In this document: one piece after another, positions 1-64,000 of the stretch
Layout of the letters: each line of letters starts with the position of its first letter
How positions within the stretch are numbered: position 1 is the first letter of the stretch
Source of the DNA: Pseudomonas wuhanensis
Lineage (GTDB): Bacteria; Pseudomonadota; Gammaproteobacteria; Pseudomonadales; Pseudomonadaceae
NCBI RefSeq assembly: GCF_030687395.1
Contig: NZ_CP117430.1
Coordinates: 496,001-560,000, forward strand
DNA length: 64,000 bases
Direction of reading: 5' to 3'
Translations under genes and position numbers: made by a program
Notes under the pieces: generated by a model
What the model was told of the DNA's origin: nothing
Databases searched by the model: none
What the model saw: only the letters and a program-made list of their open reading frames with translations

Positions 1-20
1 ACCGCGTTGATGAAAAACCC

Positions 21-30
21 GCCGAGAGGT
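21..30. repeat. Target-site duplication, left copy
   Basis: GCCGAGAGGT directly precedes the left IS end and is repeated exactly after the right end. Confidence 0.93.
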
Positions 31-76
31 GTAATGCTGTTCACTTAAGCATTTGAGTCTCAGCTGGGCTTATCCG

Positions 77-110
77 AAAATCCGATGCCAGATATCTGGC
101 ATCGGATTTT
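77..110. promoter_or_regulatory. 34-bp palindrome in front of the transposase start
   Basis: Positions 77-110 are a perfect palindrome (arms AAAATCCGATGCCAGAT and its complement) that ends in a T run two bases before the transposase ATG at 113. An RNA entering from outside the element would form a long hairpin with a T tail here. In other ISs such structures limit transposase expression by read-through transcription; that role here is inferred. Confidence 0.75.
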
Positions 111-112
111 TT

Positions 113-1443
113 ATGTCTGTTCAACAGGACCTGCTCGACCTCGGCGACCTTTTCAACTTCTGCGACCTGAGCACCTTCACCCAAAACATCCCCATAGAGT
201 GGGTCGCGTCTGCGCTGGATCTTTCCAGTCAGGCCACCATTCGTCGACGTCGCCTGCCCGCTGACCAAGTGCTTTGGCTGGTGCTCGGCATGGCGCTGTT
301 TCGTGATGAACCGGTTCACGAAGTGGCCAGACGTTTGAACATCTGCGCCCAAGGCCTGGCCTCTGACCACCTGTTGGCCCGTAGCGGTCTGACCGAAGCG
401 CGTAAGCGGCTCGGCGCCGATCCCGTTGAGTGGCTGTTCCGCAAGACGGGAACCAATGGGGCGCGGAGCGCTATGACGGTGACGCCTGGCATGAACTGCA
501 GGTGTTCGCAGTGGACGGAGCACTCTTGCGCACCCCGGATACGCCCGAGCTTCGGGACCACTTCGGGTCGGGAAACACCCCGAGCGACCGCCAGACTCCG
601 TTTCCCATGCTGCGCCTGGTGGCGTTGATGAATGTACGTTCGCACGTGATCCTGGATGCGCAATTGAGCCCTTACCGACGCAGTGAAATGCGCTTGGCCG
701 ACGAGTTCCTGCAGCAGATCCCCGATCACTCGGTGACGTTGTTCGACAAAGGATTCTGGGGGGCCGAACTGCTGTCGAGCCTGAGCAGTGCTGGTAGCAA
801 CCGTCATTGGTTGATCCCGGCAAAAAAAGGAATGGTCTGCGAAGAAGTGACCCGCTACAGCCAGCACGATCGTTGGGTGCGCATGAAAGTCTCGCCGCAG
901 GCCAGGAAGCGAAACCCGACCCTTCCAACGCATTGGGAGGCCCGCGAAGTCAGTTATGAAATTCAAGGCAAGCTAAAGACCGTCATGACGTCATTGCCGG
1001 CTAACGCCTACAACGCCAAGGCCGTGGCCAAGCTGTATCAGGAACGCTGGGAGATCGAATTGGGCTTCAGGGACATCAAGAGCTCGATGCAGCAGAACGC
1101 AGTGACCTTGCGTAGCAAAAAAGTCGACTTGGTCTATCAGGAGGTTTGGGGACTTTTGTTGGCTTATAACGTGATTCGTCGGGAAGCCAGCCAGGCGGCG
1201 GTGGCGTTTGGCCGAGCCCCCTCGGACATTCGTTTCAAACCGGCTTGCCAGTACATTGCCGTGCAACTGATAGTGATGGCAGCGGCCAACCCGATTTCAG
1301 CCACAGGCAGACGATTGGCAGAGTTAAGGGCAGGTATCGGAGGATTGTTTCTGGATCACCGTCCAAGACCTTCAAGGCCAAGGACGGTGAAAATATCAAA
1401 GACCCGGTTTCCAGTAGACCGTAAGGCTGCTCCGCTTAAGTGA
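113..1443 (+). pseudogene. IS4-family DDE transposase, frameshifted
   Basis: The transposase is read in one frame from about 113 to 450 and then in the next frame from 451 to 1443. One base appears to be missing in the ACGGGAACC stretch near 446-454; adding it would give about 443 residues, a normal IS4 transposase length. The DDE residues are visible: Asp in FAVDGALL (codon at 514), Asp in LFDKGFWG, and Glu in YQERWEIELGF, the Y-(2)-R-(3)-E signature. The start ATG at 113 lies just behind a 34-bp palindrome and has no clear Shine-Dalgarno sequence. The site is not a standard slippery heptamer, so I favour a disabling indel (or a sequencing error) over programmed frameshifting. An intact copy elsewhere could still mobilise the element. 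Confidence 0.85.
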
Positions 1444-1453
1444 ACAGCATTAC

Positions 1454-1463
1454 GCCGAGAGGT
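1454..1463. repeat. Target-site duplication, right copy
   Basis: GCCGAGAGGT directly follows the right IS end and continues into GGGTTTTTT, the second half of the interrupted terminator stem. Confidence 0.93.
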
Positions 1464-1516
1464 GGGTTTTTTGTGGTCGGAGATTTATGCGACGCAGCTT
1501 ATGCTCAGCGAATCAA

Positions 1517-1576
1517 ATGTCACCTATAACGGACATTTGTGAGGCTTGAGGCGGAAAAGTCCGATATAGGTGACAT
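1517..1576. repeat. 60-bp inverted repeat, possible MITE-like element
   Basis: The arms 1517-1534 and 1559-1576 are complementary over 18 bases with one mismatch (outer part ATGTCACCTATA / TATAGGTGACAT), with a 24-base loop. It carries no coding sequence. It could be a miniature inverted-repeat element or the paired ends of a lost IS; I cannot name a parent element. Confidence 0.6.
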
Positions 1577-2015
1577 CGATCTTGTTTCAGCGGTTCAATT
1601 TTCGTCAAACCCGTGCTGCTCAGTCATCCACAACACGATCAAGCATTGGATCACGTCGAACTATGGTTAGGTTGGGAAAAGCATTCCCTAGTTTTTATTG
1701 TAAGAGCCTGGATGTTTGTAGGCATTGCTGGGTAATGGATTGTTTCCTGGAGAGCCCGGTGGCAACAACTGTAGTGACTGTAATGCTGGAAGTTGGACGG
1801 TAGTTGTAGGGGGTATTTGGCCTGACAAAAATTGCAGGTTTCATGCTATTTTATAATTAGCGTTATTCTTTATTGCTATAAGTTATGTTTTTTGGCGACA
1901 GCTTTGATTGAAACTCGAACATGTATCTACCAAGCGGTCAGTGACTGCCTGAGCTGTCCGTTAAGGGCGCAATGCGCCGACGCCTAACGCCGATACATCT
2001 CACGCCACGAATAAA

Positions 2016-2068
2016 AAAGGGGACACCCATTAGCCGGTCTCGAGTCAAGGCTAATGGGTGTCCCCTTT
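2016..2068. repeat. 20-bp perfect inverted repeat with GGGGACA motif
   Basis: The arms AAAGGGGACACCCATTAGCC (2016-2035) and its exact complement (2049-2068) flank a 13-base loop. Two further AAAGGGGAC motifs occur at about 2865 and 2888, the second continuing as AGATTTATTT. This motif type is often seen beside small transposase genes in Gammaproteobacteria; none is present here, so a remnant is inferred. Confidence 0.6.
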
Positions 2069-2133
2069 ACTCAGCGAGACTGGAAACAGGCTGGTCTGAC
2101 TGCGGGACTGTCCTTGGATGTAAGCCATAACGA

Positions 2134-2170
2134 AAAATGCTCCGTATCTTTCGATACGGAGCATTTTCTT
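2134..2170 (+). terminator. Rho-independent terminator, strong
   Basis: A 15-bp perfect stem (2134-2148 / 2153-2167) with a TTTC loop ends in a T-rich tail and is preceded by an A run, so it could work in both directions. No gene ends just before it on the plus strand. On the minus strand it lies about 110 bases beyond the stop of the 119-residue gene at 2279. Confidence 0.8.
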
Positions 2171-2278
2171 TGAGCACCGCGCAGATTGCTAGGTTTTCAC
2201 ACAGTCTGAATGGCGGGTTTTTGATGGGTTAAATAAAGAGTGATGATGGGCTGTCTACCATGGTTGCATCCTAGGAAG

Positions 2279-2638
2279 TTAGCGGGGAGGAGAATTTCTC
2301 GCTTCCTCTGCATTTTCTTTGACAAATTCCGCATTCCGGGGGTCGTCGATATATGTGTAAGTAGATCGGACAAAAATGGTTTTAAGAAATGCTTTATCTT
2401 CGTCATATGTGCTTGATGATTTATACGCCTCAAGTTCCTTGGCTTTCTGTTCGGCCTCTGCTTCGCTTTTTGCCTTGGCGTCGGCCAGTTCTTTAGTATA
2501 TTGCGTTGGGTTTAAAGGTCCTGCGAAGTAACCCCCTACACCTTGGCAACCGCAAAAGACGTAGTTCGGGTCTAATCTGCAAACGCAGCCATAGGGGTGT
2601 GAGATTGTCTCAGCTTTCCAAGTGTAAGAACCAGGCAT
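2279..2638 (-). CDS. Hypothetical protein, 119 residues
   Basis: I do not recognise the family. The start is supported by AGGGAG eight bases upstream of the ATG. The N-terminal half holds three Cys and several Gly/Tyr (CVCRLDP, FCGCQGVGGY); the middle (about 45-72) is a charged Ala/Glu/Lys stretch that could form a coiled coil; the C-terminus is acidic. There is no signal peptide or membrane segment. The region is clearly more AT-rich than the flanking core genes and stands alone among hairpins, which suggests acquired DNA. A Cys-rich metal-binding or effector-like protein is possible but unproven. Confidence 0.6.
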   Translation of the reverse strand: MPGSYTWKAETISHPYGCVCRLDPNYVFCGCQGVGGYFAGPLNPTQYTKELADAKAKSEAEAEQKAKELEAYKSSSTYDEDKAFLKTIFVRSTYTYIDDPRNAEFVKENAEEARNSPPR

Positions 2639-3045
2639 TTTGGTGCTCCCTGCAAGATCAAATATATTGATGTTCGAGCCGCTGGTGGCTGGCTCAGATT
2701 TTTTGTGTTTCGATAAGAAGAGTAGGAGTATCGGCAGGAAGATACACCTGTCAGACTTGACAGGTTTTAAGATGTTTTTATGGTAATTGATATCGCGGAA
2801 AGTTTGATTGCCGATGGTTTAAGGTAGCCGCAGACTTGCCGCATTGAGAATGGATACAAAAAGGGGACGCAAAAAATCAACAAAAAAGGGGACAGATTTA
2901 TTTAATTTTGTTGTTCAACTGGGTTCAGTGAGTTGAGCGCTAAGATGAATTGAGCCTGAGCGTTAAGCTGCATTGATAAAAGCCCGCCGCGAGCGGGTTT
3001 TTTATTGGAAGCAAGTTTGCTCGCCTTGCTCCTACCGAACTGCGA
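2639..3045. other. Intergenic stretch, AT-rich
   Basis: No gene is seen. It contains the upstream region of the 119-residue gene, two AAAGGGGAC motifs near 2865-2900 and a terminator at 2978-3003. Confidence 0.6.
2978..3003. terminator. Rho-independent terminator, probably bidirectional
   Basis: The stem CCCGC / GCGGG (2983-2987 / 2993-2997) has a CGCGA loop with an A run before and six T after it. It lies about 40 bases beyond the stop of the minus-strand DUF6124 gene and can serve it. Confidence 0.75.
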
Positions 3046-3408
3046 TTACTCCTTCGGTTCGACGTGATCCAGTGCCTGGTTCACCGCCAATTCGCCGAGC
3101 ATGACCACTTGCGCAATGCCCAGCAAGGTCTTGCGATGTGAAGTCTCCAGCAACGCCGCGAAATTGGTGAGCATGACGGTGGCCGAGCCGAGTGTTTCGC
3201 TGGCGTTGGCCAGTAGGGCTTCGGTGTTGTACTTCGGATTGGCGAGGTACATGGGCTCGGGTTCGTTGGTGCTGGCCATGATTTGGGCGGCCGGGTTTAG
3301 GTAGTGGTCGAGGGCGCGTTCGGCGGCTTCGTGGAGTTTTTTTGGATTGAGGGATTCGTAGGGGGATGCCGGGTCGGTGACCGGCGGATGCGGCGTTGAT
3401 TTAGTCAT
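3046..3408 (-). CDS. DUF6124 family protein
   Basis: This is a 120-residue protein of a family common in fluorescent pseudomonads. The pattern is typical: an N-terminal Pro-rich TP.PPVTDPASPY segment, LHEAAERALDHYL at about 30-42, then LLANASETL and a C-terminal helical part ending in MLGELAVNQALD. The function is unknown; no signal peptide or membrane helix is present. The start codon is preceded by CAGGTTTCGAGCAA, with only a weak ribosome-binding site. That same sequence takes part in the alternative pairings of the leader RNA candidate (3409-3631), so expression may be controlled at translation. Confidence 0.85.
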   Translation of the reverse strand: MTKSTPHPPVTDPASPYESLNPKKLHEAAERALDHYLNPAAQIMASTNEPEPMYLANPKYNTEALLANASETLGSATVMLTNFAALLETSHRKTLLGIAQVVMLGELAVNQALDHVEPKE

Positions 3409-3631
3409 TTGCTCGAAACCTGATTGGAGTGCCCCCTCTCTGGCTACTAATCAAAGTGGAGGCAACTGTACGCAGGTTAGTAGACCGGGATTTCGAGCAA
3501 GCCGGCGCACCCGAAGGTGCCCTGCGCACAGCTACCATCAAGCGCAGGAATCGAAATCCCTGACTGACAGATGCTTGTGCACCAAGCTCGAAACCACAGG
3601 CTACTAAACCCGATCACTGGAAATCAGTGAT
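3409..3631 (-). ncRNA. Candidate switching leader RNA of the DUF6124 gene
   Basis: Read on the minus strand, the leader can fold into a three-stem core: P1 3551-3560 with 3487-3496 (10 pairs), P2 3507-3511/3516-3520 and P3 3521-3527/3542-3548, plus side hairpins 3573-3577/3583-3587 and 3613-3619/3625-3631. Two blocks with the same elements, TTAGTAGCC then GGTTTCGAGC, occur at 3586-3607 and at 3411-3450; the second ends three bases before the start codon. The strand at 3477-3498 is complementary to both blocks, and it includes the 3' half of P1. Mutually exclusive folds that hide or expose the start region are therefore possible. I do not recognise the RNA class. Confidence 0.55.
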
Positions 3632-3806
3632 GCGAATCAAGTTACCGATGGCCTCCCAGACGCACAAGCCGGCGGATTCTGGCGTACCTGTAGGTGGTGA
3701 CGCAAGCCGTTGTAGGCCTTATGAAGTAACGCCGAGTGTCTTTAAACGTGGGCGTTTAAGTGGGGCCAGATGCCGGTCAGGGAAGAGATGGACTTGGACA
3801 TAAAAA

Positions 3807-3908
3807 ACCTGTGGCGAGGGAGCTTGCTCCCGCTGGGACGCGAAGCGGCCCCCCAAAAAGAGGGACTGCTGCGCAGCCCAACGGGAGCAAGCTCCCTCGC
3901 CACAGGTT
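3807..3908. repeat. REPIN, GCGAGGGAGCTTGC type
   Basis: Two inverted REP units, AACCTGTGGCGAGGGAGC... and its complement, flank a loop of about 50 bases. This is a different sub-type from most REPINs in the window (only 25950-26081 is similar). Confidence 0.9.
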
Positions 3909-3979
3909 CAGTGTCTGGCTTGGCTGCCAGTTGTTAGTGCAAAGCCCCATCACCACATGGGCGCTGGCTCCAACAGGCG

Positions 3980-4648
3980 TTACGTATCGTGATCGATATC
4001 CAGATGGCTGAACGTCACTTGCCCGCCTTCAGTGGTGTACCCGGTATTGTCCTGCACATAGGCGCCGGCCTTGAAGTACAGCGGTTTATCACGCCACATC
4101 GCGCTGATGTCGGTGTCCCATTGGTTGCCCGCCGCACTGATGCCCAATGCACCGCCGGGGCTGAGGTGGATGAGGTAGGAAAATTCCCGATCGAGTTTTA
4201 TGCCAGTGGCGATGGTGATGACCCGGGCGGTGTCATCGTCGGGGTGCATGCGGACTTTGGCGACGATGTTTCCGGTTTCGCTGGAGTCCTTGTATTGATA
4301 CTCGAGCTTCACCATGGGCTTCTGGCTTTTGTAGGCATGGATCTGACCAATGACGATCTTGCCCGTGCTGGGTACCTTGCTGACCGTAAGGGTCGCACGC
4401 AGCGAGTTATCCGCGTCGGGGTAGTACCAGTTTTTCAGCGTGCCATTGCTGTAGGTTTCGCGGAGTTCGGTGCGAGGGTAAACCGCGTTTTCGGTGCGGG
4501 TGCCGGTGACCGGCGTCCAGAAAAACAAGGTGCCGGTGTCGGAGTGGAAGTATTGATCCTTGAAGCCGTCCACCAGTTTGGTTGTTTCGACGGTGTACGG
4601 CGGACTGCCGACAGGAACGCTGAGGTTCCAGGTTGCGAGATCGATCAT
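3980..4648 (-). CDS. PL7 family alginate (polysaccharide) lyase
   Basis: The 222-residue protein is a single family-7 polysaccharide lyase jelly-roll domain, predicted to cleave alginate by beta-elimination. Family motifs are present: YPRTELRE (the R-x-E-L-R strand) near residue 60, IGQIHAYK (catalytic QIH) near 110, and YFKAGAYVQ near 200. I chose the ATG at 4648 because GGAAG lies seven bases upstream; the longer frame from 4678 lacks a site. No signal peptide follows this start, which is unusual for an enzyme acting on extracellular polymer. It may act in the cytoplasm or after lysis, or leave by an unknown route. No alginate biosynthesis genes are nearby. Confidence 0.88.
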   Translation of the reverse strand: MIDLATWNLSVPVGSPPYTVETTKLVDGFKDQYFHSDTGTLFFWTPVTGTRTENAVYPRTELRETYSNGTLKNWYYPDADNSLRATLTVSKVPSTGKIVIGQIHAYKSQKPMVKLEYQYKDSSETGNIVAKVRMHPDDDTARVITIATGIKLDREFSYLIHLSPGGALGISAAGNQWDTDISAMWRDKPLYFKAGAYVQDNTGYTTEGGQVTFSHLDIDHDT

Positions 4649-4964
4649 ATTCAAGCTTCCACTTTTTTCTGTACGCACGTGCCAGAAGCTCTAGCGCGCG
4701 CCATCGGGCCATCTTTATAAGCGTAGAACGGTTGTTTGTTAATGCCCGTTTGGCAGATGGTTGACGTCAACATCCTGTCGAAATGCCACCTTTCCCGGTT
4801 TACGGGGGCTGTAGGACTGACCGTTAGTCGGCTACGTGAAACTTTACTGAAGTGACGGCACTCCGGCAGCTTCTGCTTTCGCGTATCCGGGTCTAGAGTG
4901 AAGTCGCACTATGTGTCCGGTTTTCACAAGAGACCGGCCTGAGGTCCCGAACAAGAGATGCAGC
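4649..4964. promoter_or_regulatory. Divergent promoter region, lyase / signalling gene
   Basis: These 316 bases separate two divergent genes and must hold both promoters. A 12-bp palindrome GTTGACGTCAAC (4760-4771) could be an operator. I cannot assign -35/-10 boxes with confidence. Confidence 0.4.
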
Positions 4965-7088
4965 ATGGAATGCGCACAACCTACGCCAGCTGAAGGCAGC
5001 TCAATCCTTTTAATTGTTGATGATTACCCCGAAAACCTGATCAGCATGCGCGCGTTGTTACAGCGCCAGGACTGGCAGGTCATCACCGCGGCTTCCGGCT
5101 TTGAAGCGCTCAGCCTGTTGCTCGAACACGATGTCGACCTGGTGCTGCTGGATGTGCAGATGCCGGGTATGGACGGTTTTGAAGTGGCGCGCTTGATGCG
5201 TGGCAGCCAGCGAACCCGCCTCACGCCGATCATTTTCCTGACCGCCAACGAACAATCCCAGGACGCAGTGATCAAGGGCTACGCCAGTGGTGCGGTGGAT
5301 TACCTGTTCAAACCGTTCGACCCGCAAATTCTCAAACCCAAAGTCCAGGCACTGCTCGAGCATCAGCGTAATCGCCGTGCCTTGCAGCAGTTGAGCCATG
5401 ACCTGGAAGTCGCCCGGGCCTTCAATGCCTCGGTGTTGGATAACGCCGCCGAAGGCATTCTGGTGGTGCGCGAGGATGGGCTGATCCGCTTTGCCAACCC
5501 GGCAATGTCTCGTCTGCTCAATGCCACGGTGCACGAATTGCAAGGCAAAGAGTTTCTGGATTTCCTGCAAAAGCCGCACATCCCGATCTGGGCCGACTCC
5601 GAATTGTTTGCCGGCTACAAGCGCGGTGAAACCTTGCGCCTGCACGATGCGTTGCTGCGAACCGCGCCCGGTCAGCAAGTGCCGGTGGCGTTGTCTTGTG
5701 CGCCTTTGCCCACCGAACAACATGCCATGGTGGTGACGGTGCTGGACATGTCGGTGGTGCGCCATCTGCATCAGCAACTGGAGTTCCAGGCGGTGACCGA
5801 TCCGCTGACCGGGCTGCTCAATCGCCGGGGGTTCTACCAGACCGTTGAAAACCTGCTGCTGCGCGGCGAACGCTCCGACAGCACGTGGGTGCTGTTGTAC
5901 CTGGACCTCGACGGCTTCAAGCGGGTCAATGATTCCCTTGGCCACGATGCCGGCGACCGGGTGCTGCGTTGGGTGTCCGAGCAGTTGAAGGCGTGTCTGC
6001 GGCCCTTCGATATTTTGGCGCGGATGGGTGGCGATGAGTTCACCGCGCTGCTGGATCTTGAGCTCCCCGAGCAGGCGGCGAAGATTGCCGAGAAACTTAT
6101 CGAGCGGGTGTCGATCTGTCAGCAAATCGAAGGCATGGACATCGCCTTGGGTGCCAGCATCGGCATCGCCACTTACCCCGATTGTGGGGCTAATCTCGAC
6201 GGGTTGATGCGCGCGTCCGACATCGCCATGTACGAAGCCAAGCGCGCCGGGCGTCAGCAATATCGCTTCTACGATCATGAAATGAATGGCCGGGCGCGCT
6301 CGCGGCTGATGCTCGAAGAGAGCGTGCGCACGGCCATTGAGAACCGCGATTTCAATTTGGTGTATCAGCCTCAGGTGGCCATTGCCGACGGGCAGATTCG
6401 TGGGTTCGAGGCGTTGCTGCGCTGGCAGCATCCGAGTGTCGGCGATGTACCGCCGGGGCTGTTTTTGCCGTTGCTGGAAGAGGCGCGGTTGATCAGTCGC
6501 CTGGGCAGCTGGATTTACCATCGCGGGGCCAAACAACGAAAGGCCTGGGAAACCTTGTTTGCCGAAGACCTGGTGCTGGGCGTCAGTTTGAGCAGCACGC
6601 AGTTCGGTTTGCCCAACCTGGTCACCGAATTGCGTCAGGTGCTGGAGCGCCATGGTTTGAAGCCGCGACAGCTGGAGGTCGAGGTCACGGAAGAGGCCTT
6701 GATGCTTAACCCCGACGAAACCCGCAAGCAGCTGCGTTTGCTGCGCAATTTGGGGGTGCGGGTAGCGCTGGATGATTTTGGCTCCGGGGCTTGTTCGCTG
6801 GCGCACTTGCGAGACCTGGAACTGGACACGCTCAAACTCGACCGGCATTTGATCGCCCGGTTGCCGGGGTCCGAACGGGATGCGGCGCTGGCTCGCAGCG
6901 TCATCGATTTGTGCAAACAGTTTGGTTTGTTAGTCATCGCTGAAGGGGTGGAGACGGTGGCGCAATATGAATGGCTGCAAGCCAACGGCTGCCAGTATGT
7001 GCAGGGGTTTCTGGTCGCGCGGCCGTTGATGGCCGAGGACACCCGTCTCTTTGCCGAGCCCTTCGACTGGAACGCACTGACGAGTTGA
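4965..7088 (+). CDS. REC-PAS-GGDEF-EAL cyclic-di-GMP signalling protein
   Basis: The protein has about 707 residues. The receiver domain (about 14-130) carries the phosphoacceptor Asp in LLDVQMPGMDG (about 63) and the Lys of FKPFD. A PAS domain follows (about 150-260). The GGDEF domain has an intact RMGGDEF (about 355-359) with an RxxD inhibitory site (RPFD) five residues before it. The EAL domain has GFEALLRW, EVTEEAL, LDDFGSG, LKLDR and AEGVET. One conserved position differs: the metal-binding Asn of the usual NLS motif is Ser (GVSLSSTQF), so hydrolysis may be weak. An upstream in-frame ATG at 4911 would add 18 residues; the ATG at 4965 with AAGAGA upstream fits REC domain boundaries better. 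Confidence 0.9.
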   Translation: MECAQPTPAEGSSILLIVDDYPENLISMRALLQRQDWQVITAASGFEALSLLLEHDVDLVLLDVQMPGMDGFEVARLMRGSQRTRLTPIIFLTANEQSQDAVIKGYASGAVDYLFKPFDPQILKPKVQALLEHQRNRRALQQLSHDLEVARAFNASVLDNAAEGILVVREDGLIRFANPAMSRLLNATVHELQGKEFLDFLQKPHIPIWADSELFAGYKRGETLRLHDALLRTAPGQQVPVALSCAPLPTEQHAMVVTVLDMSVVRHLHQQLEFQAVTDPLTGLLNRRGFYQTVENLLLRGERSDSTWVLLYLDLDGFKRVNDSLGHDAGDRVLRWVSEQLKACLRPFDILARMGGDEFTALLDLELPEQAAKIAEKLIERVSICQQIEGMDIALGASIGIATYPDCGANLDGLMRASDIAMYEAKRAGRQQYRFYDHEMNGRARSRLMLEESVRTAIENRDFNLVYQPQVAIADGQIRGFEALLRWQHPSVGDVPPGLFLPLLEEARLISRLGSWIYHRGAKQRKAWETLFAEDLVLGVSLSSTQFGLPNLVTELRQVLERHGLKPRQLEVEVTEEALMLNPDETRKQLRLLRNLGVRVALDDFGSGACSLAHLRDLELDTLKLDRHLIARLPGSERDAALARSVIDLCKQFGLLVIAEGVETVAQYEWLQANGCQYVQGFLVARPLMAEDTRLFAEPFDWNALTS

Positions 7089-7133
7089 ATTCGTTACACT
7101 GGTGACCTTTTCGTGACTCGTGTTGCCGCCCCA

Positions 7134-7625
7134 ATGACCGCGTTGAAATACCTCCAGGCCTATCCCGCTACGTTGCAGGACCAGGTGCGTCAGCTGATCG
7201 CCGAAGGTCGGCTGGGCGACTACCTGAGCCAGCGGTACCCGGAAAAGCACGGGGTGCAGAGCGACAAGGCGCTGTACACCTATGCACTGGATCTCAAGCA
7301 GGAATACCTGCGTAACGCCCCGGCGATCGACAAGGTGTTATTCGACAACCGTCTGGACCTGACCCACCGTGCGCTCGGCCTGCACACTGCGATTTCCCGG
7401 GTGCAAGGCGGCAAGCTCAAGGCCAAGAAAGAAATTCGTGTGGCCTCGTTGTTCAAGGACGCGCCCTCCGAGTTTCTGAAAATGATCGTGGTGCATGAGC
7501 TGGCGCACTTCAAGGAGTCGGACCACAACAAGGCGTTCTACAAGCTGTGCGAACACATGTTGCCGGGGTATCACCAGGTGGAGTTCGATTTGCGGGTGTA
7601 CCTGACTTGGCGGGATATGCAATAG
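7134..7625 (+). CDS. YgjP-like metal-dependent hydrolase (DUF45)
   Basis: This is a predicted zinc metalloprotein of the YgjP/DUF45 family, about 163 residues. The diagnostic motif is VVHELAHFKESDHNKAFY near residues 120-137: HExxH plus a third His, followed by a C-terminal CEHMLPGY. The fold resembles small zincin peptidases, but substrates are not established. The start is uncertain: a GTG at 7113 would add seven residues, and neither has a clear ribosome-binding site. It follows the cyclic-di-GMP gene by 45 bases on the same strand, so co-transcription is possible. Confidence 0.8.
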   Translation: MTALKYLQAYPATLQDQVRQLIAEGRLGDYLSQRYPEKHGVQSDKALYTYALDLKQEYLRNAPAIDKVLFDNRLDLTHRALGLHTAISRVQGGKLKAKKEIRVASLFKDAPSEFLKMIVVHELAHFKESDHNKAFYKLCEHMLPGYHQVEFDLRVYLTWRDMQ

Positions 7626-7651
7626 AAGATCTTCTAATAAGGACCGCATGG

Positions 7652-7948
7652 ATGGACGTGAGCAAGACCAAAAGCAGCTTCTACCGCCGGTTGTACGTGG
7701 CGTACCTGATCGACAGCGGGCTGGCCAGCAGCGTCCCGGCGTTGACCGAAGTCACCGGCATGCCCCGGCGCACGGCCCAGGACACCATCGCGGCGTTGGC
7801 GGATCTGGATATCGTTTGTGAATTCGAGCAGGAAGAGGGCGCGCGCAACCATGCGGGGCGCTATCGGATTCGCGAGTGGGGGGCGATTGATCGGGGATGG
7901 ATTGAGCGTAATCTGCGGCAGATCAAAGCGGTCCTCGAGTATCCCTGA
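7652..7948 (+). CDS. Winged helix-turn-helix protein, 98 residues
   Basis: A small DNA-binding-type protein: SFYRRLYVAYLIDSG, then a helix-turn-helix (ALTEVTGMPRRTAQDTIAAL, about 27-46) and a wing around GRYRIREWG. This pattern is found in short conserved Pseudomonas proteins annotated only as winged-helix. The ATG at 7652 has AAGGA about ten bases upstream; a longer frame runs back into the preceding gene and is not used. It sits 26 bases after the YgjP-like gene and may share its transcript. Targets are unknown. Confidence 0.75.
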   Translation: MDVSKTKSSFYRRLYVAYLIDSGLASSVPALTEVTGMPRRTAQDTIAALADLDIVCEFEQEEGARNHAGRYRIREWGAIDRGWIERNLRQIKAVLEYP

Positions 7949-7973
7949 GTTTCTGTGGTGATCCGGCTGACGC

Positions 7974-8039
7974 CATCGCGGGCAAGCCCGCTCCCACAGG
8001 GATTTCACTGTACCTGTGGGAGCGGGCTTGCCCGCGATG
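7974..8039. repeat. REPIN, GGAGCGGGCTTGCCCGC type
   Basis: Two inverted copies of the GTGGGAGCGGGCTTGCCCGC palindrome face each other with a short spacer, between two convergent genes. Confidence 0.93.
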
Positions 8040-8045
8040 AGGCCC

Positions 8046-8498
8046 TCAAGAACGACGCATCCCGATATGCGGAATATCATCCTCCAGGTATTCCTCACCC
8101 ACCACCACAAATCCGTACCGCCCGTAGTACCCCTGCAAATGCGCCTGGGCCGAGAGGTAGATCGGTACTTCAGGCCAGTGTTTCCCGGCCTGCTTCAACG
8201 CCTGTGTCATCAACTCGTGCCCAAGCCCGGTGCCGCGTGCAGCGGGAGCAATGATCACTCGGCCTATCACCACATCGCCGCCCTGTAACTCCGGGTCGAG
8301 CAATCGCAGGTACGCCACCAGTCGATCCCCGTCCCAGCCCATCAAGTGGCAGGTGTCACCTTCCAGGTCCTGGCCATCGATGTCCTGATAAAGGCATTTC
8401 TGCTCGACGACAAACACCTCGGCGCGCAGCTGCAAAATGGCATACAGCTGCTCTTTACCCAGGTCACTGTGGTGTTTGCAGACCCAATCGATTGTCAT
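8046..8498 (-). CDS. ElaA-type GNAT N-acetyltransferase
   Basis: A 150-residue GNAT acetyltransferase close to ElaA. Features: LQLRAEVFVVEQKC near 20-33, an acetyl-CoA loop in PAARGTGLGHELM near 90-102, and YYGRYGFVVVGEEYLEDDIPH at the end, typical of ElaA. It should transfer an acetyl group from acetyl-CoA to an unknown amine. The ATG at 8498 is chosen because AAGGA lies about nine bases upstream and the N-terminus then matches the family; the longer frame to 8597 is unsupported. Confidence 0.87.
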   Translation of the reverse strand: MTIDWVCKHHSDLGKEQLYAILQLRAEVFVVEQKCLYQDIDGQDLEGDTCHLMGWDGDRLVAYLRLLDPELQGGDVVIGRVIIAPAARGTGLGHELMTQALKQAGKHWPEVPIYLSAQAHLQGYYGRYGFVVVGEEYLEDDIPHIGMRRS

Positions 8499-8757
8499 CT
8501 TCAGATTCCTTGAACAACGTTGCTCCGATACTAAGCGTCCTGACGCGGGATGTCTTGATGGCTGAGAAATCTGTGACAAAGTCCAAAATGCCATCATTCA
8601 TTTCTCGCGAGATTGTCTTCTTTGTGTAATCTGCGATGAAGCGCTGTGCAATGTCGTCGATAAGCTAATGTTAGGACCTGGGTTTCGCCGGTAGAGGGGC
8701 CTTGGAGTTTTGGCTGAAAAACACGTCGGGCAGCCCGCCCGCTAAGGATTTTCTAGC

Positions 8758-9495
8758 ATGCCGCGATTGCATCGAGCGTTTGCTTTGATCGGATTGCTGT
8801 TGCTGACACAGGCCGCGGCAGCGCAAAAGCTGCGTCTGGTCGCCGATGCCTGGCCGCCCTTCACCGACGCTACGCTGGTCAATGGCGGATTGGCCACGGA
8901 CATCGTCAGTACTGCACTGACCCGGGCCGGCTATGCCAGTGATTTCGAACAGGTGCCGTGGGCGCGGGCCTTATTTGGGGTAGGCGAGGGACGTTACGAC
9001 GTGCTGGTCAACGCCTGGTACACCGACGAGCGCACGAAACTGGGGCAGTTTTCCGGCGAGTACCTGCTCAATCGCGTGCGCTTTCTCAAGCGCAAAGACG
9101 TGCCGATTGAATTCACGAATCTGCAACAACTGCACACCTATCCGATAGCGGTGGTGCGCGGTTATGCCTATTCGCAAGCATTCGACGACGATGTGTCGCT
9201 GCAGAAAGTCCCCGTGCATAGCTTCGCCATGGCCGTGCGCATGCTCGCGGCCGACCGGGTCAAGCTGACCCTGGAAGACGAGTTCGTCGCCCGGTATTAC
9301 CTCGCCCGCGAGTCACCCAAAGTGCGCAATGCCGTGGAGTTTTTACCCAAGCCGTTGAGTGAGAACAGCCTGCATATTCTGGTGAGCCTGAAGAACCCCC
9401 TGCATGAACAGATCGTCGCCGGGTTCGACCGTGAGATTGCGGCGATGAAGGCTGACGGGAGCTATGAGAAATTGCTCAAGCAGCATGGGATGTAG
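8758..9495 (+). CDS. Periplasmic amino-acid-type substrate-binding protein
   Basis: A 245-residue bacterial extracellular solute-binding protein, family 3. A signal peptide is clear (RLHRAFALIGLLLLTQAAAA, cleavage near residue 21). The mature part begins with KLRLVADAWPPFT, the usual ligand-cleft strand, and keeps VPWARAL and YDVLVNAW. AAGGATT lies about eight bases before the ATG. No permease or ATPase gene is adjacent, so it may work with a distant transporter or as a sensor-type binding protein. The ligand cannot be read from sequence. Confidence 0.87.
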   Translation: MPRLHRAFALIGLLLLTQAAAAQKLRLVADAWPPFTDATLVNGGLATDIVSTALTRAGYASDFEQVPWARALFGVGEGRYDVLVNAWYTDERTKLGQFSGEYLLNRVRFLKRKDVPIEFTNLQQLHTYPIAVVRGYAYSQAFDDDVSLQKVPVHSFAMAVRMLAADRVKLTLEDEFVARYYLARESPKVRNAVEFLPKPLSENSLHILVSLKNPLHEQIVAGFDREIAAMKADGSYEKLLKQHGM

Positions 9496-9532
9496 TGGGT
9501 TTGATTCGGTGTTTGTGTTGAAGCTGCCGGCC

Positions 9533-9627
9533 TCATCGCGGGCAAGCCCGCTCCCACAGTTTTCGTGGTTGGCCACAAAACAGTGGTTCACCGCCGAACC
9601 CTGTGGGAGCGGGCTTGCCCGCGATGA
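9533..9627. repeat. REPIN, GGAGCGGGCTTGCCCGC type
   Basis: Inverted REP pair between the convergent binding-protein gene and the yccS-like gene. Confidence 0.93.
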
Positions 9628-9650
9628 CGTCAGGCCAGTCACCACAAATC

Positions 9651-11834
9651 TCAGGCTTCGCTAGTGTCCTTGATGAGATGCGCCGCCAACGTCCGCAACG
9701 GCCCCAGCTGCCGGCAGATCAACGCCAGTTGCGTCTGCACCAACCGCTGCCCTTCATCGATCTCATCCGGCATTTGCTCAAGTCCATTGGCCAGGGCTTC
9801 TTCCTCATCGCTCTGAATCGCAATCGGCTGTTTGCTCGCCAGACCCTGAGCGATTTCGTCGAGGCTGGCAGCCAGGTTCACACCGGCACCGTCGATCAAA
9901 TGCTCACGCACGTCCGACGGTAGTTGAGTTTCACGGTGTGCCCCCAGCCCCGACAAATAGCTGAGCAAGGTGTGCGACAGCACCAGGAAACGGAACCCGA
10001 CATCCGCTTCCTTACGGAAGTGCCCTGGCTCCATCAGCATGTTGGCCAGCGTCGTCGACAACGCGGCATCGGCGTTGTGCGCGTTGCGTCGGGCCAGGCG
10101 ATAAGCCAGGTCGTCGCTTTTACCGGCAGCGTATTGCTGCATGATCTGGCGCAGGTAAATGCTGTTGCAGGTCAGGGTGTTGGCCAGCACTTTGTTCAGG
10201 CGTCGACCCTGCCAGTCCGGCAGGAACAGGAATACCGCCAGCCCGGCGATCAGGCTGCCGAGCAGGGTATCGAACAGTCGCGGTAGAAGCAGCCCATAAC
10301 CATCGCCCACCTGGTTGAAACAGAACAGCACCATGAGCGTGATCGCAGCAGTCGCCAGGGTGTAGCGGGTGGTGCGGTTGGTAAAGAACACCACCCCGGC
10401 AAGGATGGCGAAGCTCGACTGGATCAACGGGTTCGGGAACAGATCGAACAACGCCCAGGCCACGGTCAGGCCGATAGCGGTGCCGATGATTCGCTGCCCG
10501 AGTTTGCGGCGGGTGGCGCCGTAGTTCGGCTGACAGACAAACAGCGTGGTGAGGATGATCCAGTAACCTTGCGACGGGTGGATCAAATGCACCATGCCAT
10601 AGCCGATGCTCAACGCCAGGGGCAGGCGCAGGGCATGGCGGAACAGCAAGGACGTCGGCGTCAGCTGCGTGCGCAAACGTATCCAGACATCCTTGAGGCT
10701 GCGTGGCGAACGGTCGAGCAGGGTGCTGTCGGTAGCGTCTGCGAGCGCATCGGGGTTGCTGGCGTCGCTGAGCAAACGGTCGAGCGTGCCGAGGTTGGCG
10801 GCCAGCGCGCGCAACGAACGCAGCAGACCGCGCCAGGCCGGATTGCTCTGGATACGCAGATGTTCGAGGGACGCGTGCAGGTCGCTCAGGGCCTCGGCAA
10901 AGCTTGCGTCATAAGTGAACGGCTGGCGCATCTGGATCGACTCGGCCAGCGCGCGGCAAGCCTTGCCTTGCTGGCGCAACAGGCGCTGACAGCGGAACAG
11001 CACGTCGCTGTGGAAGAACGCTTCGGCCAGCGCGTTGTAGGGGTAGTGTGAGGAACTGGCACGCTCGTGGATGTCCTGGGCGAGGAAGTACAGCTTCAGA
11101 TAACGGCTGACTTTCACGCCCGGCCGACCGTCGCCGACCCGATGCAGAATGATTTCCTTGGCGGCGTTCAGGGCCGCCACCACCCGACCGTTTTGTTGCG
11201 CCAGTTCCAGCCGCTGCGCTTCCACGTCCAGCTGCCGGATCGGTTCGAACAGCGACGATTTCAGTTTCAGGTAATAACCCAGTTCACGGAAGAGCCGCGC
11301 CAGGCTCTGCTGCACTGGCTGGTTGGAAAACAGCGCCTGCCACAGCACGGAGAGCAAGCCGTACCAGGCCGCACCGGCCACCAGCAGTACCGGCTCGTGC
11401 CAGAAATCAGTGACCGCGCCGCCGCGCTGGTCCACGCCGATCATGGTGTAGACCGACAGAATCAGTGTTGCCGAAGCAATCGCGCCATAACGTTCGCCCA
11501 GCGCGCCGAGCATGGTCAGGCAAAAGCTGGCCAGCGCAAAGGCGATGATAAAGAGGACGGGGTAGGGGAAGAGCAGTTCGACGGACAGGGCGGCGACCAT
11601 GAAACACACTAGCGTCACGGCGAGCGCGTTGAGGCGGCCCTGCCAACTGTCGTCGGTTTCGGCCAGGGCGCTGGCGATGATTCCCAGGAACAACGGGATC
11701 AGCAACCCCATTTGATCCTGATACCAACACAGCGCCATGGTGCCGGTCAGGGCGATGAATACCCGAACGCTGTAGCTGAATTTATCCAGCGCCCAGAGGC
11801 GACGCAGAGACTGCCGAAATGTGGTCGATGACAT
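9651..11834 (-). CDS. yccS: YccS/FUSC family inner-membrane protein
   Basis: A 727-residue membrane protein of the YccS subgroup of the FUSC (fusaric-acid-resistance-like) family. It has two blocks of about six membrane helices: residues 20-160 (WYQDQMGLLIPLFLGIIAS, VLFIIAFALASFCLTML) and about 395-530 (LPLALSIGYGMVHLI, LTTLFVCQPNYGATRRKLGQRIIGT), each followed by a cytoplasmic helical domain. The ATTLFVCQPNYGATRRKL segment is the family hallmark. Efflux of aromatic acids is known only for some relatives; the role of YccS itself is unknown. It is a single-gene unit. Confidence 0.9.
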   Translation of the reverse strand: MSSTTFRQSLRRLWALDKFSYSVRVFIALTGTMALCWYQDQMGLLIPLFLGIIASALAETDDSWQGRLNALAVTLVCFMVAALSVELLFPYPVLFIIAFALASFCLTMLGALGERYGAIASATLILSVYTMIGVDQRGGAVTDFWHEPVLLVAGAAWYGLLSVLWQALFSNQPVQQSLARLFRELGYYLKLKSSLFEPIRQLDVEAQRLELAQQNGRVVAALNAAKEIILHRVGDGRPGVKVSRYLKLYFLAQDIHERASSSHYPYNALAEAFFHSDVLFRCQRLLRQQGKACRALAESIQMRQPFTYDASFAEALSDLHASLEHLRIQSNPAWRGLLRSLRALAANLGTLDRLLSDASNPDALADATDSTLLDRSPRSLKDVWIRLRTQLTPTSLLFRHALRLPLALSIGYGMVHLIHPSQGYWIILTTLFVCQPNYGATRRKLGQRIIGTAIGLTVAWALFDLFPNPLIQSSFAILAGVVFFTNRTTRYTLATAAITLMVLFCFNQVGDGYGLLLPRLFDTLLGSLIAGLAVFLFLPDWQGRRLNKVLANTLTCNSIYLRQIMQQYAAGKSDDLAYRLARRNAHNADAALSTTLANMLMEPGHFRKEADVGFRFLVLSHTLLSYLSGLGAHRETQLPSDVREHLIDGAGVNLAASLDEIAQGLASKQPIAIQSDEEEALANGLEQMPDEIDEGQRLVQTQLALICRQLGPLRTLAAHLIKDTSEA

Positions 11835-11984
11835 GAAGTGCGAAGGCCTTCCGAGGCAATGACGCTAAATTGAGCCACTAATGACGTCGACGCAATGGCG
11901 CCGATCACATCTGACAGCAAAATCTGTTCCCGGGAGTACGAGGGATCTGTTGCCGATAAAAAAATCTGTGGTTGGCAGAGAAAC

Positions 11985-12076
11985 CTGTGGGAGCGGGCTT
12001 GCCCGCGAAGAGGCCGGTACATTCAACATCTATGTTGACTGTCAGACCGCTATCGCAGCCAAGCCAGCTCCCACAA
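11985..12076. repeat. REPIN with one degenerate arm
   Basis: The left unit is standard (CCTGTGGGAGCGGGCTTGCC); the right unit has diverged (ATCGCAGCCAAGCCAGCTCC). It fills most of the gap between yccS and the flavoprotein gene. Confidence 0.88.
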
Positions 12077-12107
12077 TTGACCGCATTCCACATTCAGGTT
12101 GCGTGAG

Positions 12108-13286
12108 TCAGACAAATTGCGCGGCAGCGTAACCGGAGGCCCAGGCCCACTGGAAATTGAAGCCCCCCAGATGCCCGGTGACATCGAGCACTTCGCCGAT
12201 GAAATACAGCCCAGGGCTTTTCAGCGATTCCATGGTCTTGGACGAAACTTCGCGCGTGTCGACGCCGCCCAGGGTCACTTCGGCAGTGCGGTAGCCTTCA
12301 GTGCCAGCCGGCACGACTTTCCAGCTCGCCAGTTTTTCGGCAATGTCCGCCAGCTCGGCGTGGGTGTACTGCTTCATCGGTTTGGAGACGAACCAGTTAT
12401 CCGCCAACAGATTGGCCATCTTCTTGGTGAAGATTTCACCGAGCAAGGTTTTCAACTCGCTATTCGGGCGTTCGGCCTGCTGCTGTTGCAGCCAGTCAGG
12501 CACGTCGTGATCCGGCATCAGGTTGATTTGCACCGTGTCGCCGGATTCCCAGAACGATGAAATCTGCAAGATCGCCGGCCCGCTAAGGCCGCGGTGAGTG
12601 AACAGGATATTCTCGCGGAAACTCTGATCGTTGCAGCTCACCAGGCAATCCACCGACGTGCCCGACAGCTCGGTGCAAAGCTCCTTGAGCTGATCGGTGA
12701 TAGTGAACGGCACGAGGCCGGCGCGGGTCGGCAGCAGGTCGTGACCGAACTGCTTGGCGACTTGATATCCGAAGCCGGTGGCGCCCAGGGTCGGAATCGA
12801 CAGGCCACCGGTGGCGATCACCAGAGACTCACAGGTAATTTGGTCGAGGGTGGTTTGCAGCAGATAGCCGCTTTCCATTTTCTCGATGTGCTGGATCGAG
12901 GTATCCAGGTGCAGGCTGACGCCGACCTGATCGCACTCGTCGAGCAGCAGGCCAAGGATGTCGCTGGATTTGTTATCGCAGAACAACTGGCCGAGTTTCT
13001 TCTCGTGGTACGGCACGCCGTGTTTGGCCACCAGACCGATGAAATCCCACTGGGTGTAGCGCGCCAGGGCGGATTTGCAGAAATGCTCATTCTGCGAGAG
13101 GAAATTGCCCGGCTCGGTGTACATGTTGGTGAAATTGCAGCGTCCACCGCCCGACATCAGGATTTTCTTGCCGGCCTTGTTCGCATGGTCGAGCAACATC
13201 ACCTTGCGCCCGCGCCCGGCGGCGGTCAGCGCACACATCAACCCTGCGGCGCCAGCGCCAATGATCACGACTTCGGTAGAGCGCAA
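12108..13286 (-). CDS. HI0933-family NAD(P)/FAD-dependent oxidoreductase
   Basis: A 392-residue flavoprotein of the HI0933/YhiN group. The N-terminus has the dinucleotide-binding fold VIIGAGAAGLMCALTAA with LLDHANKAGKKILMSGGGRCNFTN, a family signature. ATGGLSIPTLGATGFGYQVA lies mid-protein, and the C-terminal FIGEVLDVTGHLGGFNFQWAWASG closes the FAD site. The substrate is unknown; relatives include a bile-acid-linked flavoenzyme, but nothing here supports such a role. It is transcribed alone, toward the yccS promoter region. Confidence 0.88.
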   Translation of the reverse strand: MRSTEVVIIGAGAAGLMCALTAAGRGRKVMLLDHANKAGKKILMSGGGRCNFTNMYTEPGNFLSQNEHFCKSALARYTQWDFIGLVAKHGVPYHEKKLGQLFCDNKSSDILGLLLDECDQVGVSLHLDTSIQHIEKMESGYLLQTTLDQITCESLVIATGGLSIPTLGATGFGYQVAKQFGHDLLPTRAGLVPFTITDQLKELCTELSGTSVDCLVSCNDQSFRENILFTHRGLSGPAILQISSFWESGDTVQINLMPDHDVPDWLQQQQAERPNSELKTLLGEIFTKKMANLLADNWFVSKPMKQYTHAELADIAEKLASWKVVPAGTEGYRTAEVTLGGVDTREVSSKTMESLKSPGLYFIGEVLDVTGHLGGFNFQWAWASGYAAAQFV

Positions 13287-13328
13287 AACGGTGTCCTCAC
13301 ACTAATTTTAAATTCACCGGCAAACCAA

Positions 13329-13418
13329 TGTGGGAGCGGGCTTGCCCGCGATGGCGGACTGACAGACAACATTGTGTTGAATGTACTGGCCTCATCGCGG
13401 GCAAGCCCGCTCCCACAG
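13329..13418. repeat. REPIN, GGAGCGGGCTTGCCCGC type
   Basis: Inverted REP pair between dbpA and the HI0933-type gene; it ends 15 bases before the dbpA stop codon. Confidence 0.93.
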
Positions 13419-13433
13419 GGAAGTGCGCTGTTT

Positions 13434-14834
<1,401 letters not shown>

Positions 14835-14876
14835 AACAAAATGTCGCGCAGTGTATCAGTCTCGTGGCCATTCGCC

Positions 14877-16304
14877 CTAAGGCTCGATGTGTTCTTCCGG
14901 ATGCCTGACGCGCCGTCCGTCAGTTCTAGACAGCTGCGAGAAGATCGTTGCAGCCAGCATCGCCATGATTCCGACCGTCACAAACGTCAGCTGGAACGCG
15001 CCCAGAACCGTGTCTACGCCGTCATTGCCGATCTCCGCCGTGAAGCCACCGAGCAAGGCGCCGGCGCAGGCCACACCGAGGCTCAGGGACAATTGCGCGA
15101 CCACCGACAGCAAACTGTTGCCGCTGCTGGCGCTGGCGTCGTCGAGGTCGATCAGCGTGACGGTGTTCATTGCGGTGAACTGCAAGGAGTTGATCGCTCC
15201 CAGAATGGCCAACTGAGCCAGCAGCAGCCAATACGGCGTCTGCTCGCTGACCAGGCCCATGCTTGCCAGCATGATTCCCAGCGCCAATGTGTTACCGGTC
15301 AGCACGCTGCGGTAGCCGAAACGTTCGATCAGCGGCCGCGCCACCGACTTGGCGACCATCGCGGCCGCAGCCAGGGGCAACATGCTCATCCCGGCCTGTG
15401 ACGGTGAGTAACCCAGCGCCACTTGCAGCAGCAACGGCACCAGGAACGGTAATGCGCCGCTGCCGAGGCGAGCGAACAGGTTGCCGAGGATGCCCACGGC
15501 GAAGGTCCGGGTCTTGAACAGCGACGGCGCAAACAGCGGATTGTCGATGTGCCCGGCCCGTAGCCAATACGCCGCCAGACACGCCATGCCGCCAAACAGC
15601 AGCAACATCACTCGCAGGTGCGGCAGGTGCAATTCACCGAGGCCTTCCATGGCGATGGTGATCAGCACCATCGCCGCGCCGAACAGCAAAAAGCCCAGGC
15701 TATCGAAGCGGGTGCGCTCACTGCCGCGCAGGTCGGGAATGAATTTCCATACCGCGTAGCAACCGAGGACACCCACCGGCAGGTTGATCAGGAAGATCCA
15801 GTGCCAGGTCAGGTATTGCACCATCCAGCCGCCCATGGGCGGACCGATCAGCGGGCCGAGCAGGCCAGGAATGGTAATGAACCCCATGATCCGCACCAGC
15901 TCCGAGCGCGGATACGCGCGCAGCACCACCAATCGCCCGACCGGCAGCATCAACGCGCCGCCCAAGCCCTGAATCACCCGGGCGCCGATGAGCATGCTCA
16001 GGGTGCTGGACAAGGCGCAGAGCAATGAGCCGAAGCTGAACAGGAGGATCGCGCCGAAGAAGATTTTCCGAGTACCGAAGCGGTCGGCGATCCAGCCGGA
16101 GGCGGGGATCAGTAAGGCGACGGTGAGCATGTAGGCGATGATGACGCCTTGCATGCGCAACGGGTCTTCGGCCAGGTCCCGGGCCATGGCGGGGAGGGCG
16201 GTGTTGAGGATCGTCCCGTCGAGGGATTGCATGAAGAAAGCAATGGCCACAACCCACGGTAACCAGCGGGCGGTGACAGCGTCGAGAGGTGGGCGGTTGG
16301 GCAT
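14877..16304 (-). CDS. mdtD: MFS drug:proton exporter, MdtD/DHA2 type
   Basis: A 475-residue major facilitator with about 14 hydrophobic segments, the DHA2 (14-TMS) arrangement. Motif D1 (FMQSLDGTILNTALP) lies in the first helix, motif A (GWIADRFGTRKIF) after helix 2, and the motif-C-like GPLIGPPMGGWMVQ in helix 5. It most resembles MdtD, a putative multidrug exporter. I start at 16304 (MPNRPPLDAV), with AAGAGGT upstream; the longer frame begins inside the neighbouring REP palindrome. No adaptor or outer-membrane gene is adjacent. Confidence 0.85.
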   Translation of the reverse strand: MPNRPPLDAVTARWLPWVVAIAFFMQSLDGTILNTALPAMARDLAEDPLRMQGVIIAYMLTVALLIPASGWIADRFGTRKIFFGAILLFSFGSLLCALSSTLSMLIGARVIQGLGGALMLPVGRLVVLRAYPRSELVRIMGFITIPGLLGPLIGPPMGGWMVQYLTWHWIFLINLPVGVLGCYAVWKFIPDLRGSERTRFDSLGFLLFGAAMVLITIAMEGLGELHLPHLRVMLLLFGGMACLAAYWLRAGHIDNPLFAPSLFKTRTFAVGILGNLFARLGSGALPFLVPLLLQVALGYSPSQAGMSMLPLAAAAMVAKSVARPLIERFGYRSVLTGNTLALGIMLASMGLVSEQTPYWLLLAQLAILGAINSLQFTAMNTVTLIDLDDASASSGNSLLSVVAQLSLSLGVACAGALLGGFTAEIGNDGVDTVLGAFQLTFVTVGIMAMLAATIFSQLSRTDGRRVRHPEEHIEP

Positions 16305-16336
16305 GGGACCTCTTGTGGGTTGGTCTGGTAACCGTT

Positions 16337-16446
16337 GATCGTTCCCACGCTCCGCGTGGGAATGCATCCTGTGACGCTCTGCGTCACGCCTGCATTGGGA
16401 CGCGGAGCGTCCCGGGCGGCATTCCCATGCAGAGCGTGGGAACGAT
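16337..16446. repeat. REPIN, GATCGTTCCCACGC type
   Basis: Outer arms GATCGTTCCCACGC... and its complement flank an inner GTGACGCTCTGCGTCAC palindrome. This is the sub-type found around the REP-associated transposase gene at 62448. Confidence 0.9.
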
Positions 16447-16451
16447 CTGTG

Positions 16452-17801
16452 TCAGAGGGTCAAGGTCAATCGGCTGACGAGCGCGCCCGGCAACAACGCC
16501 GAGGCCGTGGCTCGCTGACTGTAGGTGCTGGCCGACAACATCAGCTCGCGTTCCTCGGTCAACGCTTCCAGCTGCGAACCGAGCAGGCTGTAGGCGCTGT
16601 CATCGAAACGCATGGTGCTGACCGGTGCCTGAATCTCGCCGTTCTCGACCCAGAAGGTCGCGAACCGTGTCATGCCGGTCAGGCGCGCCGCCGGTTGGTC
16701 CGAGTAGTTCAGGTACCACAGGTTGCTGATATACAAACCGGTGCCCAGTTGCTTGAGGATCTCGGCGTCAGGCAACGAGCCGGCCGCCATGTTCAACGCA
16801 CTTGGCGCTTCACCGCCGCCAGCACCGTTGGCGGTCAGGCCGTACTCGGCGGCGCTGCGTGAACCGACCAGTTGCTCACCCGCCTTGCCCTCAACAATCA
16901 GCCGCAGATCACTGCGCGGATAACCTTCACCGGAGAACGCCGGGCTCAGGGAGCCGCTGACTTTTTCATCCAGGGACACCAACGGGCTGAACGAACTGTC
17001 GCCACCGTAGAGCTTCTGCAACGGACTGCTTTTGCTGGCAATCGACTGCGCCGAGAACCCGCCCCAGCTGAGCATGCCCATGATTTCTTCCAGGGCCGCC
17101 GGCGCGAGGTAGGCGCGGTACTGACCCGGCGCCAGCGTGCGCAATGGCCGCCCGAGAAACGCCAACTGCTCGCGGGCCTGCTGGAAACGCCGGGCAAAGC
17201 CTTCGCTGCTCCAGTCGTGCCCGGCATAGCTGGCTTTCACCGCCTGACCGTTTTCATGGAACAGGCTGAAATCGAAGTTGAAGCTGTTGGCCTGATGCCA
17301 GCCGAACGCGCCCGAAGAACTGGCGAAACCGCGACTGATCGGCCCGGCGGCATAGAAACCGACCAGATCCAGCCCCTCGCCGGCCTGAGTGATTTCAGCG
17401 ACCACCTGCTCGGTGTCCGGCAGCGGATGATCCTGCACGTTGTTGCTCTGCCAGTCGTCATGGTTGAGCAGCAGGTACGGGTCCTGAGGCAGCAACGGCA
17501 GGGTTTCGCGCAACTGTTGTAGCCCATCGGCCAGACGCTGAAGGTCGACTTCCGGATCGCCCGACAACGTGATATCGAGGTCGGCGTGGCGGCCGTCGTT
17601 GATCAGTTTGAAGCCGATGCTTGCCTGCTGCACCTGCCCGGCCTGACGGACTTTGGCGTGGTTGAAGCGCACGAAAGCCGACGACTCGGCGGCGTAGCTG
17701 AGGGTGAACTGCTCCGGCGTGCGCAGTGCCTCGCGCAGCCAATTGACCAGCTCCTTGAATGACTCGGCCTGGCTATTTGAAGTGCTCGTGGAAGTACTCA
17801 T
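16452..17801 (-). CDS. TldD/PmbA family protein, TldE-like partner
   Basis: A 449-residue member of the TldD/PmbA family. It starts at 17801, sharing bases with the TGA of the upstream gene, so the two are translationally coupled. The N-terminus is a Ser/Thr-rich stretch and the C-terminal domain holds the Gly/Ser-rich LTANGAGGGEAPSALNMAAG. I see no HExxxH zinc motif, in line with the TldE-like, non-catalytic half of a TldD-TldE pair. Such pairs cleave or proofread small peptides (microcin B17, CcdA are classic substrates); the substrate of this pair is unknown. A longer frame to 18080 is a shadow of the upstream gene. Confidence 0.82.
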   Translation of the reverse strand: MSTSTSTSNSQAESFKELVNWLREALRTPEQFTLSYAAESSAFVRFNHAKVRQAGQVQQASIGFKLINDGRHADLDITLSGDPEVDLQRLADGLQQLRETLPLLPQDPYLLLNHDDWQSNNVQDHPLPDTEQVVAEITQAGEGLDLVGFYAAGPISRGFASSSGAFGWHQANSFNFDFSLFHENGQAVKASYAGHDWSSEGFARRFQQAREQLAFLGRPLRTLAPGQYRAYLAPAALEEIMGMLSWGGFSAQSIASKSSPLQKLYGGDSSFSPLVSLDEKVSGSLSPAFSGEGYPRSDLRLIVEGKAGEQLVGSRSAAEYGLTANGAGGGEAPSALNMAAGSLPDAEILKQLGTGLYISNLWYLNYSDQPAARLTGMTRFATFWVENGEIQAPVSTMRFDDSAYSLLGSQLEALTEERELMLSASTYSQRATASALLPGALVSRLTLTL

Positions 17802-19243
17802 CAGGCGTCTCCTCCAAACACATCCACATTGCTGAACACACAGGCCGGCGACGCATGGCCGACGCGGATCACCTGGTTCGGTTCGCCCTTGCCACAGTTC
17901 GGCGTGCCTAGCACTTTGACGGTGTTGGCATCGCCGACAGCGCTGAGGCTTTTCCAGAATTGTGCGGAAATCGCCCGGTAGTTCGGGTTCTTCACCACAC
18001 CCTTGAGCTCGCCGTTTTCGATCAACTGGCCCCATTCGCAACCAAACTGGAACTTGTTGCGCGCATCGTCGATCGACCACGAACGGTTGGTGCTCATCAA
18101 AATGCCGTGCTCGATATTGCCGATCAGCTGCTCCAGCGGCTGATCGCCGGGCTCGATGTTGAGGTTGGCCATGCGGTCGATCGGCGGGCGGTTCCAGCCG
18201 CAGGCGCGGCTGTTGGCAACGCCATCCATGCCGGCACGAAATTGCGACAGCGCGCCGCCCAATGGCCGCAGCAGCAAACCTTCTTTAATCAGAAATTGCT
18301 TGCTGGCGGCGCTGCCGTCGTCGTCATGGCCGTAGCTGGCGAGTTGCTCGGGGATGTCCGGGTCGAACGTCACGTTGAGCAGTTCGGAGCCGTATTGCAG
18401 GCTGCCGAAATCTTCTGCCTTGACGAAACTGGTGCCGGCGTAATTGCGCTCATCGCCGAGGATGCGGTCCAACTCCAGCGGGTGACCGATGGACTCGTGG
18501 ATTTGCAGCATCATCTGATCAGGCATCAGCAACAAATCGCGCGGGCCTTGCGGAGTGTTCGGCGCCAGCAGCAATTGCAGCGCCTGGTCGGCGACTTTCG
18601 GGCCGGCACCGATCAGGCCGCAACGGCTGATCACATCAAAGCCGCCCTGCTGGCCGAAGTTCTCGCGGCCAAGACTGCGAGTCTGGCTGTCGCTGCCGTC
18701 GTAGGCGGTGACGTCCACGCTCGGGTAAACGAAGCGCTGGGCCTGACGCAGTTCGGCGCCGGCGCTGTTGAGGTAGATTTGCTCGACATTGGTGATGCCG
18801 ATGCTCGCCTGCCAGTTCACCAGTCGCTCGTCCTTGGGCACGGCGGCGGATTCGGCGCCGAGCAGTTGGTAGCAATCGCTCAGGGACGGGAAGGGCTGGT
18901 CGAAGTTGGGCGAGAAATAGTCGGCGCGATCGCTGGAGACGGCTTGCTCACGCAGGTCGAGCAGGGCGTGGGGCTTGAGTCGACGGGCGTGTTGCTCGGC
19001 TTTCTCCAGCGCGGCTTGCAGGCCGGATTGGGACAGGTCGTTGGTCGCGGCATAGGCTTCGACGCCGTTGACCCGAACGGTCAGCATCGCGCCTTCGTCG
19101 CGGCTCAGGCTCGGCGGTTCGGCGACGTTCTTGCGCACCGACAGGTACTGGCCGGACTCGCGCACATAACGCAGCGAAAAGAATTCAGCGCCCGTGCGCA
19201 AGGCAGCAAAACGCTGCTTGAGCTGGGGGTGGAAATCGAACAT
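17801..19243 (-). CDS. TldD-like zinc metalloprotease
   Basis: A 480-residue TldD/PmbA protein. The zinc-site motif HESIGHPLELDR (HExxxH) lies near residue 253, and C-terminal elements include GWNRPPIDRMANLNIEPGD and ILMSTNRSWSIDDARNKFQFGCE. It starts at 19243, where GGAGG sits about eight bases upstream. With the overlapping downstream gene it should form a TldD-TldE type heterodimer acting on unfolded peptides. The usual chromosomal TldD and PmbA lie elsewhere in Pseudomonas and carry different neighbours, so this is probably a paralogous pair (inference). Confidence 0.87.
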   Translation of the reverse strand: MFDFHPQLKQRFAALRTGAEFFSLRYVRESGQYLSVRKNVAEPPSLSRDEGAMLTVRVNGVEAYAATNDLSQSGLQAALEKAEQHARRLKPHALLDLREQAVSSDRADYFSPNFDQPFPSLSDCYQLLGAESAAVPKDERLVNWQASIGITNVEQIYLNSAGAELRQAQRFVYPSVDVTAYDGSDSQTRSLGRENFGQQGGFDVISRCGLIGAGPKVADQALQLLLAPNTPQGPRDLLLMPDQMMLQIHESIGHPLELDRILGDERNYAGTSFVKAEDFGSLQYGSELLNVTFDPDIPEQLASYGHDDDGSAASKQFLIKEGLLLRPLGGALSQFRAGMDGVANSRACGWNRPPIDRMANLNIEPGDQPLEQLIGNIEHGILMSTNRSWSIDDARNKFQFGCEWGQLIENGELKGVVKNPNYRAISAQFWKSLSAVGDANTVKVLGTPNCGKGEPNQVIRVGHASPACVFSNVDVFGGDA

Positions 19244-19410
19244 TCGGGAACCTCCTTGGTATGGAGTGGCGATGTGTCGGTATTGCGAGGGGATGAAGCG
19301 TTTGCGTGGCGCTAGATTAGGCTTGGGCGGGGGGTAGATCAAGGGCGCAGCGGTGTAGGGAGGGATTGCCCGGTGTATGGCATGAAGTTATGTGTTGTTT
19401 GGTCGGGCCC

Positions 19411-19502
19411 CTTCGCGGGCAAGCCCGCTCCCACAGTGGGCTTGGGTGGATTACAAATTGCGAATCCACCCCGGAACCTGTGGGAGCGGGCTTGCCCGCG
19501 AT
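19411..19502. repeat. REPIN, GGAGCGGGCTTGCCCGC type
   Basis: Inverted REP pair just downstream of betA, with the TTCGCGGGCAAGCCCGCTCC unit on the left and its complement on the right. Confidence 0.93.
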
Positions 19503-19525
19503 TGGCCGCGATGCGGTGTTACGGC

Positions 19526-21229
19526 TTACTGAGCGGTAGGGCTCACATCCCGCAACGGCTTGCCACGCACCGGTGCATCACCGGCCACGTAGTATTTGGC
19601 CGTGCTACGCGGCAATGGCTTGCGACCGCGGATCTTGTCGGCGATTTTCTCGGCCATCATGATCGTTGGCGCGTTCAGGTTGCCGGTGGTGATGATCGGC
19701 ATGATCGAGGCATCGACCACGCGCAGGGCTTGCAGGCCGTGCACACGACCTTCGCCATCGACCACGGCCATCTCGTCGGTGCCCATCTTGCACGAGCAGG
19801 ACGGGTGGAACGCGGTTTCGGCGTGCTCGCGGATGAACTTGTCCAGTTGCTCATCGGTTTGCACGTCAATGCCCGGGCTGATTTCACGACCACGGAAGGC
19901 GTCCAGTGCAGGCTGTTGCATGATTTCACGGGTCAGGCGGATGCCGTCGCGGAATTCCTGCCAGTCCTGCTCGGTGGCCATGTAGTTGAACAGAATGCTC
20001 GGGTACTCGCGCGGATCCTTGGACTTGGCCTGGATGCGACCACGGCTTGGCGAACGCATGGAACCCATGTGCGCCTGGAAGCCGTGCTCTTTCACGCCGT
20101 TGCTGCCGTTGTAGTTAATCGCCACCGGCAGGAAGTGGTACTGAATGTTCGGCCAATCGAATTCCGGACGGGTGCGGATGAAACCACCGGCCTCGAACTG
20201 GTTGCTGGCGCCGATGCCGGTGCCGTTGAACAGCCACTCGGCACCAATGGCCGGCTGGTTGTGCAGCAGCAGCGAGGGGTACAGCGAGACCGGTTGGGTG
20301 CAGGCGTATTGCAGGTACAGCTCAAGGTGATCCTGCAGGTTTTCACCCACGCCCGGCAGGTCGTGGACCACCGGGATGTCGAGCTTGTTCAGCAGTTCGG
20401 CCGGGCCGACACCGGAGCGTTGCAGAATCTGCGGCGAAGCGATGGCGCCGGAGCACAGCAGCACTTCCTTGCGGGCACGGGCTTCAACGCGCTCTTCAGC
20501 GGCGCCGATCAGGTAACGCACGCCGACCGCACGCTTGCCTTCGAACAGGATCTTGTCGGTCAGGGCGTGAGTGACGATGGTCAGGGTCGAACGCTTCTTG
20601 GCGACGTCCAGGTAACCGCGAGCGGTACTGGCGCGACGGCCGTTCGGCGTCACGGTGCGGTCCATCGGGCCGAAACCTTCTTGCTGGTAGCCGTTGAGGT
20701 CTTCGGTACGCGGGTAACCGGCTTGCACGCCGGCTTCAACCATCGCGTGGAACAGCGGGTTGTTGCCGGCTTTCGGCGTGGTCACGCTGACCGGGCCGTC
20801 GCCACCGTGGTAGTCGTTCGGGCCGATGTCACGGGTTTCTGCCTTGCGGAAATACGGCAGGCAGTCGAGGTAGCTCCAGTCTTCCAGACCGGGCAGCTTC
20901 GACCAGTTGTCGTAGTCCATGGCGTTACCACGGATGTAGCACATGCCGTTGATCAGGGAAGAACCACCCAAGCCCTTGCCGCGACCGCATTCCATCCGGC
21001 GGCCGTCCATGTGTGGCTCTGGATCGGTTTCATACGCCCAGTTGTAGCGACGACCTTGCAGCGGGAACGCCAGGGCGGCCGGCATTTGCGTGCGGAAGTC
21101 GAGACGGTAATCCGGGCCGCCCGCTTCGAGCAGCAGCACAGTGACGCCTTCGTCTTCAGTCAGACGGGTCGCCAGGGTGTTACCGGCCGAGCCGGCACCG
21201 ATGATGATGTAATCGAATTCTTGGGACAT
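19526..21229 (-). CDS. betA: Choline dehydrogenase BetA
   Basis: A 567-residue GMC flavoenzyme that oxidises choline to betaine aldehyde (and further to glycine betaine) at the inner membrane. Visible signatures: FAD fold [20 protein letters not shown] signature 1 [15 protein letters not shown], signature 2 [16 protein letters not shown], the catalytic His in [11 protein letters not shown] and the conserved Asn in [15 protein letters not shown]. It starts at 21229 with AGAGGG upstream. It is last in the betI-betB-betA order, with a REPIN between betB and betA. BetI and choline should control it. Confidence 0.96.
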
Positions 21230-21280
21230 TGAATGCACCCTCTTTGAAGTTGGTCAGGTCAGGCGAGTGCTTCGCACTCG

Positions 21281-21370
21281 ATCGCGGGCAAGCCACGCTC
21301 CCACAGGGTCGGGGTTGCCGCAGATTTGGCGAACGACGCCAAACCTGTGGGAGCGGGCTTGCCCGCGATG
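21281..21370. repeat. REPIN inside the bet operon
   Basis: Inverted REP pair (left arm variant GGGCAAGCCACGCTCCC) in the betB-betA gap. As RNA it would form two strong hairpins between two co-transcribed genes. Confidence 0.92.
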
Positions 21371-21399
21371 ACGGCCTCGCAGGCGAAACAAATACCGCC

Positions 21400-22872
21400 T
21401 TAGAACACCGAGGCGTAATCGCCCAGTTCGACCTGTACCGATTTGATGCGTGTGAAGTTGTTCAGCGAGCTGATGCCGTTCTCACGGCCCACACCCGACT
21501 GCTTGTAGCCGCCGACCGGCATCTTGGCGTCGGACTCGCCCCAGGCGTTGATCCAGCAGATACCGGCTTCCAGTTGATGGATCACACGGTGAGCACGGTT
21601 CAGGTCCTTGGTGACAACGCCCGCCGCCAAACCGAACTCGGTGTCGTTGGCGCGACGGATCACTTCTTCTTCGGTTTCGTAGGTCAGGATGCTCATCACC
21701 GGGCCGAAGATTTCTTCGCGAACGATGGTCATCTCGTCGGTGCAATCGGTGAACACGGTCGGTGCCACGAACGCGCCTTTGGCGAATTCGCCGTCGGTCA
21801 GACGATCGCCGCCGCACAGCAGACGAGCGCCTTCTTCCTTACCTTTGGCGATGTAACCCAGCACGCTTTCCATGTGGGCGAAGCTGACCAGCGGGCCGAA
21901 GTTGGTGTTTTCGTCTTCCGGGTTACCGACGCGAATGCGCGCAACGCGCTCAACGATCTTGGCTTCGAACGCGGCTTTCAGGTGGCTCGGTACGAACACG
22001 CGAGTGCCGTTGGTGCAGACCTGACCGGAGCTGTAGAAGTTGGCCATCATCGCGGTGTCGGCGGCACGATCCAGATCGGCGTCGTCGAAGATGATCAGCG
22101 GGGATTTGCCGCCCAGTTCCATGGTCACGTCTTTCAGCGACGAGGCGGAAGCGCTGGCCATGACCTTCTTGCCGGTGTCGGTGCCGCCGGTGAAGGAGAT
22201 TTTTTCGATGCGTGGGTGTTCGGTCAGCCAGGTGCCGACTTCACGGCCGCTGCCGGTCAGGACGTTGAACACGCCGGCTGGCAGGCCTGCTTCGGTGTAG
22301 ATTTCGGCCAGTTTCAGCGTGGTCAGGGAAGTGACTTCGCTTGGCTTGAAGATCATCGCGTTACCGGCCGCCAGGGCAGGTGCGGATTTCCACAAAGCGA
22401 TCTGGATCGGGTAGTTCCACGCGCCGATACCGGCCACGACGCCCAGTGGCTCGCGACGGGTGTAGACGAAAGATGTGGTGCGCAGCGGAATCTGCTCGCC
22501 TTCGATGGCCGGCACCAGGCCTGCGTAGTACTCCAGCACGTCAGCGCCGGTAACGATGTCGACGTAACGGGTTTCGGAGTACGCCTTGCCGGTGTCCAGG
22601 GTTTCCAGGGCGGCCAGTTCATCGTTGCGCTCGCGCAGGATGTCGACGGCACGACGCAGGATGCGCGAACGCTCCATGGCAGTCATCGCAGCCCAGATTT
22701 TCTGGCCCTTTTCGGCGCTGACTACCGCGCGCTCAACGTCTTCCTTGGTCGCACGTTGTACGGTTGCGAGGACTTCACCGTTAGCCGGGTTGATGGCTTC
22801 GAAAGTGGCGTCGCTGCTGGCGTCACTGTAGCCGCCATCGATGTAGAGTTTTTGCAGTTCGAAACGGGCCAT
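21400..22872 (-). CDS. betB: Betaine aldehyde dehydrogenase BetB
   Basis: A 490-residue aldehyde dehydrogenase that converts betaine aldehyde to glycine betaine with NAD(P)+. Family elements: [29 protein letters not shown], the general-base Glu in [10 protein letters not shown] and the nucleophile Cys in [13 protein letters not shown]; the C-terminal [23 protein letters not shown] is typical. It lies between betI and betA on the same strand and is the expected second step. Confidence 0.96.
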
Positions 22873-22982
22873 AAAGTCCTCGCAAGAGCATTAAGTTGGT
22901 TGGCGTTAACCACTGGGGCGTGCCGTGTAGCGTTGGCGACGCTGATCAGTAGCGGTTCAGGGGCTGAGCGATTATGTGTGCT

Positions 22983-23576
22983 CTAACTCACCTGCTTGGC
23001 CAGTTGGAAATCCATGTATTCGTAAGCGATCTGGTGCGCCTGCCCGGTGTCGAAAGCATCTCCCGACAGCGCGCCGCGCAACCACAAACCGTCAATGAGG
23101 GCTGCCAGGCCACGGGCGGCGGTGCGCGCATCATCGAGCGGCAACACACGGCGGAACTGGCAGCACAGGTTGGAATACAGACGGTGATCGTTGATCCGCT
23201 GCAACCTGTGCAATGACGGGTGGTGCATGCTGGTGGCCCAGAAGGCCAGCCAGGTTTTCATTGCCGGGCCATTGACCTGGCTGGCATCGAAGTTGCCTTC
23301 GATAATCACCTGGAGGTGAGCCCGTGGGCTGGTGTCCTCCAACGCCTGACGGCGCGCGGTGACGTTCTCGCTGAGGACACTCATCAGGTACTGCGCCGTG
23401 GCGGCGATCAGGCCGTTTTTGTCCTTAAAGTAGTGACTGATGATGCCATTCGAGACACCGGCCAAACGGGCGATCAGCGCAATGCTGGCGTCCCCCATGC
23501 CGACCTGATCGACGGCCTGCATCGTGGCATCGATCAATTGCTGACGGCGGATGGGTTGCATACCGACCTTGGGCAT
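22983..23576 (-). CDS. betI: TetR-family choline-sensing repressor BetI
   Basis: A 197-residue TetR repressor, the exact BetI length. The helix-turn-helix is [27 protein letters not shown] (residues about 30-56, quoted in parts: [14 protein letters not shown] then IISHYFKDK). It should repress the bet genes until choline or betaine aldehyde binds. A 20-bp perfect palindrome at 23647-23666, 71 bases upstream of its start, is the evident operator. It is first in betI-betB-betA; divergent betT lies on the other side of the operator. Confidence 0.95.
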
Positions 23577-23899
23577 CTTGCACATCTCCTTAGGCCTTCC
23601 GGTGGACGAAATTCGGCTACCGGATTGAGGGCCAGTCTATTTTGTTTTGATTGAACGTTCAATCAACAAAGAATAAGATCTGCGACAAATCGTCGCTGCT
23701 TACAGATTTTTCCTACGTGTAAATGGCGATAAACCGACATCCAAAAATGCTCGAAACCTATACGCGCAGGCGTTCCAAGGGTTTCGGGCTTTTTTCGGGG
23801 TGTCTTTATATCACCCACTGGTCGGCTGCCAACTAACCGATTGGTCGGGTACCGCGTTGCCTTGTGTTCTTCTCTCGCACTGCCTGGAGCATCTGTGCC
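23577..23899. promoter_or_regulatory. betI / betT divergent control region
   Basis: These 323 bases hold the promoters for betIBA and betT and the BetI operator; no gene is seen. Because the operator is nearer betI, its effect on betT is inferred only. Confidence 0.7.
23647..23666. promoter_or_regulatory. BetI operator, 20-bp palindrome
   Basis: TTGATTGAACGTTCAATCAA reads the same on both strands. It has the TetR/BetI operator form known from proteobacterial bet operons and lies directly upstream of betI. Confidence 0.88.
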
Positions 23900-25906
23900 A
23901 TGAGTTCTGCCTCTCTAATAAAGACCCCACCCGAGAAGGTGACGGTCAACGGTTGGGTGTTCTACACCTCTACCGCGCTGATCCTGCTGTTGACCGCCAT
24001 TCTGATCATCGCCCCGCAAGAGGCCGGCAGAATGCTCGGCATTGCCCAGGCCTGGTTGTCCCGCAGCTTCGGCTGGTACTACATGGTGGTGATCGCCGCT
24101 TATCTGGTTTTTGTGGTGGGCCTGGCGTTTTCGTCCTACGGCAAACTCAAACTGGGCAGCAAGGATGACACCCCGGACTTCAGCTACGGCGCCTGGGCGG
24201 GGATGCTGTTCTCGTCGGGTATCGGCATCTCGTTGCTGTACTTCGGTGCTTCCGAACCACTGGACCATTACTTCAATCCGCCGGAAGGCGTGGCCGGCAG
24301 CAACCTTGCGGCTCGTCAGGCGGTACAACTGACGTTCCTGCATTGGGGCCTGCATGGCTGGGCGATCTACGCACTGGTCGGCCTGGCCGTGGCGTACTTT
24401 GCCTACCGTCATAACCAGCCGCTGGCGTTGCGTTCGGCGCTGTATCCGCTGGTCGGCGAGCGTTGGGTCAAAGGCGCCGCCGGTCATGCGGTGGACGGCT
24501 TCGGTATGTTCGTGACCCTGCTGGGGCTGGTGACGAACCTGGGGATTGGTTCGCTGCAAGTGTCGTCGGGCCTTGAAAACCTGTTCGGCATGGAACACAG
24601 CAACACCAATCTGCTGATCGTGATCATCGTGATGAGCACCGTGGCGACCATCGCCGCTGTGTCCGGCGTGGAAAACGGCATTCGCCGTCTGTCCAACCTG
24701 AACATCGTGCTGTTCAGCGGTCTGCTGATTTTCGTGCTGTTGTTCGGCCCGACCCTGCACCTGCTCAACGGCTTTGTACAGAACATCGGTGACTACCTGA
24801 ACGGCGTGGTGCTGAAGACCTTCGACCTCTATGTGTATGAAGGTGACAGTGAGAAGTCCGACCGCTGGCTGGGCCTGTGGACCCTGTTCTACTGGGCCTG
24901 GTGGATTTCCTGGGCGCCATTCGTAGGCATGTTTATCGCGCGTATTTCCCGTGGTCGCACGGTGCGTGAACTGGTGGCAGGCGTGCTGCTGATTCCGCTG
25001 GGTTTCACCCTGGCCTGGCTGTCGATCTTCGGTAACTCGGCCCTGGACCTGGTGATGAACCATGGGGCGGTGGAGCTCGGGAAGACGGCGCTGGAACAGC
25101 CGTCGATGGCGATCTATCAGTTGCTTGAGCATTACCCGGCGTCGAAGATTGTGATCGGCGTGTCGATTTTCGTCGGCTTCGTGCTGTTCCTGACCCCGGC
25201 GGATTCCGGCGCGGTGATGATGGCCAACCTTTCCTGCAAGGGCGGCAATGTTGATGAGGATGCGCCGCACTGGCTGCGGATTTTCTGGTCAGCGGTGATC
25301 ACCCTGGTGACCATCGGTCTGCTGTTCGCCGGTAACTTCGAAGCCATGCAAACCATGGTGGTGTTGGCGGGGCTGCCGTTCTCGGTGGTGCTGGTGTTCT
25401 TCATGTTCGGCTTGCACAAGGCCATGCGCCAGGACGTGCAGATCGAACAGGAGCAAGCGGAACTGGCGGCGCGTGGTCGTCGCGGTTTCAGTGAGCGTCT
25501 GACCCAGCTGGATCTGCAACCGAATCAGTCGATCGTTCAGCGTTTCATGGACAAGCAAGTCAGCCCGGCGCTGGAAGAAGCCGCCGTGCAGTTGCGTGGT
25601 CAGGGCCTGGAAGTGCAGACGCTACTGGGCAAGTCGAAGCGTTGCATGGGCGTGCGGATCGAGATGGAAGAGGGCAACCCTTTTGTCTACGAAGTGAGCC
25701 TGGACGGTTATCTGGCGGCGGCGCGTGAAACAGTGTCGGCCGAAAGCGCCGATGAACCGCGCGCACGTTACTACCGTGCCGAGGTGTACCTGCACAACGG
25801 CAGCCAAGACTACGACCTGATGGGCTTCACCCAGGATCAGATCACCCGTGACGTGCTCGATCAGTTTGAAAGCCATCGGCAGTTGCTTGGCCGAGTGTAT
25901 AGCTGA
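23900..25906 (+). CDS. betT: BCCT-family choline transporter BetT
   Basis: A 668-residue proton-coupled choline importer. About 12 membrane helices fill residues 15-500, followed by a hydrophilic C-terminal tail of about 150 residues, as in BetT proteins where it senses osmotic strength. Family motifs: GMLFSSGIGISLLYFGASEP, LTFLHWGLHGWAIYALVGL and the aromatic-rich FYWAWWISWAPFVGMFIARISRG stretch (read in parts). The ATG at 23900 gives the normal BetT N-terminus. Divergent from betI, so probably choline-responsive. Confidence 0.95.
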   Translation: MSSASLIKTPPEKVTVNGWVFYTSTALILLLTAILIIAPQEAGRMLGIAQAWLSRSFGWYYMVVIAAYLVFVVGLAFSSYGKLKLGSKDDTPDFSYGAWAGMLFSSGIGISLLYFGASEPLDHYFNPPEGVAGSNLAARQAVQLTFLHWGLHGWAIYALVGLAVAYFAYRHNQPLALRSALYPLVGERWVKGAAGHAVDGFGMFVTLLGLVTNLGIGSLQVSSGLENLFGMEHSNTNLLIVIIVMSTVATIAAVSGVENGIRRLSNLNIVLFSGLLIFVLLFGPTLHLLNGFVQNIGDYLNGVVLKTFDLYVYEGDSEKSDRWLGLWTLFYWAWWISWAPFVGMFIARISRGRTVRELVAGVLLIPLGFTLAWLSIFGNSALDLVMNHGAVELGKTALEQPSMAIYQLLEHYPASKIVIGVSIFVGFVLFLTPADSGAVMMANLSCKGGNVDEDAPHWLRIFWSAVITLVTIGLLFAGNFEAMQTMVVLAGLPFSVVLVFFMFGLHKAMRQDVQIEQEQAELAARGRRGFSERLTQLDLQPNQSIVQRFMDKQVSPALEEAAVQLRGQGLEVQTLLGKSKRCMGVRIEMEEGNPFVYEVSLDGYLAAARETVSAESADEPRARYYRAEVYLHNGSQDYDLMGFTQDQITRDVLDQFESHRQLLGRVYS

Positions 25907-25916
25907 GACTTGAGGT

Positions 25917-25949
25917 GATGCGGTGCAGTGAATGCACCGCATCTTTATT
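25917..25949 (+). terminator. Rho-independent terminator of betT
   Basis: An 11-bp stem GATGCGGTGCA / TGCACCGCATC (25917-25927 / 25933-25943) with a GTGAA loop and TTTATT tail, eleven bases after the betT stop. Confidence 0.85.
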
Positions 25950-26081
25950 GTGGCGAGGGGGCTTGCCCCCGTTCGGCTGCGAAGCAGTCGTAAACCCGGG
26001 CAACGCGATCTTTCTGAATACCGCGGTGTCTGGTTTTGGGGCCGCTGCGCGACCCAACGGGGGCAAGCCCCCTCGCCACAG
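25950..26081. repeat. REPIN, GCGAGGGGGCTTGCCCCC type
   Basis: Inverted units GTGGCGAGGGGGCTTGCCC and complement around a loop of about 90 bases, between the betT and choV terminators. Confidence 0.9.
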
Positions 26082-26115
26082 TTGTCGGTATTCCAAGCCT
26101 GATATCTGCACTAAC

Positions 26116-26146
26116 AAAAACGCCGCGATCATCTCGCGGCGTTTTT
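26116..26146. terminator. Bidirectional terminator behind choV
   Basis: A perfect 13-bp stem (26116-26128 / 26134-26146) with A5 and T5 ends. It lies 15 bases from the choV stop and ends the cho operon. Confidence 0.9.
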
Positions 26147-26160
26147 GTGTCTGCTGCTTC

Positions 26161-27339
26161 CTACCCCAGGTTCTTGCCGAGCAGCGCGTGATACAGCTCG
26201 CTGTCGCCGAGAATCCCGACAACCTTGTTGTTGTCATGCAGCACCAGTTTGTTGCCGGTCTGGTAACGAATCTGCAGCGCATCGCGCATGCCGATGTTGG
26301 AGTCCACCAGTGTTGGCCGACGCTGCAAACCTTCAACCGCTTGCCCTGGTATCCAGTTCTGCAGGTCCAGGCTCGAACCGTTCTGACGTGCACCTTTGAT
26401 GGTGTTGCCTTCGGCCAGGTCCAGCCACGAATCGCCGCCTGGATCCAGGCACACCGAACCGTTGATGCGTTTGCAGTTGTCCAGGGTGCGCATCAGGCTG
26501 CGACCGCACAACACGTTCAGCGGATTGGTGTGGGCGACGAAGGTGCGCACGTAATCGTCCGCAGGGTTCAGAACGATCTCTTCCGGCTTGCTGTACTGGA
26601 TGATCCGGCCATCTTTCATGATCGCGATACGGCTGCCCAGCTTCAGGGCTTCATCGAGGTCGTGACTCACGAACACGATGGTCTTGCTCAGTTTGCGTTG
26701 CAGCTCCAGCAGTTCGTCTTGCAGTCCCTGGCGGATCAGCGGGTCGAGGGCCGAGAACGGTTCGTCCATCAGCAGAATATCGGCGTCCATCGCCAGCGCG
26801 CGGGCCAGGCCGACACGCTGTTGCATACCACCGGAGAGCTCATCGGGTTTTTTGTTGCGCCACTGGGTCAGGCCGACCAGTTCGAGTTTTTCATCGACCA
26901 GTTTTTTCCGTTCCTTCTCCGGGCGCCCCTGCATTTCCAGGCCGAAGCTGATGTTTTCGCGCACCGTGAGCCAAGGCATCAGGGCGAACTTCTGGAACAC
27001 CATCGCGATGCGCTTGGTGCGCATCATTTTCAGTTCCGCCGGGGTGCAGGAAGCGATGTCGATCTGCTTGCCTTCGTGCTCGACGAACAGCTTGCCACGG
27101 CTCACGGTGTTGAGACCGTTGATGCAGCGCAGCAGGCTGGACTTGCCCGAGCCGGACAGGCCCATCAGTACGCAGATTTCACCTTTTTCAATGTCCAGGC
27201 TGGCTTTTTCGACACCGACGATTTGCCCGGTCTTTTTCAGGATTTCGTTGCGGGTCATGCCCTGGTCGAGGAGTTTGAGGGCCTCGCGGGGATCCTTGGA
27301 GAAGATCACATCCACGTCTTCGAAGCGAATAATGCTCAT
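26161..27339 (-). CDS. choV: Choline ABC transporter ATPase ChoV
   Basis: A 392-residue ABC ATPase of the quaternary-amine class. Walker A GLSGSGKSSLLR, signature LSGGMQQRVGLARALA, Walker B DILLMDEPFSALDP and the switch His VFVSHDLDEAL are present; residues 280-392 form a CBS-like C-terminal region (DALQIRY...LVLHDNNKVVGILGD). It energises uptake of choline via ChoW. Its ATG overlaps the choW stop (ATGA), so translation is coupled. Confidence 0.95.
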   Translation of the reverse strand: MSIIRFEDVDVIFSKDPREALKLLDQGMTRNEILKKTGQIVGVEKASLDIEKGEICVLMGLSGSGKSSLLRCINGLNTVSRGKLFVEHEGKQIDIASCTPAELKMMRTKRIAMVFQKFALMPWLTVRENISFGLEMQGRPEKERKKLVDEKLELVGLTQWRNKKPDELSGGMQQRVGLARALAMDADILLMDEPFSALDPLIRQGLQDELLELQRKLSKTIVFVSHDLDEALKLGSRIAIMKDGRIIQYSKPEEIVLNPADDYVRTFVAHTNPLNVLCGRSLMRTLDNCKRINGSVCLDPGGDSWLDLAEGNTIKGARQNGSSLDLQNWIPGQAVEGLQRRPTLVDSNIGMRDALQIRYQTGNKLVLHDNNKVVGILGDSELYHALLGKNLG

Positions 27340-28181
27340 GCGTCACCCCCTACTTTGGCTTCGGGTTGTTTGCAGATACGGTCGAGCATGATCGCCAGCA
27401 GTACGATCGCCAGGCCTGCTTCGAAGCCCAGTGCGATATCAGCAGTGTTCAGTGCGTTGACCACGGGTTTGCCCAGGCCGTCGGCGCCCACCAGTGCCGC
27501 GATCACCACCATCGACAACGACAGCATGATGCACTGGGTGATGCCGGCCGCGATGCTTGGCATGGCGTGGGGCAGTTCAATCCGTGAAAGCAGTTGACGG
27601 CGCGAGCAGCCGAAGGCTTTGCCAGCGTCCATCAATTCCTGCGGAACATCGCGAATACCCAGGTAGGTCAGGCGGATAGGCGCGGCAATCGCGAACACCA
27701 CCGTCGAGATCAGACCCGGGACCACACCCAGACCGAAGAGGGTCAGGGTAGGAATGAGGTATACGAAGGTCGGCACGGTCTGCATCAGATCGAGCACCGG
27801 CCGCATCACTGTGTAGAACATCGGTTTGTGCGCGGCGACGATGCCCAACGGCACGCCGATCAGCACGCACACCAGGGTAGCGAACAACACCTGGGCGAGG
27901 GTTTCCATGGTTTCCTGCCAGTACCCCAGATTGAGGATCAGCAGAAAGGAGATGACGACAAAAGCGGTCAGGCCCCATTTGCGTTGGATGAAGTGCGCCA
28001 GTAGTGCGATGAGGCCGATCAATGCCAGCGGGTTGAACCAGGTCAGCGCAAAAGTCACGCCGTGGATCATCGTTTCCAGGGACACGGCGATGGCGTCGAA
28101 GGTATTGGCGCCGTGTTGCGTCAACCATTCAACGAAGCCCGCGATGTACTGGCCTAAAGGTATTTTCTGATCAATCAGCAT
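27336..28181 (-). CDS. choW: Choline ABC transporter permease ChoW
   Basis: A 281-residue inner-membrane permease with about six helices and the EAA-type loop (DVPQELMDAGKAFGCSRRQLL), typical of ProW/ChoW permeases. I start at 28181 (MLIDQKIPLGQY), which matches family N-termini; an ATG at 28199 is an alternative and neither has a good ribosome-binding site. It lies between choX and choV in the operon; a GC-rich hairpin precedes it. Confidence 0.93.
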   Translation of the reverse strand: MLIDQKIPLGQYIAGFVEWLTQHGANTFDAIAVSLETMIHGVTFALTWFNPLALIGLIALLAHFIQRKWGLTAFVVISFLLILNLGYWQETMETLAQVLFATLVCVLIGVPLGIVAAHKPMFYTVMRPVLDLMQTVPTFVYLIPTLTLFGLGVVPGLISTVVFAIAAPIRLTYLGIRDVPQELMDAGKAFGCSRRQLLSRIELPHAMPSIAAGITQCIMLSLSMVVIAALVGADGLGKPVVNALNTADIALGFEAGLAIVLLAIMLDRICKQPEAKVGGDA

Positions 28182-28216
28182 GGTAGTGAACGTCCGCATG
28201 CAAGGAAATAAACAGC

Positions 28217-28238
28217 CCGGGCGGGCGAGCCCGCCCGG
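28217..28238 (-). promoter_or_regulatory. Intercistronic hairpin choX-choW
   Basis: CCGGGCGGGC (28217-28226) and its complement (28229-28238) form a very stable GC-only stem 12 bases after the choX stop, without a T tail. It could protect the choX message or reduce choW/choV expression. Confidence 0.7.
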
Positions 28239-28249
28239 CGTAAGCGATT

Positions 28250-29197
28250 TTACTGTGCGAGCTTGGCTTTCACGGCCTCCAGGCCAGGTTTACCGTCAAT
28301 GGTGGTCACGCCAGCCAGCCAGGTATCGAGTACCTGTGGATTCTTTTTCAGCCAGGCCTTGGCGGCCGCGTCAGGCTTCATTTTGTCGTCCAGGACGTTG
28401 CCCATCAGCGTGCTTTCCATGTCGAGGGTGAACACCAGGTTTTTCAGCAACTGACCCACGTTGCTGCATTCCTGTACGTAGCCCTTGCGGGTGTTTGTGT
28501 AGATGGTCGCCTGGCCGAAGTTCGGGCCGAAGAATTCGTCGCCGCCGGTCAGGTACTTCATCTTGAATCGTGTGTTCATCGGGTGTGGCTCCCAGCCCAG
28601 GAACACCACGGCAGTGTTGCGGCGCTGGGCGCGATCGACTTGCGAGAGCATGCCTGCCTCGCTGGACTCGACCACCTTGAAGCCGGCGTCTTTCAAGCCG
28701 AAGGCGTTCTTGTCGATCATGCTCTGGATCAGGCGGTTGCCGTCGTTACCCGGTTCGATGCCATAGATCTTGCCGTCGAGTTCTTTCTTGAACTTGGCGA
28801 TGTCGGCGAAATCTTTCAGACCTTTGTTATACAACTCTTCGGGGACGGCGAGTGTGTATTTTGCGTTTTCCAGATTAGCGCGCACGGTTTCCACGGTGCC
28901 GGCATCGCGGTAGGCCTTGATGTCGTTTTCCATGGTCGGCATCCAGTTACCGAGGAACACGTCCATGTTCTTGCCATCGGCCAGGGACTTGTAGGTCACC
29001 GGCACGGAAATCATCGTGGTCTTGGTCTTGTAGCCCAGGGCATCGAGAACGACGCTGGTGGTGGCGGTGGTGACGGTAATGTCCGTCCAGCCGACATCGG
29101 AGAAGTTTACGGTGCCGCATTGGGCCGGTTCTGCGGCTTGAGCCAGGAACGGCAGACTCAGCATGGCGGCCAACAACAACGACGGGGAACCTTTCAT
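28250..29197 (-). CDS. choX: Periplasmic choline-binding protein ChoX
   Basis: A 315-residue binding protein of the OpuAC/ProX type. The signal peptide is clear (LLLAAMLSLPFLAQA, cleavage before AEPAQC). Conserved pieces include VNFSDVGWTD, FLGNWMPTM, DGKIYGIEPGNDG, ESSEAGML and FLGWEPHPMN, which supply the aromatic box for quaternary ammonium ligands. AAGGAG lies eight bases before the ATG at 29197. First gene of choX-choW-choV. In P. aeruginosa the operon answers to GbdR; that control is inferred here. Confidence 0.95.
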   Translation of the reverse strand: MKGSPSLLLAAMLSLPFLAQAAEPAQCGTVNFSDVGWTDITVTTATTSVVLDALGYKTKTTMISVPVTYKSLADGKNMDVFLGNWMPTMENDIKAYRDAGTVETVRANLENAKYTLAVPEELYNKGLKDFADIAKFKKELDGKIYGIEPGNDGNRLIQSMIDKNAFGLKDAGFKVVESSEAGMLSQVDRAQRRNTAVVFLGWEPHPMNTRFKMKYLTGGDEFFGPNFGQATIYTNTRKGYVQECSNVGQLLKNLVFTLDMESTLMGNVLDDKMKPDAAAKAWLKKNPQVLDTWLAGVTTIDGKPGLEAVKAKLAQ

Positions 29198-29635
29198 AGG
29201 GGCGACTCCTTGGTGTTTTTTTTGGCAGTGTTCCGACTGTGGACCACCGCACTTATCTGTTGCGGTTGGATGGCGTTTTGGAGACAGCTTTACCACGGCG
29301 CCTTGCAATCGAGTCGATACGATCATGTACCAGTGAAAATCTGACGCCTACAGGGTGCGTCGTAACCAGTACAGGGATGGTCGCATCCAGTGTCGGTGAC
29401 GTCGTTTACAGCTTTTTTCAGCCCGATTTGTCCCTCTGAACCGCAAAAAAACGGCGAAAACACTGCGTAAGCGGCCTGCGGCGCTAGCGGGCATGAGTGC
29501 GTCGGTGTGAGACGTTGAACGACATGACAAAAGCCTGATGATGCGGCCATCTCGGCGGATTGCAGCTTCAGCGTAGCAGCTCCGTCACTGGGCGCTTTTG
29601 CGCCTGGAGCAGGCACATCCAGGAGTTCAGCAGTA
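29198..29635. promoter_or_regulatory. choX / sdaB divergent control region
   Basis: These 438 bases have no gene. They must hold the choXWV and sdaB promoters. By comparison with P. aeruginosa a GbdR site is expected, but I cannot place it by eye. Confidence 0.5.
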
Positions 29636-31012
29636 ATGGCTATCAGCGTTTTCGACTTGTTCAAAATCGGCATCGGCCCTTCCAGTTCGCACACCGTGGG
29701 GCCTATGCGCGCCGCGGCGCTGTTCGTGCAAGGTTTGCGCGAGCAGGGGCTTCTGGAGCAGGTGTGTCGCGTCGAAGTCCAGCTGTATGGGTCGCTCTCG
29801 GCCACCGGCATCGGTCACGGCAGCGACAACGCGGTGATCATGGGGTTGATGGGCGAGTGGCCGGACGCGATCGATCCGTCGCAAATCGGCATCCGCATCG
29901 AGGCCCTGCGTGAAACCAACACGCTACTGCTCGACGGTCGCTTGTCGGTCCCGTTCATCTGGGCCCGGGACATGCGCCTGATCGACGAGAACCTGCCGTT
30001 CCATCCCAACGCCATGACCCTGGTTGCCGAAGGCGATCACGGCGAGCTGCATCGCGACACCTACTATTCCATCGGCGGCGGTTTTGTCGTCGATGAAGCA
30101 CAGGCTTCCAGCGGCGTGGTGGATCTGGATCGCACCGTGCTGCCTTACGACTTCTCCAGTGCCGTCGAATTGCTCAGTCTGTGCAAGAAGCACAACCTGC
30201 GCGTGGCCGAATTGATGATGGCTAACGAGAAGGTCTGGCGCAGCGAAGAAGAAATTCGCGCCGGCCTGATGAAACTCTGGCGCGCGATGCAAGATTGCGT
30301 AGAACAAGGCCTCAAGCACGAAGGCATCCTGCCCGGTGGCCTGAACGTGCGTCGTCGCGCGGCCAAATTGCACCGCAGCCTGCAAGAACTGAACAAGCCC
30401 AACGTGATCGGCTCGACCCTGAGCGCCATGGAGTGGGTGAACCTGTTCGCCTTGGCGGTCAACGAAGAAAACGCTGCCGGCGGGCGCATGGTTACGGCAC
30501 CGACCAACGGCGCGGCGGGGATCATTCCGGCGGTACTGCACTACTTCATGAAGTTCAGCGAGGCGGTGACCGACGCCAATGTGGTTGATTACTTCCTCAG
30601 TGCCGCGGCGGTAGGGATTCTGTGCAAGAAGAACGCCTCGATCTCCGGTGCTGAAGTCGGTTGCCAGGGTGAAGTCGGTTCGGCCTGCGCCATGGCGGCG
30701 GCCGGGTTGGCGGAGATTCTCGGGGCCACGCCGGAGCAGCTGTGTAACGCGGCGGAAATCGGCCTGGAACACAACCTCGGCCTGACCTGCGATCCCGTGG
30801 GCGGACTGGTGCAAGTGCCGTGCATCGAGCGCAATGCGATTGCCGCGGTGAAAGCGATTAACGCGGCGCAGATGGCTCTGCGGGGCGACGGTCAGCACTT
30901 TATCTCGCTGGACCGGGTGATCCGCACCATGCGTGATACCGGTGCCGACATGCACGACAAATATAAAGAGACATCGCGGGGTGGGTTGGCGGTTAGCGCG
31001 GTTGAGTGTTGA
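29636..31012 (+). CDS. sdaB: L-serine ammonia-lyase SdaB
   Basis: A 458-residue iron-sulfur L-serine dehydratase that makes pyruvate and ammonia from serine, the exit of the glycine betaine route. The substrate domain starts [20 protein letters not shown]; the catalytic domain has [17 protein letters not shown] and the cluster Cys in [19 protein letters not shown] and [20 protein letters not shown] lies eight bases upstream of the ATG. It sits between choX and gbdR as in P. aeruginosa, where it is induced by glycine betaine metabolism. Confidence 0.95.
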
Positions 31013-31552
31013 GACCGGGTTGACCCCATCGCGGGCAAGCCCGCTCCCACAAGGATTTGTGGTGCGTATTAGTTCTTCATCACACAACAAATCCTGTGGG
31101 AGCGGGCTTGCCCGCGATAGCGACAGATCAGTCAAAACTGCGCACCAAGTGAACACCCGCACCAAAATGCGCCACGTTTTGGCGCGTCGCTTACAGATAA
31201 GCCATTTCAACCAGATCCAGGATCCAAACCAGCCCTGACCGTCCGTCACCTGTGCTTGCGGTGACACTCTCTCCAGGCCCGCCGCAGCCCCGTTCCCACA
31301 AGTGCTACCGATTTGCTCACACGCAACGGGGTAGCGGGTTTGCGGCCTCTAATGGCACTTATGACCTCTTATCTCTGCGCGCCATATCTAGACGCATCGC
31401 GACGTCGTTTTCAGGAGTTATTGAACGTGTATTCAATTTTAGGCATGGCATTTGCTCTGTCATTACAAAGCCCGTCTCCCACGCGAGAACGATGGCAATA
31501 AAAAGAGCCTCCGCCTGAGGCCATCACCCGCTTTGTGTGAGGAGATACCGCG
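31013..31552. promoter_or_regulatory. sdaB-gbdR spacer with REPIN and gbdR promoter
   Basis: There are 540 bases without a gene. 31028-31118 is a REPIN; 31119-31552 is the long upstream region of gbdR, comparatively AT-rich around 31370-31450. No operator could be assigned. Confidence 0.55.
31028..31118. repeat. REPIN, GGAGCGGGCTTGCCCGC type
   Basis: Inverted REP pair just after the sdaB stop codon. Confidence 0.93.
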
Positions 31553-32656
31553 ATGACGACGTTCAACTCCGGGGCCCAACCCCAGAACCGTGCGCCTCAA
31601 TCCATCGGCTTTTTGCTGCTGGACAATTTCACGCTTATTTCTCTGGCCTCCGCAGTAGAACCTCTGCGCATGGCCAACCAATTGTCCGGCCGCGAGCTGT
31701 ATCGCTGGACCACACTCACCGTCGATGGCGGTCAGGTCTGGGCCAGTGACGGTCTGCAGATCACTCCCGACGCCTCCATGCACAAAGCGCCTCCCCTGGA
31801 CACCATCATCGTCTGCGGCGGTATTGGCATTCAGCGCACCGTGACCCGCGAGCACGTGTCGTGGCTGCAAAGCCAGGCGCGTCAGTCCCGTCGCCTCGGC
31901 GCAGTCTGCACCGGCAGCTGGGCCCTGGCGTGCGCCGGTCTGCTGGACGGTTTCGATTGCAGCGTGCACTGGGAATGCCTGGCGTCGATGCAGGAAGCTT
32001 TCCCGCGGGTGGCCATGAGCACCCGGCTGTTCACCCTCGACCGTAACCGTTTCACCAGCTCCGGCGGCACCGCGCCGCTGGACATGATGCTGCACCTGAT
32101 CAGCCGCGATCACGGTCGTGAACTGTCGGCCGCGATTTCGGAGATGTTCGTCTACGAGCGCATCCGCAACGAGCAGGATCACCAGCGCGTGCCGCTCAAG
32201 CACATGCTCGGCACCAACCAGCCGAAACTGCAGGAAATCGTGGCGCTGATGGAAGCCAACCTCGAAGAGCCGATCGACCTCGACGAACTGGCGGTGTACG
32301 TCGCTGTTTCGCGTCGTCAGCTGGAGCGGCTGTTCCAGAAATACCTGCACTGCTCGCCGTCGCGTTACTACCTGAAACTGCGCCTGATCCGTGCTCGGCA
32401 ATTGCTCAAGCAAACGCCGATGTCGATCATCGAAGTGGCGTCGGTATGTGGTTTCGTGTCTACGCCACACTTCTCCAAGTGCTACCGCGAATACTTCGGC
32501 ATTCCGCCACGCGACGAGCGCGTGGGTTCCAACACCACACAGCAAGTGGCGATGATGCCGCTGCCGCAAGCCTTGGTGCTGTCGCCATTGTCCGGGCCGC
32601 TGTCGGCGTTGAGTCAGGCGCGCAACGAATCGACGTTTGCCAGCGTAAGGCTCTAA
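31553..32656 (+). CDS. gbdR: AraC/GlxA-type activator GbdR
   Basis: A 367-residue regulator. Residues about 18-190 form a DJ-1/PfpI-like sensory domain (SIGFLLLDNFTLISLASAVEP, GAVCTGSWALACAGLLDG, given as landmarks), and about 230-330 an AraC helix-turn-helix domain (VSRRQLERLFQKYL, IIEVASVCGFVSTPHFSKCY). Gene order sdaB-gbdR and similarity identify GbdR, which in P. aeruginosa senses glycine betaine and dimethylglycine and activates gbcAB, dgc, cho and sdaB genes. GAGGAG lies eight bases before the ATG. Confidence 0.93.
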   Translation: MTTFNSGAQPQNRAPQSIGFLLLDNFTLISLASAVEPLRMANQLSGRELYRWTTLTVDGGQVWASDGLQITPDASMHKAPPLDTIIVCGGIGIQRTVTREHVSWLQSQARQSRRLGAVCTGSWALACAGLLDGFDCSVHWECLASMQEAFPRVAMSTRLFTLDRNRFTSSGGTAPLDMMLHLISRDHGRELSAAISEMFVYERIRNEQDHQRVPLKHMLGTNQPKLQEIVALMEANLEEPIDLDELAVYVAVSRRQLERLFQKYLHCSPSRYYLKLRLIRARQLLKQTPMSIIEVASVCGFVSTPHFSKCYREYFGIPPRDERVGSNTTQQVAMMPLPQALVLSPLSGPLSALSQARNESTFASVRL

Positions 32657-32670
32657 ACCGAGGCGCCTTC

Positions 32671-32762
32671 ATCGCGGGCAAGCCCGCTCCCACAGATTCT
32701 GTGTCGATGCGTTAATTGTGTATACGACGCAAATCACTGTGGGAGCGGGCTTGCCCGCGATT
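32671..32762. repeat. REPIN, GGAGCGGGCTTGCCCGC type
   Basis: Inverted REP pair between the convergent gbdR gene and the 87-residue gene. Confidence 0.93.
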
Positions 32763-32769
32763 GGGTCTA

Positions 32770-33033
32770 TCAGGCGCTACGGCTTTGCTGATACTCCGCC
32801 AACGCGGGCAGCAATTGCTTGTCGATCGCCTGGCGCACGGCTGGCAGGATGGTCGCGCTGCTGGTGTACATCTGCTTGACCATGGTCCGCAGCGTCATCG
32901 CCCGCTCATCGTTCAAGCCTCGCACCGCACACTCGCAAGCCTGTTCGGCTGTAGAGCCGCTCGGCACTTGAAAACCCAACGATTTCAGCTGGCCCAACAG
33001 GTCTTCCTGGTCAATCAAATCGGCGTGCATCAT
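32770..33033 (-). CDS. Conserved hypothetical protein, 87 residues
   Basis: I do not recognise a named domain. The protein is helical and soluble, with LIDQEDLLGQLKSLGFQVPSG at the start, a CECAVRGLNDERAMTLRTMV middle and a basic-acidic C-terminal helix. AAGGA lies seven bases upstream of the ATG at 33033, so translation is well supported. It is convergent with gbdR and is not in the carnitine operon proper. Function unknown. Confidence 0.7.
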   Translation of the reverse strand: MMHADLIDQEDLLGQLKSLGFQVPSGSTAEQACECAVRGLNDERAMTLRTMVKQMYTSSATILPAVRQAIDKQLLPALAEYQQSRSA

Positions 33034-33249
33034 GACGCAATCCTTCTTCAGGGAACGGTGTCGTGGCTCGATTCTGGTAGGGGCTGTGGATGGCGGCAAG
33101 GACGATTTGTCGCAATGGCCGCAATACCTATGAACAGGTCGCTTTCGGCTAACTTGCCAATGATGGGAGTGGGCACACTGGACTCAGCTGGCTTCACGAA
33201 GGTTTGGTCACCCTCGCGCAACAGCTCCTCAACAGTACCCTCCTCAGCT

Positions 33250-33283
33250 CCGATCTTGTCACGGCTTGATCGGGGTTTTTTTT
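33250..33283 (+). terminator. Rho-independent terminator, orphan
   Basis: The stem CCGATC / GATCGG (33250-33255 / 33268-33273) is followed by GG and eight T. No plus-strand coding gene precedes it. Confidence 0.65.
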
Positions 33284-33323
33284 GCCTGTGAATCCAGAAG
33301 TTTAATGTTGCCTGTGCAGACGC

Positions 33324-33414
33324 CATCGCGGGCAAGCCACGCTCCCACAGGTTTGGCGCCGTTCGCCAAATCTACGGTAACCCCGTTTCTGTGGGAGCGT
33401 GGCTTGCCCACGAT
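33324..33414. repeat. REPIN, GCGTGGCTTGCC variant
   Basis: Inverted units GCAAGCCACGCTCCCAC and complement, a variant of the main type (CGTGG for CGGG), just beyond the gamma-butyrobetaine hydroxylase stop. Confidence 0.9.
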
Positions 33415-33429
33415 GAACGATGACGCGGT

Positions 33430-34593
33430 CTAGCGTTGCAACACCAAAATGCGCGACAGCAATTCATCCCGGTCGACATAGCAACCCTGGAAATGCCGCG
33501 CACCGGTGGCGGGGTCGAAGGCGTTGCGGGCGTGGAGGGTGCGGCGGTTGTCGAAGCACCACAGCTCGCCGGGATTGAGCCTTTGCATCAGCCTGAACCG
33601 CCCCTCGCGGGTCATCGCAATGAAGCGTCGGTAAGCGCGATACAGCCTGGGCATTTGCTCGACCGAAGCATCGAACGGTCCACGCAGAAAATTCGCCATG
33701 CGGATTTCCGACACCTGCCCGAAAGAGTCCAGGGCGATGATCGGCGCCAGACAACGGTAGTCGCTATGACGGTCCTTGTTGCGGAACTCCACGGGGATTT
33801 CACACAAGGCTTGAAACGCCTCTGGATCTTCCTGACGCAAAGCTTGGGCGATGGCAAAACCGTCGACGAAAATACTCTCGCCGCCGTCGGCGTCATTCAC
33901 CAGGCAATGCAGAAATTGCAGCCCCGGTTGCAACTCCCGGGTCGGCAAATCGCTGTGCAGTGGCAGGTTGAAGGCGGTGTAGGCATTGCTGTCGGCATCG
34001 GCCTTGGATTGCACGTTGAACAGCACGCCGAAATTGCTCTCGCGGATGAACGAAATCCGCTGGGCGATCAGCTTCAGCGAGCCTGGCTCGGTGGGTACTC
34101 CGCGCACTTGAGTCAGGCCGATATCGCGCACGGCCAGCAGCCATTGCAACAAGGCGTCGTTGTTCTCCATCAGGGCCTGGTATTCGAACACTGGCAGCTG
34201 CAAATCGCTGTGCCAAAGCCTGGCTTTCGGTTTTCCGGCCTGGCGTTCGGCGCGGGATTCATCGTCATAGGCATGGGCCCGCAGCCAGCCCGGATCGAAG
34301 CGGCTGAGGTGGCCATCCTGCCAATCGACGCACAGGCAGCCTTCGGCATCGACCGTGGCGTTTTCAGGCATCAGGTGCTCTGCGACATCGACGATTTCCA
34401 GCACTTGCTCGCGGGTCACCGTGTAGACGCACTGCGGGCACGGGCAGTTGTCCCGTAGCCATTGATGATGAAAAGGGCTGATCCGATCGTCCGCCCATGT
34501 CACTTGAATGCGGTCCGCCAGGGTATGCACGGCGGTCAACGCGCTGATCAACGGGTAGGTGCGGAAGTCGGCAAAAGCTGCGGCGGTGTTCAT
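33430..34593 (-). CDS. Gamma-butyrobetaine hydroxylase-like dioxygenase
   Basis: A 387-residue Fe(II)/2-oxoglutarate dioxygenase of the BBOX1/TauD-TfdA class, predicted to hydroxylate gamma-butyrobetaine to L-carnitine. The N-terminal domain carries the Cys cluster WLRDNCPCPQC that binds zinc in this family (about 46-56). The iron ligands are the H-x-D in LPLHSDLPTRE (about 212-214) and the distal His in RRTLHARNAFD (about 353). It begins 13 bases after cdhB and ends the carnitine operon. In P. aeruginosa the cdh cluster, as I recall it, has no such gene, so this would let gamma-butyrobetaine enter the pathway. Confidence 0.88.
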   Translation of the reverse strand: MNTAAAFADFRTYPLISALTAVHTLADRIQVTWADDRISPFHHQWLRDNCPCPQCVYTVTREQVLEIVDVAEHLMPENATVDAEGCLCVDWQDGHLSRFDPGWLRAHAYDDESRAERQAGKPKARLWHSDLQLPVFEYQALMENNDALLQWLLAVRDIGLTQVRGVPTEPGSLKLIAQRISFIRESNFGVLFNVQSKADADSNAYTAFNLPLHSDLPTRELQPGLQFLHCLVNDADGGESIFVDGFAIAQALRQEDPEAFQALCEIPVEFRNKDRHSDYRCLAPIIALDSFGQVSEIRMANFLRGPFDASVEQMPRLYRAYRRFIAMTREGRFRLMQRLNPGELWCFDNRRTLHARNAFDPATGARHFQGCYVDRDELLSRILVLQR

Positions 34594-34606
34594 GGCGAGC
34601 TCCTTG

Positions 34607-35083
34607 TTATTTTTCGGGCGGTAAAGCGATCACTCGGCCGATCCAGGCGGGGGCGGGCAGGTCGGCTTGCTCGGTCACAATGGCCTGCAGCTTGCTCAAG
34701 GTTTCTTCGCTGAACGGTGCGGATCGCGGTCCCGCGAGGTCGACGTGCAGCAGCATTTGTTCATTGCCCGCCAGCTCCTTGTCACCACCTACCAGATGCA
34801 GGCTGTGGTAGAGGTGCAGGCGCTTGCGGTCATGGCCGATGATCCGGGTGTGCACTTCGACCTCGGCATCGAGCTTCACTTCATGCAGGTAATTGAGGTG
34901 CAGTTCGAGGGTGAACAACGAGTTGCCGCTGGCTTCGCGGTTGTTGCTGTCCATGCCCAGCCGATCCATCAGCGCGTCGGTGGCGTAGCTGAAAATCAGC
35001 AGATAGAAGGCATCGCGCAAGTGGCCGTTGTAGTCGACCCAATCGGGGATGATTCTGGTTTGGTAGGTGGTGAGGGTGGGCAT
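34607..35083 (-). CDS. cdhB: Betainyl-CoA thioesterase CdhB
   Basis: A 158-residue hotdog-fold thioesterase. The N-terminus PDWVDYNGHLRDAFYLLIFS holds the active-site Asp-Tyr-Asn-Gly-His typical of 4-hydroxybenzoyl-CoA-type thioesterases. It should hydrolyse glycine betainyl-CoA formed by CdhC to free glycine betaine. It follows cdhA in the operon after a REPIN. Confidence 0.9.
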   Translation of the reverse strand: MPTLTTYQTRIIPDWVDYNGHLRDAFYLLIFSYATDALMDRLGMDSNNREASGNSLFTLELHLNYLHEVKLDAEVEVHTRIIGHDRKRLHLYHSLHLVGGDKELAGNEQMLLHVDLAGPRSAPFSEETLSKLQAIVTEQADLPAPAWIGRVIALPPEK

Positions 35084-35120
35084 GATGAGTGATCCAAAAT
35101 GTGTGGTGACCGGGCTGGCG

Positions 35121-35214
35121 CTATCGCGGGCAAGCCCGCTCCCACAGTAATTTGAGGTGTATATGCAATCTATGCCACTCAGTAGATCCCTGTGGGAGCG
35201 GGCTTGCCCGCGAT
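35121..35214. repeat. REPIN inside the carnitine operon
   Basis: Inverted REP pair in the 162-base cdhA-cdhB gap. Confidence 0.93.
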
Positions 35215-35245
35215 GGGGCCAGACCTGCTGGCCCCTATATTTGGG

Positions 35246-36211
35246 TTATTCGCTAAACGCCATCCCATGCTTTTCTTTGGTGGTTTTCACCGCCTCCAGC
35301 ACCGCCAACAAACAATCATCACGATAGCGCTCCAGCGCCGAGATGCTGTGCTTGCCCAGTTGCTCGCTGGTGCCATCCACCACGTCATCGATCAATTTGT
35401 CGGTCAGCTCCGGTGCCGGCAGATACGTCCAGGGCAGCTGCAACGCCGGCCCGAATTGCGCCATGAAGTGCCGCATGCCAGCGTCGCCGCCCGCCAGGGT
35501 GTAAGTCAGGAAGGTGCCCATGAATGACCAGCGCAGGCCCGCGCCAAATCGAATCGCATCATCAATTTCGCCAGTGGTTGCCACACCGTCGTTGACCAGA
35601 TGCAACGCCTCACGCCACAACGCTTCGAGCAAACGGTCGGCGATAAACCCCGGCACTTCCTTGCGCACATGCAGCGGGCGCATACCCAAGGATTCATAGA
35701 TTTTCATTGCCGCTTGCACCGCTTCCGGCGCCGTGTTCTTGCCGCCGACCACTTCCACCAATGGCAGCAGGTAAACCGGGTTGAACGGATGCCCGACCAC
35801 GCAGCGTTCCGGGTGCGTCGAGCTCTCGTAGAACTCGCTCGGCAACAGCCCCGAGGTGCTGGAACCGATCAAGGCATTGGGCTTGGCTGCCGCGCTGATT
35901 TTGCTGTGCAGTTCCAGTTTCAGGTCCAGTCGTTCTGGGGCGCTTTCCTGAATGAAATCCGCATCACGAACGCATTCTTCGATGGTGGCGACAAAGCGCA
36001 GACGATCCTGAGACGCGCCGGGCGCCAGACCTTGTTTTTCCAGTGCACCCCAGGCATTGGCGACGCGTTTGCGCAGCGCCGCTTCGGCACCGGGCGCCGG
36101 GTCCCAGGCCACCACGTCGAGGCCGTGGGCGAGGGCACGAGATACCCAGCCGCTGCCGATGACACCGCTGCCCAGCGCGGCGAAGGTTTTGATATCAGTG
36201 ATAAAGCTCAT
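35246..36211 (-). CDS. cdhA: L-carnitine dehydrogenase CdhA
   Basis: A 321-residue NAD-dependent 3-hydroxyacyl-type dehydrogenase converting L-carnitine to 3-dehydrocarnitine. The N-terminal Rossmann motif is [39 protein letters not shown] and [20 protein letters not shown] mark the 3-hydroxyacyl-CoA-dehydrogenase-like C-terminal part. It lies between cdhC and cdhB, with REPINs on both sides. Confidence 0.94.
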
Positions 36212-36239
36212 GGCGACGTCCTAAAAGAATTCGATGATC

Positions 36240-36336
36240 CCTGTGGGAGCTGGCTTGCCTGCGATGACGTCAGTACTTCCAATGCATCTTCTGCGGCTGG
36301 TATACCGTCATCGCGGGCAAGCCCGCTCCCACAGGG
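36240..36336. repeat. REPIN inside the carnitine operon
   Basis: Inverted pair with one diverged arm (GGAGCTGGCTTGCCTGCG) in the cdhC-cdhA gap. Confidence 0.9.
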
Positions 36337-36353
36337 TTAGGTGTAGGTTCTGG

Positions 36354-37241
36354 TCAGCCGCGCTGGGTCAGGCCCATTTTCTTGCGGCCTTCAGCCGGAG
36401 TCAGAACGCGGGCGCCGAGGCGGCTGAGGATTTCCGAGGCGCGTTCGACCAGTTGGCCGTTGGTCGCCAAAACGCCCTTGTCCAGCCATAGGTTGTCTTC
36501 CAAACCGACCCGCACGTTGCCGCCGAGCAGCACCGCTTGCGCCGCCATTGGCATTTGCATGCGACCGATGCCGAACCCGGCCCAGACCGCATCGGCCGGC
36601 AGGTTGTCGACCATGGCTTTCATGGTGGTGGTGTCGGCCGGCGCGCCCCACGGGATGCCCAGGCACAACTGGAACAACGGGTTGTCCAGCAAGCCTTCCT
36701 TGATCATCTGCTTGGCGAACCACAGGTGGCCGGTGTCGAAGATTTCCAGCTCGGCCTTCACGCCCAGCTCTTGAATGCGTTTGGCGCCAGCACGCAGTTG
36801 CGCCGGGGTGGACACGTAAATGGTGTCGCCGTCGCCGAAGTTCAGGGTGCCGCAATCCAGGGTGCAGATTTCCGGCAGCAGTTCTTCGACGTGGGCCAGA
36901 CGGGTCAGCGGGCCGACCAGGTCGGTGTTCGGGCCGAACTCCATCGGGTTCTCGCCCGCGCCGATTTCCAGGTCGCCGCCCATACCGGCCGTGAGGTTGA
37001 CGATGATGTCGACGTCCGCCTCGCGGATGCGCTCCATCACTTCGCGGTACAGCGCCACGTCACGGCTGAACTTGCCGGTTTGCGGGTCGCGAACGTGGCA
37101 GTGGACCACGGTGGCGCCAGCCTTGGCGGCTTCCACGGCGGCCGCGGCGATTTGTTTCGGGGTGACCGGCACGTGTGGGCTTCTGGCGGTCGTGTCGCCA
37201 GCACCGGTGAGTGCGCAGGTGATGATGACGTCGTGGTTCAT
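36354..37241 (-). CDS. cdhC: Dehydrocarnitine cleavage enzyme CdhC (BKACE)
   Basis: A 295-residue beta-keto acid cleavage enzyme. The zinc-site His pair is in [13 protein letters not shown] (about 46-48), and [23 protein letters not shown] and [14 protein letters not shown] are family elements. It should combine 3-dehydrocarnitine with acetyl-CoA to give betainyl-CoA and acetoacetate. The start at 37241 has AAGGAA seven bases upstream. Second gene of caiX-cdhC-cdhA-cdhB; a hairpin precedes it. Confidence 0.94.
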
Positions 37242-37296
37242 GAGGCAATTCCTTACAGGCGTGATTTTAGGTGTGGCTTCGGACGTGACGATTCCG

Positions 37297-37321
37297 TTCG
37301 CAGCCCGCATCGGGCTGCGAA
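37297..37321 (-). promoter_or_regulatory. Intercistronic hairpin caiX-cdhC
   Basis: TTCGCAGCCCG (37297-37307) and its exact complement (37311-37321) enclose a three-base loop, 20 bases after the caiX stop and with no T tail. Its position mirrors the choX-choW hairpin. Confidence 0.7.
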
Positions 37322-37340
37322 TCGGTGGTTCATTTCAGGT

Positions 37341-38285
37341 TTATTTACTGGTCAGTTTCAGGTTTTCAGCCGCCGGTTTGCCATCGAAGGTGGTCACGCC
37401 TTCGAGCCAGCGTTGCTTGTCTTGCGGGTGATCCTTGAGCCATTGCTTGGCTGATTCGAAGGCGTCTTTGTGATCGAGCAGCGGCTGCATCATCCGGCTC
37501 TCGTCTTCGGCGGTGTAGGTCAGGTTGCTTAGCAAACGACCAATGTTCGGGCATTGTTCGGCGTATTTCGGCGCGGTGACCGTCCAGACGGTGGCCATGC
37601 CTTCGTTCGGGCCGAGGGCGTCTTCGCTGCCGGTGAGGTAGGTCATCTGCACGTTGACGTTCATCGGGTGCGGGGCCCAGCCGAAGAACACCACGGCTTC
37701 CTTGCGCCGCACGGCGCGATCCACCGCGGCCAGCATGCCGGCTTCGCTGGACTCGACCAGCTGGAACTTGCCCAGGCCAAACTGGTTCTTGGCGATCATC
37801 GCCTTGATCTGGGTGTTGGCGCCCGAGCCAGGCTCGATGCCGTAAATCTTGCCGCCCAGTTCTTTTTCGAATTTGGCGATGTCGGCGAAGGTTTTCAGGC
37901 CTTTGTCGGCGAGATAAGTCGGCACGGCGAGGGTGGCGCGAGCATCCTTGAGGCTCGGCGCTTCAAGCACTTTGACCTGATTGGCCTCGACAAACGGCGT
38001 AATGGTCTGCGTCATCAGCGGGTTCCAGTAACCGAGGAACAAGTCCAGGCGCTGGTCGCGAATCCCGGCGAAGATGATTTGCTGGGAGGCGCTGGTCTGT
38101 TTGGTGTTGTAGCCGAGGCCGTCGAGCAATACTTGGGTCATGGCGCTGGTGGCGATCACGTCGGTCCAGTTCACTACGCCCATGCGCACGTTCTGGCACG
38201 ACGCGGGTTCGGCCGCCATGACGCTGGCGCTCAAGAAAGCGGTACCGCTGAGTGCAAGAACACAGCTGCTGATCAGTCGTTTCAT
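37341..38285 (-). CDS. caiX: Periplasmic carnitine-binding protein CaiX
   Basis: A 314-residue binding protein, a paralogue of ChoX. The signal peptide is CVLALSGTAFLSASVMA. VVNWTDVIATSAM, FLGYWNPLM, GGKIYGIEPGSG and FFGWAPHPMN supply the aromatic cage. It should deliver carnitine to the shared quaternary-amine permease (in P. aeruginosa ChoVW-type core transporter), as no permease gene is adjacent. First gene of the carnitine operon and divergent from cdhR. Confidence 0.93.
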   Translation of the reverse strand: MKRLISSCVLALSGTAFLSASVMAAEPASCQNVRMGVVNWTDVIATSAMTQVLLDGLGYNTKQTSASQQIIFAGIRDQRLDLFLGYWNPLMTQTITPFVEANQVKVLEAPSLKDARATLAVPTYLADKGLKTFADIAKFEKELGGKIYGIEPGSGANTQIKAMIAKNQFGLGKFQLVESSEAGMLAAVDRAVRRKEAVVFFGWAPHPMNVNVQMTYLTGSEDALGPNEGMATVWTVTAPKYAEQCPNIGRLLSNLTYTAEDESRMMQPLLDHKDAFESAKQWLKDHPQDKQRWLEGVTTFDGKPAAENLKLTSK

Positions 38286-38494
38286 GTCGGGTTCCTCGGC
38301 AGGTCGTTATTGTGGGTTCCGGTGTCTGATGCGCCGGTGATGTCCAAGTTACGCAGCAAAGTCCTTGTGAAAGCGCACTGCGGCGACCAGCTCTTGCACT
38401 GCGGCGACCTGCGCACTTGAATGCCTCTTGCAAGTGGCGTATCAACGTCCACACGCTTCCCGCCCTCTCGTTACCTGCCAGTCGAGTGCGCTCC
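38286..38494. promoter_or_regulatory. caiX / cdhR divergent control region
   Basis: These 209 bases hold both promoters and, by analogy with P. aeruginosa, a CdhR site that responds to carnitine. I cannot place it by eye. GCACTGCGGCGACC is repeated at about 38378 and 38397. Confidence 0.5.
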
Positions 38495-39439
38495 ATGTCC
38501 CAGGATTTCTACTTCTTGTTGATGCCGGGTTTTTCGGCGATCGGTTTTATCTCGGCGATCGAGCCGCTGCGGGTCGCCAATCGCTTTCGCGGCGAGTTGT
38601 ACCGTTGGCATGTGTTGAGCGCCGATGGCGGGGCGGTGTTGGCCAGTAACGGCATGTCGGTCAACGCCGATGCGGCGCTGGAACCCCTGAAGAAAGGCGC
38701 GACCTTGCTGGTGGTCGCCGGTTTCGAACCGCTGAAGTTCACCACTCCGGCACTGGAGCACTGGTTGCGTCGTCTGGACAACGAAGGTGTGACCCTCGGC
38801 GCCATCGACACCGGCAGCTTCATCCTCGCCGAAGCCGGCCTGCTCGATGGCCATCGCCTGACCCTGCACTGGGAAGCCATCGACGCCTTCAAAGAGTCCT
38901 ATCCACAGCTGAGTGTCACCCAGGAGCTGTTCGAGATCGACCGCCGACGTATCACCTCTGCCGGCGGCACGGCTTCCATCGACCTGATGCTCGACCTCAT
39001 CGGCCAGGCCCACGGCCCGGAACTGGCGATTCAGGTCAGCGAACAGTTCGTACTCGGGCGCATCCGCCCGCGCAAAGACCACCAGCGCATGGAAGTTGCC
39101 ACGCGGTATGGCATCAGCAACAAGAAACTGGTGCAGGTGATCGGGGAGATGGAACAGCACAGCGAACCGCCGCTCAGTACCCTGGAGCTGGCGGAATCGA
39201 TCAAAGTGACCCGGCGTCAGCTGGAACGCCTGTTTCGCCTGCATCTGAACGACACACCGAGCAATTTCTATCTGCGGTTAAGGCTGGAGAAGGCGCGTCA
39301 GTTGCTGCGTCAGACGAACATGAGTGTGCTGGAAGTGAGCATCGCGTGCGGGTTTGAGTCGCCGTCGTATTTCACCCGCAGTTATCGGGCGAGGTTTGAG
39401 CGCTGCCCGCGTGAAGACCGACGTACGGCTAAAGCGTAA
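38495..39439 (+). CDS. cdhR: AraC/GlxA-type carnitine regulator CdhR
   Basis: A 314-residue regulator with an N-terminal DJ-1/PfpI-like domain (FYFLLMPGFSAIGFISAIEP; GAIDTGSFILAEAGLLDG) and a C-terminal AraC domain (VTRRQLERLFRLHL; SVLEVSIACGFESPSYFTRS). It resembles gbdR and is divergent from caiX, the arrangement of cdhR in P. aeruginosa, where it activates the carnitine genes. The start at 38495 matches the family N-terminus. Confidence 0.92.
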   Translation: MSQDFYFLLMPGFSAIGFISAIEPLRVANRFRGELYRWHVLSADGGAVLASNGMSVNADAALEPLKKGATLLVVAGFEPLKFTTPALEHWLRRLDNEGVTLGAIDTGSFILAEAGLLDGHRLTLHWEAIDAFKESYPQLSVTQELFEIDRRRITSAGGTASIDLMLDLIGQAHGPELAIQVSEQFVLGRIRPRKDHQRMEVATRYGISNKKLVQVIGEMEQHSEPPLSTLELAESIKVTRRQLERLFRLHLNDTPSNFYLRLRLEKARQLLRQTNMSVLEVSIACGFESPSYFTRSYRARFERCPREDRRTAKA

Positions 39440-39459
39440 TTCTGACGACACCCGAGAAA

Positions 39460-39551
39460 CCTGTGGGAGCGGGCTTGCCCGCGATGAGGCCGGCACATTC
39501 AATGTTGATGTTGACTGACACGCCGCCATCGCGGGCAAGCCCGCTCCCACA
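39460..39551. repeat. REPIN, GGAGCGGGCTTGCCCGC type
   Basis: Inverted REP pair between the convergent cdhR and DUF3010 genes. Confidence 0.93.
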
Positions 39552-39577
39552 ATGATCTGTGTTGATGAGAGAAAACG

Positions 39578-39994
39578 TTACTTCTTCATCAGCGCTGAAC
39601 ACGCCGCTTTGTAAGCCTCATGCTGATATTTGTTCAGCGTCTCCGGCAGTGCAAAATCGAACTTCTTGTTTTGCGCATTGATCGTCTGCGGCGACAGCAG
39701 CGTCACCTCGCAATTTTCCAGCAGCTGGAAAATCCCCTCGATCTTGAACGTAGTCGGCCCACCGGCGAACTCGCCTTTCTTGCTGCGCTTCTTGATCGCG
39801 ATCCGGTCGATGGAATTCTCACGAACAAACGACGCCACCTGAGCGGCGAAGACTTTGACGTTGGCGGCTTCGTCGTCCTCGTCGAGGGCAATTTTCTTGG
39901 TGTTCAGTTCGACATGGCTCAGGGCCAGGCCGTCGAGGGAGGCCACGGCGATGATTGCTTCGCTGCCTTTGATTTCGATGCCGCAGATTTTCAT
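39578..39994 (-). CDS. DUF3010 family protein
   Basis: A 138-residue protein matching DUF3010: MKICGIEIKGSEAIIAV at the start (a ribonuclease-H/actin-like first strand), IDRIAIKKRSKKGEFAGGP mid-protein and a helical end. It is soluble and of unknown function; the fold suggests nucleotide or nucleic acid handling, which is inference. It follows the XRE gene by 32 bases on the same strand. Confidence 0.85.
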   Translation of the reverse strand: MKICGIEIKGSEAIIAVASLDGLALSHVELNTKKIALDEDDEAANVKVFAAQVASFVRENSIDRIAIKKRSKKGEFAGGPTTFKIEGIFQLLENCEVTLLSPQTINAQNKKFDFALPETLNKYQHEAYKAACSALMKK

Positions 39995-40026
39995 TTCGAT
40001 CCCTTTTCCTGATGCTGGCGTTCAGC

Positions 40027-40257
40027 TTACAGCTCTAGTTGGTTGGCGGTGATGCCAAAAGCGGCGGCAATTTTTTCACGGGTTGCCTTGCGGGGCTTGG
40101 CGACCGTTTCTTGCTGGGCGAAAGCCGGTTGGGAAATGCCCATGCGCTTGGCAACTTCATCCTGCGTAAGGTTCAGGTGTTCGCGCCAGGCGCGAATGGG
40201 GAGTGCTCCATCGACGATGCGGCTCACTACTTCGTGGGGGATCAAATAATTCTCCAT
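40027..40257 (-). CDS. XRE-family helix-turn-helix protein, antitoxin-like
   Basis: A 76-residue protein. After IPHEVVSRIVDGALPIRAWREHL comes the helix-turn-helix LTQDEVAKRMGISQPAFAQQE (read in parts) and a C-terminal helix. This N-terminal plus XRE layout is common in antitoxins paired with RelE/ParE-type toxins, but no toxin gene adjoins: the neighbours are the LprI-like gene (10 bases upstream) and the DUF3010 gene. It may be an orphan antitoxin or a simple regulator. The start at 40257 leaves a weak ribosome-binding site. Confidence 0.8.
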   Translation of the reverse strand: MENYLIPHEVVSRIVDGALPIRAWREHLNLTQDEVAKRMGISQPAFAQQETVAKPRKATREKIAAAFGITANQLEL

Positions 40258-40267
40258 TCTTATGTTT

Positions 40268-40669
40268 TTACTCCTGCCCAATCGACTCCAAAAACTCCGA
40301 CCGCTCGTCACTCATGCGCGCCACGCAATCGTTCTGCGCAATGGTGAACGCCTTGCTACCGCTCGTCGCCGGGAACGCTTCCACCGCGCAATCGGCATCC
40401 CGGGTTTTCAGCCATTGCTGTTGCGCGGTCTTGATTTTGGCGGTGATGTCGGTCAGTTGCGCCTTGTTGTTGCCGTAAAGCGTTTGCATGCGCTCGGTCA
40501 GGCTTTGGTAGTTGTCGCTCAGCAGCTGTTCGGCGGTGGTTCTGCTGTAGGCCGAGCATTCCAAAGTCTGGATTTCGTTTTCGACGGCGTCGCAGGGGTT
40601 GTCGTCGGCCTCTTCAGCTGCTTGTACGCCAGTCGCTATCAGTGCCAAAGCCAGGAAAATCGATTTCAT
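40268..40669 (-). CDS. LprI-type (DUF1311) periplasmic protein
   Basis: A 133-residue secreted protein with signal peptide MKSIFLALALIATGVQA and a DUF1311/LprI domain. Four Cys (in DNPC, TLEC, DADC, QNDC) can form two disulfides, and LSDNYQSLTERMQTLYG is typical. Some members inhibit lysozyme; that activity here is inferred. AAGGGG lies about 12 bases before the ATG at 40669. It leads a small minus-strand group with the XRE and DUF3010 genes. Confidence 0.82.
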   Translation of the reverse strand: MKSIFLALALIATGVQAAEEADDNPCDAVENEIQTLECSAYSRTTAEQLLSDNYQSLTERMQTLYGNNKAQLTDITAKIKTAQQQWLKTRDADCAVEAFPATSGSKAFTIAQNDCVARMSDERSEFLESIGQE

Positions 40670-40918
40670 TGCGCCGCCGCCCCTTAAATCCGGTAATGCA
40701 TCCAGTAAAACATCCAGTGATGCGGCGAATTCTGGCCCAAGCGGGCGGCGTTGGATAGGTAGGCAATGATGCCTGTTGACGACCCTTTGTCGCGGATTGA
40801 CGCTTTCGGCAAACCCCCTGTCGTTTTTGCACCCGGCTGCCCCTGCACCGAGGCATATGCTGGCCCCAAAGCGCCGGCACACGATTCGGCGCATGAATCG
40901 CTAATAGGGGACAGCCTG

Positions 40919-41896
40919 ATGAGCCCAGCCGAATTGCACGCCGACAGCATCGTTATCGACGGGCTGATTATTGCCAAGTGGAACCGCGAGCTGTTTGAAG
41001 ACATGCGCAAGGGCGGTCTGACTGCGGCCAACTGCACCGTGTCGGTGTGGGAGGGCTTCCAGGCCACTGTCAACAACATTGCCGCCAGCCAGAAGCTGAT
41101 CCGCGAGAACAGCGACCTGGTGATTCCGGTGCGCACCACCGCCGATATCCGCAAGGCCAAGGAGCAGGGCAAGACCGGCATCCTCTTTGGCTTCCAGAAT
41201 GCTCACGCGTTTGAAGACCAGATCGGCTACGTCGAGGTCTTCAAGCAGCTGGGCGTCGGTATCGTGCAGATGTGCTACAACACCCAAAACCTGGTCGGTA
41301 CCGGTTGCTACGAGCGCGATGGCGGCCTGTCGGGTTTCGGTCGTGAAATCGTTGCCGAGATGAACCGCGTCGGCGTCATGTGCGACCTGTCCCACGTCGG
41401 CTCGAAGACCTCCGAAGAGGTCATTCTCGAATCGAAGAAGCCGGTCTGCTACTCCCACTGCCTGCCGTCGGGCCTGAAAGTGCACCCGCGCAACAAATCC
41501 GACGAAGAGCTGAAGTTCATCGCTGATCACGGCGGATTCGTCGGTGTGACCATGTTCGCGCCGTTCCTGGCCAAGGGCATCGATTCGACCATCGACGACT
41601 ACGCCGAAGCCATCGAATACACCATGAACATCGTCGGCGAAGACGCCATCGGCATCGGCACCGACTTCACCCAGGGCCATGGCCAGGACTTCTTCGAATA
41701 CCTGACCCATGACAAGGGCTACGCCCGCCGTCTGACCAGCTTCGGCAAGATCATCAACCCGCTGGGCATCCGCACCGTGGGCGAGTTCCCGAACCTGACC
41801 GAGACCCTGCTCAAACGCGGCCATTCCGAGCGCGTGGTGCGCAAGATCATGGGCGAGAACTGGGTGAACGTCCTCAAAGACGTTTGGGGCGAGTAA
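40919..41896 (+). CDS. Membrane dipeptidase (peptidase M19) of the dgc cluster
   Basis: A 325-residue M19-type metallohydrolase. LHADSIVIDGLI near the start and VMCDLSHVGSKTSEEVI and PVCYSHCLPSGL hold the metal-binding His/Asp positions; IGIGTDFTQG is the distal Asp strand. It is the first gene before DUF5943-dgcA-dgcB-etfAB, as in P. aeruginosa (PA5396 position). The substrate is unknown; its place suggests a role in methylated-glycine or derived dipeptide breakdown. GGGGA lies about seven bases upstream of the ATG; earlier in-frame ATGs are not used. Confidence 0.87.
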   Translation: MSPAELHADSIVIDGLIIAKWNRELFEDMRKGGLTAANCTVSVWEGFQATVNNIAASQKLIRENSDLVIPVRTTADIRKAKEQGKTGILFGFQNAHAFEDQIGYVEVFKQLGVGIVQMCYNTQNLVGTGCYERDGGLSGFGREIVAEMNRVGVMCDLSHVGSKTSEEVILESKKPVCYSHCLPSGLKVHPRNKSDEELKFIADHGGFVGVTMFAPFLAKGIDSTIDDYAEAIEYTMNIVGEDAIGIGTDFTQGHGQDFFEYLTHDKGYARRLTSFGKIINPLGIRTVGEFPNLTETLLKRGHSERVVRKIMGENWVNVLKDVWGE

Positions 41897-41974
41897 GCCA
41901 CCGCATTTCTGAATCCTTTCCCCCGACCGTCCGTGTCGGGGGCAACACCAAAATTTTTCTGGAGTTAAGTTTCC

Positions 41975-42505
41975 ATGGCCAAGATCGCCCCGCAATTGCC
42001 AATCGAAGTCGACAGCGAAACCGGTATCTGGACCTCAGACGCCCTGCCGATGCTGTACGTGCCGCGCCATTTCTTCGTCAACAACCACATGGGCATCGAG
42101 GAAGTACTGGGCGCCGACGCCTACGCCGAAATCCTCTACAAGGCCGGCTACAAGTCCGCCTGGCACTGGTGTGAAAAAGAAGCTGAATGCCATGGCCTGG
42201 AAGGCGTTGCGGTGTTCGAGCACTACATGAAGCGACTGTCGCAACGCGGCTGGGGCCTGTTCAAGATTCAGGACATCGACCTCGACAAAGGCACCGCCAG
42301 CGTCAAGCTCGAACACTCCGCATTTGTCTATGTGTACGGCAAGGTCGGGCGCAAGGTCGACTACATGTTCACTGGCTGGTTCGCTGGCGCCATGGACCAG
42401 ATCCTGGCTGCTCGCGGCAGCAAGATCCGCACTGTCGCCGAACAAGTCTACGGTGGCTCCGAAGAAGGCCACGACGACGGTTTGTTCACCGTCAAGCCGT
42501 TGTAA
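41975..42505 (+). CDS. DUF5943 protein of the dgc operon
   Basis: A 176-residue protein conserved in dgc operons (DUF5943, related to 4-vinyl-reductase-like sensor domains). Landmarks: LPMLYVPRHFFVNNHMGIEE, KAGYKSAWHWCEKE and VYGKVGRKVDYMFTGWFAG. No membrane helix. It lies 78 bases after the dipeptidase gene and 15 bases before dgcA, so it is almost certainly co-transcribed. Function unknown. Confidence 0.85.
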   Translation: MAKIAPQLPIEVDSETGIWTSDALPMLYVPRHFFVNNHMGIEEVLGADAYAEILYKAGYKSAWHWCEKEAECHGLEGVAVFEHYMKRLSQRGWGLFKIQDIDLDKGTASVKLEHSAFVYVYGKVGRKVDYMFTGWFAGAMDQILAARGSKIRTVAEQVYGGSEEGHDDGLFTVKPL

Positions 42506-42520
42506 GTCGAGGACCCCGCC

Positions 42521-44581
42521 ATGGCTTTCGAAGCAATGTTCCAGCCGATCCAGATCGGCAAACTGACCATCCGCAACCGCGTGCTCAGCACCGCGCACGC
42601 CGAGGTCTACGCCACCGACGGCGGCATGACCACCGACCGGTACGTCAAGTATTACGAAGAGAAAGCCAAGGGCGGGATCGGCCTGGCGATTTGCGGCGGT
42701 TCTTCCAGTGTGGCCATCGACAGCCCGCAAGGCTGGTGGAAGTCGGTCAACCTGGCCGATGACCGGATCATTCCGCACTTCCAGAACCTGGCCGATGCCA
42801 TGCACAAGCATGGCGCCAAGATCATGATCCAGATTACCCACATGGGGCGTCGTTCCCGCTGGGACGGCGAGCATTGGCCAACGCTGCTGTCGCCGTCGGG
42901 CATCCGTGAGCCGGTGCACCGCGCGACCTGCAAAACCATCGAGCCGGAAGAAATCTGGCGGGTGATCGGCAACTACGCCAGCGCCGCGGCGCGTGCCAAG
43001 GCCGGTGGCCTGGACGGCGTCGAACTGTCCGCCGTGCACCAGCACATGATCGACCAGTTCTGGAGCCCGCGAGTCAACAAACGTATCGATGAATGGGGCG
43101 GCAGCTTCGAAAATCGCATGCGTTTCGGCCTGGAAGTGATCAAGGCTGTGCGCAAGGAAGTCGGTCCGGACTTCTGCGTCGGCATCCGCCTGTGCGGTGA
43201 CGAATTCCACCCGGATGGCTTGTCCCACGAGGACATGAAACAGATCGCCAAGTACTACGACGACACCGGCATGATCGACTTCATCGGTGTCGTGGGCTCG
43301 GGTTGCGACACCCACAACACCTTGGCCAACGTTATTCCGAACATGAGTTATCCACCGGAGCCATTCCTGCACTTGGCGGCCGGAATCAAAGAAGTGGTGA
43401 AGGCCCCGGTGCTGCACGCGCAGAACATCAAGGACCCGAACCAGGCGACCCGTATTCTGGAAGGCGGTTACGTCGACATGGTCGGCATGACCCGCGCCCA
43501 CATAGCCGACCCGCACCTGATCGCCAAGATCAAGATGGGCCAGGTCGACCAGATCAAGCAATGCGTCGGCGCCAACTACTGCATCGACCGTCAGTACCAG
43601 GGCCTGGATGTCTTGTGCATCCAGAACGCCGCGACTTCCCGTGAATACATGGGCGTGCCGCACATCATCGAGAAATCGACCGGTGTGAAGCGCAAAGTCG
43701 TGGTGGTCGGTGCCGGTCCTGCCGGTATGGAAGCGGCGCGCGTATCGGCTGAACGTGGCCACGACGTGACCCTGTTCGAGAAGAAAGAATTCATCGGCGG
43801 GCAGATCACCACGGCTTCGAAAGCCCCGCAACGGGACCAGATTGCCGGTATCACCCGTTGGTTCCAGCTGGAGCTGGCGCGTTTGAAAGTCGACCTGCGC
43901 CTGGGCGTAGCGGCGGATGCGGCAACCATTCTCGACCTGCGTCCGGACGTGGTGGTGCTCGCCGTTGGCGGTCATCCATTCCTGGAGCAGAACGAGCATT
44001 GGGGCGCGGCTGAAGGCCTGGTGGTCAGCAGTTGGGACATCCTCGACGGCAAAGTCGCGCCGGGCAAAAACGTGCTGGTCTACGACACCATCTGCGAGTT
44101 CACCGGGATGTCGACCGCCGACTTCCTTGCCGACAAGGGCAGCCAGGTCGAGATCGTCACAGACGACATCAAACCGGGCGTGGCCATTGGCGGCACGTCG
44201 TTCCCGACGTACTACCGCAGCATGTACCCGAAAGAAGTGATCATGACCGGCGACATGATGCTGGAGAAGGTCTACCGCGAAGGCGACAAGCTGGTAGCGG
44301 TGCTGGAAAACGAGTACACCGGCGCCAAGGAGGAGCGGGTGGTGGACCAGGTGGTCGTCGAGAACGGCGTGCGTCCGGACGAAGAAATCTACTACGCGCT
44401 GAAGGAAGGCTCGCGCAACAAAGGCCAGATGGACATCGAAGCTTTGTTCGCGATCAAGCCGCAACCTTCGCTGAGCCAACCAGGCGACGGCTACTTGCTG
44501 TTCCGCATTGGCGACTGTGTGGCCCAGCGCAACACCCACGCGGCGATCTATGACGCGTTGCGGTTGTGCAAAGACTTCTAA
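42521..44581 (+). CDS. dgcA: Dimethylglycine demethylase subunit DgcA
   Basis: A 686-residue flavoprotein of the trimethylamine-dehydrogenase/old-yellow-enzyme type, which removes a methyl group from dimethylglycine to give sarcosine. Residues 1-370 form the FMN barrel (IGKLTIRNRVLSTAHAEVY; LSAVHQHMIDQFWSP; GGSFENRMRF). Cys in KQCVGANYCIDRQ and DVLCIQNA bind an Fe-S cluster. Residues about 387-686 form a dinucleotide domain (KVVVVGAGPAGMEAARVSAE). Electrons should pass to DgcB and EtfAB. Confidence 0.94.
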   Translation: MAFEAMFQPIQIGKLTIRNRVLSTAHAEVYATDGGMTTDRYVKYYEEKAKGGIGLAICGGSSSVAIDSPQGWWKSVNLADDRIIPHFQNLADAMHKHGAKIMIQITHMGRRSRWDGEHWPTLLSPSGIREPVHRATCKTIEPEEIWRVIGNYASAAARAKAGGLDGVELSAVHQHMIDQFWSPRVNKRIDEWGGSFENRMRFGLEVIKAVRKEVGPDFCVGIRLCGDEFHPDGLSHEDMKQIAKYYDDTGMIDFIGVVGSGCDTHNTLANVIPNMSYPPEPFLHLAAGIKEVVKAPVLHAQNIKDPNQATRILEGGYVDMVGMTRAHIADPHLIAKIKMGQVDQIKQCVGANYCIDRQYQGLDVLCIQNAATSREYMGVPHIIEKSTGVKRKVVVVGAGPAGMEAARVSAERGHDVTLFEKKEFIGGQITTASKAPQRDQIAGITRWFQLELARLKVDLRLGVAADAATILDLRPDVVVLAVGGHPFLEQNEHWGAAEGLVVSSWDILDGKVAPGKNVLVYDTICEFTGMSTADFLADKGSQVEIVTDDIKPGVAIGGTSFPTYYRSMYPKEVIMTGDMMLEKVYREGDKLVAVLENEYTGAKEERVVDQVVVENGVRPDEEIYYALKEGSRNKGQMDIEALFAIKPQPSLSQPGDGYLLFRIGDCVAQRNTHAAIYDALRLCKDF

Positions 44582-44598
44582 CGGCTTGCACATGACCC

Positions 44599-44689
44599 TG
44601 TGGGAGCGGGCTTGCCCGCGATAGCGGTGGATCAGTCAATGCAGATGTGACTGACAAAATGCAATCGCGGGCAAGCCCGCTCCCACAGG
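44599..44689. repeat. REPIN inside the dgc operon
   Basis: Inverted REP pair that fills most of the 162-base dgcA-dgcB gap. Confidence 0.93.
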
Positions 44690-44743
44690 AACCGAGTAAG
44701 GCATCTCGACCTGCAAGACCCCGAGGTCTTTGGGAGCTCCACC

Positions 44744-46693
44744 ATGTTGAACACCCTTCTTCCAATCCTGTTGTTCGCTGCCCTGGGCCTGGCTGTCCTG
44801 GGCGCGTTGCGGCGGGTGGCTATGTGGCGCCGAGGCCGGGCTTCGAAAGTCGACCTGATCGGCGGCCTGTTCGCCATGCCCAAGCGCTACATGGTCGACT
44901 TGCACCATGTCGTCGCGCGGGACAAATACATCGCCAACACCCACGTCGCCACGGCCGGTGGTGCGGTGGCGTCCATTGTGCTGGCGATTCTGGTTCATGG
45001 TTTTGGCCTGCATAACCGCATCCTCGGTTATGCACTGCTGCTGATGTCGGCGGTGATGTTTGTCGGCGCGATCTTTATGTTCCTGCGCCGTCGCAACCCA
45101 CCGGCCCGCTTGTCCAAAGGCCCGTGGATGCGCTTGCCGAAAAGCCTGATGGCGTTCTCGGCATCGTTCTTCCTGCTGACCCTGCCGGTTGCCGGCATCC
45201 TTCCGGAAAACTTCGGTGGTTGGGTGGTGGCTGCGATCCTCGGCGTCGGCGTGCTCTGGGGCGTGTCGGAACTGTTCTTCGGCATGACCTGGGGCGGGCC
45301 GATGAAGCACGCCTTCGCCGGTGCCCTGCACCTGGCCTGGCACCGTCGCTCCGAGCGTTTTGGTGGCGGTCGCTCCACCGGTTTGAAGCCGCTGGACCTG
45401 AATGACCCGAACGCGCCACTGGGCGTGGAAAAACCCAAGGATTTCACCTGGAACCAACTGCTCGGCTTCGACGCCTGCGTGCAGTGCGGTAAATGTGAAG
45501 CTGCGTGCCCGGCGTTCGCCGCCGGCCAGCCGCTGAACCCGAAAAAACTGATTCAAGACATGGTGGTCGGCCTGGCTGGCGGTACTGACGCCAAATTCGC
45601 TGGCAGCCCGTATCCAGGCAAAGCCATCGGCGAGCACGGTGGCAATCCGCATCAACCGATCGTCAACGGTCTGGTGGACGCTGAAACCCTGTGGTCCTGC
45701 ACCACTTGCCGTGCCTGCGTCGAGGAATGCCCGATGATGATCGAGCACGTTGACGCCATCGTCGACATGCGCCGCCATCTGACCCTGGAAAAAGGCGCGA
45801 CCCCGAACAAGGGCGCCGAAGTTCTGGAAAACCTGATCGCCACCGACAACCCTGGAGGCTTCGCGCCGGGCGGGCGGATGAACTGGGCGGCGGATTTGAA
45901 CCTGAACCTGCTCAGCGAGAAGAAATCCACCGACGTGCTCTTCTGGGTCGGCGACGGTGCCTTCGACATGCGCAACCAGCGCACCCTGCGCGCCTTCGTC
46001 AAAGTGCTGAAAGCGGCCAAGGTCGACTTCGCGGTGCTGGGTCTTGAAGAACGCGACAGCGGTGATGTGGCGCGACGCTTGGGCGATGAAGCAACCTTCC
46101 AGCTGTTGGCCAAACGCAACATCCAGACCCTGGCCAAGTACAGCTTCAACCGCATCGTCACCTGCGATCCGCACAGTTTCCACGTACTGAAAAACGAGTA
46201 CGGCGCCTTCGACGGCAACTACCTCGTGCAGCACCACAGCACGTACATGGCGGAAATCATTGGCGAAGGCGCCCTGAACCTCGGCCAGCACAAAGGCAGC
46301 AGCGTGACCTACCACGACCCGTGCTACCTCGGCCGCTACAACGGCGAATACGAGGCACCGCGTGAAGTGCTGCGTGCCTTGGGTATCGAGATCAAGGAAA
46401 TGCAACGCTCCGGTTTCCGCTCGCGCTGCTGCGGCGGTGGCGGCGGTGCGCCGATCACCGACATTCCGGGCAAGCAACGGATCCCCGACATGCGCATGGA
46501 AGACATCCGCGAAACCGGTGCCGAACTGGTGGCCGTGGGTTGTCCACAGTGCACCGCGATGCTCGAAGGCGTGGTCGAACCGCGTCCGATGATCAAGGAC
46601 ATCGCCGAACTGGTGGCTGATGCGTTGCTCGAAGACGCAACGCCGGGAAAGCCATCGGCGCCGGCCAAACGTGAACCTGCGGAGGTGCATTAA
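44744..46693 (+). CDS. dgcB: Dimethylglycine catabolism Fe-S protein DgcB
   Basis: A 649-residue membrane-linked iron-sulfur protein. The N-terminal third has about five hydrophobic helices. Two ferredoxin sites follow: CVQCGKCEAACPAF (about 245) and CTTCRACVEECPMM (about 325). Then come two CCG-type domains, the last with HDPCYLGRYN and RSRCCGGGGGAP. It resembles heterodisulfide-reductase-like electron carriers and should pass electrons from DgcA/EtfAB to the quinone pool. Its TAA shares a base with the etfA ATG. Confidence 0.93.
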   Translation: MLNTLLPILLFAALGLAVLGALRRVAMWRRGRASKVDLIGGLFAMPKRYMVDLHHVVARDKYIANTHVATAGGAVASIVLAILVHGFGLHNRILGYALLLMSAVMFVGAIFMFLRRRNPPARLSKGPWMRLPKSLMAFSASFFLLTLPVAGILPENFGGWVVAAILGVGVLWGVSELFFGMTWGGPMKHAFAGALHLAWHRRSERFGGGRSTGLKPLDLNDPNAPLGVEKPKDFTWNQLLGFDACVQCGKCEAACPAFAAGQPLNPKKLIQDMVVGLAGGTDAKFAGSPYPGKAIGEHGGNPHQPIVNGLVDAETLWSCTTCRACVEECPMMIEHVDAIVDMRRHLTLEKGATPNKGAEVLENLIATDNPGGFAPGGRMNWAADLNLNLLSEKKSTDVLFWVGDGAFDMRNQRTLRAFVKVLKAAKVDFAVLGLEERDSGDVARRLGDEATFQLLAKRNIQTLAKYSFNRIVTCDPHSFHVLKNEYGAFDGNYLVQHHSTYMAEIIGEGALNLGQHKGSSVTYHDPCYLGRYNGEYEAPREVLRALGIEIKEMQRSGFRSRCCGGGGGAPITDIPGKQRIPDMRMEDIRETGAELVAVGCPQCTAMLEGVVEPRPMIKDIAELVADALLEDATPGKPSAPAKREPAEVH

Positions 46694-47913
46694 TGAGCGA
46701 CATTATCCGCCGCGACCCACGCGCCGAATGGATCGCCCGCAACCGCTTGCACCCGCTGCATGCGGCCATGCAACCGGCGCAACACAGCTGGATGGGGCCT
46801 AACGGTCTCATCCGCAAGAATCCTCACGGGATCGGTTTTATCGGCCCCAACGGCATCAAACGGATCGACCGCAGCGGCGCTCAGCAGGGCGGGGCGACCA
46901 AACGCTCAGCCGCGGTTGAAGTGCAATTGCCGCTGCATCAAGTGGCTGCACCTGTGTTCTACATCAGCGTGGTGCCGGACATGGTCGGCGGCCGCTTGAG
47001 CAGTCACGACCGCGACTTGCTCGGCCTGGCTCATCAATTGGCCGGCAAGGACGGCGCGGTACTGGCCGTGGTCTTCGGTGAGCACAAGGAAAACGCCTTT
47101 GCCACGGCTGGCGTTGACCGCTTGCTGGTGCTTGAGGGCGACGAGTTCAGTGGTTATGCACCGGAACAACGGGTCCAGGGTCTGCGGGCTGTGGATAACC
47201 AGTTCAGCCCGCGTCACTGGTTGCTGCCGGACAGCCGCAGCGGTGGCGGCGAACTGGGTCGGCGCTTTGCTGCCGCACTGGGCGAGCGCCCGGCCACGCG
47301 GGTCTGGCAGGTCAAGGATCAGGAATGCATCGGCCGTGCCGGTGCTGGCCTGCAGGACCTTGCGCGGCCGGTGGCCCGCTTGATTCTGGCGGCTGCCGAA
47401 TGCGCCGAACCGGTCAGCGAAACCCGTCACGAAGCGTTGCCGGTGGAGTTATCCACAACGGTCGCCCGCAGCCTGTCGCGGATCGAAGATCTGGGCGCTG
47501 TGGCGGTGGACCCGGCGGCGATTCCGATGGCCGAAGCCGAATTCATCTTCTCCGGCGGCAACGGGGTCAAGGACTGGGGACTTTTCCACAGGACGGCCGA
47601 AGCGTTGGGCGCGACCGAAGGTGCGTCGCGGGTGGCGGTGGACGATGGTTTCATGGCGCGCGACCGGCAGGTCGGCGCGTCCGGCACCTGGGTAACCGCG
47701 CGGGTTTACGTGGCGGTGGGGATTTCCGGGGCGATCCAGCACCTGCAAGGCATCGGTGCCTGCGACAAGGTGGTGGCGATCAACCTCGATCCGGGTTGCG
47801 ACATGATCAAACGGGCCGACCTGTCGGTGATCGGCGAGAGCGCCGAGATTCTTCAAGCCTTGATCGATGCGGTAGCGGCTTACCGCAACGACGCCAAGCG
47901 CGATGCGGCTTAA
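46693..47913 (+). CDS. etfA: Electron transfer flavoprotein alpha subunit (dgc-linked)
   Basis: A 406-residue ETF alpha, longer than the housekeeping protein because of about 75 extra N-terminal residues (LIRKNPHGIGFIGPNGIKRI). The C-terminal FAD domain is clear: VGASGTWVTARVYVAVGISG and GACDKVVAINLDPGCDMIKRAD. Its start overlaps the dgcB stop. It carries two consensus DnaA boxes (47190-47198 and 47449-47457) inside its coding sequence. Confidence 0.93.
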   Translation: MSDIIRRDPRAEWIARNRLHPLHAAMQPAQHSWMGPNGLIRKNPHGIGFIGPNGIKRIDRSGAQQGGATKRSAAVEVQLPLHQVAAPVFYISVVPDMVGGRLSSHDRDLLGLAHQLAGKDGAVLAVVFGEHKENAFATAGVDRLLVLEGDEFSGYAPEQRVQGLRAVDNQFSPRHWLLPDSRSGGGELGRRFAAALGERPATRVWQVKDQECIGRAGAGLQDLARPVARLILAAAECAEPVSETRHEALPVELSTTVARSLSRIEDLGAVAVDPAAIPMAEAEFIFSGGNGVKDWGLFHRTAEALGATEGASRVAVDDGFMARDRQVGASGTWVTARVYVAVGISGAIQHLQGIGACDKVVAINLDPGCDMIKRADLSVIGESAEILQALIDAVAAYRNDAKRDAA

Positions 47914-47928
47914 GGGAAGGAAAGGGTT

Positions 47929-48699
47929 ATGAGCACGAAAATCATCAGCCTGGTGTCCATCGGCGCCCACCCGACCTCCGGCCGGCCACGCCGCGCCGAG
48001 CAGGATGCGCGGGCGGTTGAACTGGGTTTGCAGCTGGCTGGGGATAACCTGCAAGTGCTGCATGCCGGCGACGTCGCGGAACCGGCATTGCGCGCTTATC
48101 TGGGCATGGGCCTGGAGCAGCTGCATGTGCTGGAGCAACCGGAAGGCGCTGATGCGCTGCCGGCGTTGACCGCGTATTTGCGTGATGCCGGGGCACAGGT
48201 GGTGCTGACCGGCAGTCAGGCGGAAACCGGTGAAGGCTCGGGCATGTTGCCGTTCCTGCTGGCGGAAAGCCTCGGTTGGCCGCTGGTCGTGGGTTTGGCG
48301 CAGGTCGAATCCATCGACGGCGGTTCAGCGTTGGTGCTGCAGGCCTTGCCTCGCGGGCAGCGTCGGCGCTTGAAAGTGCGCCTGCCGTTTCTGGCGACTG
48401 TGGATAACGCGGCACCCAAGCCGCGGCAGAGCGCCTACGGTCCGGCACGTCGTGGGGTATTGCAGGCGGAAGAAGTCGAAGTGGTCGACGATGAACTGCT
48501 GGCGGTGGCCACGCTGCAACCGGCCAAGCCACGGCCAAAGCGCTTGAAAGTGATCAAGGCCAAGAGCGGTGCGGATCGCATGAAGGCCGCGACGGCCAAG
48601 GCCAGTGGCGGCGGTGGGCAAGTGCTCAAGGGCGTGACCGCGCAAGCGGGCGCCGAAGCCATCCTCAAGTTGCTGATTGAAGAAGGCGTGGTTCGCTAA
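47929..48699 (+). CDS. etfB: Electron transfer flavoprotein beta subunit (dgc-linked)
   Basis: A 256-residue ETF beta partner of the preceding gene, 15 bases downstream. HPTSGRPRRAEQDARAVELG opens the AMP-binding domain and VVLTGSQAETGEGSGMLPFLLAE is the family core. With EtfA it should accept electrons from dimethylglycine/sarcosine oxidation. It holds one consensus DnaA box (48399-48407). Confidence 0.92.
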   Translation: MSTKIISLVSIGAHPTSGRPRRAEQDARAVELGLQLAGDNLQVLHAGDVAEPALRAYLGMGLEQLHVLEQPEGADALPALTAYLRDAGAQVVLTGSQAETGEGSGMLPFLLAESLGWPLVVGLAQVESIDGGSALVLQALPRGQRRRLKVRLPFLATVDNAAPKPRQSAYGPARRGVLQAEEVEVVDDELLAVATLQPAKPRPKRLKVIKAKSGADRMKAATAKASGGGGQVLKGVTAQAGAEAILKLLIEEGVVR

Positions 48700-48720
48700 C
48701 GGTCCTGTGGAGCCCGGTAA

Positions 48721-49287
48721 ATGGCTGTTGAATTTCGTTCGGCCCTGCGCGCGGATGCGCGTGAGATTGCTCGCTTGTTTCAGATTTCATCAGAAGGTGC
48801 GGCGGATTACATCTGGAGCCAACTGGCGCAGCCCGGCCAGGACCTGCTGGAGGTCGGTGCCAGTCGTTACGCTCGTGAAGACGTCGATTTCTCCTATCAG
48901 AACTGCCTGATCGCCCAGGTCGAGGGAAAGGTCATCGGCATGCTGCACAGCTACGCGATGCGCCACGACCCTCAGGCCGCTCCCGTGACCGATCCCGTCC
49001 TGGCGCCGTATGCCACGATGGAAATCCCCGACACCCTTTATATTTCGAGCCTGGCCCTGCATGAGGGCTGGCGTAATCAGGGGGTGGGCAAACAATTCCT
49101 CGCCTATGCCTACGACCGTGCCAACCGATTGGGGCTCAATGGCTTGAGCCTGATCGACTATGCGGTGAACACCGGCGCACGGCGGTTTTATGAGCGCCAT
49201 GGTTTCCGGATTGTCGATACCTGCCAGATCACGCCCCACCCAATGATTCGGGTCACGGGGGAAGCCTATTTGATGTATCGGCCTTGA
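48721..49287 (+). CDS. GNAT N-acetyltransferase
   Basis: A 188-residue acetyltransferase. The acetyl-CoA motif is HEGWRNQGVGKQFLAYAYDRA near 115-135, followed by NTGARRFYERHGFRIVDTCQI. It lies 21 bases behind etfB and may be on the same transcript. The acceptor is unknown. Confidence 0.86.
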   Translation: MAVEFRSALRADAREIARLFQISSEGAADYIWSQLAQPGQDLLEVGASRYAREDVDFSYQNCLIAQVEGKVIGMLHSYAMRHDPQAAPVTDPVLAPYATMEIPDTLYISSLALHEGWRNQGVGKQFLAYAYDRANRLGLNGLSLIDYAVNTGARRFYERHGFRIVDTCQITPHPMIRVTGEAYLMYRP

Positions 49288-50340
49288 GGCACGAACCCAA
49301 TCTATGTGGGAGCGGGTCAATGTCGATCACAGATTGTGTGCACACCAACAACGCACTGTGGTTACCCACAATCCCTGTTAGCGCTTCTGTGGATAACATG
49401 TTCGCCCCTCGCTACACCCCTTGCCCATCAAGCCCTCCAGCCCTCCGTACAAAAAATAACCAGTCTAAGCTACGGTTTTTCCGAGCTTTTTCCACAGAAC
49501 GACTTCGTTCGTAAGCCAATACTTGCCCCCAATCTCTGTTGGCGCTTCTGTGGATAAGATGTTCGCTGTCCGCTACAGGCTATATAAACCGTGGCTTTCA
49601 GTCAGTTGATCAAATAATGCTCAATTGACCCTTTTCTCTCCCTGATCCTTCCGCAAACCCTGAATTCTCACGGCTTTCAGCGGTTTTCCACAGACGTTGC
49701 AAAGTTGCCCCCAAAGTCTGTTGGCGCTTCTGTGGATAAGGTGTTTGCCATCCTCTGTACGTCATATAAAACGTGCCCTGCAGACTTCTGATCAAAAAAC
49801 GACCAATGCTTGGGTAAAACCCTGCTTCTGGATAAGTCACGGTTTTTCTTGGTTTTTTGTGAATAAATTTGGCCCGTCATCCACAGTTGTCCCCAATAGC
49901 TGTGGGTGGAGATGTGGATAACTTGTTCGCTAAACCCTGCAAGCCACGGCCTATATAGGCCACAACGCGATAGATCAGATTTCATACAGTTCTAAGGCAC
50001 TTCCTTGACTTCGATCTGTCGCGTGTCTTCACTCTCAGGGCACAAGGACAGCCGTCACTTATCCACATCTGGTTCAGGGAGAACGCGTGATGGATAGCCA
50101 GCCACATCGCTCGCACCCAACCCCTTGCGTGACCTGTGTACCGACACCCGCGACCTTGCTGCGTAAACGGATTCACCGTCGCGCCACCAATCAGCGCGCT
50201 CGCCTATAGCGCTTGAAGCCTTCCCCAAACCCTGACGCCGCTGCCATTGAGGCCCGACCGTGCCCGGTGACCAGGCGTTTGTTCGTCTATCGATTGCAGG
50301 CAACCACAGAGTTGCCCATCTGCCTGAGAGGAAATGACCC
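49288..50340. repeat. Noncoding degenerate tandem repeats, about 182-bp period
   Basis: A 1-kb stretch without a gene. Four units begin with a Pro-type block, CCCCAAT..CTGTTGGCGCTTCTGTGGATAA, and contain TATATA(A) then GATCA and a final TTCCACAG/ATCCACAG. The TGTGGATAA boxes are 161, 182 and 182 bases apart. Units agree only around these motifs, which implies selection on the motifs. A lone, shortened REP (TGTGGGAGCGGGT at 49301) lies at its left edge. The right part (50070-50340) carries the upstream region of the GMC fusion gene. Confidence 0.7.
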
Positions 50341-53300
50341 ATGACACGGATCGCCACGCCCATCAGCGACATCAAGGAACACTACGACGTGATCGTCATC
50401 GGCTCCGGCTACGGCGGCGGGATCGCGGCGTCGCGCCTGTCCCGCGCTGGCAAGCGGGTGTGCCTGCTGGAGCGAGGTCGGGAAATCCAGCCCGGCGAAT
50501 ACCCCAATACGATGCTGGCGGCCACTGAAGAACTGCAGGTCCATGACCCGGACGGGCACATCGGTTCGCGCACCGGGTTGTTTGACTTGCACGTCAATGC
50601 GCAGCAGAACGTGGTGGTCGGTTGCGGCTTGGGCGGCACGTCGCTGATCAACGCCAACGTTGCCCTGGAGCCGGAGCCCGGCGTGTTCGACGATCCGCGC
50701 TGGCCGCTGGCAGTGCGTGAGCATCGCGACACCTTGCTCAAGGACGGTTACGCCCGGGCTCGGGAGATGCTCAAGCCCAATCCGTACCCGAGCACCGCAC
50801 CGAACCTGCCCAAACTCGACGCCAACAAAAAATCCGCTGATTACCTCAAGCAAGGTGCGCATTTCTACAAGCCGCCGATCAACGTGACCTTCGACAAGCT
50901 GCCGAACAACCTCAACCATGTAGGCGTTGAGCAATTGCCGTGCAACCACTGCGGCGACTGCGTCTCGGGCTGTAACAACAAGGCCAAGAACACCACGCTG
51001 ATGAATTACCTGCCCGATGCCTGGAACCACGGCGCGGAGATTTTCTGCCAGGCCGAGGTGCGGCATCTGGAGCGCGACGGTGACGGCTGGATCGTGCACT
51101 TCCAGTATCTGGACAGCGGCCGGGAGAAATTCTCCGCGCCGACGCTGTTCGTCAAGGCGGACATTGTCGTGGTGTCGGCGGGCACCCTGGGCTCCACCGA
51201 AATCCTCCTGCGTTCTCGGGACAAAGGTCTGGCGACGTCCGATCAGCTCGGCGAAAACATGAGCGGCAACGGCGATATCCTCGGTTTTGGCCACAACTGC
51301 GATGAAACGATCAACGGCATTGGCTTCGGCGCGCATCCGGCCAATGAAATGAAACCGGTCGGCCCGTGCATCACCTCGATCATCGACATGCGCACCGAAG
51401 GCGACTGGCGCAGCCGCATGGTCATCGAAGAAGGCTCGATCCCCGGCGCGCTCGGCCGGCCCATGGTGCCGAGCATGGCCGCGTTCGCCGGATTGATCGG
51501 CAAGCCCACTGACGACAGTTTCACCGGCAAGCTCAAGTACGCCGAGCGCGAAGCCGAAAGCTTCCTGCGCGGCCCGTATCACGGCGCCCTGCACAACATG
51601 CAGACCTACCTGATCATGAGCCACGACGACGGCAAGGGTCGCATGGTGCTCGACAGCAAGGACCAGCTGCGCATCGACTGGCCGGGTGTTGGCGAGCAGG
51701 AAAACGTCAAACTCGGTAACGAGCGGCTGCACCAGAGCACCAAGGCATTAGGCGGGATCTGGGTCGAGAACCCGATCTGGACCGAGCTGCTCAAACACAG
51801 CATCGTTTCCGTCCACCCGTTGGGCGGTTGCGTGATGGGCGAGGATGCGGAGCAGGGCGTGGTCAACCACAAGGGCCAGGTATTCAGCAGCACCAGTGGC
51901 ACGAATGTCTATGCCGGGTTGTACGTGACCGACGGCGCGGTGATCCCGACTTCCCTGGCGGTCAATCCGCTGCTGACCATCTCTGCCGTGAGCGAGCGCA
52001 ACATGGGCCTGCTGGCTGCCGATCGCGGTTGGCATATCGACTACACGCTGCCCTCGGCACCGCGCAAACAGGTGGCGGCGCCGACCCTCGGCGTGCAGTT
52101 CACCGAAACCATGAAAGGCTATTTCTCCAAAGCCTTCACCCAGCCCCAGGGCACCGATCTGAAACTCTACGAGGCGGCGGCCAAACGTGGCGAGTCGGAC
52201 AACTCGCCGATCGAGTTCACCCTGACCATCACCGCCAACGACCTCAACCGCATGATCAAAGAACCTGAACACGCCGCGACACTGGTCGGCACCCTGGATG
52301 CTCCAGGCTTGTCGCCAGAACCGCTGACCGCCAGCAATGGCGTGTTCAACCTGTTCGAGGAGTATCAGGAACAGGTCGGTGTGCGGCACATGAATTACGA
52401 CATGAAACTGACCGCCGAGGACGGCAGCGATTATTACTTCAGCGCGTTCAAGACCGTGCCCGAAGACAACGGCGTGCTGAACGTCTGGCACGACACCAGC
52501 ACCCTCTACGTGACGCTGTATCGCGGGGCGGACAAGACCGGTGAGGTGATGGGTTCGGGTGTGATGCACATCCATCCAGCCGATTTCGCCAAGCAGATGA
52601 CCACCATGAAGGTGCTCAACGCGCGCAACGAACGCGAGCGCATCGATGGGCTGGCACGGTTTGGCAAGTTCTTCGCGGGCATCTTGTGGGAGAGCTACGG
52701 CGGGGTGTTCGCGGGTGACATCTACTTCAATCCTGACGCACCGCCACGGCAAAAACGCCCATTGGATGCGCCGGTCCCGAGCGTGCAGTTCTTCCAGACC
52801 GAAGACAACGTACAGCTACGCCTGACCCGCTACCAGGCTGGCAGCAAAGGGCCGGTGATGCTGGTCCACGGTTTGGGCGTGGGCTCGAATATTTTCTCCA
52901 CCGACACCATCCAGACCAACCTGCTGGAGTACCTGTGCAAGCACGAGTACGACGTCTGGCTGCTGGATTTGCGAGTGAGCATTCTGTTGCCCGCGAGCAA
53001 GAAGGAATGGAACGGCGACCAGATTGCGCAGTACGACTTCAAGGCTGCCATCGCGCAGATCCAGCAGGCAACCAAGGCGGCGGATGTGCAATGCGTGGTG
53101 CATTGCTACGGCGCGACGACCTTCTTCATGTCGCTGCTGGCCGGGTTGCAGGGCGTGCGTTCGGTGGTGTGTTCGCAGATCGCGGCGGATACGGTGGTCG
53201 CCACGGCAACCGGGCTCAAGGCCGGTCTGCACCTTCCGGGGATGCTCGACGCCATCGGCATCAAATCCCTCACCGCGTATGCCGACAATAAGGAGAGCTG

Positions 53301-53793
53301 GTTCAACAAACTCTACGACAAAGCCCTCAACGGCTACGCCCGCATCGAGGCCCAGGGCTACTGCACCAACCCGGTGTGCCATCGCATCACCTTCATGTAC
53401 GCATCGTTGTACCGCCACGACACGCTCAACGAGACCCTGCATGACAACCTGCATGAGCTGTTCGGCGAATCGAACATGCAGACCTTTGAGCACTTGGCGT
53501 TGATCCTGCGCAAAGGCCATCTGGTGGACTTCAAGGGGCAGGACGTCTACATGCCGCACTTCGACCGGCTGACCATGCCGATCTGCTTCATCAGCGGCGA
53601 AGACAACCAGTGCTACCTGCCCGAAAGCACGCTCAAGACTTATGAGCGCGTGTGCAAAGTCCATGGGCCGGAGCGCTACAGCCGCCACGTGGTGCCGGGT
53701 TACGGGCATATCGACTGCATGTTCGGCAAGAATGCGGTGATCGATGTGTACCCGATCATCCTGGAGCATCTGGAGAAAACCGCTCTCGGCTAG
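50341..53793 (+). CDS. GMC oxidoreductase fused to alpha/beta hydrolase
   Basis: A 1150-residue two-enzyme protein. Residues about 14-560 form a cholesterol-oxidase-like GMC flavoenzyme (IVIGSGYGGGIAASRLSRAG; GCGLGGTSLINANV; SVHPLGGCVMG; VNPLLTISAVSERNM). Inside it C201-x2-C204-x2-C207-x3-C211 (PCNHCGDCVSGCNNKAKNT) looks like an Fe-S or structural metal site. A beta-rich linker spans about 590-770. Residues about 800-1145 are an alpha/beta hydrolase with Cys922 at the nucleophile elbow (VHCYGA) instead of Ser, Asp1088 and His1123 (VPGYGHIDC). There is no signal peptide. It heads a unit with a cytochrome c and a phosphoesterase. The substrate is unknown; a sterol or lipid-like alcohol or ester is a guess. 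Confidence 0.87.
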   Translation: MTRIATPISDIKEHYDVIVIGSGYGGGIAASRLSRAGKRVCLLERGREIQPGEYPNTMLAATEELQVHDPDGHIGSRTGLFDLHVNAQQNVVVGCGLGGTSLINANVALEPEPGVFDDPRWPLAVREHRDTLLKDGYARAREMLKPNPYPSTAPNLPKLDANKKSADYLKQGAHFYKPPINVTFDKLPNNLNHVGVEQLPCNHCGDCVSGCNNKAKNTTLMNYLPDAWNHGAEIFCQAEVRHLERDGDGWIVHFQYLDSGREKFSAPTLFVKADIVVVSAGTLGSTEILLRSRDKGLATSDQLGENMSGNGDILGFGHNCDETINGIGFGAHPANEMKPVGPCITSIIDMRTEGDWRSRMVIEEGSIPGALGRPMVPSMAAFAGLIGKPTDDSFTGKLKYAEREAESFLRGPYHGALHNMQTYLIMSHDDGKGRMVLDSKDQLRIDWPGVGEQENVKLGNERLHQSTKALGGIWVENPIWTELLKHSIVSVHPLGGCVMGEDAEQGVVNHKGQVFSSTSGTNVYAGLYVTDGAVIPTSLAVNPLLTISAVSERNMGLLAADRGWHIDYTLPSAPRKQVAAPTLGVQFTETMKGYFSKAFTQPQGTDLKLYEAAAKRGESDNSPIEFTLTITANDLNRMIKEPEHAATLVGTLDAPGLSPEPLTASNGVFNLFEEYQEQVGVRHMNYDMKLTAEDGSDYYFSAFKTVPEDNGVLNVWHDTSTLYVTLYRGADKTGEVMGSGVMHIHPADFAKQMTTMKVLNARNERERIDGLARFGKFFAGILWESYGGVFAGDIYFNPDAPPRQKRPLDAPVPSVQFFQTEDNVQLRLTRYQAGSKGPVMLVHGLGVGSNIFSTDTIQTNLLEYLCKHEYDVWLLDLRVSILLPASKKEWNGDQIAQYDFKAAIAQIQQATKAADVQCVVHCYGATTFFMSLLAGLQGVRSVVCSQIAADTVVATATGLKAGLHLPGMLDAIGIKSLTAYADNKESWFNKLYDKALNGYARIEAQGYCTNPVCHRITFMYASLYRHDTLNETLHDNLHELFGESNMQTFEHLALILRKGHLVDFKGQDVYMPHFDRLTMPICFISGEDNQCYLPESTLKTYERVCKVHGPERYSRHVVPGYGHIDCMFGKNAVIDVYPIILEHLEKTALG

Positions 53794-53795
53794 GT

Positions 53796-53902
53796 GATCG
53801 TTCCCACGCTCCGCGTGGGAATGCATCCCGTGACGCTCTGCGTCACACAAGCGGACGCGGAGCGTCCATGGCGGCATTCCCACGCGGAGCGTGGGAACGA
53901 TC
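53796..53902. repeat. REPIN, GATCGTTCCCACGC type
   Basis: Outer arms GATCGTTCCCACGCTCCGCG and complement with inner GTGACGCTCTGCGTCAC, in the gap between the GMC fusion and cytochrome genes. Confidence 0.9.
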
Positions 53903-53928
53903 TGGATGGGAACGATCTGGGGAAAAAT

Positions 53929-55797
53929 ATGGACAGTTACATCCGCTGGTTTCAACGCTTCATCTGGATAGGCATCGTGATGAACATGGTCTTCGCGATT
54001 CCGGCGCTGTTTGCGCCGGCGTTGCTGACTTCGATGCTCGGGATGCCACCGCAACTTTCCGATCCTTGGCTGGAGAACGCCGGCATGTTGCTGGTGGGGA
54101 TCAGCCTTTTTTACATGCCGTCAGGCTTCAACGCGCCCAAATACGTGGTGCATTCGTGGCTATGTGTATTGTCGCGGCTGGTCGCCGTGGCGTTCTGGAT
54201 CTACCTGATCAACACCAGCAACCAGGCCCAGGTATTCGTGCCGATGCTGCTGGGCGATCTGAGCATGTTCCTGATCCTGGGGGGTCTGCTGTACCTGGGC
54301 AGCGCGCCGGCCAATCGGCCCTTGGCGTTGCTTCGCGACGGCTGGCATGAGTGGCGCGCAGCGTGGGCGCGACGCTGGCAACGGCACAGCTTCAAGGTCG
54401 CCACGCTGGTCGTGGTGCTGGCGCTGGGGTTTATCGGCTATGAAACCTGGTACCAGATGCTGCGGGTGGTGCCGGCAGAGCAATACGCCTCCGATGAGGA
54501 CCACTACAAGTACGGTGCCATTGGTCTGGGCATCGAAGCGCGGATTCCCTATTACCTGTTCGCCGTGTTGCCGCAGATGTGCCCGGATAAATTGCCAAAA
54601 CCCGGCGGCTATGAAGTCTTCGGTTTCCTCTACGAGAACGGCAAGGACCTGCCGATCGGCATGGCCAAGCGGCAGATCGGCTACCCGACCGTGGAGCCCA
54701 ACTGCGCCCTGTGTCACACCGGTTCCTACCGGGCCAATACCAGCGACGTCGCCATCCCGGTGGCCACCGCGCCGGCCAATACCCTGCAACTGCAGGCCTT
54801 CCAGTGGTTTGCCTACAATTGCGCCAGCGACCCGAAATTCACCCCTGACGCGGTGATGACGGCGATCAACAGCAAGTTCCAGCTCGGGTTTTTCGAGCGC
54901 TTGTACAACCGCTACGTGATCATTCCGATGGCCACGAGCGCGCTGGTCAAGCAGAAGCAGGCCTATGCCTGGCAACGCCTGCGCGCGCCGCAAGGGCCGG
55001 GGCGCACCGACACCTTCAACCCGACGAAAATGGTGGTGTTCGGCTTCCCGGATGACTCGACCATCGGCACCGTCGACTTGCCGCAAGTCTGGAACCAGAA
55101 GCCTCGGGAGTCGATGTACCTGCACTGGGACGGCAACAACAATGACATCCACGAGCGCAATTACGCGGCGGCCATGGCCGTGGGCGCAACGCCGGAGTCG
55201 GTGCTGCCGGCCAGTTTCAACCGGGTGACCAACTGGTTGCTGGGCCACAAGGCGCCGGCCTGGCCGTTCGCGCTGGATCAGGCCAAAGTCGCACGGGGCA
55301 GACCGGTCTGGGAAAACAACTGCGCCGGTTGCCATGATTTCGGCCGCACCGACACCGGTCAGGTCACCACCAGCATTGATGAACTGGGCACCGATCCCCA
55401 TCGGCTGAACTCGTTCACCACAGGCTTGGTGACGGCTTTCCATGGCTTCAAGAAAGTGCCGTTCGACTTTGGCGCCTACCGCAAAACCCAGAGCTACAGC
55501 AACACGCCCACCGACGGCGTCTGGTTGCGCGCGCCTTACTTGCACAACGGTTCGGTACCGACCCTATGGGACTTGCTGCAACCACCGGAAAAGCGGCCGC
55601 TGGTGTTCTTCACCGGCTCTGATGTGTACGACCAGGACAAAGTCGGCTTTGTCACCAGTGGCCAGCAGATGAAGGCCTCGGCGGACTTCAAATACGACAC
55701 CCGTCTGGAGGGCAATCACAACGGCGGCCACCTGTACGGCACCCAGCTGTCGGAACTCGAGAAGCGGGCGCTCATCGAGTTTATGAAAACCCTGTAA
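53929..55797 (+). CDS. Membrane-anchored dihaem cytochrome c
   Basis: A 622-residue protein. The N-terminus has four hydrophobic helices (about 8-125, resembling DoxX-type membrane domains) and a fifth (VATLVVVLALGFIGYE, about 158-173). The rest should be periplasmic with two c-type haem sites: C259-A-L-C262-H263 and C465-A-G-C468-H469. The second is in a cytochrome-c-peroxidase-like region with LRAPYLHNGSVPTLWDLL. It likely carries electrons from the GMC enzyme next door, although the two would be on opposite sides of the membrane unless the GMC protein is exported. I start at 53929 with GGGGA upstream. Confidence 0.85.
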   Translation: MDSYIRWFQRFIWIGIVMNMVFAIPALFAPALLTSMLGMPPQLSDPWLENAGMLLVGISLFYMPSGFNAPKYVVHSWLCVLSRLVAVAFWIYLINTSNQAQVFVPMLLGDLSMFLILGGLLYLGSAPANRPLALLRDGWHEWRAAWARRWQRHSFKVATLVVVLALGFIGYETWYQMLRVVPAEQYASDEDHYKYGAIGLGIEARIPYYLFAVLPQMCPDKLPKPGGYEVFGFLYENGKDLPIGMAKRQIGYPTVEPNCALCHTGSYRANTSDVAIPVATAPANTLQLQAFQWFAYNCASDPKFTPDAVMTAINSKFQLGFFERLYNRYVIIPMATSALVKQKQAYAWQRLRAPQGPGRTDTFNPTKMVVFGFPDDSTIGTVDLPQVWNQKPRESMYLHWDGNNNDIHERNYAAAMAVGATPESVLPASFNRVTNWLLGHKAPAWPFALDQAKVARGRPVWENNCAGCHDFGRTDTGQVTTSIDELGTDPHRLNSFTTGLVTAFHGFKKVPFDFGAYRKTQSYSNTPTDGVWLRAPYLHNGSVPTLWDLLQPPEKRPLVFFTGSDVYDQDKVGFVTSGQQMKASADFKYDTRLEGNHNGGHLYGTQLSELEKRALIEFMKTL

Positions 55798-55823
55798 TTC
55801 CACTATGGATGGAGGAAGACGAC

Positions 55824-57068
55824 ATGTCATTGGTCAGTCATTGGGAGCACGAGTACGTCAAGGTCAAGCTACGCCTGCATGGCTTGGTCACCCGCCTGGA
55901 AATGGCCTGGAAGAAGCTCGTCAGCGAGCTTGAACCCAAGGAGTACGAGGCCATCGTCGCACTGCTGCAACGGGGCCATGATCAGGCGCACTACGTGCTC
56001 AAAAACGGCGACTTGCCCGACGATCAACCGAGTGTGCCGTGGGAGTTGGCCCACGGTTTGTCGATCCTGCATATCGGTAACGCCACTCCCTTGCCGCAAT
56101 CGGCAGACGAGCTGCAAACCCGGGTGCTCAAGGACGGCAGCCTGCTCGGTTGTCGCAAATGGGAACTGCTGGATCTGTTGTGGAGCGAGGCGCTGCTCAA
56201 GTGGATCGAGAACCTGCGGCATCACGCACCGTTCGCCACCAACCCGGCGCTGATGCGCATGGACAGTGACGTGACCCTGGCCATCGCCGGCGACTGGGGC
56301 ACCGGGCCGTTCGACAGCCATGCCCCGGCGGTATCGGTGGCCAATCAGATGCAGTTGGCCCAGGCCGATTTCACCGTTCACCTGGGGGACGTCTATTACG
56401 CCGGCACCCACTCCCAGGAAGACGTCGACATGGTCGGCTGGCCCATGGGCAAGCACGGCTCGTTCACCCTCAACTCCAACCACGAGATGTACAGCGGCGC
56501 CCATGGCTATTTCAAGGAACTGGCCAAGCGATTCCCGGCGCAGCAGGGCACCAGTTATTTTGCGTTGTACAACGATGACTGGCTGGTGATCGGCCTCGAC
56601 ACGGCTTATGCCTCCGATCCGATTAACCTGTACATGGACGGTGCGCTGAACAAGGAGCAGATCGACTGGATGAAAGGGCTGCCTCAGCGCAAGAAAATCA
56701 TGGTGCTCAGTCATCACCAGGGCTTCGACATTTCCGGGCACCACAAGACGGCGCTGTATCAACCGGTGTGCGATGCCTTGGGCCGTGAGCCGGATTACTG
56801 GTATTGGGGGCATTTGCATAACGGCATCTGCTACGCCACTCAAGGTGGCTTGCATGCACGCTGCGCCGGGCATGGGGCGATTCCCTACGGCAATGCCAGC
56901 GAGCTGAACGGGCATGCGCGGGTGCTGTGGTCGGAAACGCAAAATGCGCGGGATGAGGCGTACCCGGATCGGGTGTTGAATGGCTATGTGAAAGTGCGGT
57001 TGGTGGGGGAGAGCATCGAAGAGACGTTTGTTGGGGAGGATGGGTCGGTGCGGTGGTCTTCGAGTTGA
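55824..57068 (+). CDS. Metallophosphoesterase
   Basis: A 414-residue protein with a C-terminal calcineurin-like/purple-acid-phosphatase-like domain (about 150-400). Metal-binding motifs in order: IAGDWGTG, HLGDVYYAG, SNHEMYSGAHGY, VLSHHQGFD and WGHLHNG. The N-terminal 150 residues are helical with no known domain. No signal peptide. GGAGGA lies seven bases before the ATG, and the gene follows the cytochrome gene by 26 bases, so they are likely co-transcribed. The substrate is unknown. Confidence 0.87.
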   Translation: MSLVSHWEHEYVKVKLRLHGLVTRLEMAWKKLVSELEPKEYEAIVALLQRGHDQAHYVLKNGDLPDDQPSVPWELAHGLSILHIGNATPLPQSADELQTRVLKDGSLLGCRKWELLDLLWSEALLKWIENLRHHAPFATNPALMRMDSDVTLAIAGDWGTGPFDSHAPAVSVANQMQLAQADFTVHLGDVYYAGTHSQEDVDMVGWPMGKHGSFTLNSNHEMYSGAHGYFKELAKRFPAQQGTSYFALYNDDWLVIGLDTAYASDPINLYMDGALNKEQIDWMKGLPQRKKIMVLSHHQGFDISGHHKTALYQPVCDALGREPDYWYWGHLHNGICYATQGGLHARCAGHGAIPYGNASELNGHARVLWSETQNARDEAYPDRVLNGYVKVRLVGESIEETFVGEDGSVRWSSS

Positions 57069-57086
57069 TGGAGTGAATGTTACGGC

Positions 57087-57096
57087 CTCATCGCGG
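57087..57096. repeat. Target-site duplication, left copy
   Basis: CTCATCGCGG, identical to 58475-58484. Confidence 0.93.
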
Positions 57097-58474
57097 CATA
57101 GGTATCTACACATCTCCCGATCCTGGTCTATAAAGGGACGGCATGGATATCAAATGACCGGGCTAGATGCCCGACTGACAAAACGATACGACGAGTTAGT
57201 CATGGGACACAGTAATGGACTACCGGCGCTGGCCGCCGGGATGAAAGCCTTGCCGCGAAGCGACAAGGCTTTTGCACAGACGCAAGCCCTTTGGCGATTT
57301 TTGAGCAATGACCGGGTTCGGCCCGTTGACCTGGTTAAACCGCTGCTGGCGCTGGCCCACGAGGGTTGTCGGGATGACTGTGATGATTACGCGCTGGTCA
57401 TGCACGATTGGTCTCGGCTCAATTACATGCACCACCACAGCAAGGCTGATCGCCTGCAAATGACCCACCGGGGCGACATCGGTTACGAGCTGCAAAGCAG
57501 CCTGCTAGTCACCGACCGTGACGGTGCACCGATCTGTACTCCCGCTCAAAATCTGGCGACCAAGGACGGCGTGCTCAGCACGCGAGCCGAAGAAGTGCTG
57601 GCCCCTGAGAAGCATCTGCATGAACTGACACAACGTATCACTTGGCTGGAACAGCAGAATTTTGCCAAGCCGCTTGTCCATATCGTGGATCGAGAGGCTG
57701 ATTCGGTCGCTCACCTGAGGCAATGGCAGGCCGAAGGTCGGCAATGGCTGGTGCGAGTCAAGGCCGGTTCCACGGCCAGTCATGCAGGTCAATCGAGGGC
57801 CCTGAGTCAAATTGCTCGCGAGATGACCTACCGCAAAACTCGCAAGGTGGACTACAAAGGAAAACCGGCCATTCAATGGGTGGGAGAAACCGCCGTCGTG
57901 CTGACTCGCCAAGCCCAGCCTTTCACCAAAGACAGGGCCGACCGCAAGACGCTGCGCAAGTCTGGTGAGCCGTTGCCGGCCCGGCTCGTCGTGAGCCGAA
58001 TACTGGGAGCCGATGGTCACCTGCTGGCCGAATGGTATTTGCTGAGCAACCTTGAGCAAGAGGTCGCAGATGAACGATTGGCGCTCTGGTATTACTGGCG
58101 CTGGCGTATCGAGTCCTACTTCAAACTGCTTAAAGGGGGTGGGCATCAGCTGGAAAACTGGCAGCAAGAGAGCGGTGAAGCGGTGTTCAAACGGCTGTTG
58201 ATCGCCAGTCAGGCATGTGCTGTCAGTTGGCGTCTGATGCGGGCTAAGGGGGAGTTTGCTGAGCAAACACGGGATTTTTTGGTCCGTCTGTCTGGTCGAC
58301 AGATGAAGCGCTCGCAGCCGGTGACGGCTTCCGCGCTGCTGGCCGGTTTATACATGCTTTTGGCCATGTGCGAGACATTGGAGCAATACACGCCCCAGGA
58401 ACTGGCGGGTTTTGCTAAAGAGGCCATCGGCTGGGTGGCCAGCCGAAGACTTTAGAGATGTGTAGATACCTATG
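57097..58474 (+). mobile_element. IS4-family insertion sequence, apparently intact
   Basis: The element is 1378 bp with perfect 20-bp inverted ends (CATAGGTATCTACACATCTC at 57097-57116, complement at 58455-58474). It is flanked by a 10-bp direct repeat CTCATCGCGG (57087-57096 and 58475-58484). The target repeat is the edge of a REP palindrome; the right copy continues into the rest of the REPIN. It differs from the IS at the window's left end. Confidence 0.95.
57154..58455 (+). CDS. IS4-family transposase
   Basis: A 433-residue DDE transposase, uninterrupted. An N-terminal domain (LTKRYDELVMGHSNGLPALA; QALWRFLSNDRV) resembles the Tn5/IS50-like DNA-binding part. Catalytic residues: Asp in LVMHDWSRLNY, Asp in HIVDREADSVAH and Glu in YWRWRIESYFKLLKGGG (the Y-(2)-R-(3)-E-(6)-K signature). 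The frame is open further upstream to 57028, but that start lies outside the IS, so I use the ATG at 57154. The element looks active. Confidence 0.92.
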   Translation: MTGLDARLTKRYDELVMGHSNGLPALAAGMKALPRSDKAFAQTQALWRFLSNDRVRPVDLVKPLLALAHEGCRDDCDDYALVMHDWSRLNYMHHHSKADRLQMTHRGDIGYELQSSLLVTDRDGAPICTPAQNLATKDGVLSTRAEEVLAPEKHLHELTQRITWLEQQNFAKPLVHIVDREADSVAHLRQWQAEGRQWLVRVKAGSTASHAGQSRALSQIAREMTYRKTRKVDYKGKPAIQWVGETAVVLTRQAQPFTKDRADRKTLRKSGEPLPARLVVSRILGADGHLLAEWYLLSNLEQEVADERLALWYYWRWRIESYFKLLKGGGHQLENWQQESGEAVFKRLLIASQACAVSWRLMRAKGEFAEQTRDFLVRLSGRQMKRSQPVTASALLAGLYMLLAMCETLEQYTPQELAGFAKEAIGWVASRRL

Positions 58475-58484
58475 CTCATCGCGG
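58475..58484. repeat. Target-site duplication, right copy
   Basis: CTCATCGCGG, continuing as GCAAGCCCGCTCCCAC, the REP unit that was the target. Confidence 0.93.
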
Positions 58485-58567
58485 GCAAGCCCGCTCCCAC
58501 AGTGATTGGGGTGTTCACAGAGTTTGTGTACGCCGCCGATCCTTGTGGGAGCGGGCTTGCCCGCGAT
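58477..58567. repeat. REPIN used as IS target
   Basis: Inverted REP pair between the IS and the gbcA stop; its left edge is part of the IS target duplication. Confidence 0.92.
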
Positions 58568-58577
58568 GCTTTTGCTT

Positions 58578-59873
58578 TTAGCCTTGTACCGGAACCCCTT
58601 TGAGGTACGGCGCGGGCTCGGCCCCCAGATTGTTCAACAGACGCTCGCTGTACCAGTCCACAAAGTTCACCACACCAAACTCATAGGTCTTGGAGTAAGG
58701 CCCTGGCTGGTACGCGGTGGAGTTGATCCCGCGCTGGTTCTCTTCGGCCAGGCGACGGTCCTGGTCGTTGGTCGCATCCCAGACCTGGCGCATGCGCTCC
58801 ACGTCGTAGTCCACGCCTTCGACCGCATCCTTGTGGACGATCCACTTGGTGGTGACCATGGTTTCCTGAGCGCTGATCGGCCACACGGTGAACACGATGA
58901 TGTGGTCGCCCATGCAGTGGTTCCACGAGTGTGGCAGGTGCAGGATGCGCATCGAGCCCAGGTCCGGGTTTTTGATGCGGCCCATGAGTTTGGCGCAGCC
59001 CTGTTTGCCGTCCAGGGTCATCGACACGGTGCCCTTGAGCAGCGGCATGCGCACGATACGGTTACGCAGGCCGAAACTGGCGTGGGCGTAAGGGATCTTC
59101 TCGGCTTCCCAGGCAGCGGCCGAAGCAGCTACATGGTCCTTGAAGGCCTGGTCGGCACGCGGGTCGGTGACGTCGTCCCATTCCAGCAGGGTTTTCAGCA
59201 GTTCCGGGTGCGACGCGTTGCAGTGGTAGCACTCGCGGTTGTTTTCCAGCACCAGTTTCCAGTTGGCTTTTTCCATCAAGGTGGTGGTAATCGCCACCTT
59301 GGTGTTCTCCATGTCGTACGGTTCCATGTAATGGCTGAGCGTCGACAGGAAGTCATCAATGGCCGGCGGGTTCTCCGACAGGCTGATGAAGATGTAACCG
59401 CCAGCGGTTTTCACGTTCACCGGCTTCAAACCGTACTGCTTCATGTCGAAGTCGGCGCCCATTTCGGTGCCGGCGAACAGCAGGCGACCGTCCAGCTCAT
59501 ACGTCCACTGGTGGTAGTGGCAGACCAGTTTGGCGACTTTGCCTTTTTCACTGGTGCACAGCCGTGAACCGCGGTGGCGGCAGACGTTGTGGAACGCATG
59601 GACCACGCCGTCCGCACCGCGAATCACGATGATCGGGTTCTTGCCGACTTGCAGGGTCAGGTAGTTGCCCTTGGTCGGGATTTCGCAGGTCATGCCGGCG
59701 ATCAACCACTCTTTCTGAAAGATTTCCTGCATGTCGATATCAAACAGCCGCTCGTCAGAGTAAAACGGCTGCGGCAGCGAGAAAGTGCGCTCGCGTTCTT
59801 GCAGCATCTGCGCGGTGGCCTTGCGTGCGGGTTCCAGTGGATCGCCCAGGCTCAGGGTAGTGGTGACGTCCAT
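58578..59873 (-). CDS. gbcA: Glycine betaine monooxygenase oxygenase subunit GbcA
   Basis: A 431-residue Rieske oxygenase that demethylates glycine betaine to dimethylglycine and formaldehyde. Rieske ligands: C-R-H (NVCRHRGSRLC) and C-H-Y-H (LVCHYHQW). Mononuclear iron ligands are in NNRECYHCNASHPEL with a C-terminal Asp. I start at 59873 with GAGGA eight bases upstream; an in-frame ATG at 59894 is less well placed. It is divergent from gbcB and, in P. aeruginosa, GbdR-dependent. Confidence 0.95.
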   Translation of the reverse strand: MDVTTTLSLGDPLEPARKATAQMLQERERTFSLPQPFYSDERLFDIDMQEIFQKEWLIAGMTCEIPTKGNYLTLQVGKNPIIVIRGADGVVHAFHNVCRHRGSRLCTSEKGKVAKLVCHYHQWTYELDGRLLFAGTEMGADFDMKQYGLKPVNVKTAGGYIFISLSENPPAIDDFLSTLSHYMEPYDMENTKVAITTTLMEKANWKLVLENNRECYHCNASHPELLKTLLEWDDVTDPRADQAFKDHVAASAAAWEAEKIPYAHASFGLRNRIVRMPLLKGTVSMTLDGKQGCAKLMGRIKNPDLGSMRILHLPHSWNHCMGDHIIVFTVWPISAQETMVTTKWIVHKDAVEGVDYDVERMRQVWDATNDQDRRLAEENQRGINSTAYQPGPYSKTYEFGVVNFVDWYSERLLNNLGAEPAPYLKGVPVQG

Positions 59874-60155
59874 CGTGTGTTTCCTCAAGGCCATCTGCGT
59901 GGCCGCGAAAGTGGCTGATCAGGTTTGCTACGCAAGGTGTAAAGATTGTGTCTTGGTATGGAGCGAGTGTGGGGCCGCCGTTGCCCGGAACCTTATCCAT
60001 GGGCGACATGGCCCAATCTGTTCCCGACGCGCAACCCCCGGTAATTGGGGGCTGGTCGCGATAAGTATGTGAATGTCGCAGATAGGTAAATGGCGGGGCT
60101 GCGCTATACGCAGAATCGCCAACATGAAGGCCGGCAGTCGGCCGTGGAGATCAGC
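59874..60155. promoter_or_regulatory. gbcA / gbcB divergent control region
   Basis: These 282 bases hold both promoters. A short inverted repeat CCCCC-GGTAATT-GGGGG lies at 60035-60051. GbdR binding is expected from P. aeruginosa but not located. Confidence 0.55.
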
Positions 60156-61256
60156 ATGTCCAACAGCTTCCTGAACCCGGTAACCACCCAGACCTGGGCC
60201 AATGGTCGACATATTGTCCGTTGCGTCAAAGTCATCCAGGAAACCTGGGATGTGCGCACCTTCTGCTTTATGGCCGACCAGCCGATCCTGTTCTTTTTCA
60301 AGCCCGGGCAGTTCGTCACCCTGGAGCTGGAAATCGATGGCGTGCCGATCATGCGCTCCTACACCATTTCCAGTTCGCCGTCGGTGCCGTACAGCTTTTC
60401 GGTGACCATCAAGCGCGTGCCGGGCGGCAAGGTGTCCAACTGGCTGCACGACACCCTGCATGAAGGCCAGGAACTGGCGGTGCACGGGCCGGTCGGGCTG
60501 TTCAACGCCATGGACTTCCCGGCGCCGAAAGTGCTCTACCTCAGCGGCGGCGTCGGCATCACGCCGTGCATGTCCATGGCCCGGTGGTTCTATGACACCA
60601 ACGGCAATGTCGACATGGTATTTATCCACAGCGCCCGTTCGCCGAAAGACATCATCTACCACCGCGAGCTGGAACACATGGCATCGCGGATCGACAACTT
60701 CAGCCTGCACCTGATCTGCGAGAAGCATGGTCTGGGCGAGCCGTGGGCCGGTTATCGCGGTTACCTGAACCACAAGATGCTCGAACTGATGGCGCCGGAC
60801 TTCCTTGAACGTGAAGTCTTCTGCTGCGGCCCGACCCCGTACATGAATGCGGTCAAGCGCATGCTCGAGGCGGCGGGCTTCGACATGAAGCGTTATCACG
60901 AGGAATCCTTCGGCGCGACACCGCCGGAAGCCCGTGCCGACGCGGTGGAGCAAGCCGAGCAAGCGGCGGATGCTCCGGAAATCGATGCGGCGGATCTGCA
61001 TCAAGTGGAATTCACTGCGTCCGGCAAGAGCATTCGGGTCGCACCGGGGGAAACGGTGCATGCGGCGGCGGCCAAGCTTGGCTTGCTGATTCCGAAGGCT
61101 TGCGGGATGGGGATCTGCGGGACCTGCAAGGTGATGAAGCTTGGTGGCGAAGTCGAAATGGACCACAACGGCGGGATTACCGAGGAAGACGAAGCCGAAG
61201 GGTTCATCCTGTCGTGCTGCAGCGTGCCGAAGGGCGACGTTCGCATCGAGTTTTGA
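60156..61256 (+). CDS. gbcB: Glycine betaine monooxygenase reductase subunit GbcB
   Basis: A 366-residue ferredoxin reductase. The FAD/NAD part has IMRSYTISSSPSVPY and YLSGGVGITPCMSMARW; the C-terminal 2Fe-2S ferredoxin has CGMGICGTCKVM with a distal Cys in FILSCCSVP. It feeds electrons from NADH to GbcA. The start at 60156 has GGAGA about seven bases upstream. Confidence 0.95.
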   Translation: MSNSFLNPVTTQTWANGRHIVRCVKVIQETWDVRTFCFMADQPILFFFKPGQFVTLELEIDGVPIMRSYTISSSPSVPYSFSVTIKRVPGGKVSNWLHDTLHEGQELAVHGPVGLFNAMDFPAPKVLYLSGGVGITPCMSMARWFYDTNGNVDMVFIHSARSPKDIIYHRELEHMASRIDNFSLHLICEKHGLGEPWAGYRGYLNHKMLELMAPDFLEREVFCCGPTPYMNAVKRMLEAAGFDMKRYHEESFGATPPEARADAVEQAEQAADAPEIDAADLHQVEFTASGKSIRVAPGETVHAAAAKLGLLIPKACGMGICGTCKVMKLGGEVEMDHNGGITEEDEAEGFILSCCSVPKGDVRIEF

Positions 61257-61258
61257 AC

Positions 61259-61362
61259 CTGTGGGAGCGGGGGGCGGCGATCCGACTTGCTCGCGAAGGC
61301 GGCGGCACAGTCAACATTGATGTTGCCTGACACACCGCTTTCGCGAGCAAGCCCGCTCCCAC
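61259..61362. repeat. REPIN with an interrupted left palindrome
   Basis: The right arm is TTTCGCGAGCAAGCCCGCTCC. The left arm, GTGGGAGCGG...ACTTGCTCGCGAAG, is broken by an extra GC-rich segment at about 61269-61284, so its hairpin is imperfect. Confidence 0.85.
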
Positions 61363-61375
61363 AATGGTTGGTATT

Positions 61376-62200
61376 TCAGTCCACAAACAAGTCTGGCATC
61401 AGCTTGTCTTTGGAGCCGGGCTCAAAGCGGTAATGATCGAATTCGGTCACGCCATGCTCCCGCAGAATCTCCTCATCAATCAGCAAGCGCCCCGTAATGC
61501 TGCGGCCACTGCTGCCCAGAATCGCGTAAGCAGCATCCGCCATGATTGCGGGTGCGCGCGCATGCTTGAACGACTCGCGTGACCCCAGCTGAAACTCGAT
61601 CGCAGCGGTGGCGATCATGGTCTGCGGCCACAGGGAATTGACGCTGATGCCGTAGGAGGCGAATTCCTCGCTCATGCCCAGGGTCAGCATGCTCATGCCG
61701 TATTTGGTCACCGTGTAGGGGCTGTACTGGGCGAACCATTTGGTGGCCAGGTTCAGCGGTGGTGACAGGTTGAGGATGTGGCCGGCGGTTTTTTTCAGAT
61801 AGGGCAGGGCGGCCTGGCTGCACAGCAGCACGGCGCGGGTGTTGATCTGGTGCATCAGGTCGAAGCGCTTGAGTTCGATGTGTTGCACGCCGGTCAGCTT
61901 GATCGCTCCGGCATTGTTGACCAAGGCATCAATCGCGCCGAAGTGTTCGCTGGCCTGGGCCAACGCCTCACGCACCGCCTCTTCATCGCGCACATCCACC
62001 TGCAAGGCCAACGCCTTGCCGCCCGCGGCTTCAACTTCCGCCGCCACGCTGAAGATGGTGCCGGGCAGTTTGGGGTGAGGGGTGGCGCTTTTGGCGGCAA
62101 TCACGATGTTGGCCCCATCCTTTGCTGCCCGCAGCGCAATCTCACGCCCGATCCCGCGACTGGCACCGGTGATGAACAGGGTTTTGCCTTGTAATGACAT
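61376..62200 (-). CDS. SDR-family oxidoreductase (HSDL2-like)
   Basis: A 274-residue short-chain dehydrogenase. Cofactor motif FITGASRGIGREIALRAAKDG; VDVRDEEAV; NNAGAI; active-site Tyr-x3-Lys in YSPYTVTKYGMS. The run PPLNLATKWF just before it matches the hydroxysteroid-dehydrogenase-like-2 subgroup. AGGAG lies about eight bases before the ATG at 62200. The substrate is unknown. It is convergent with gbcB. Confidence 0.87.
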   Translation of the reverse strand: MSLQGKTLFITGASRGIGREIALRAAKDGANIVIAAKSATPHPKLPGTIFSVAAEVEAAGGKALALQVDVRDEEAVREALAQASEHFGAIDALVNNAGAIKLTGVQHIELKRFDLMHQINTRAVLLCSQAALPYLKKTAGHILNLSPPLNLATKWFAQYSPYTVTKYGMSMLTLGMSEEFASYGISVNSLWPQTMIATAAIEFQLGSRESFKHARAPAIMADAAYAILGSSGRSITGRLLIDEEILREHGVTEFDHYRFEPGSKDKLMPDLFVD

Positions 62201-62291
62201 GCGTACGCTCCTGATTGTTGTTATCGATGCGGATCGAAACGGCTCGCCAGTCAATGTAGACCAAAAGACACTTGTTCCTCGCACTCACCGC

Positions 62292-62426
62292 GATCGTTCC
62301 CACGCTCTGCGTGGGAATGCAGCCCGTGACGCTCTGCGTCACAACGGTGTTGGACATTGCGTCAGCGATGAGGCAGGAACGCGGAGCGTCCCGAGAGGCA
62401 TTCCCACGCAGAGCGTGGGAACGATC
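62292..62426. repeat. REPIN, GATCGTTCCCACGC type, beside RAYT gene
   Basis: A 135-bp unit with outer arms GATCGTTCCCACGCTCTGCG and complement and inner GTGACGCTCTGCGTCAC. It is nearly identical to the three units at 63086-63624. Confidence 0.92.
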
Positions 62427-62447
62427 AGGAGGAGAGTGCCGTGCGCT

Positions 62448-62981
62448 TCAGGACCAACGCTGAATCTCGATCAGCCCCTCCATCCCTGCATAATTCCTCG
62501 CGCTGGAATAGCGCCAGTGCTCAGGTAAATCCACGTACCCACGCTTCACCGGGTTGTAGTGGATGTAATCCAGCTTCTGGCGCATCACCGTTTCGCTGTA
62601 CACCATTTCCGCGTGCGAACCTTCCTGCCACAACTGATAAACCCGATCCTGCTTATGTGCCCGTTTGCTGAAGCGCAGTCGTTGCAATGCGCGCTCTGCG
62701 CCCTTGCTTTGCAGATCGTCGATGATTTGGCGGGCGGTGAAGGATTTGAACAGGCGGAGGCATTTGCTCAGGTCTGGAGCCTCGGCAACGAAATGCAGAT
62801 GGTTTTCCAGGACGACGTAAACATACAGCTTTAGATCTTGGTGGGTTTGTTGATAGCGCCAGCAATTGAGCAGGTGATCGACAATGTAGGGGCGGATAAA
62901 CAGCGGAAGCCATTCCATGAGGGTGCAGGTCAGGAAGTGGGGTTTGTCGGGTTCGGTGATGGTGTAGCGACTTCGGCCCAT
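62448..62981 (-). CDS. REP-associated tyrosine transposase (RAYT)
   Basis: A 177-residue Y1 (IS200-like) transposase. The HUH metal site is HLH in VLENHLHFVAEAP (about 59-65; most relatives have PNHxH), and the nucleophile Tyr is in LDYIHYNPVKRGYV near residue 145; WRYSSARNYAG is a common C-terminal motif. RAYTs are thought to move REP/REPIN sequences. Here 135-bp REPINs of a single sub-type lie on both sides, so they are the probable substrates. Confidence 0.92.
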   Translation of the reverse strand: MGRSRYTITEPDKPHFLTCTLMEWLPLFIRPYIVDHLLNCWRYQQTHQDLKLYVYVVLENHLHFVAEAPDLSKCLRLFKSFTARQIIDDLQSKGAERALQRLRFSKRAHKQDRVYQLWQEGSHAEMVYSETVMRQKLDYIHYNPVKRGYVDLPEHWRYSSARNYAGMEGLIEIQRWS

Positions 62982-63085
62982 GGATGCATTCCTTTGCGAG
63001 GGAATGACTAGGGTGAGCGGGGTGATGTAGTGGTGCTAGCGGACAGCGCCGCAGAGAGAGTGGGAAATTGCGACGCGCCTCTAAT

Positions 63086-63220
63086 GATCGTTCCCATGCT
63101 CCGCGTGGGAATGCAGCCCGTGACGCTCTGCGTCACAACGGTGTTGGACATTGCGTCAGCGATGAGGCAGGAACGCGGAGCGTCCCGAGAGGCATTCCCA
63201 CGCAGAGCGTGGGAACGATC
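63086..63220. repeat. Tandem REPIN, copy 1
   Basis: 135 bp, GATCGTTCCCATGC... to ...GTGGGAACGATC; followed by a 67-bp fragment resembling the ltaE 3' end. Confidence 0.92.
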
Positions 63221-63287
63221 AGCTTGGTGGGGGCGTCAGGCTGCCATGACTCCCGAATATCTGCCGCCAGTTCCAGCACGCGCTCTT
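63221..63287 (-). pseudogene. ltaE 3'-end fragment, copy 1
   Basis: On the minus strand it would read ERVLELAADIRE, close to the ERVRELATDIRE of the true ltaE end at 63637, but with several substitutions and one missing base that breaks the frame. Nearly identical to 63423-63489. Confidence 0.75.
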
Positions 63288-63422
63288 GATCGTTCCCATG
63301 CTCCGCGTGGGAATGCAGCCCGTGACGCTCTGCGTCACAACGGTGTTGGACATTGCGTCAGTGGTAAGGCAGGAACGCGGAGCGTCCCGAGAGGCATTCC
63401 CACGCAGAGCGTGGGAACGATC
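63288..63422. repeat. Tandem REPIN, copy 2
   Basis: 135 bp, exactly 202 bp from copy 1. It differs from copy 1 mainly at GTCAGTGGTAAGGC for GTCAGCGATGAGGC. Confidence 0.92.
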
Positions 63423-63489
63423 AGCTTGGTGGGGGCGTCAGGCTGCCATGACTCCCGAATATCTGCCGCCAGTTCCGGCACGCGCTCTT
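63423..63489 (-). pseudogene. ltaE 3'-end fragment, copy 2
   Basis: 67 bp with one visible difference from copy 1 (CCGGCACG for CCAGCACG). Confidence 0.75.
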
Positions 63490-63624
63490 GATCGTTCCCA
63501 TGCTCCGCGTGGGAATGCAGCCCGTGACGCTCTGCGTCACAACGGTGTTGGACATTGCGTCAGCGATGAGGCAGGAACGCGGAGCGTCCCGAGAGGCATT
63601 CCCACGCAGAGCGTGGGAACGATC
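63490..63624. repeat. Tandem REPIN, copy 3
   Basis: 135 bp, 202 bp from copy 2. It directly abuts the true 3' end of ltaE. Confidence 0.92.
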
Positions 63625-63636
63625 AGCTTGCGGGCG

Positions 63637-64000
63637 TCAGGCTGCCATGACTTCCCGAATATCCGTCGCCAATTCGCGCACGCGTTCTTCTTCGGTGTCC
63701 CACGAGCACATGAATCGCGCGCCGCCGTTGCCAATGAAGGTGTAGAAGCGCCAGCCCTTGGCGGTCAGTGCGGCGATGGCCGGTTCCGACAGTTGCAGGA
63801 ACACGCCGTTGGCCTGTACCGGGAACATCAGTTCCACGCCCGGAATGTCGCTCACCAGTTCGGCCAGCAGCTGCGCGCAGTGGTTGGCGTGGCGGGCGTA
63901 TTTGAGCCAGGCGTCGTTTTCCAGAATCCCGACCCACGGCGCCGAGAGGAAGCGCATCTTCGACGCCAGTTGCCCGGCCTGTTTGCAGCGGTAGTCGAAG
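63637..64000 (-). CDS. ltaE: Low-specificity L-threonine aldolase, C-terminal part
   Basis: The 3' 121 codons of a gene whose 5' end lies beyond the window. The sequence (FDYRCKQAGQLASKMRFLSAP, WLKYARHANHCAQLLAEL, FPVQANGVFLQLSEPAI, RFYTFIGNGGARFMCSWDT) is the C-terminal half of a PLP-dependent threonine aldolase/beta-eliminating lyase. The enzyme splits threonine or allo-threonine into glycine and acetaldehyde. Its place after gbcAB matches P. aeruginosa, linking it to glycine/serine flux from betaine. Confidence 0.87.
   Translation of the reverse strand, partial: FDYRCKQAGQLASKMRFLSAPWVGILENDAWLKYARHANHCAQLLAELVSDIPGVELMFPVQANGVFLQLSEPAIAALTAKGWRFYTFIGNGGARFMCSWDTEEERVRELATDIREVMAA

What the first reader, a model, noticed from the sequence alone, without database searches (positions are those of the whole stretch)
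47190..50067. Cluster of consensus DnaA boxes far from any replication gene: candidate datA/DARS-type locus
Eight exact TTATCCACA boxes plus one TTATTCACA occur within 2.9 kb; at random an exact 9-mer on either strand is expected about 0.02 times. Several one-mismatch boxes add to this. E. coli uses such clusters outside oriC (datA to titrate or inactivate DnaA, DARS to recharge it). I know of no described equivalent in Pseudomonas. In P. aeruginosa the same gene block lies in the oriC-proximal part of the chromosome, which suits a timing element.
Basis: partly seen in the sequence, partly recalled or inferred. Interest (0 to 1): 0.85.

Follow-up and report, generated by a model that had tools for sequence, protein, structure and literature searches.

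The report
Conserved DnaA-box array in Pseudomonas
About 550 kilobases from the replication origin, this Pseudomonas chromosome carries a precisely spaced array of likely binding sites for the replication starter protein DnaA that has been kept in many related species, so it is probably a control site that helps to time chromosome replication.

Summary
Four intergenic boxes anchor a ~43-bp unit: weak box (+,0), weak half-box (-,14), strong box (-,26), TGTTCGC (-,37). Of 81 loci, 69 keep four exact anchors. Anchor spacings fall only into classes about one helical turn apart, with at least 13 class changes on a tree. Boxes inside etfA/etfB keep rare synonymous codons, e.g. Leu TTA in 80 of 81. 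In 25 genomes the array lies 0.47-0.75 Mb from dnaA. The 0/14/26 geometry equals that of E. coli DARS1, but the strong site differs and no conserved IHF site was found. Most likely it is an early-replicated DnaA sink that works like datA; titration, ATP hydrolysis and reactivation cannot be told apart from sequence, and DnaA binding is untested. Unit-like matches occur in 172 of 198 family genomes, many weak. A separate DARS1-like core lies far from the origin. No Pseudomonas equivalent appeared among the titles of nine text searches.

The parts
47190..47198 (-). exact DnaA box inside etfA (codons GCT GTG GAT AAC)
   Evidence: codons GTG 81/81, GAT 80/81, AAC 81/81 over 81 loci
47449..47457 (+). 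exact DnaA box inside etfA (codons TTA TCC ACA, two of them rare)
   Evidence: TTA 80/81, TCC 80/81, ACA 81/81; TTA is 2 of 436 Leu and ACA 6 of 210 Thr codons in nine neighbouring genes
48399..48407 (-). exact DnaA box inside etfB
   Evidence: GTG 80/81, GAT 79/81, AAC 77/81; the preceding codon, whose last base is the first of the box, is ACT in 61/81
49362..49407 (+). array unit 1: I TTACCCACA (+) 49362, II 49376 (-), III strong TGTGGATAA 49388-49396 (-), IV TGTTCGC 49399 (-)
49523..49568 (+). array unit 2: I TTGCCCCCA 49523, II 49537, III strong box 49549-49557, IV 49560
49705..49750 (+). array unit 3: I TTGCCCCCA 49705, II 49719, III strong box 49731-49739, IV 49742
49887..49932 (+). array unit 4: I TTGTCCCCA 49887, II TGTGGGTGG 49901, III strong box 49913-49921, IV 49924
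49684..49692 (+). TTTTCCACA box ahead of unit 3, largely conserved
49488..49496 (+). TTTTCCACA box ahead of unit 2, present in only some relatives
49858..49866 (-). TTATTCACA between units 3 and 4; not the consensus of relatives, probably incidental
50059..50067 (+). exact DnaA box 146 bp beyond unit 4, in the GMC-gene leader; an exact + box lies 235-333 bp before the GMC start in 30 of the 32 loci in which that gene was found

Best explanation
The locus is a DnaA-binding control site outside oriC. Each of four units has one strong box (site III) that anchors DnaA in either nucleotide form, flanked by weak sites: II and IV in the same orientation 12 and 11 bp away, and I facing them 26 bp from the anchor. 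The weak sites would be filled cooperatively, mainly by ATP-DnaA. Because the units lie on one face of the helix at 150-193 bp, bound DnaA could fold the ~0.6-kb array into one complex; boxes in etfA, etfB and the GMC leader add capacity. Lying ~0.55 Mb from oriC, the array is duplicated soon after initiation and so doubles a sink that lowers free or ATP-bound DnaA and prevents early re-initiation: it works like datA. Shown: sites, selection on sequence and spacing, position. Inferred: DnaA binding, cooperativity, looping, and the direction of the effect on initiation. This overlaps with plain titration (a rival below), which differs only in having no nucleotide chemistry.
For: Four exact anchors in 69 of 81 loci (window plus 80 named Pseudomonas loci); 6 more have three in phase, 3 have two, 3 are cut by contig ends just after etfB. 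The array is kept with and without the neighbouring GNAT and GMC genes. Spacing classes about 11 bp apart, 207 gaps, period ~10.7 bp, R = 0.966, against 0.17 for etfB-to-unit 1 and 0.26 for unit 4-to-GMC lengths; at least 7+5+1 class changes on the tree. Frozen synonymous codons at the etfA/etfB boxes. Distance to dnaA 465-755 kb, median 548 kb, in 25 genomes. 131 of 138 genomic boxes lie in the ori-proximal 40% of the chromosome, as a titration system would want (E. coli precedent PMC12371093, section 6). A second array with the same unit lies about 634 kb from dnaA on the other side in this genome. A separate DARS1-like core lies far from the origin, which leaves the inactivation or titration role to the near-origin array (inference).
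Against: No canonical IHF site is conserved (at most 8 of 69 arrays at any position), although E. coli datA depends on one (PMC4585315, passage). Site II is poorly box-like in units 1-3 of this array. The I/II/III geometry is that of DARS, which acts in the opposite direction. The exact unit pattern is absent from 55 of 149 genus genomes and the array from etfA loci of other genera, so it is not a universal requirement. Anchor gaps also drift by 1-2 bp: exact lengths change at least 15, 15 and 9 times on the tree. No binding data exist. Conserved distance to oriC may be only a by-product of conserved synteny.
Confidence: 0.5

Rival explanations
1. Tandem DARS: the array reactivates DnaA. Facing DnaA molecules on sites I and II/III release ADP, so the locus raises ATP-DnaA before the next round.
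For: Site positions and orientations I(+,0) II(-,14) III(-,26) equal those of the DARS1 trio and of a trio in the DARS2 region at 166/180/192 (a second, weaker trio around the exact box at 496 was read by eye); PMC5742627 (passages) states that the spacing is common to DARS1 and DARS2. In 87 own-genome boxes outside the array, the best of 256 offset/orientation combinations for a second box with at least 6 of 8 matches is (-26,+), 6 cases against a mean of 0.55.
Against: At 7 of 8 matches (-26,+) has one case and is not the best; at least ten other combinations have 2. In DARS1 the exact box is II; here it is III and I/II are weak, so a facing ADP-DnaA dimer should be unstable (inference). The position (median about 8% of the chromosome from dnaA) is nearer to that of datA. 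This genome has a much closer DARS1 look-alike elsewhere. R1 and R2 do not recover E. coli DARS in full register.
Confidence: 0.22
2. Plain titration: the boxes simply hold DnaA and no nucleotide chemistry takes place. This overlaps with the best explanation.
For: Many strong sites near the origin; enrichment of the box over the reversed pattern in 24 of 24 same-genus relatives; titration now has experimental support in E. coli (PMC12371093, abstract and section 6).
Against: Fixed weak sites and helical phasing are not needed for simple counting.
Confidence: 0.25
3. DnaA-dependent transcription control of etfAB or a neighbouring gene.
For: The array lies in an intergenic region; DnaA is a known transcription factor (recalled; PMC8203912 seen in a search listing only).
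Against: The gene downstream differs between loci while the array stays, and in 16 of 75 loci the array starts more than 2.6 kb from the etfB start; boxes also sit deep inside etfA and etfB.
Confidence: 0.08
4. A non-coding RNA gene or a mobile repeat (REP-like) that happens to hold TGTGGATAA.
For: Repeated ~58-nt unit in an intergenic region.
Against: No covariation: 0 of 7 pairs, -3.5 kcal/mol; no Rfam match there; the unit is not dispersed like REP in this genome.
Confidence: 0.03

Closest known systems
Escherichia coli datA (DnaA-ATP hydrolysis and titration locus)
   Same: DnaA-box cluster outside oriC, with boxes 67 and 162 bp apart in one orientation, about 10% of the chromosome from oriC (datA place; oriC place recalled) against a median of about 8% here.
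   Different: No conserved IHF site found; four regular units with helically phased spacing and attached weak sites; no sequence match beyond the strong box.
Escherichia coli DARS1/DARS2 core (DnaA reactivation)
   Same: Three sites in the same orientation and spacing: +0, -14, -26 (PMC5742627 passages).
   Different: The exact box is III, not II as in DARS1; a fourth site at 37; four tandem copies; ori-proximal; no IHF site found, Fis sites not tested.
Bacillus subtilis DnaA-box clusters near oriC (recalled; not read here)
   Same: Several extra-origin clusters that restrain initiation.
   Different: Different host phylum; box arrangement not compared here.
Origin-proximal enrichment of DnaA boxes in E. 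coli and Salmonella (PMC12371093, section 6)
   Same: Boxes accumulate near oriC, suited to titration.
   Different: Looks much sharper in this genome: 7 of 138 exact boxes in 1.40-5.36 Mb, 60% of the chromosome; the paper used looser motifs, so the two are not directly comparable. Its main text has no occurrence of Pseudomonas.

Membership tests
datA | cluster of DnaA boxes outside oriC in an ori-proximal position | tested here: met
datA | IHF-binding site between essential boxes | tested here: not met
   E. coli IHF consensus with <=1 mismatch in at most 8 of 69 arrays at any position from -60 to +124 of an anchor; 63 matches in all against 29, 111 and 12 for three permuted consensus strings. 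A diverged IHF site is not excluded
datA | stimulates hydrolysis of DnaA-bound ATP | not testable with these tools
   needs biochemistry
DARS | three boxes I-III with I opposed to II and III at fixed spacing 14 and 12 | tested here: met
   geometry only, as site II is weak in units 1-3 of this array
DARS | exact box at II beside a near-consensus I (as in DARS1) | tested here: not met
   exact box is III; I is mostly TTRYCCMCA
DARS | sequence homology to E. coli DARS cores | tested here: not met
   no match with R1; with R2 only the strong box or short partial stretches
DARS | promotes ADP release from DnaA | not testable with these tools
   needs biochemistry
oriC | lies beside dnaA | tested here: not met
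   545 kb from dnaA; the sequence just before dnaA carries its own four exact boxes
oriC | AT-rich unwinding element | not tested
   -
structured ncRNA | conserved fold with covariation | tested here: not met

The most novel reading that the evidence does not exclude
Pseudomonadaceae run a DnaA activity cycle written in one site grammar (I+0, II-14, III-26, IV-37). Anchored-at-III units in helically phased arrays near the origin (this locus and a second one at the liv-type operon) act as the inactivating or titrating side. Anchored-at-I/II palindromic cores far from the origin (FKBP gene-DUF1232 gene) act as the reactivating side. Moving the strong box within one geometry would switch the sign of regulation.
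Probability: 0.3. Interest if true: 0.88.

Novelty: new variant of a known kind. Interest (0 to 1): 0.76.

Why it matters
Control of initiation outside oriC is known in mechanism mainly from E. coli (recalled). A conserved, quantised, multi-unit DnaA array in Pseudomonas, with a DARS1-like core elsewhere, gives a second lineage in which titration and DnaA switching can be separated by simple deletions and 5-bp versus 10-bp insertions. It also suggests that the DARS three-site geometry is more widespread than the enteric sequences, and offers a test of whether box arrangement rather than box number sets the effect.

Tried and rejected
Rejected: (1) chance or base composition: shuffles, reversed-pattern controls and simulation. 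(2) Protein conservation as the cause of the in-gene boxes: synonymous codons are frozen. The 4-codon window rank was clear for 47190 (top 0.7% of windows) and 48399 (top 1.6%) but only top 8% for 47449, because that window includes a codon outside the box. (3) Promoter of GMC or GNAT: many arrays lie in loci where one or both genes were not found. (4) ncRNA. (5) Dispersed repeat. (6) IHF site: not found. (7) TTTTCCACA at 47582 in etfA is not conserved (Leu codon modal fraction 0.43). (8) R1 and R2 against E. coli datA/DARS regions: nothing in full register. (9) Literature: nine searches (five of them with Pseudomonas among the terms; one search found no paper) gave no Pseudomonas datA/DARS paper among the titles listed. 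Lists were capped at 10-25 titles and only open-licence PMC papers are held.

Caveats on counts. The non-window units were found with a model that already encodes the geometry, so their agreement is partly circular; others (87 of 134 non-array boxes, in regions fetched because they hold boxes, L100 also because of one search hit; spacer left free) are the freer checks. Four of the six (-26,+) cases come as pairs from two loci, L102 and L105. R1 matches contain the DnaA box itself, which is common in these genomes, so E-values near 0.01 mean little; roughly 80 of the 198 genomes have a best E of 1e-5 or less by my count from the listing. Of the 67 facing pairs that I counted, 16 are one inherited locus of genus g1 (G292 of g22 has it too), and one reversed-control match per strand occurred (G189). 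Such palindromes could also be hairpins or sites of another dimer. Among the 20 loci, L147 holds three scattered exact boxes and L158 one exact and six one-mismatch sites, but no array. The anchor chain accepts gaps of 140-200 bp only; loci with an extra anchor (L054, L083, L085, L096-L098) also show gaps of 55-56, 66 and 105-106 bp. In one search, 5 of the 29 genomes were left out (G063, G099: array and dnaA on different contigs; G236, G228, G289: array position not taken), genome sizes are rounded, and some genomes have several contigs (G065, the 755-kb outlier, has two). In one search one of 32 unit 4-to-GMC lengths was assigned to the wrong box (L051); one search repeats it from the data (R 0.26 instead of 0.23). 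In one search the 13 same-order genomes are mixed: in some the box is not enriched over the reversed pattern.
Full report
Observation. One search confirms the eight TTATCCACA and one TTATTCACA boxes. The window is G000:C1:496001-560000 of a single 6,590,972-bp contig whose first base lies inside dnaA. TTATCCACA occurs 138 times in the genome against 28 for the reversed pattern. 131 of 138 lie within about 1.4 Mb of dnaA; counts per 0.3 Mb of distance from the origin are 51, 25, 23, 21, 11, 1, 3, 2, 0, 1, 0. By exact boxes the finding is the densest 2.9 kb of the chromosome (8; next 5); simulations with 131 boxes never gave more than 5. G018, a complete relative, shows the same domain: among the 100 of 133 boxes listed, 49 lie in 0-1.33 Mb and one between 1.33 and 4.0 Mb. 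All 24 same-genus relatives hold more boxes than reversed-pattern matches, by 1.3- to 15-fold (median about 7); the 13 same-order genomes are mixed.

Anatomy. Three boxes lie in the two electron-transfer-flavoprotein genes (etfA, etfB), five exact boxes in the intergenic region between a GNAT gene and a GMC-type gene (Pfam). That the block is the dimethylglycine/glycine-betaine cluster is recalled. Four intergenic boxes sit in copies of a 58-nt repeat spaced 161, 182 and 182 bp. Over 69 loci the conserved block is TTgcCCcCAat..CTGTtgGcGcttcTGTGGATAA..TGTTcGC. Read as DnaA sites: I (+,0) mostly TTRYCCMCA, II (-,14) TGTKGG, III (-,26) the exact box, IV (-,37) TGTTCGC.

Conservation. Including the window, 69 of 81 have four exact anchors in phase, 6 have three, 3 have two, and 3 are cut by the contig end. 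The reversed control gives 4 hits in 1.6 Mb against 491 boxes near etfB in the 80 loci. The array stays where GNAT or GMC was not found, and in 16 of 75 loci it starts more than 2.6 kb, at most 6.5 kb, from the etfB start. In the genus draw, 94 of 149 genomes have at least one exact TGTGGATAANNTGTTCGC, with 0 control hits; in the table each genome's hits share one strand. 20 further etfA loci, 17 of them from other genera, have no such array, so it is clade-restricted.

Spacing. Gaps in the 69 arrays: 149-151 (28), 159-161 (37), 171-172 (4); 180-183 (61), 192-193 (8); 172 (2), 181-184 (67); nothing in between. On an etfA-etfB tree (quick method) the classes change at least 7, 5 and 1 times; exact lengths, which include 1-2-bp drift, at least 15, 15 and 9 times. 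Concentration at a 10.7-bp period is 0.966 over 207 gaps, against 0.26 for unit 4-to-GMC and 0.17 for etfB-to-unit 1 lengths. This is what helical phasing of bound proteins would produce. In E. coli DARS2, as I read the construct names, a 5-bp shift of a Fis site harmed more than a 10-bp shift (PMC4245941, passage).

Coding boxes. In etfA, TTA-TCC-ACA is kept in 80, 80 and 81 of 81 loci and GTG-GAT-AAC in 81, 80 and 81, against mean modal-codon fractions of 0.77 (etfA) and 0.71 (etfB). TTA is 2 of 436 Leu codons and ACA 6 of 210 Thr codons in nine neighbouring genes.

Position. In 25 genomes with the array (own plus 24 of the 29), its distance from dnaA is 465-755 kb (median 548 kb); 23 have it on the rpmH side, two (own and G018) on the dnaN side with the boxes turned accordingly, as symmetric inversion would give. 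Sizes are rounded, and synteny alone could keep the distance.

Wider family. A sequence-only model of the unit (R1) finds the four window units at 57-66 bits and weaker ones elsewhere in the genome, e.g. 5822282, 5956445 and 855625 at 26-29 bits. It finds at least one match at E <= 0.01 in 172 of 198 Pseudomonadaceae genomes and 18 of 19 genera; because the model includes the common box itself, only the stronger ones (best E <= 1e-5 in roughly 80 genomes by my count) carry weight. A second array, beside a liv-type ABC-transporter operon (only its ATPase was scanned, Pfam ABC_tran; the liv name is recalled), keeps a spacing of 259 bp and a second one of 208/209 or 217-220 bp in seven loci, and the same gene block in three g22 genomes carries a pair 167-168 bp apart. 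In g25, clusters with 124-bp pairs (once 113) occur. The consensus of units outside the window is TTgCcCaCAaa..CtGTGga.cc..cTGTGGATAA.cTGtg; there site II is clearly box-like. These were found with R1 or in loci fetched for it and are partly circular. The freer test scores second boxes at 256 offsets and orientations around 87 own-genome boxes outside the array: at 6 of 8 matches the best is (-26,+) with 6 (mean 0.55); at 7 of 8 it has one, while (-14,+), (-12,-) and (12,-) are among at least ten that have 2.

Comparison with known systems. E. coli DARS1 and a trio in the DARS2 region have sites at +0, -14, -26; which DARS2 trio is the published core I did not check. PMC5742627 (passages) says the spacing is shared by DARS1 and DARS2, and PMC8682772 (passages) that boxes I and II act head to head. 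The Pseudomonas unit has the same geometry, but its exact box is III. A strong anchor flanked by weak same-direction sites is more like ATP-DnaA assembly at oriC or datA (inference). No canonical IHF site is conserved. Hence: it works most like datA, it is built in DARS geometry, and it is filed as a member of neither.

A DARS1-like element elsewhere. At G000:C1:2016559-2016588, where boxes are otherwise rare, TTATCCACA-CAAAT-TGTGGATAACC-T-TGTGAACAG lies between an FKBP-type gene and a DUF1232 gene. The pattern with 5- and 3-nt spacers occurs in 45 of 198 genomes, 5 of 19 genera, with 0 reversed-control hits. With the spacer left free at 0-24, 65 of the 67 facing exact pairs that I counted in the listing have exactly the 5-nt DARS I-II spacer (16 of them one g1 locus); the other two have 9 and 17, and 17 equals the I-III offset of 26. 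The gene pair is shared by 16 of 16 g1 loci and one g22 locus (L195-L210, L220), and three of four g28 loci examined also have the DUF1232 gene. This supports a DARS side in this family and shifts the near-origin array towards the sink role (inference).

Literature. Nine text searches showed no title on extra-origin DnaA control loci in Pseudomonas; the library holds open-licence papers only. PMC12371093 was seen as outline with abstract, section 6 and a term search; PMC4585315, PMC8682772, PMC5742627 and PMC4245941 as passages; all others as search listings.

Verdict. A real, selected, multi-unit array of DnaA-type sites; most likely an early-replicated DnaA sink. Binding and the sign of its effect on initiation remain to be shown.

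Noticed in passing
L110:6559-6588 (G000:C1:2016559-2016588): DARS1-like palindromic DnaA-box core (I/II/III at 0/14/26) between FKBP-type and DUF1232 genes in the otherwise box-poor part of the chromosome; found in relatives at the same gene pair.
   Followed up: partly
L100:11370-11950 (G000:C1:5956370-5956950): Second DnaA array with the same unit grammar beside a liv-type ABC-transporter operon, about 634 kb from dnaA on the other side; spacing 259 bp kept in seven loci, second gap 208-220 bp.
   Followed up: partly
whole genome G000: Exact DnaA boxes are nearly confined to the ori-proximal 40% of the chromosome: 7 of 138 in 1.40-5.36 Mb; similar in G018.
   Followed up: partly
L189, L192, L194 (genus g25): Dense DnaA-box clusters with repeated 124-bp pairs (once 113 bp), 38 and 49 kb from contig ends in G288 and G272; gene context not identified.
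   Followed up: no
L015:7648-7750 (G000:C1:6507648-6507750): Three exact DnaA boxes 46 and 48 bp apart inside a GntR/aminotransferase (MocR-type) regulator ORF, between its two domains, where the protein repeats Leu-Ser-Thr.
   Followed up: no
L001-L002 (G000:C1:10957-32904): 13 exact DnaA boxes within 22 kb on the dnaN side of the origin.
   Followed up: no
window 3455-3542 (-): Rfam C4 antisense RNA (RF01695, 70.9 bits), a family known from phages (recalled), so a prophage or satellite may lie near the left end of the window.
   Followed up: no
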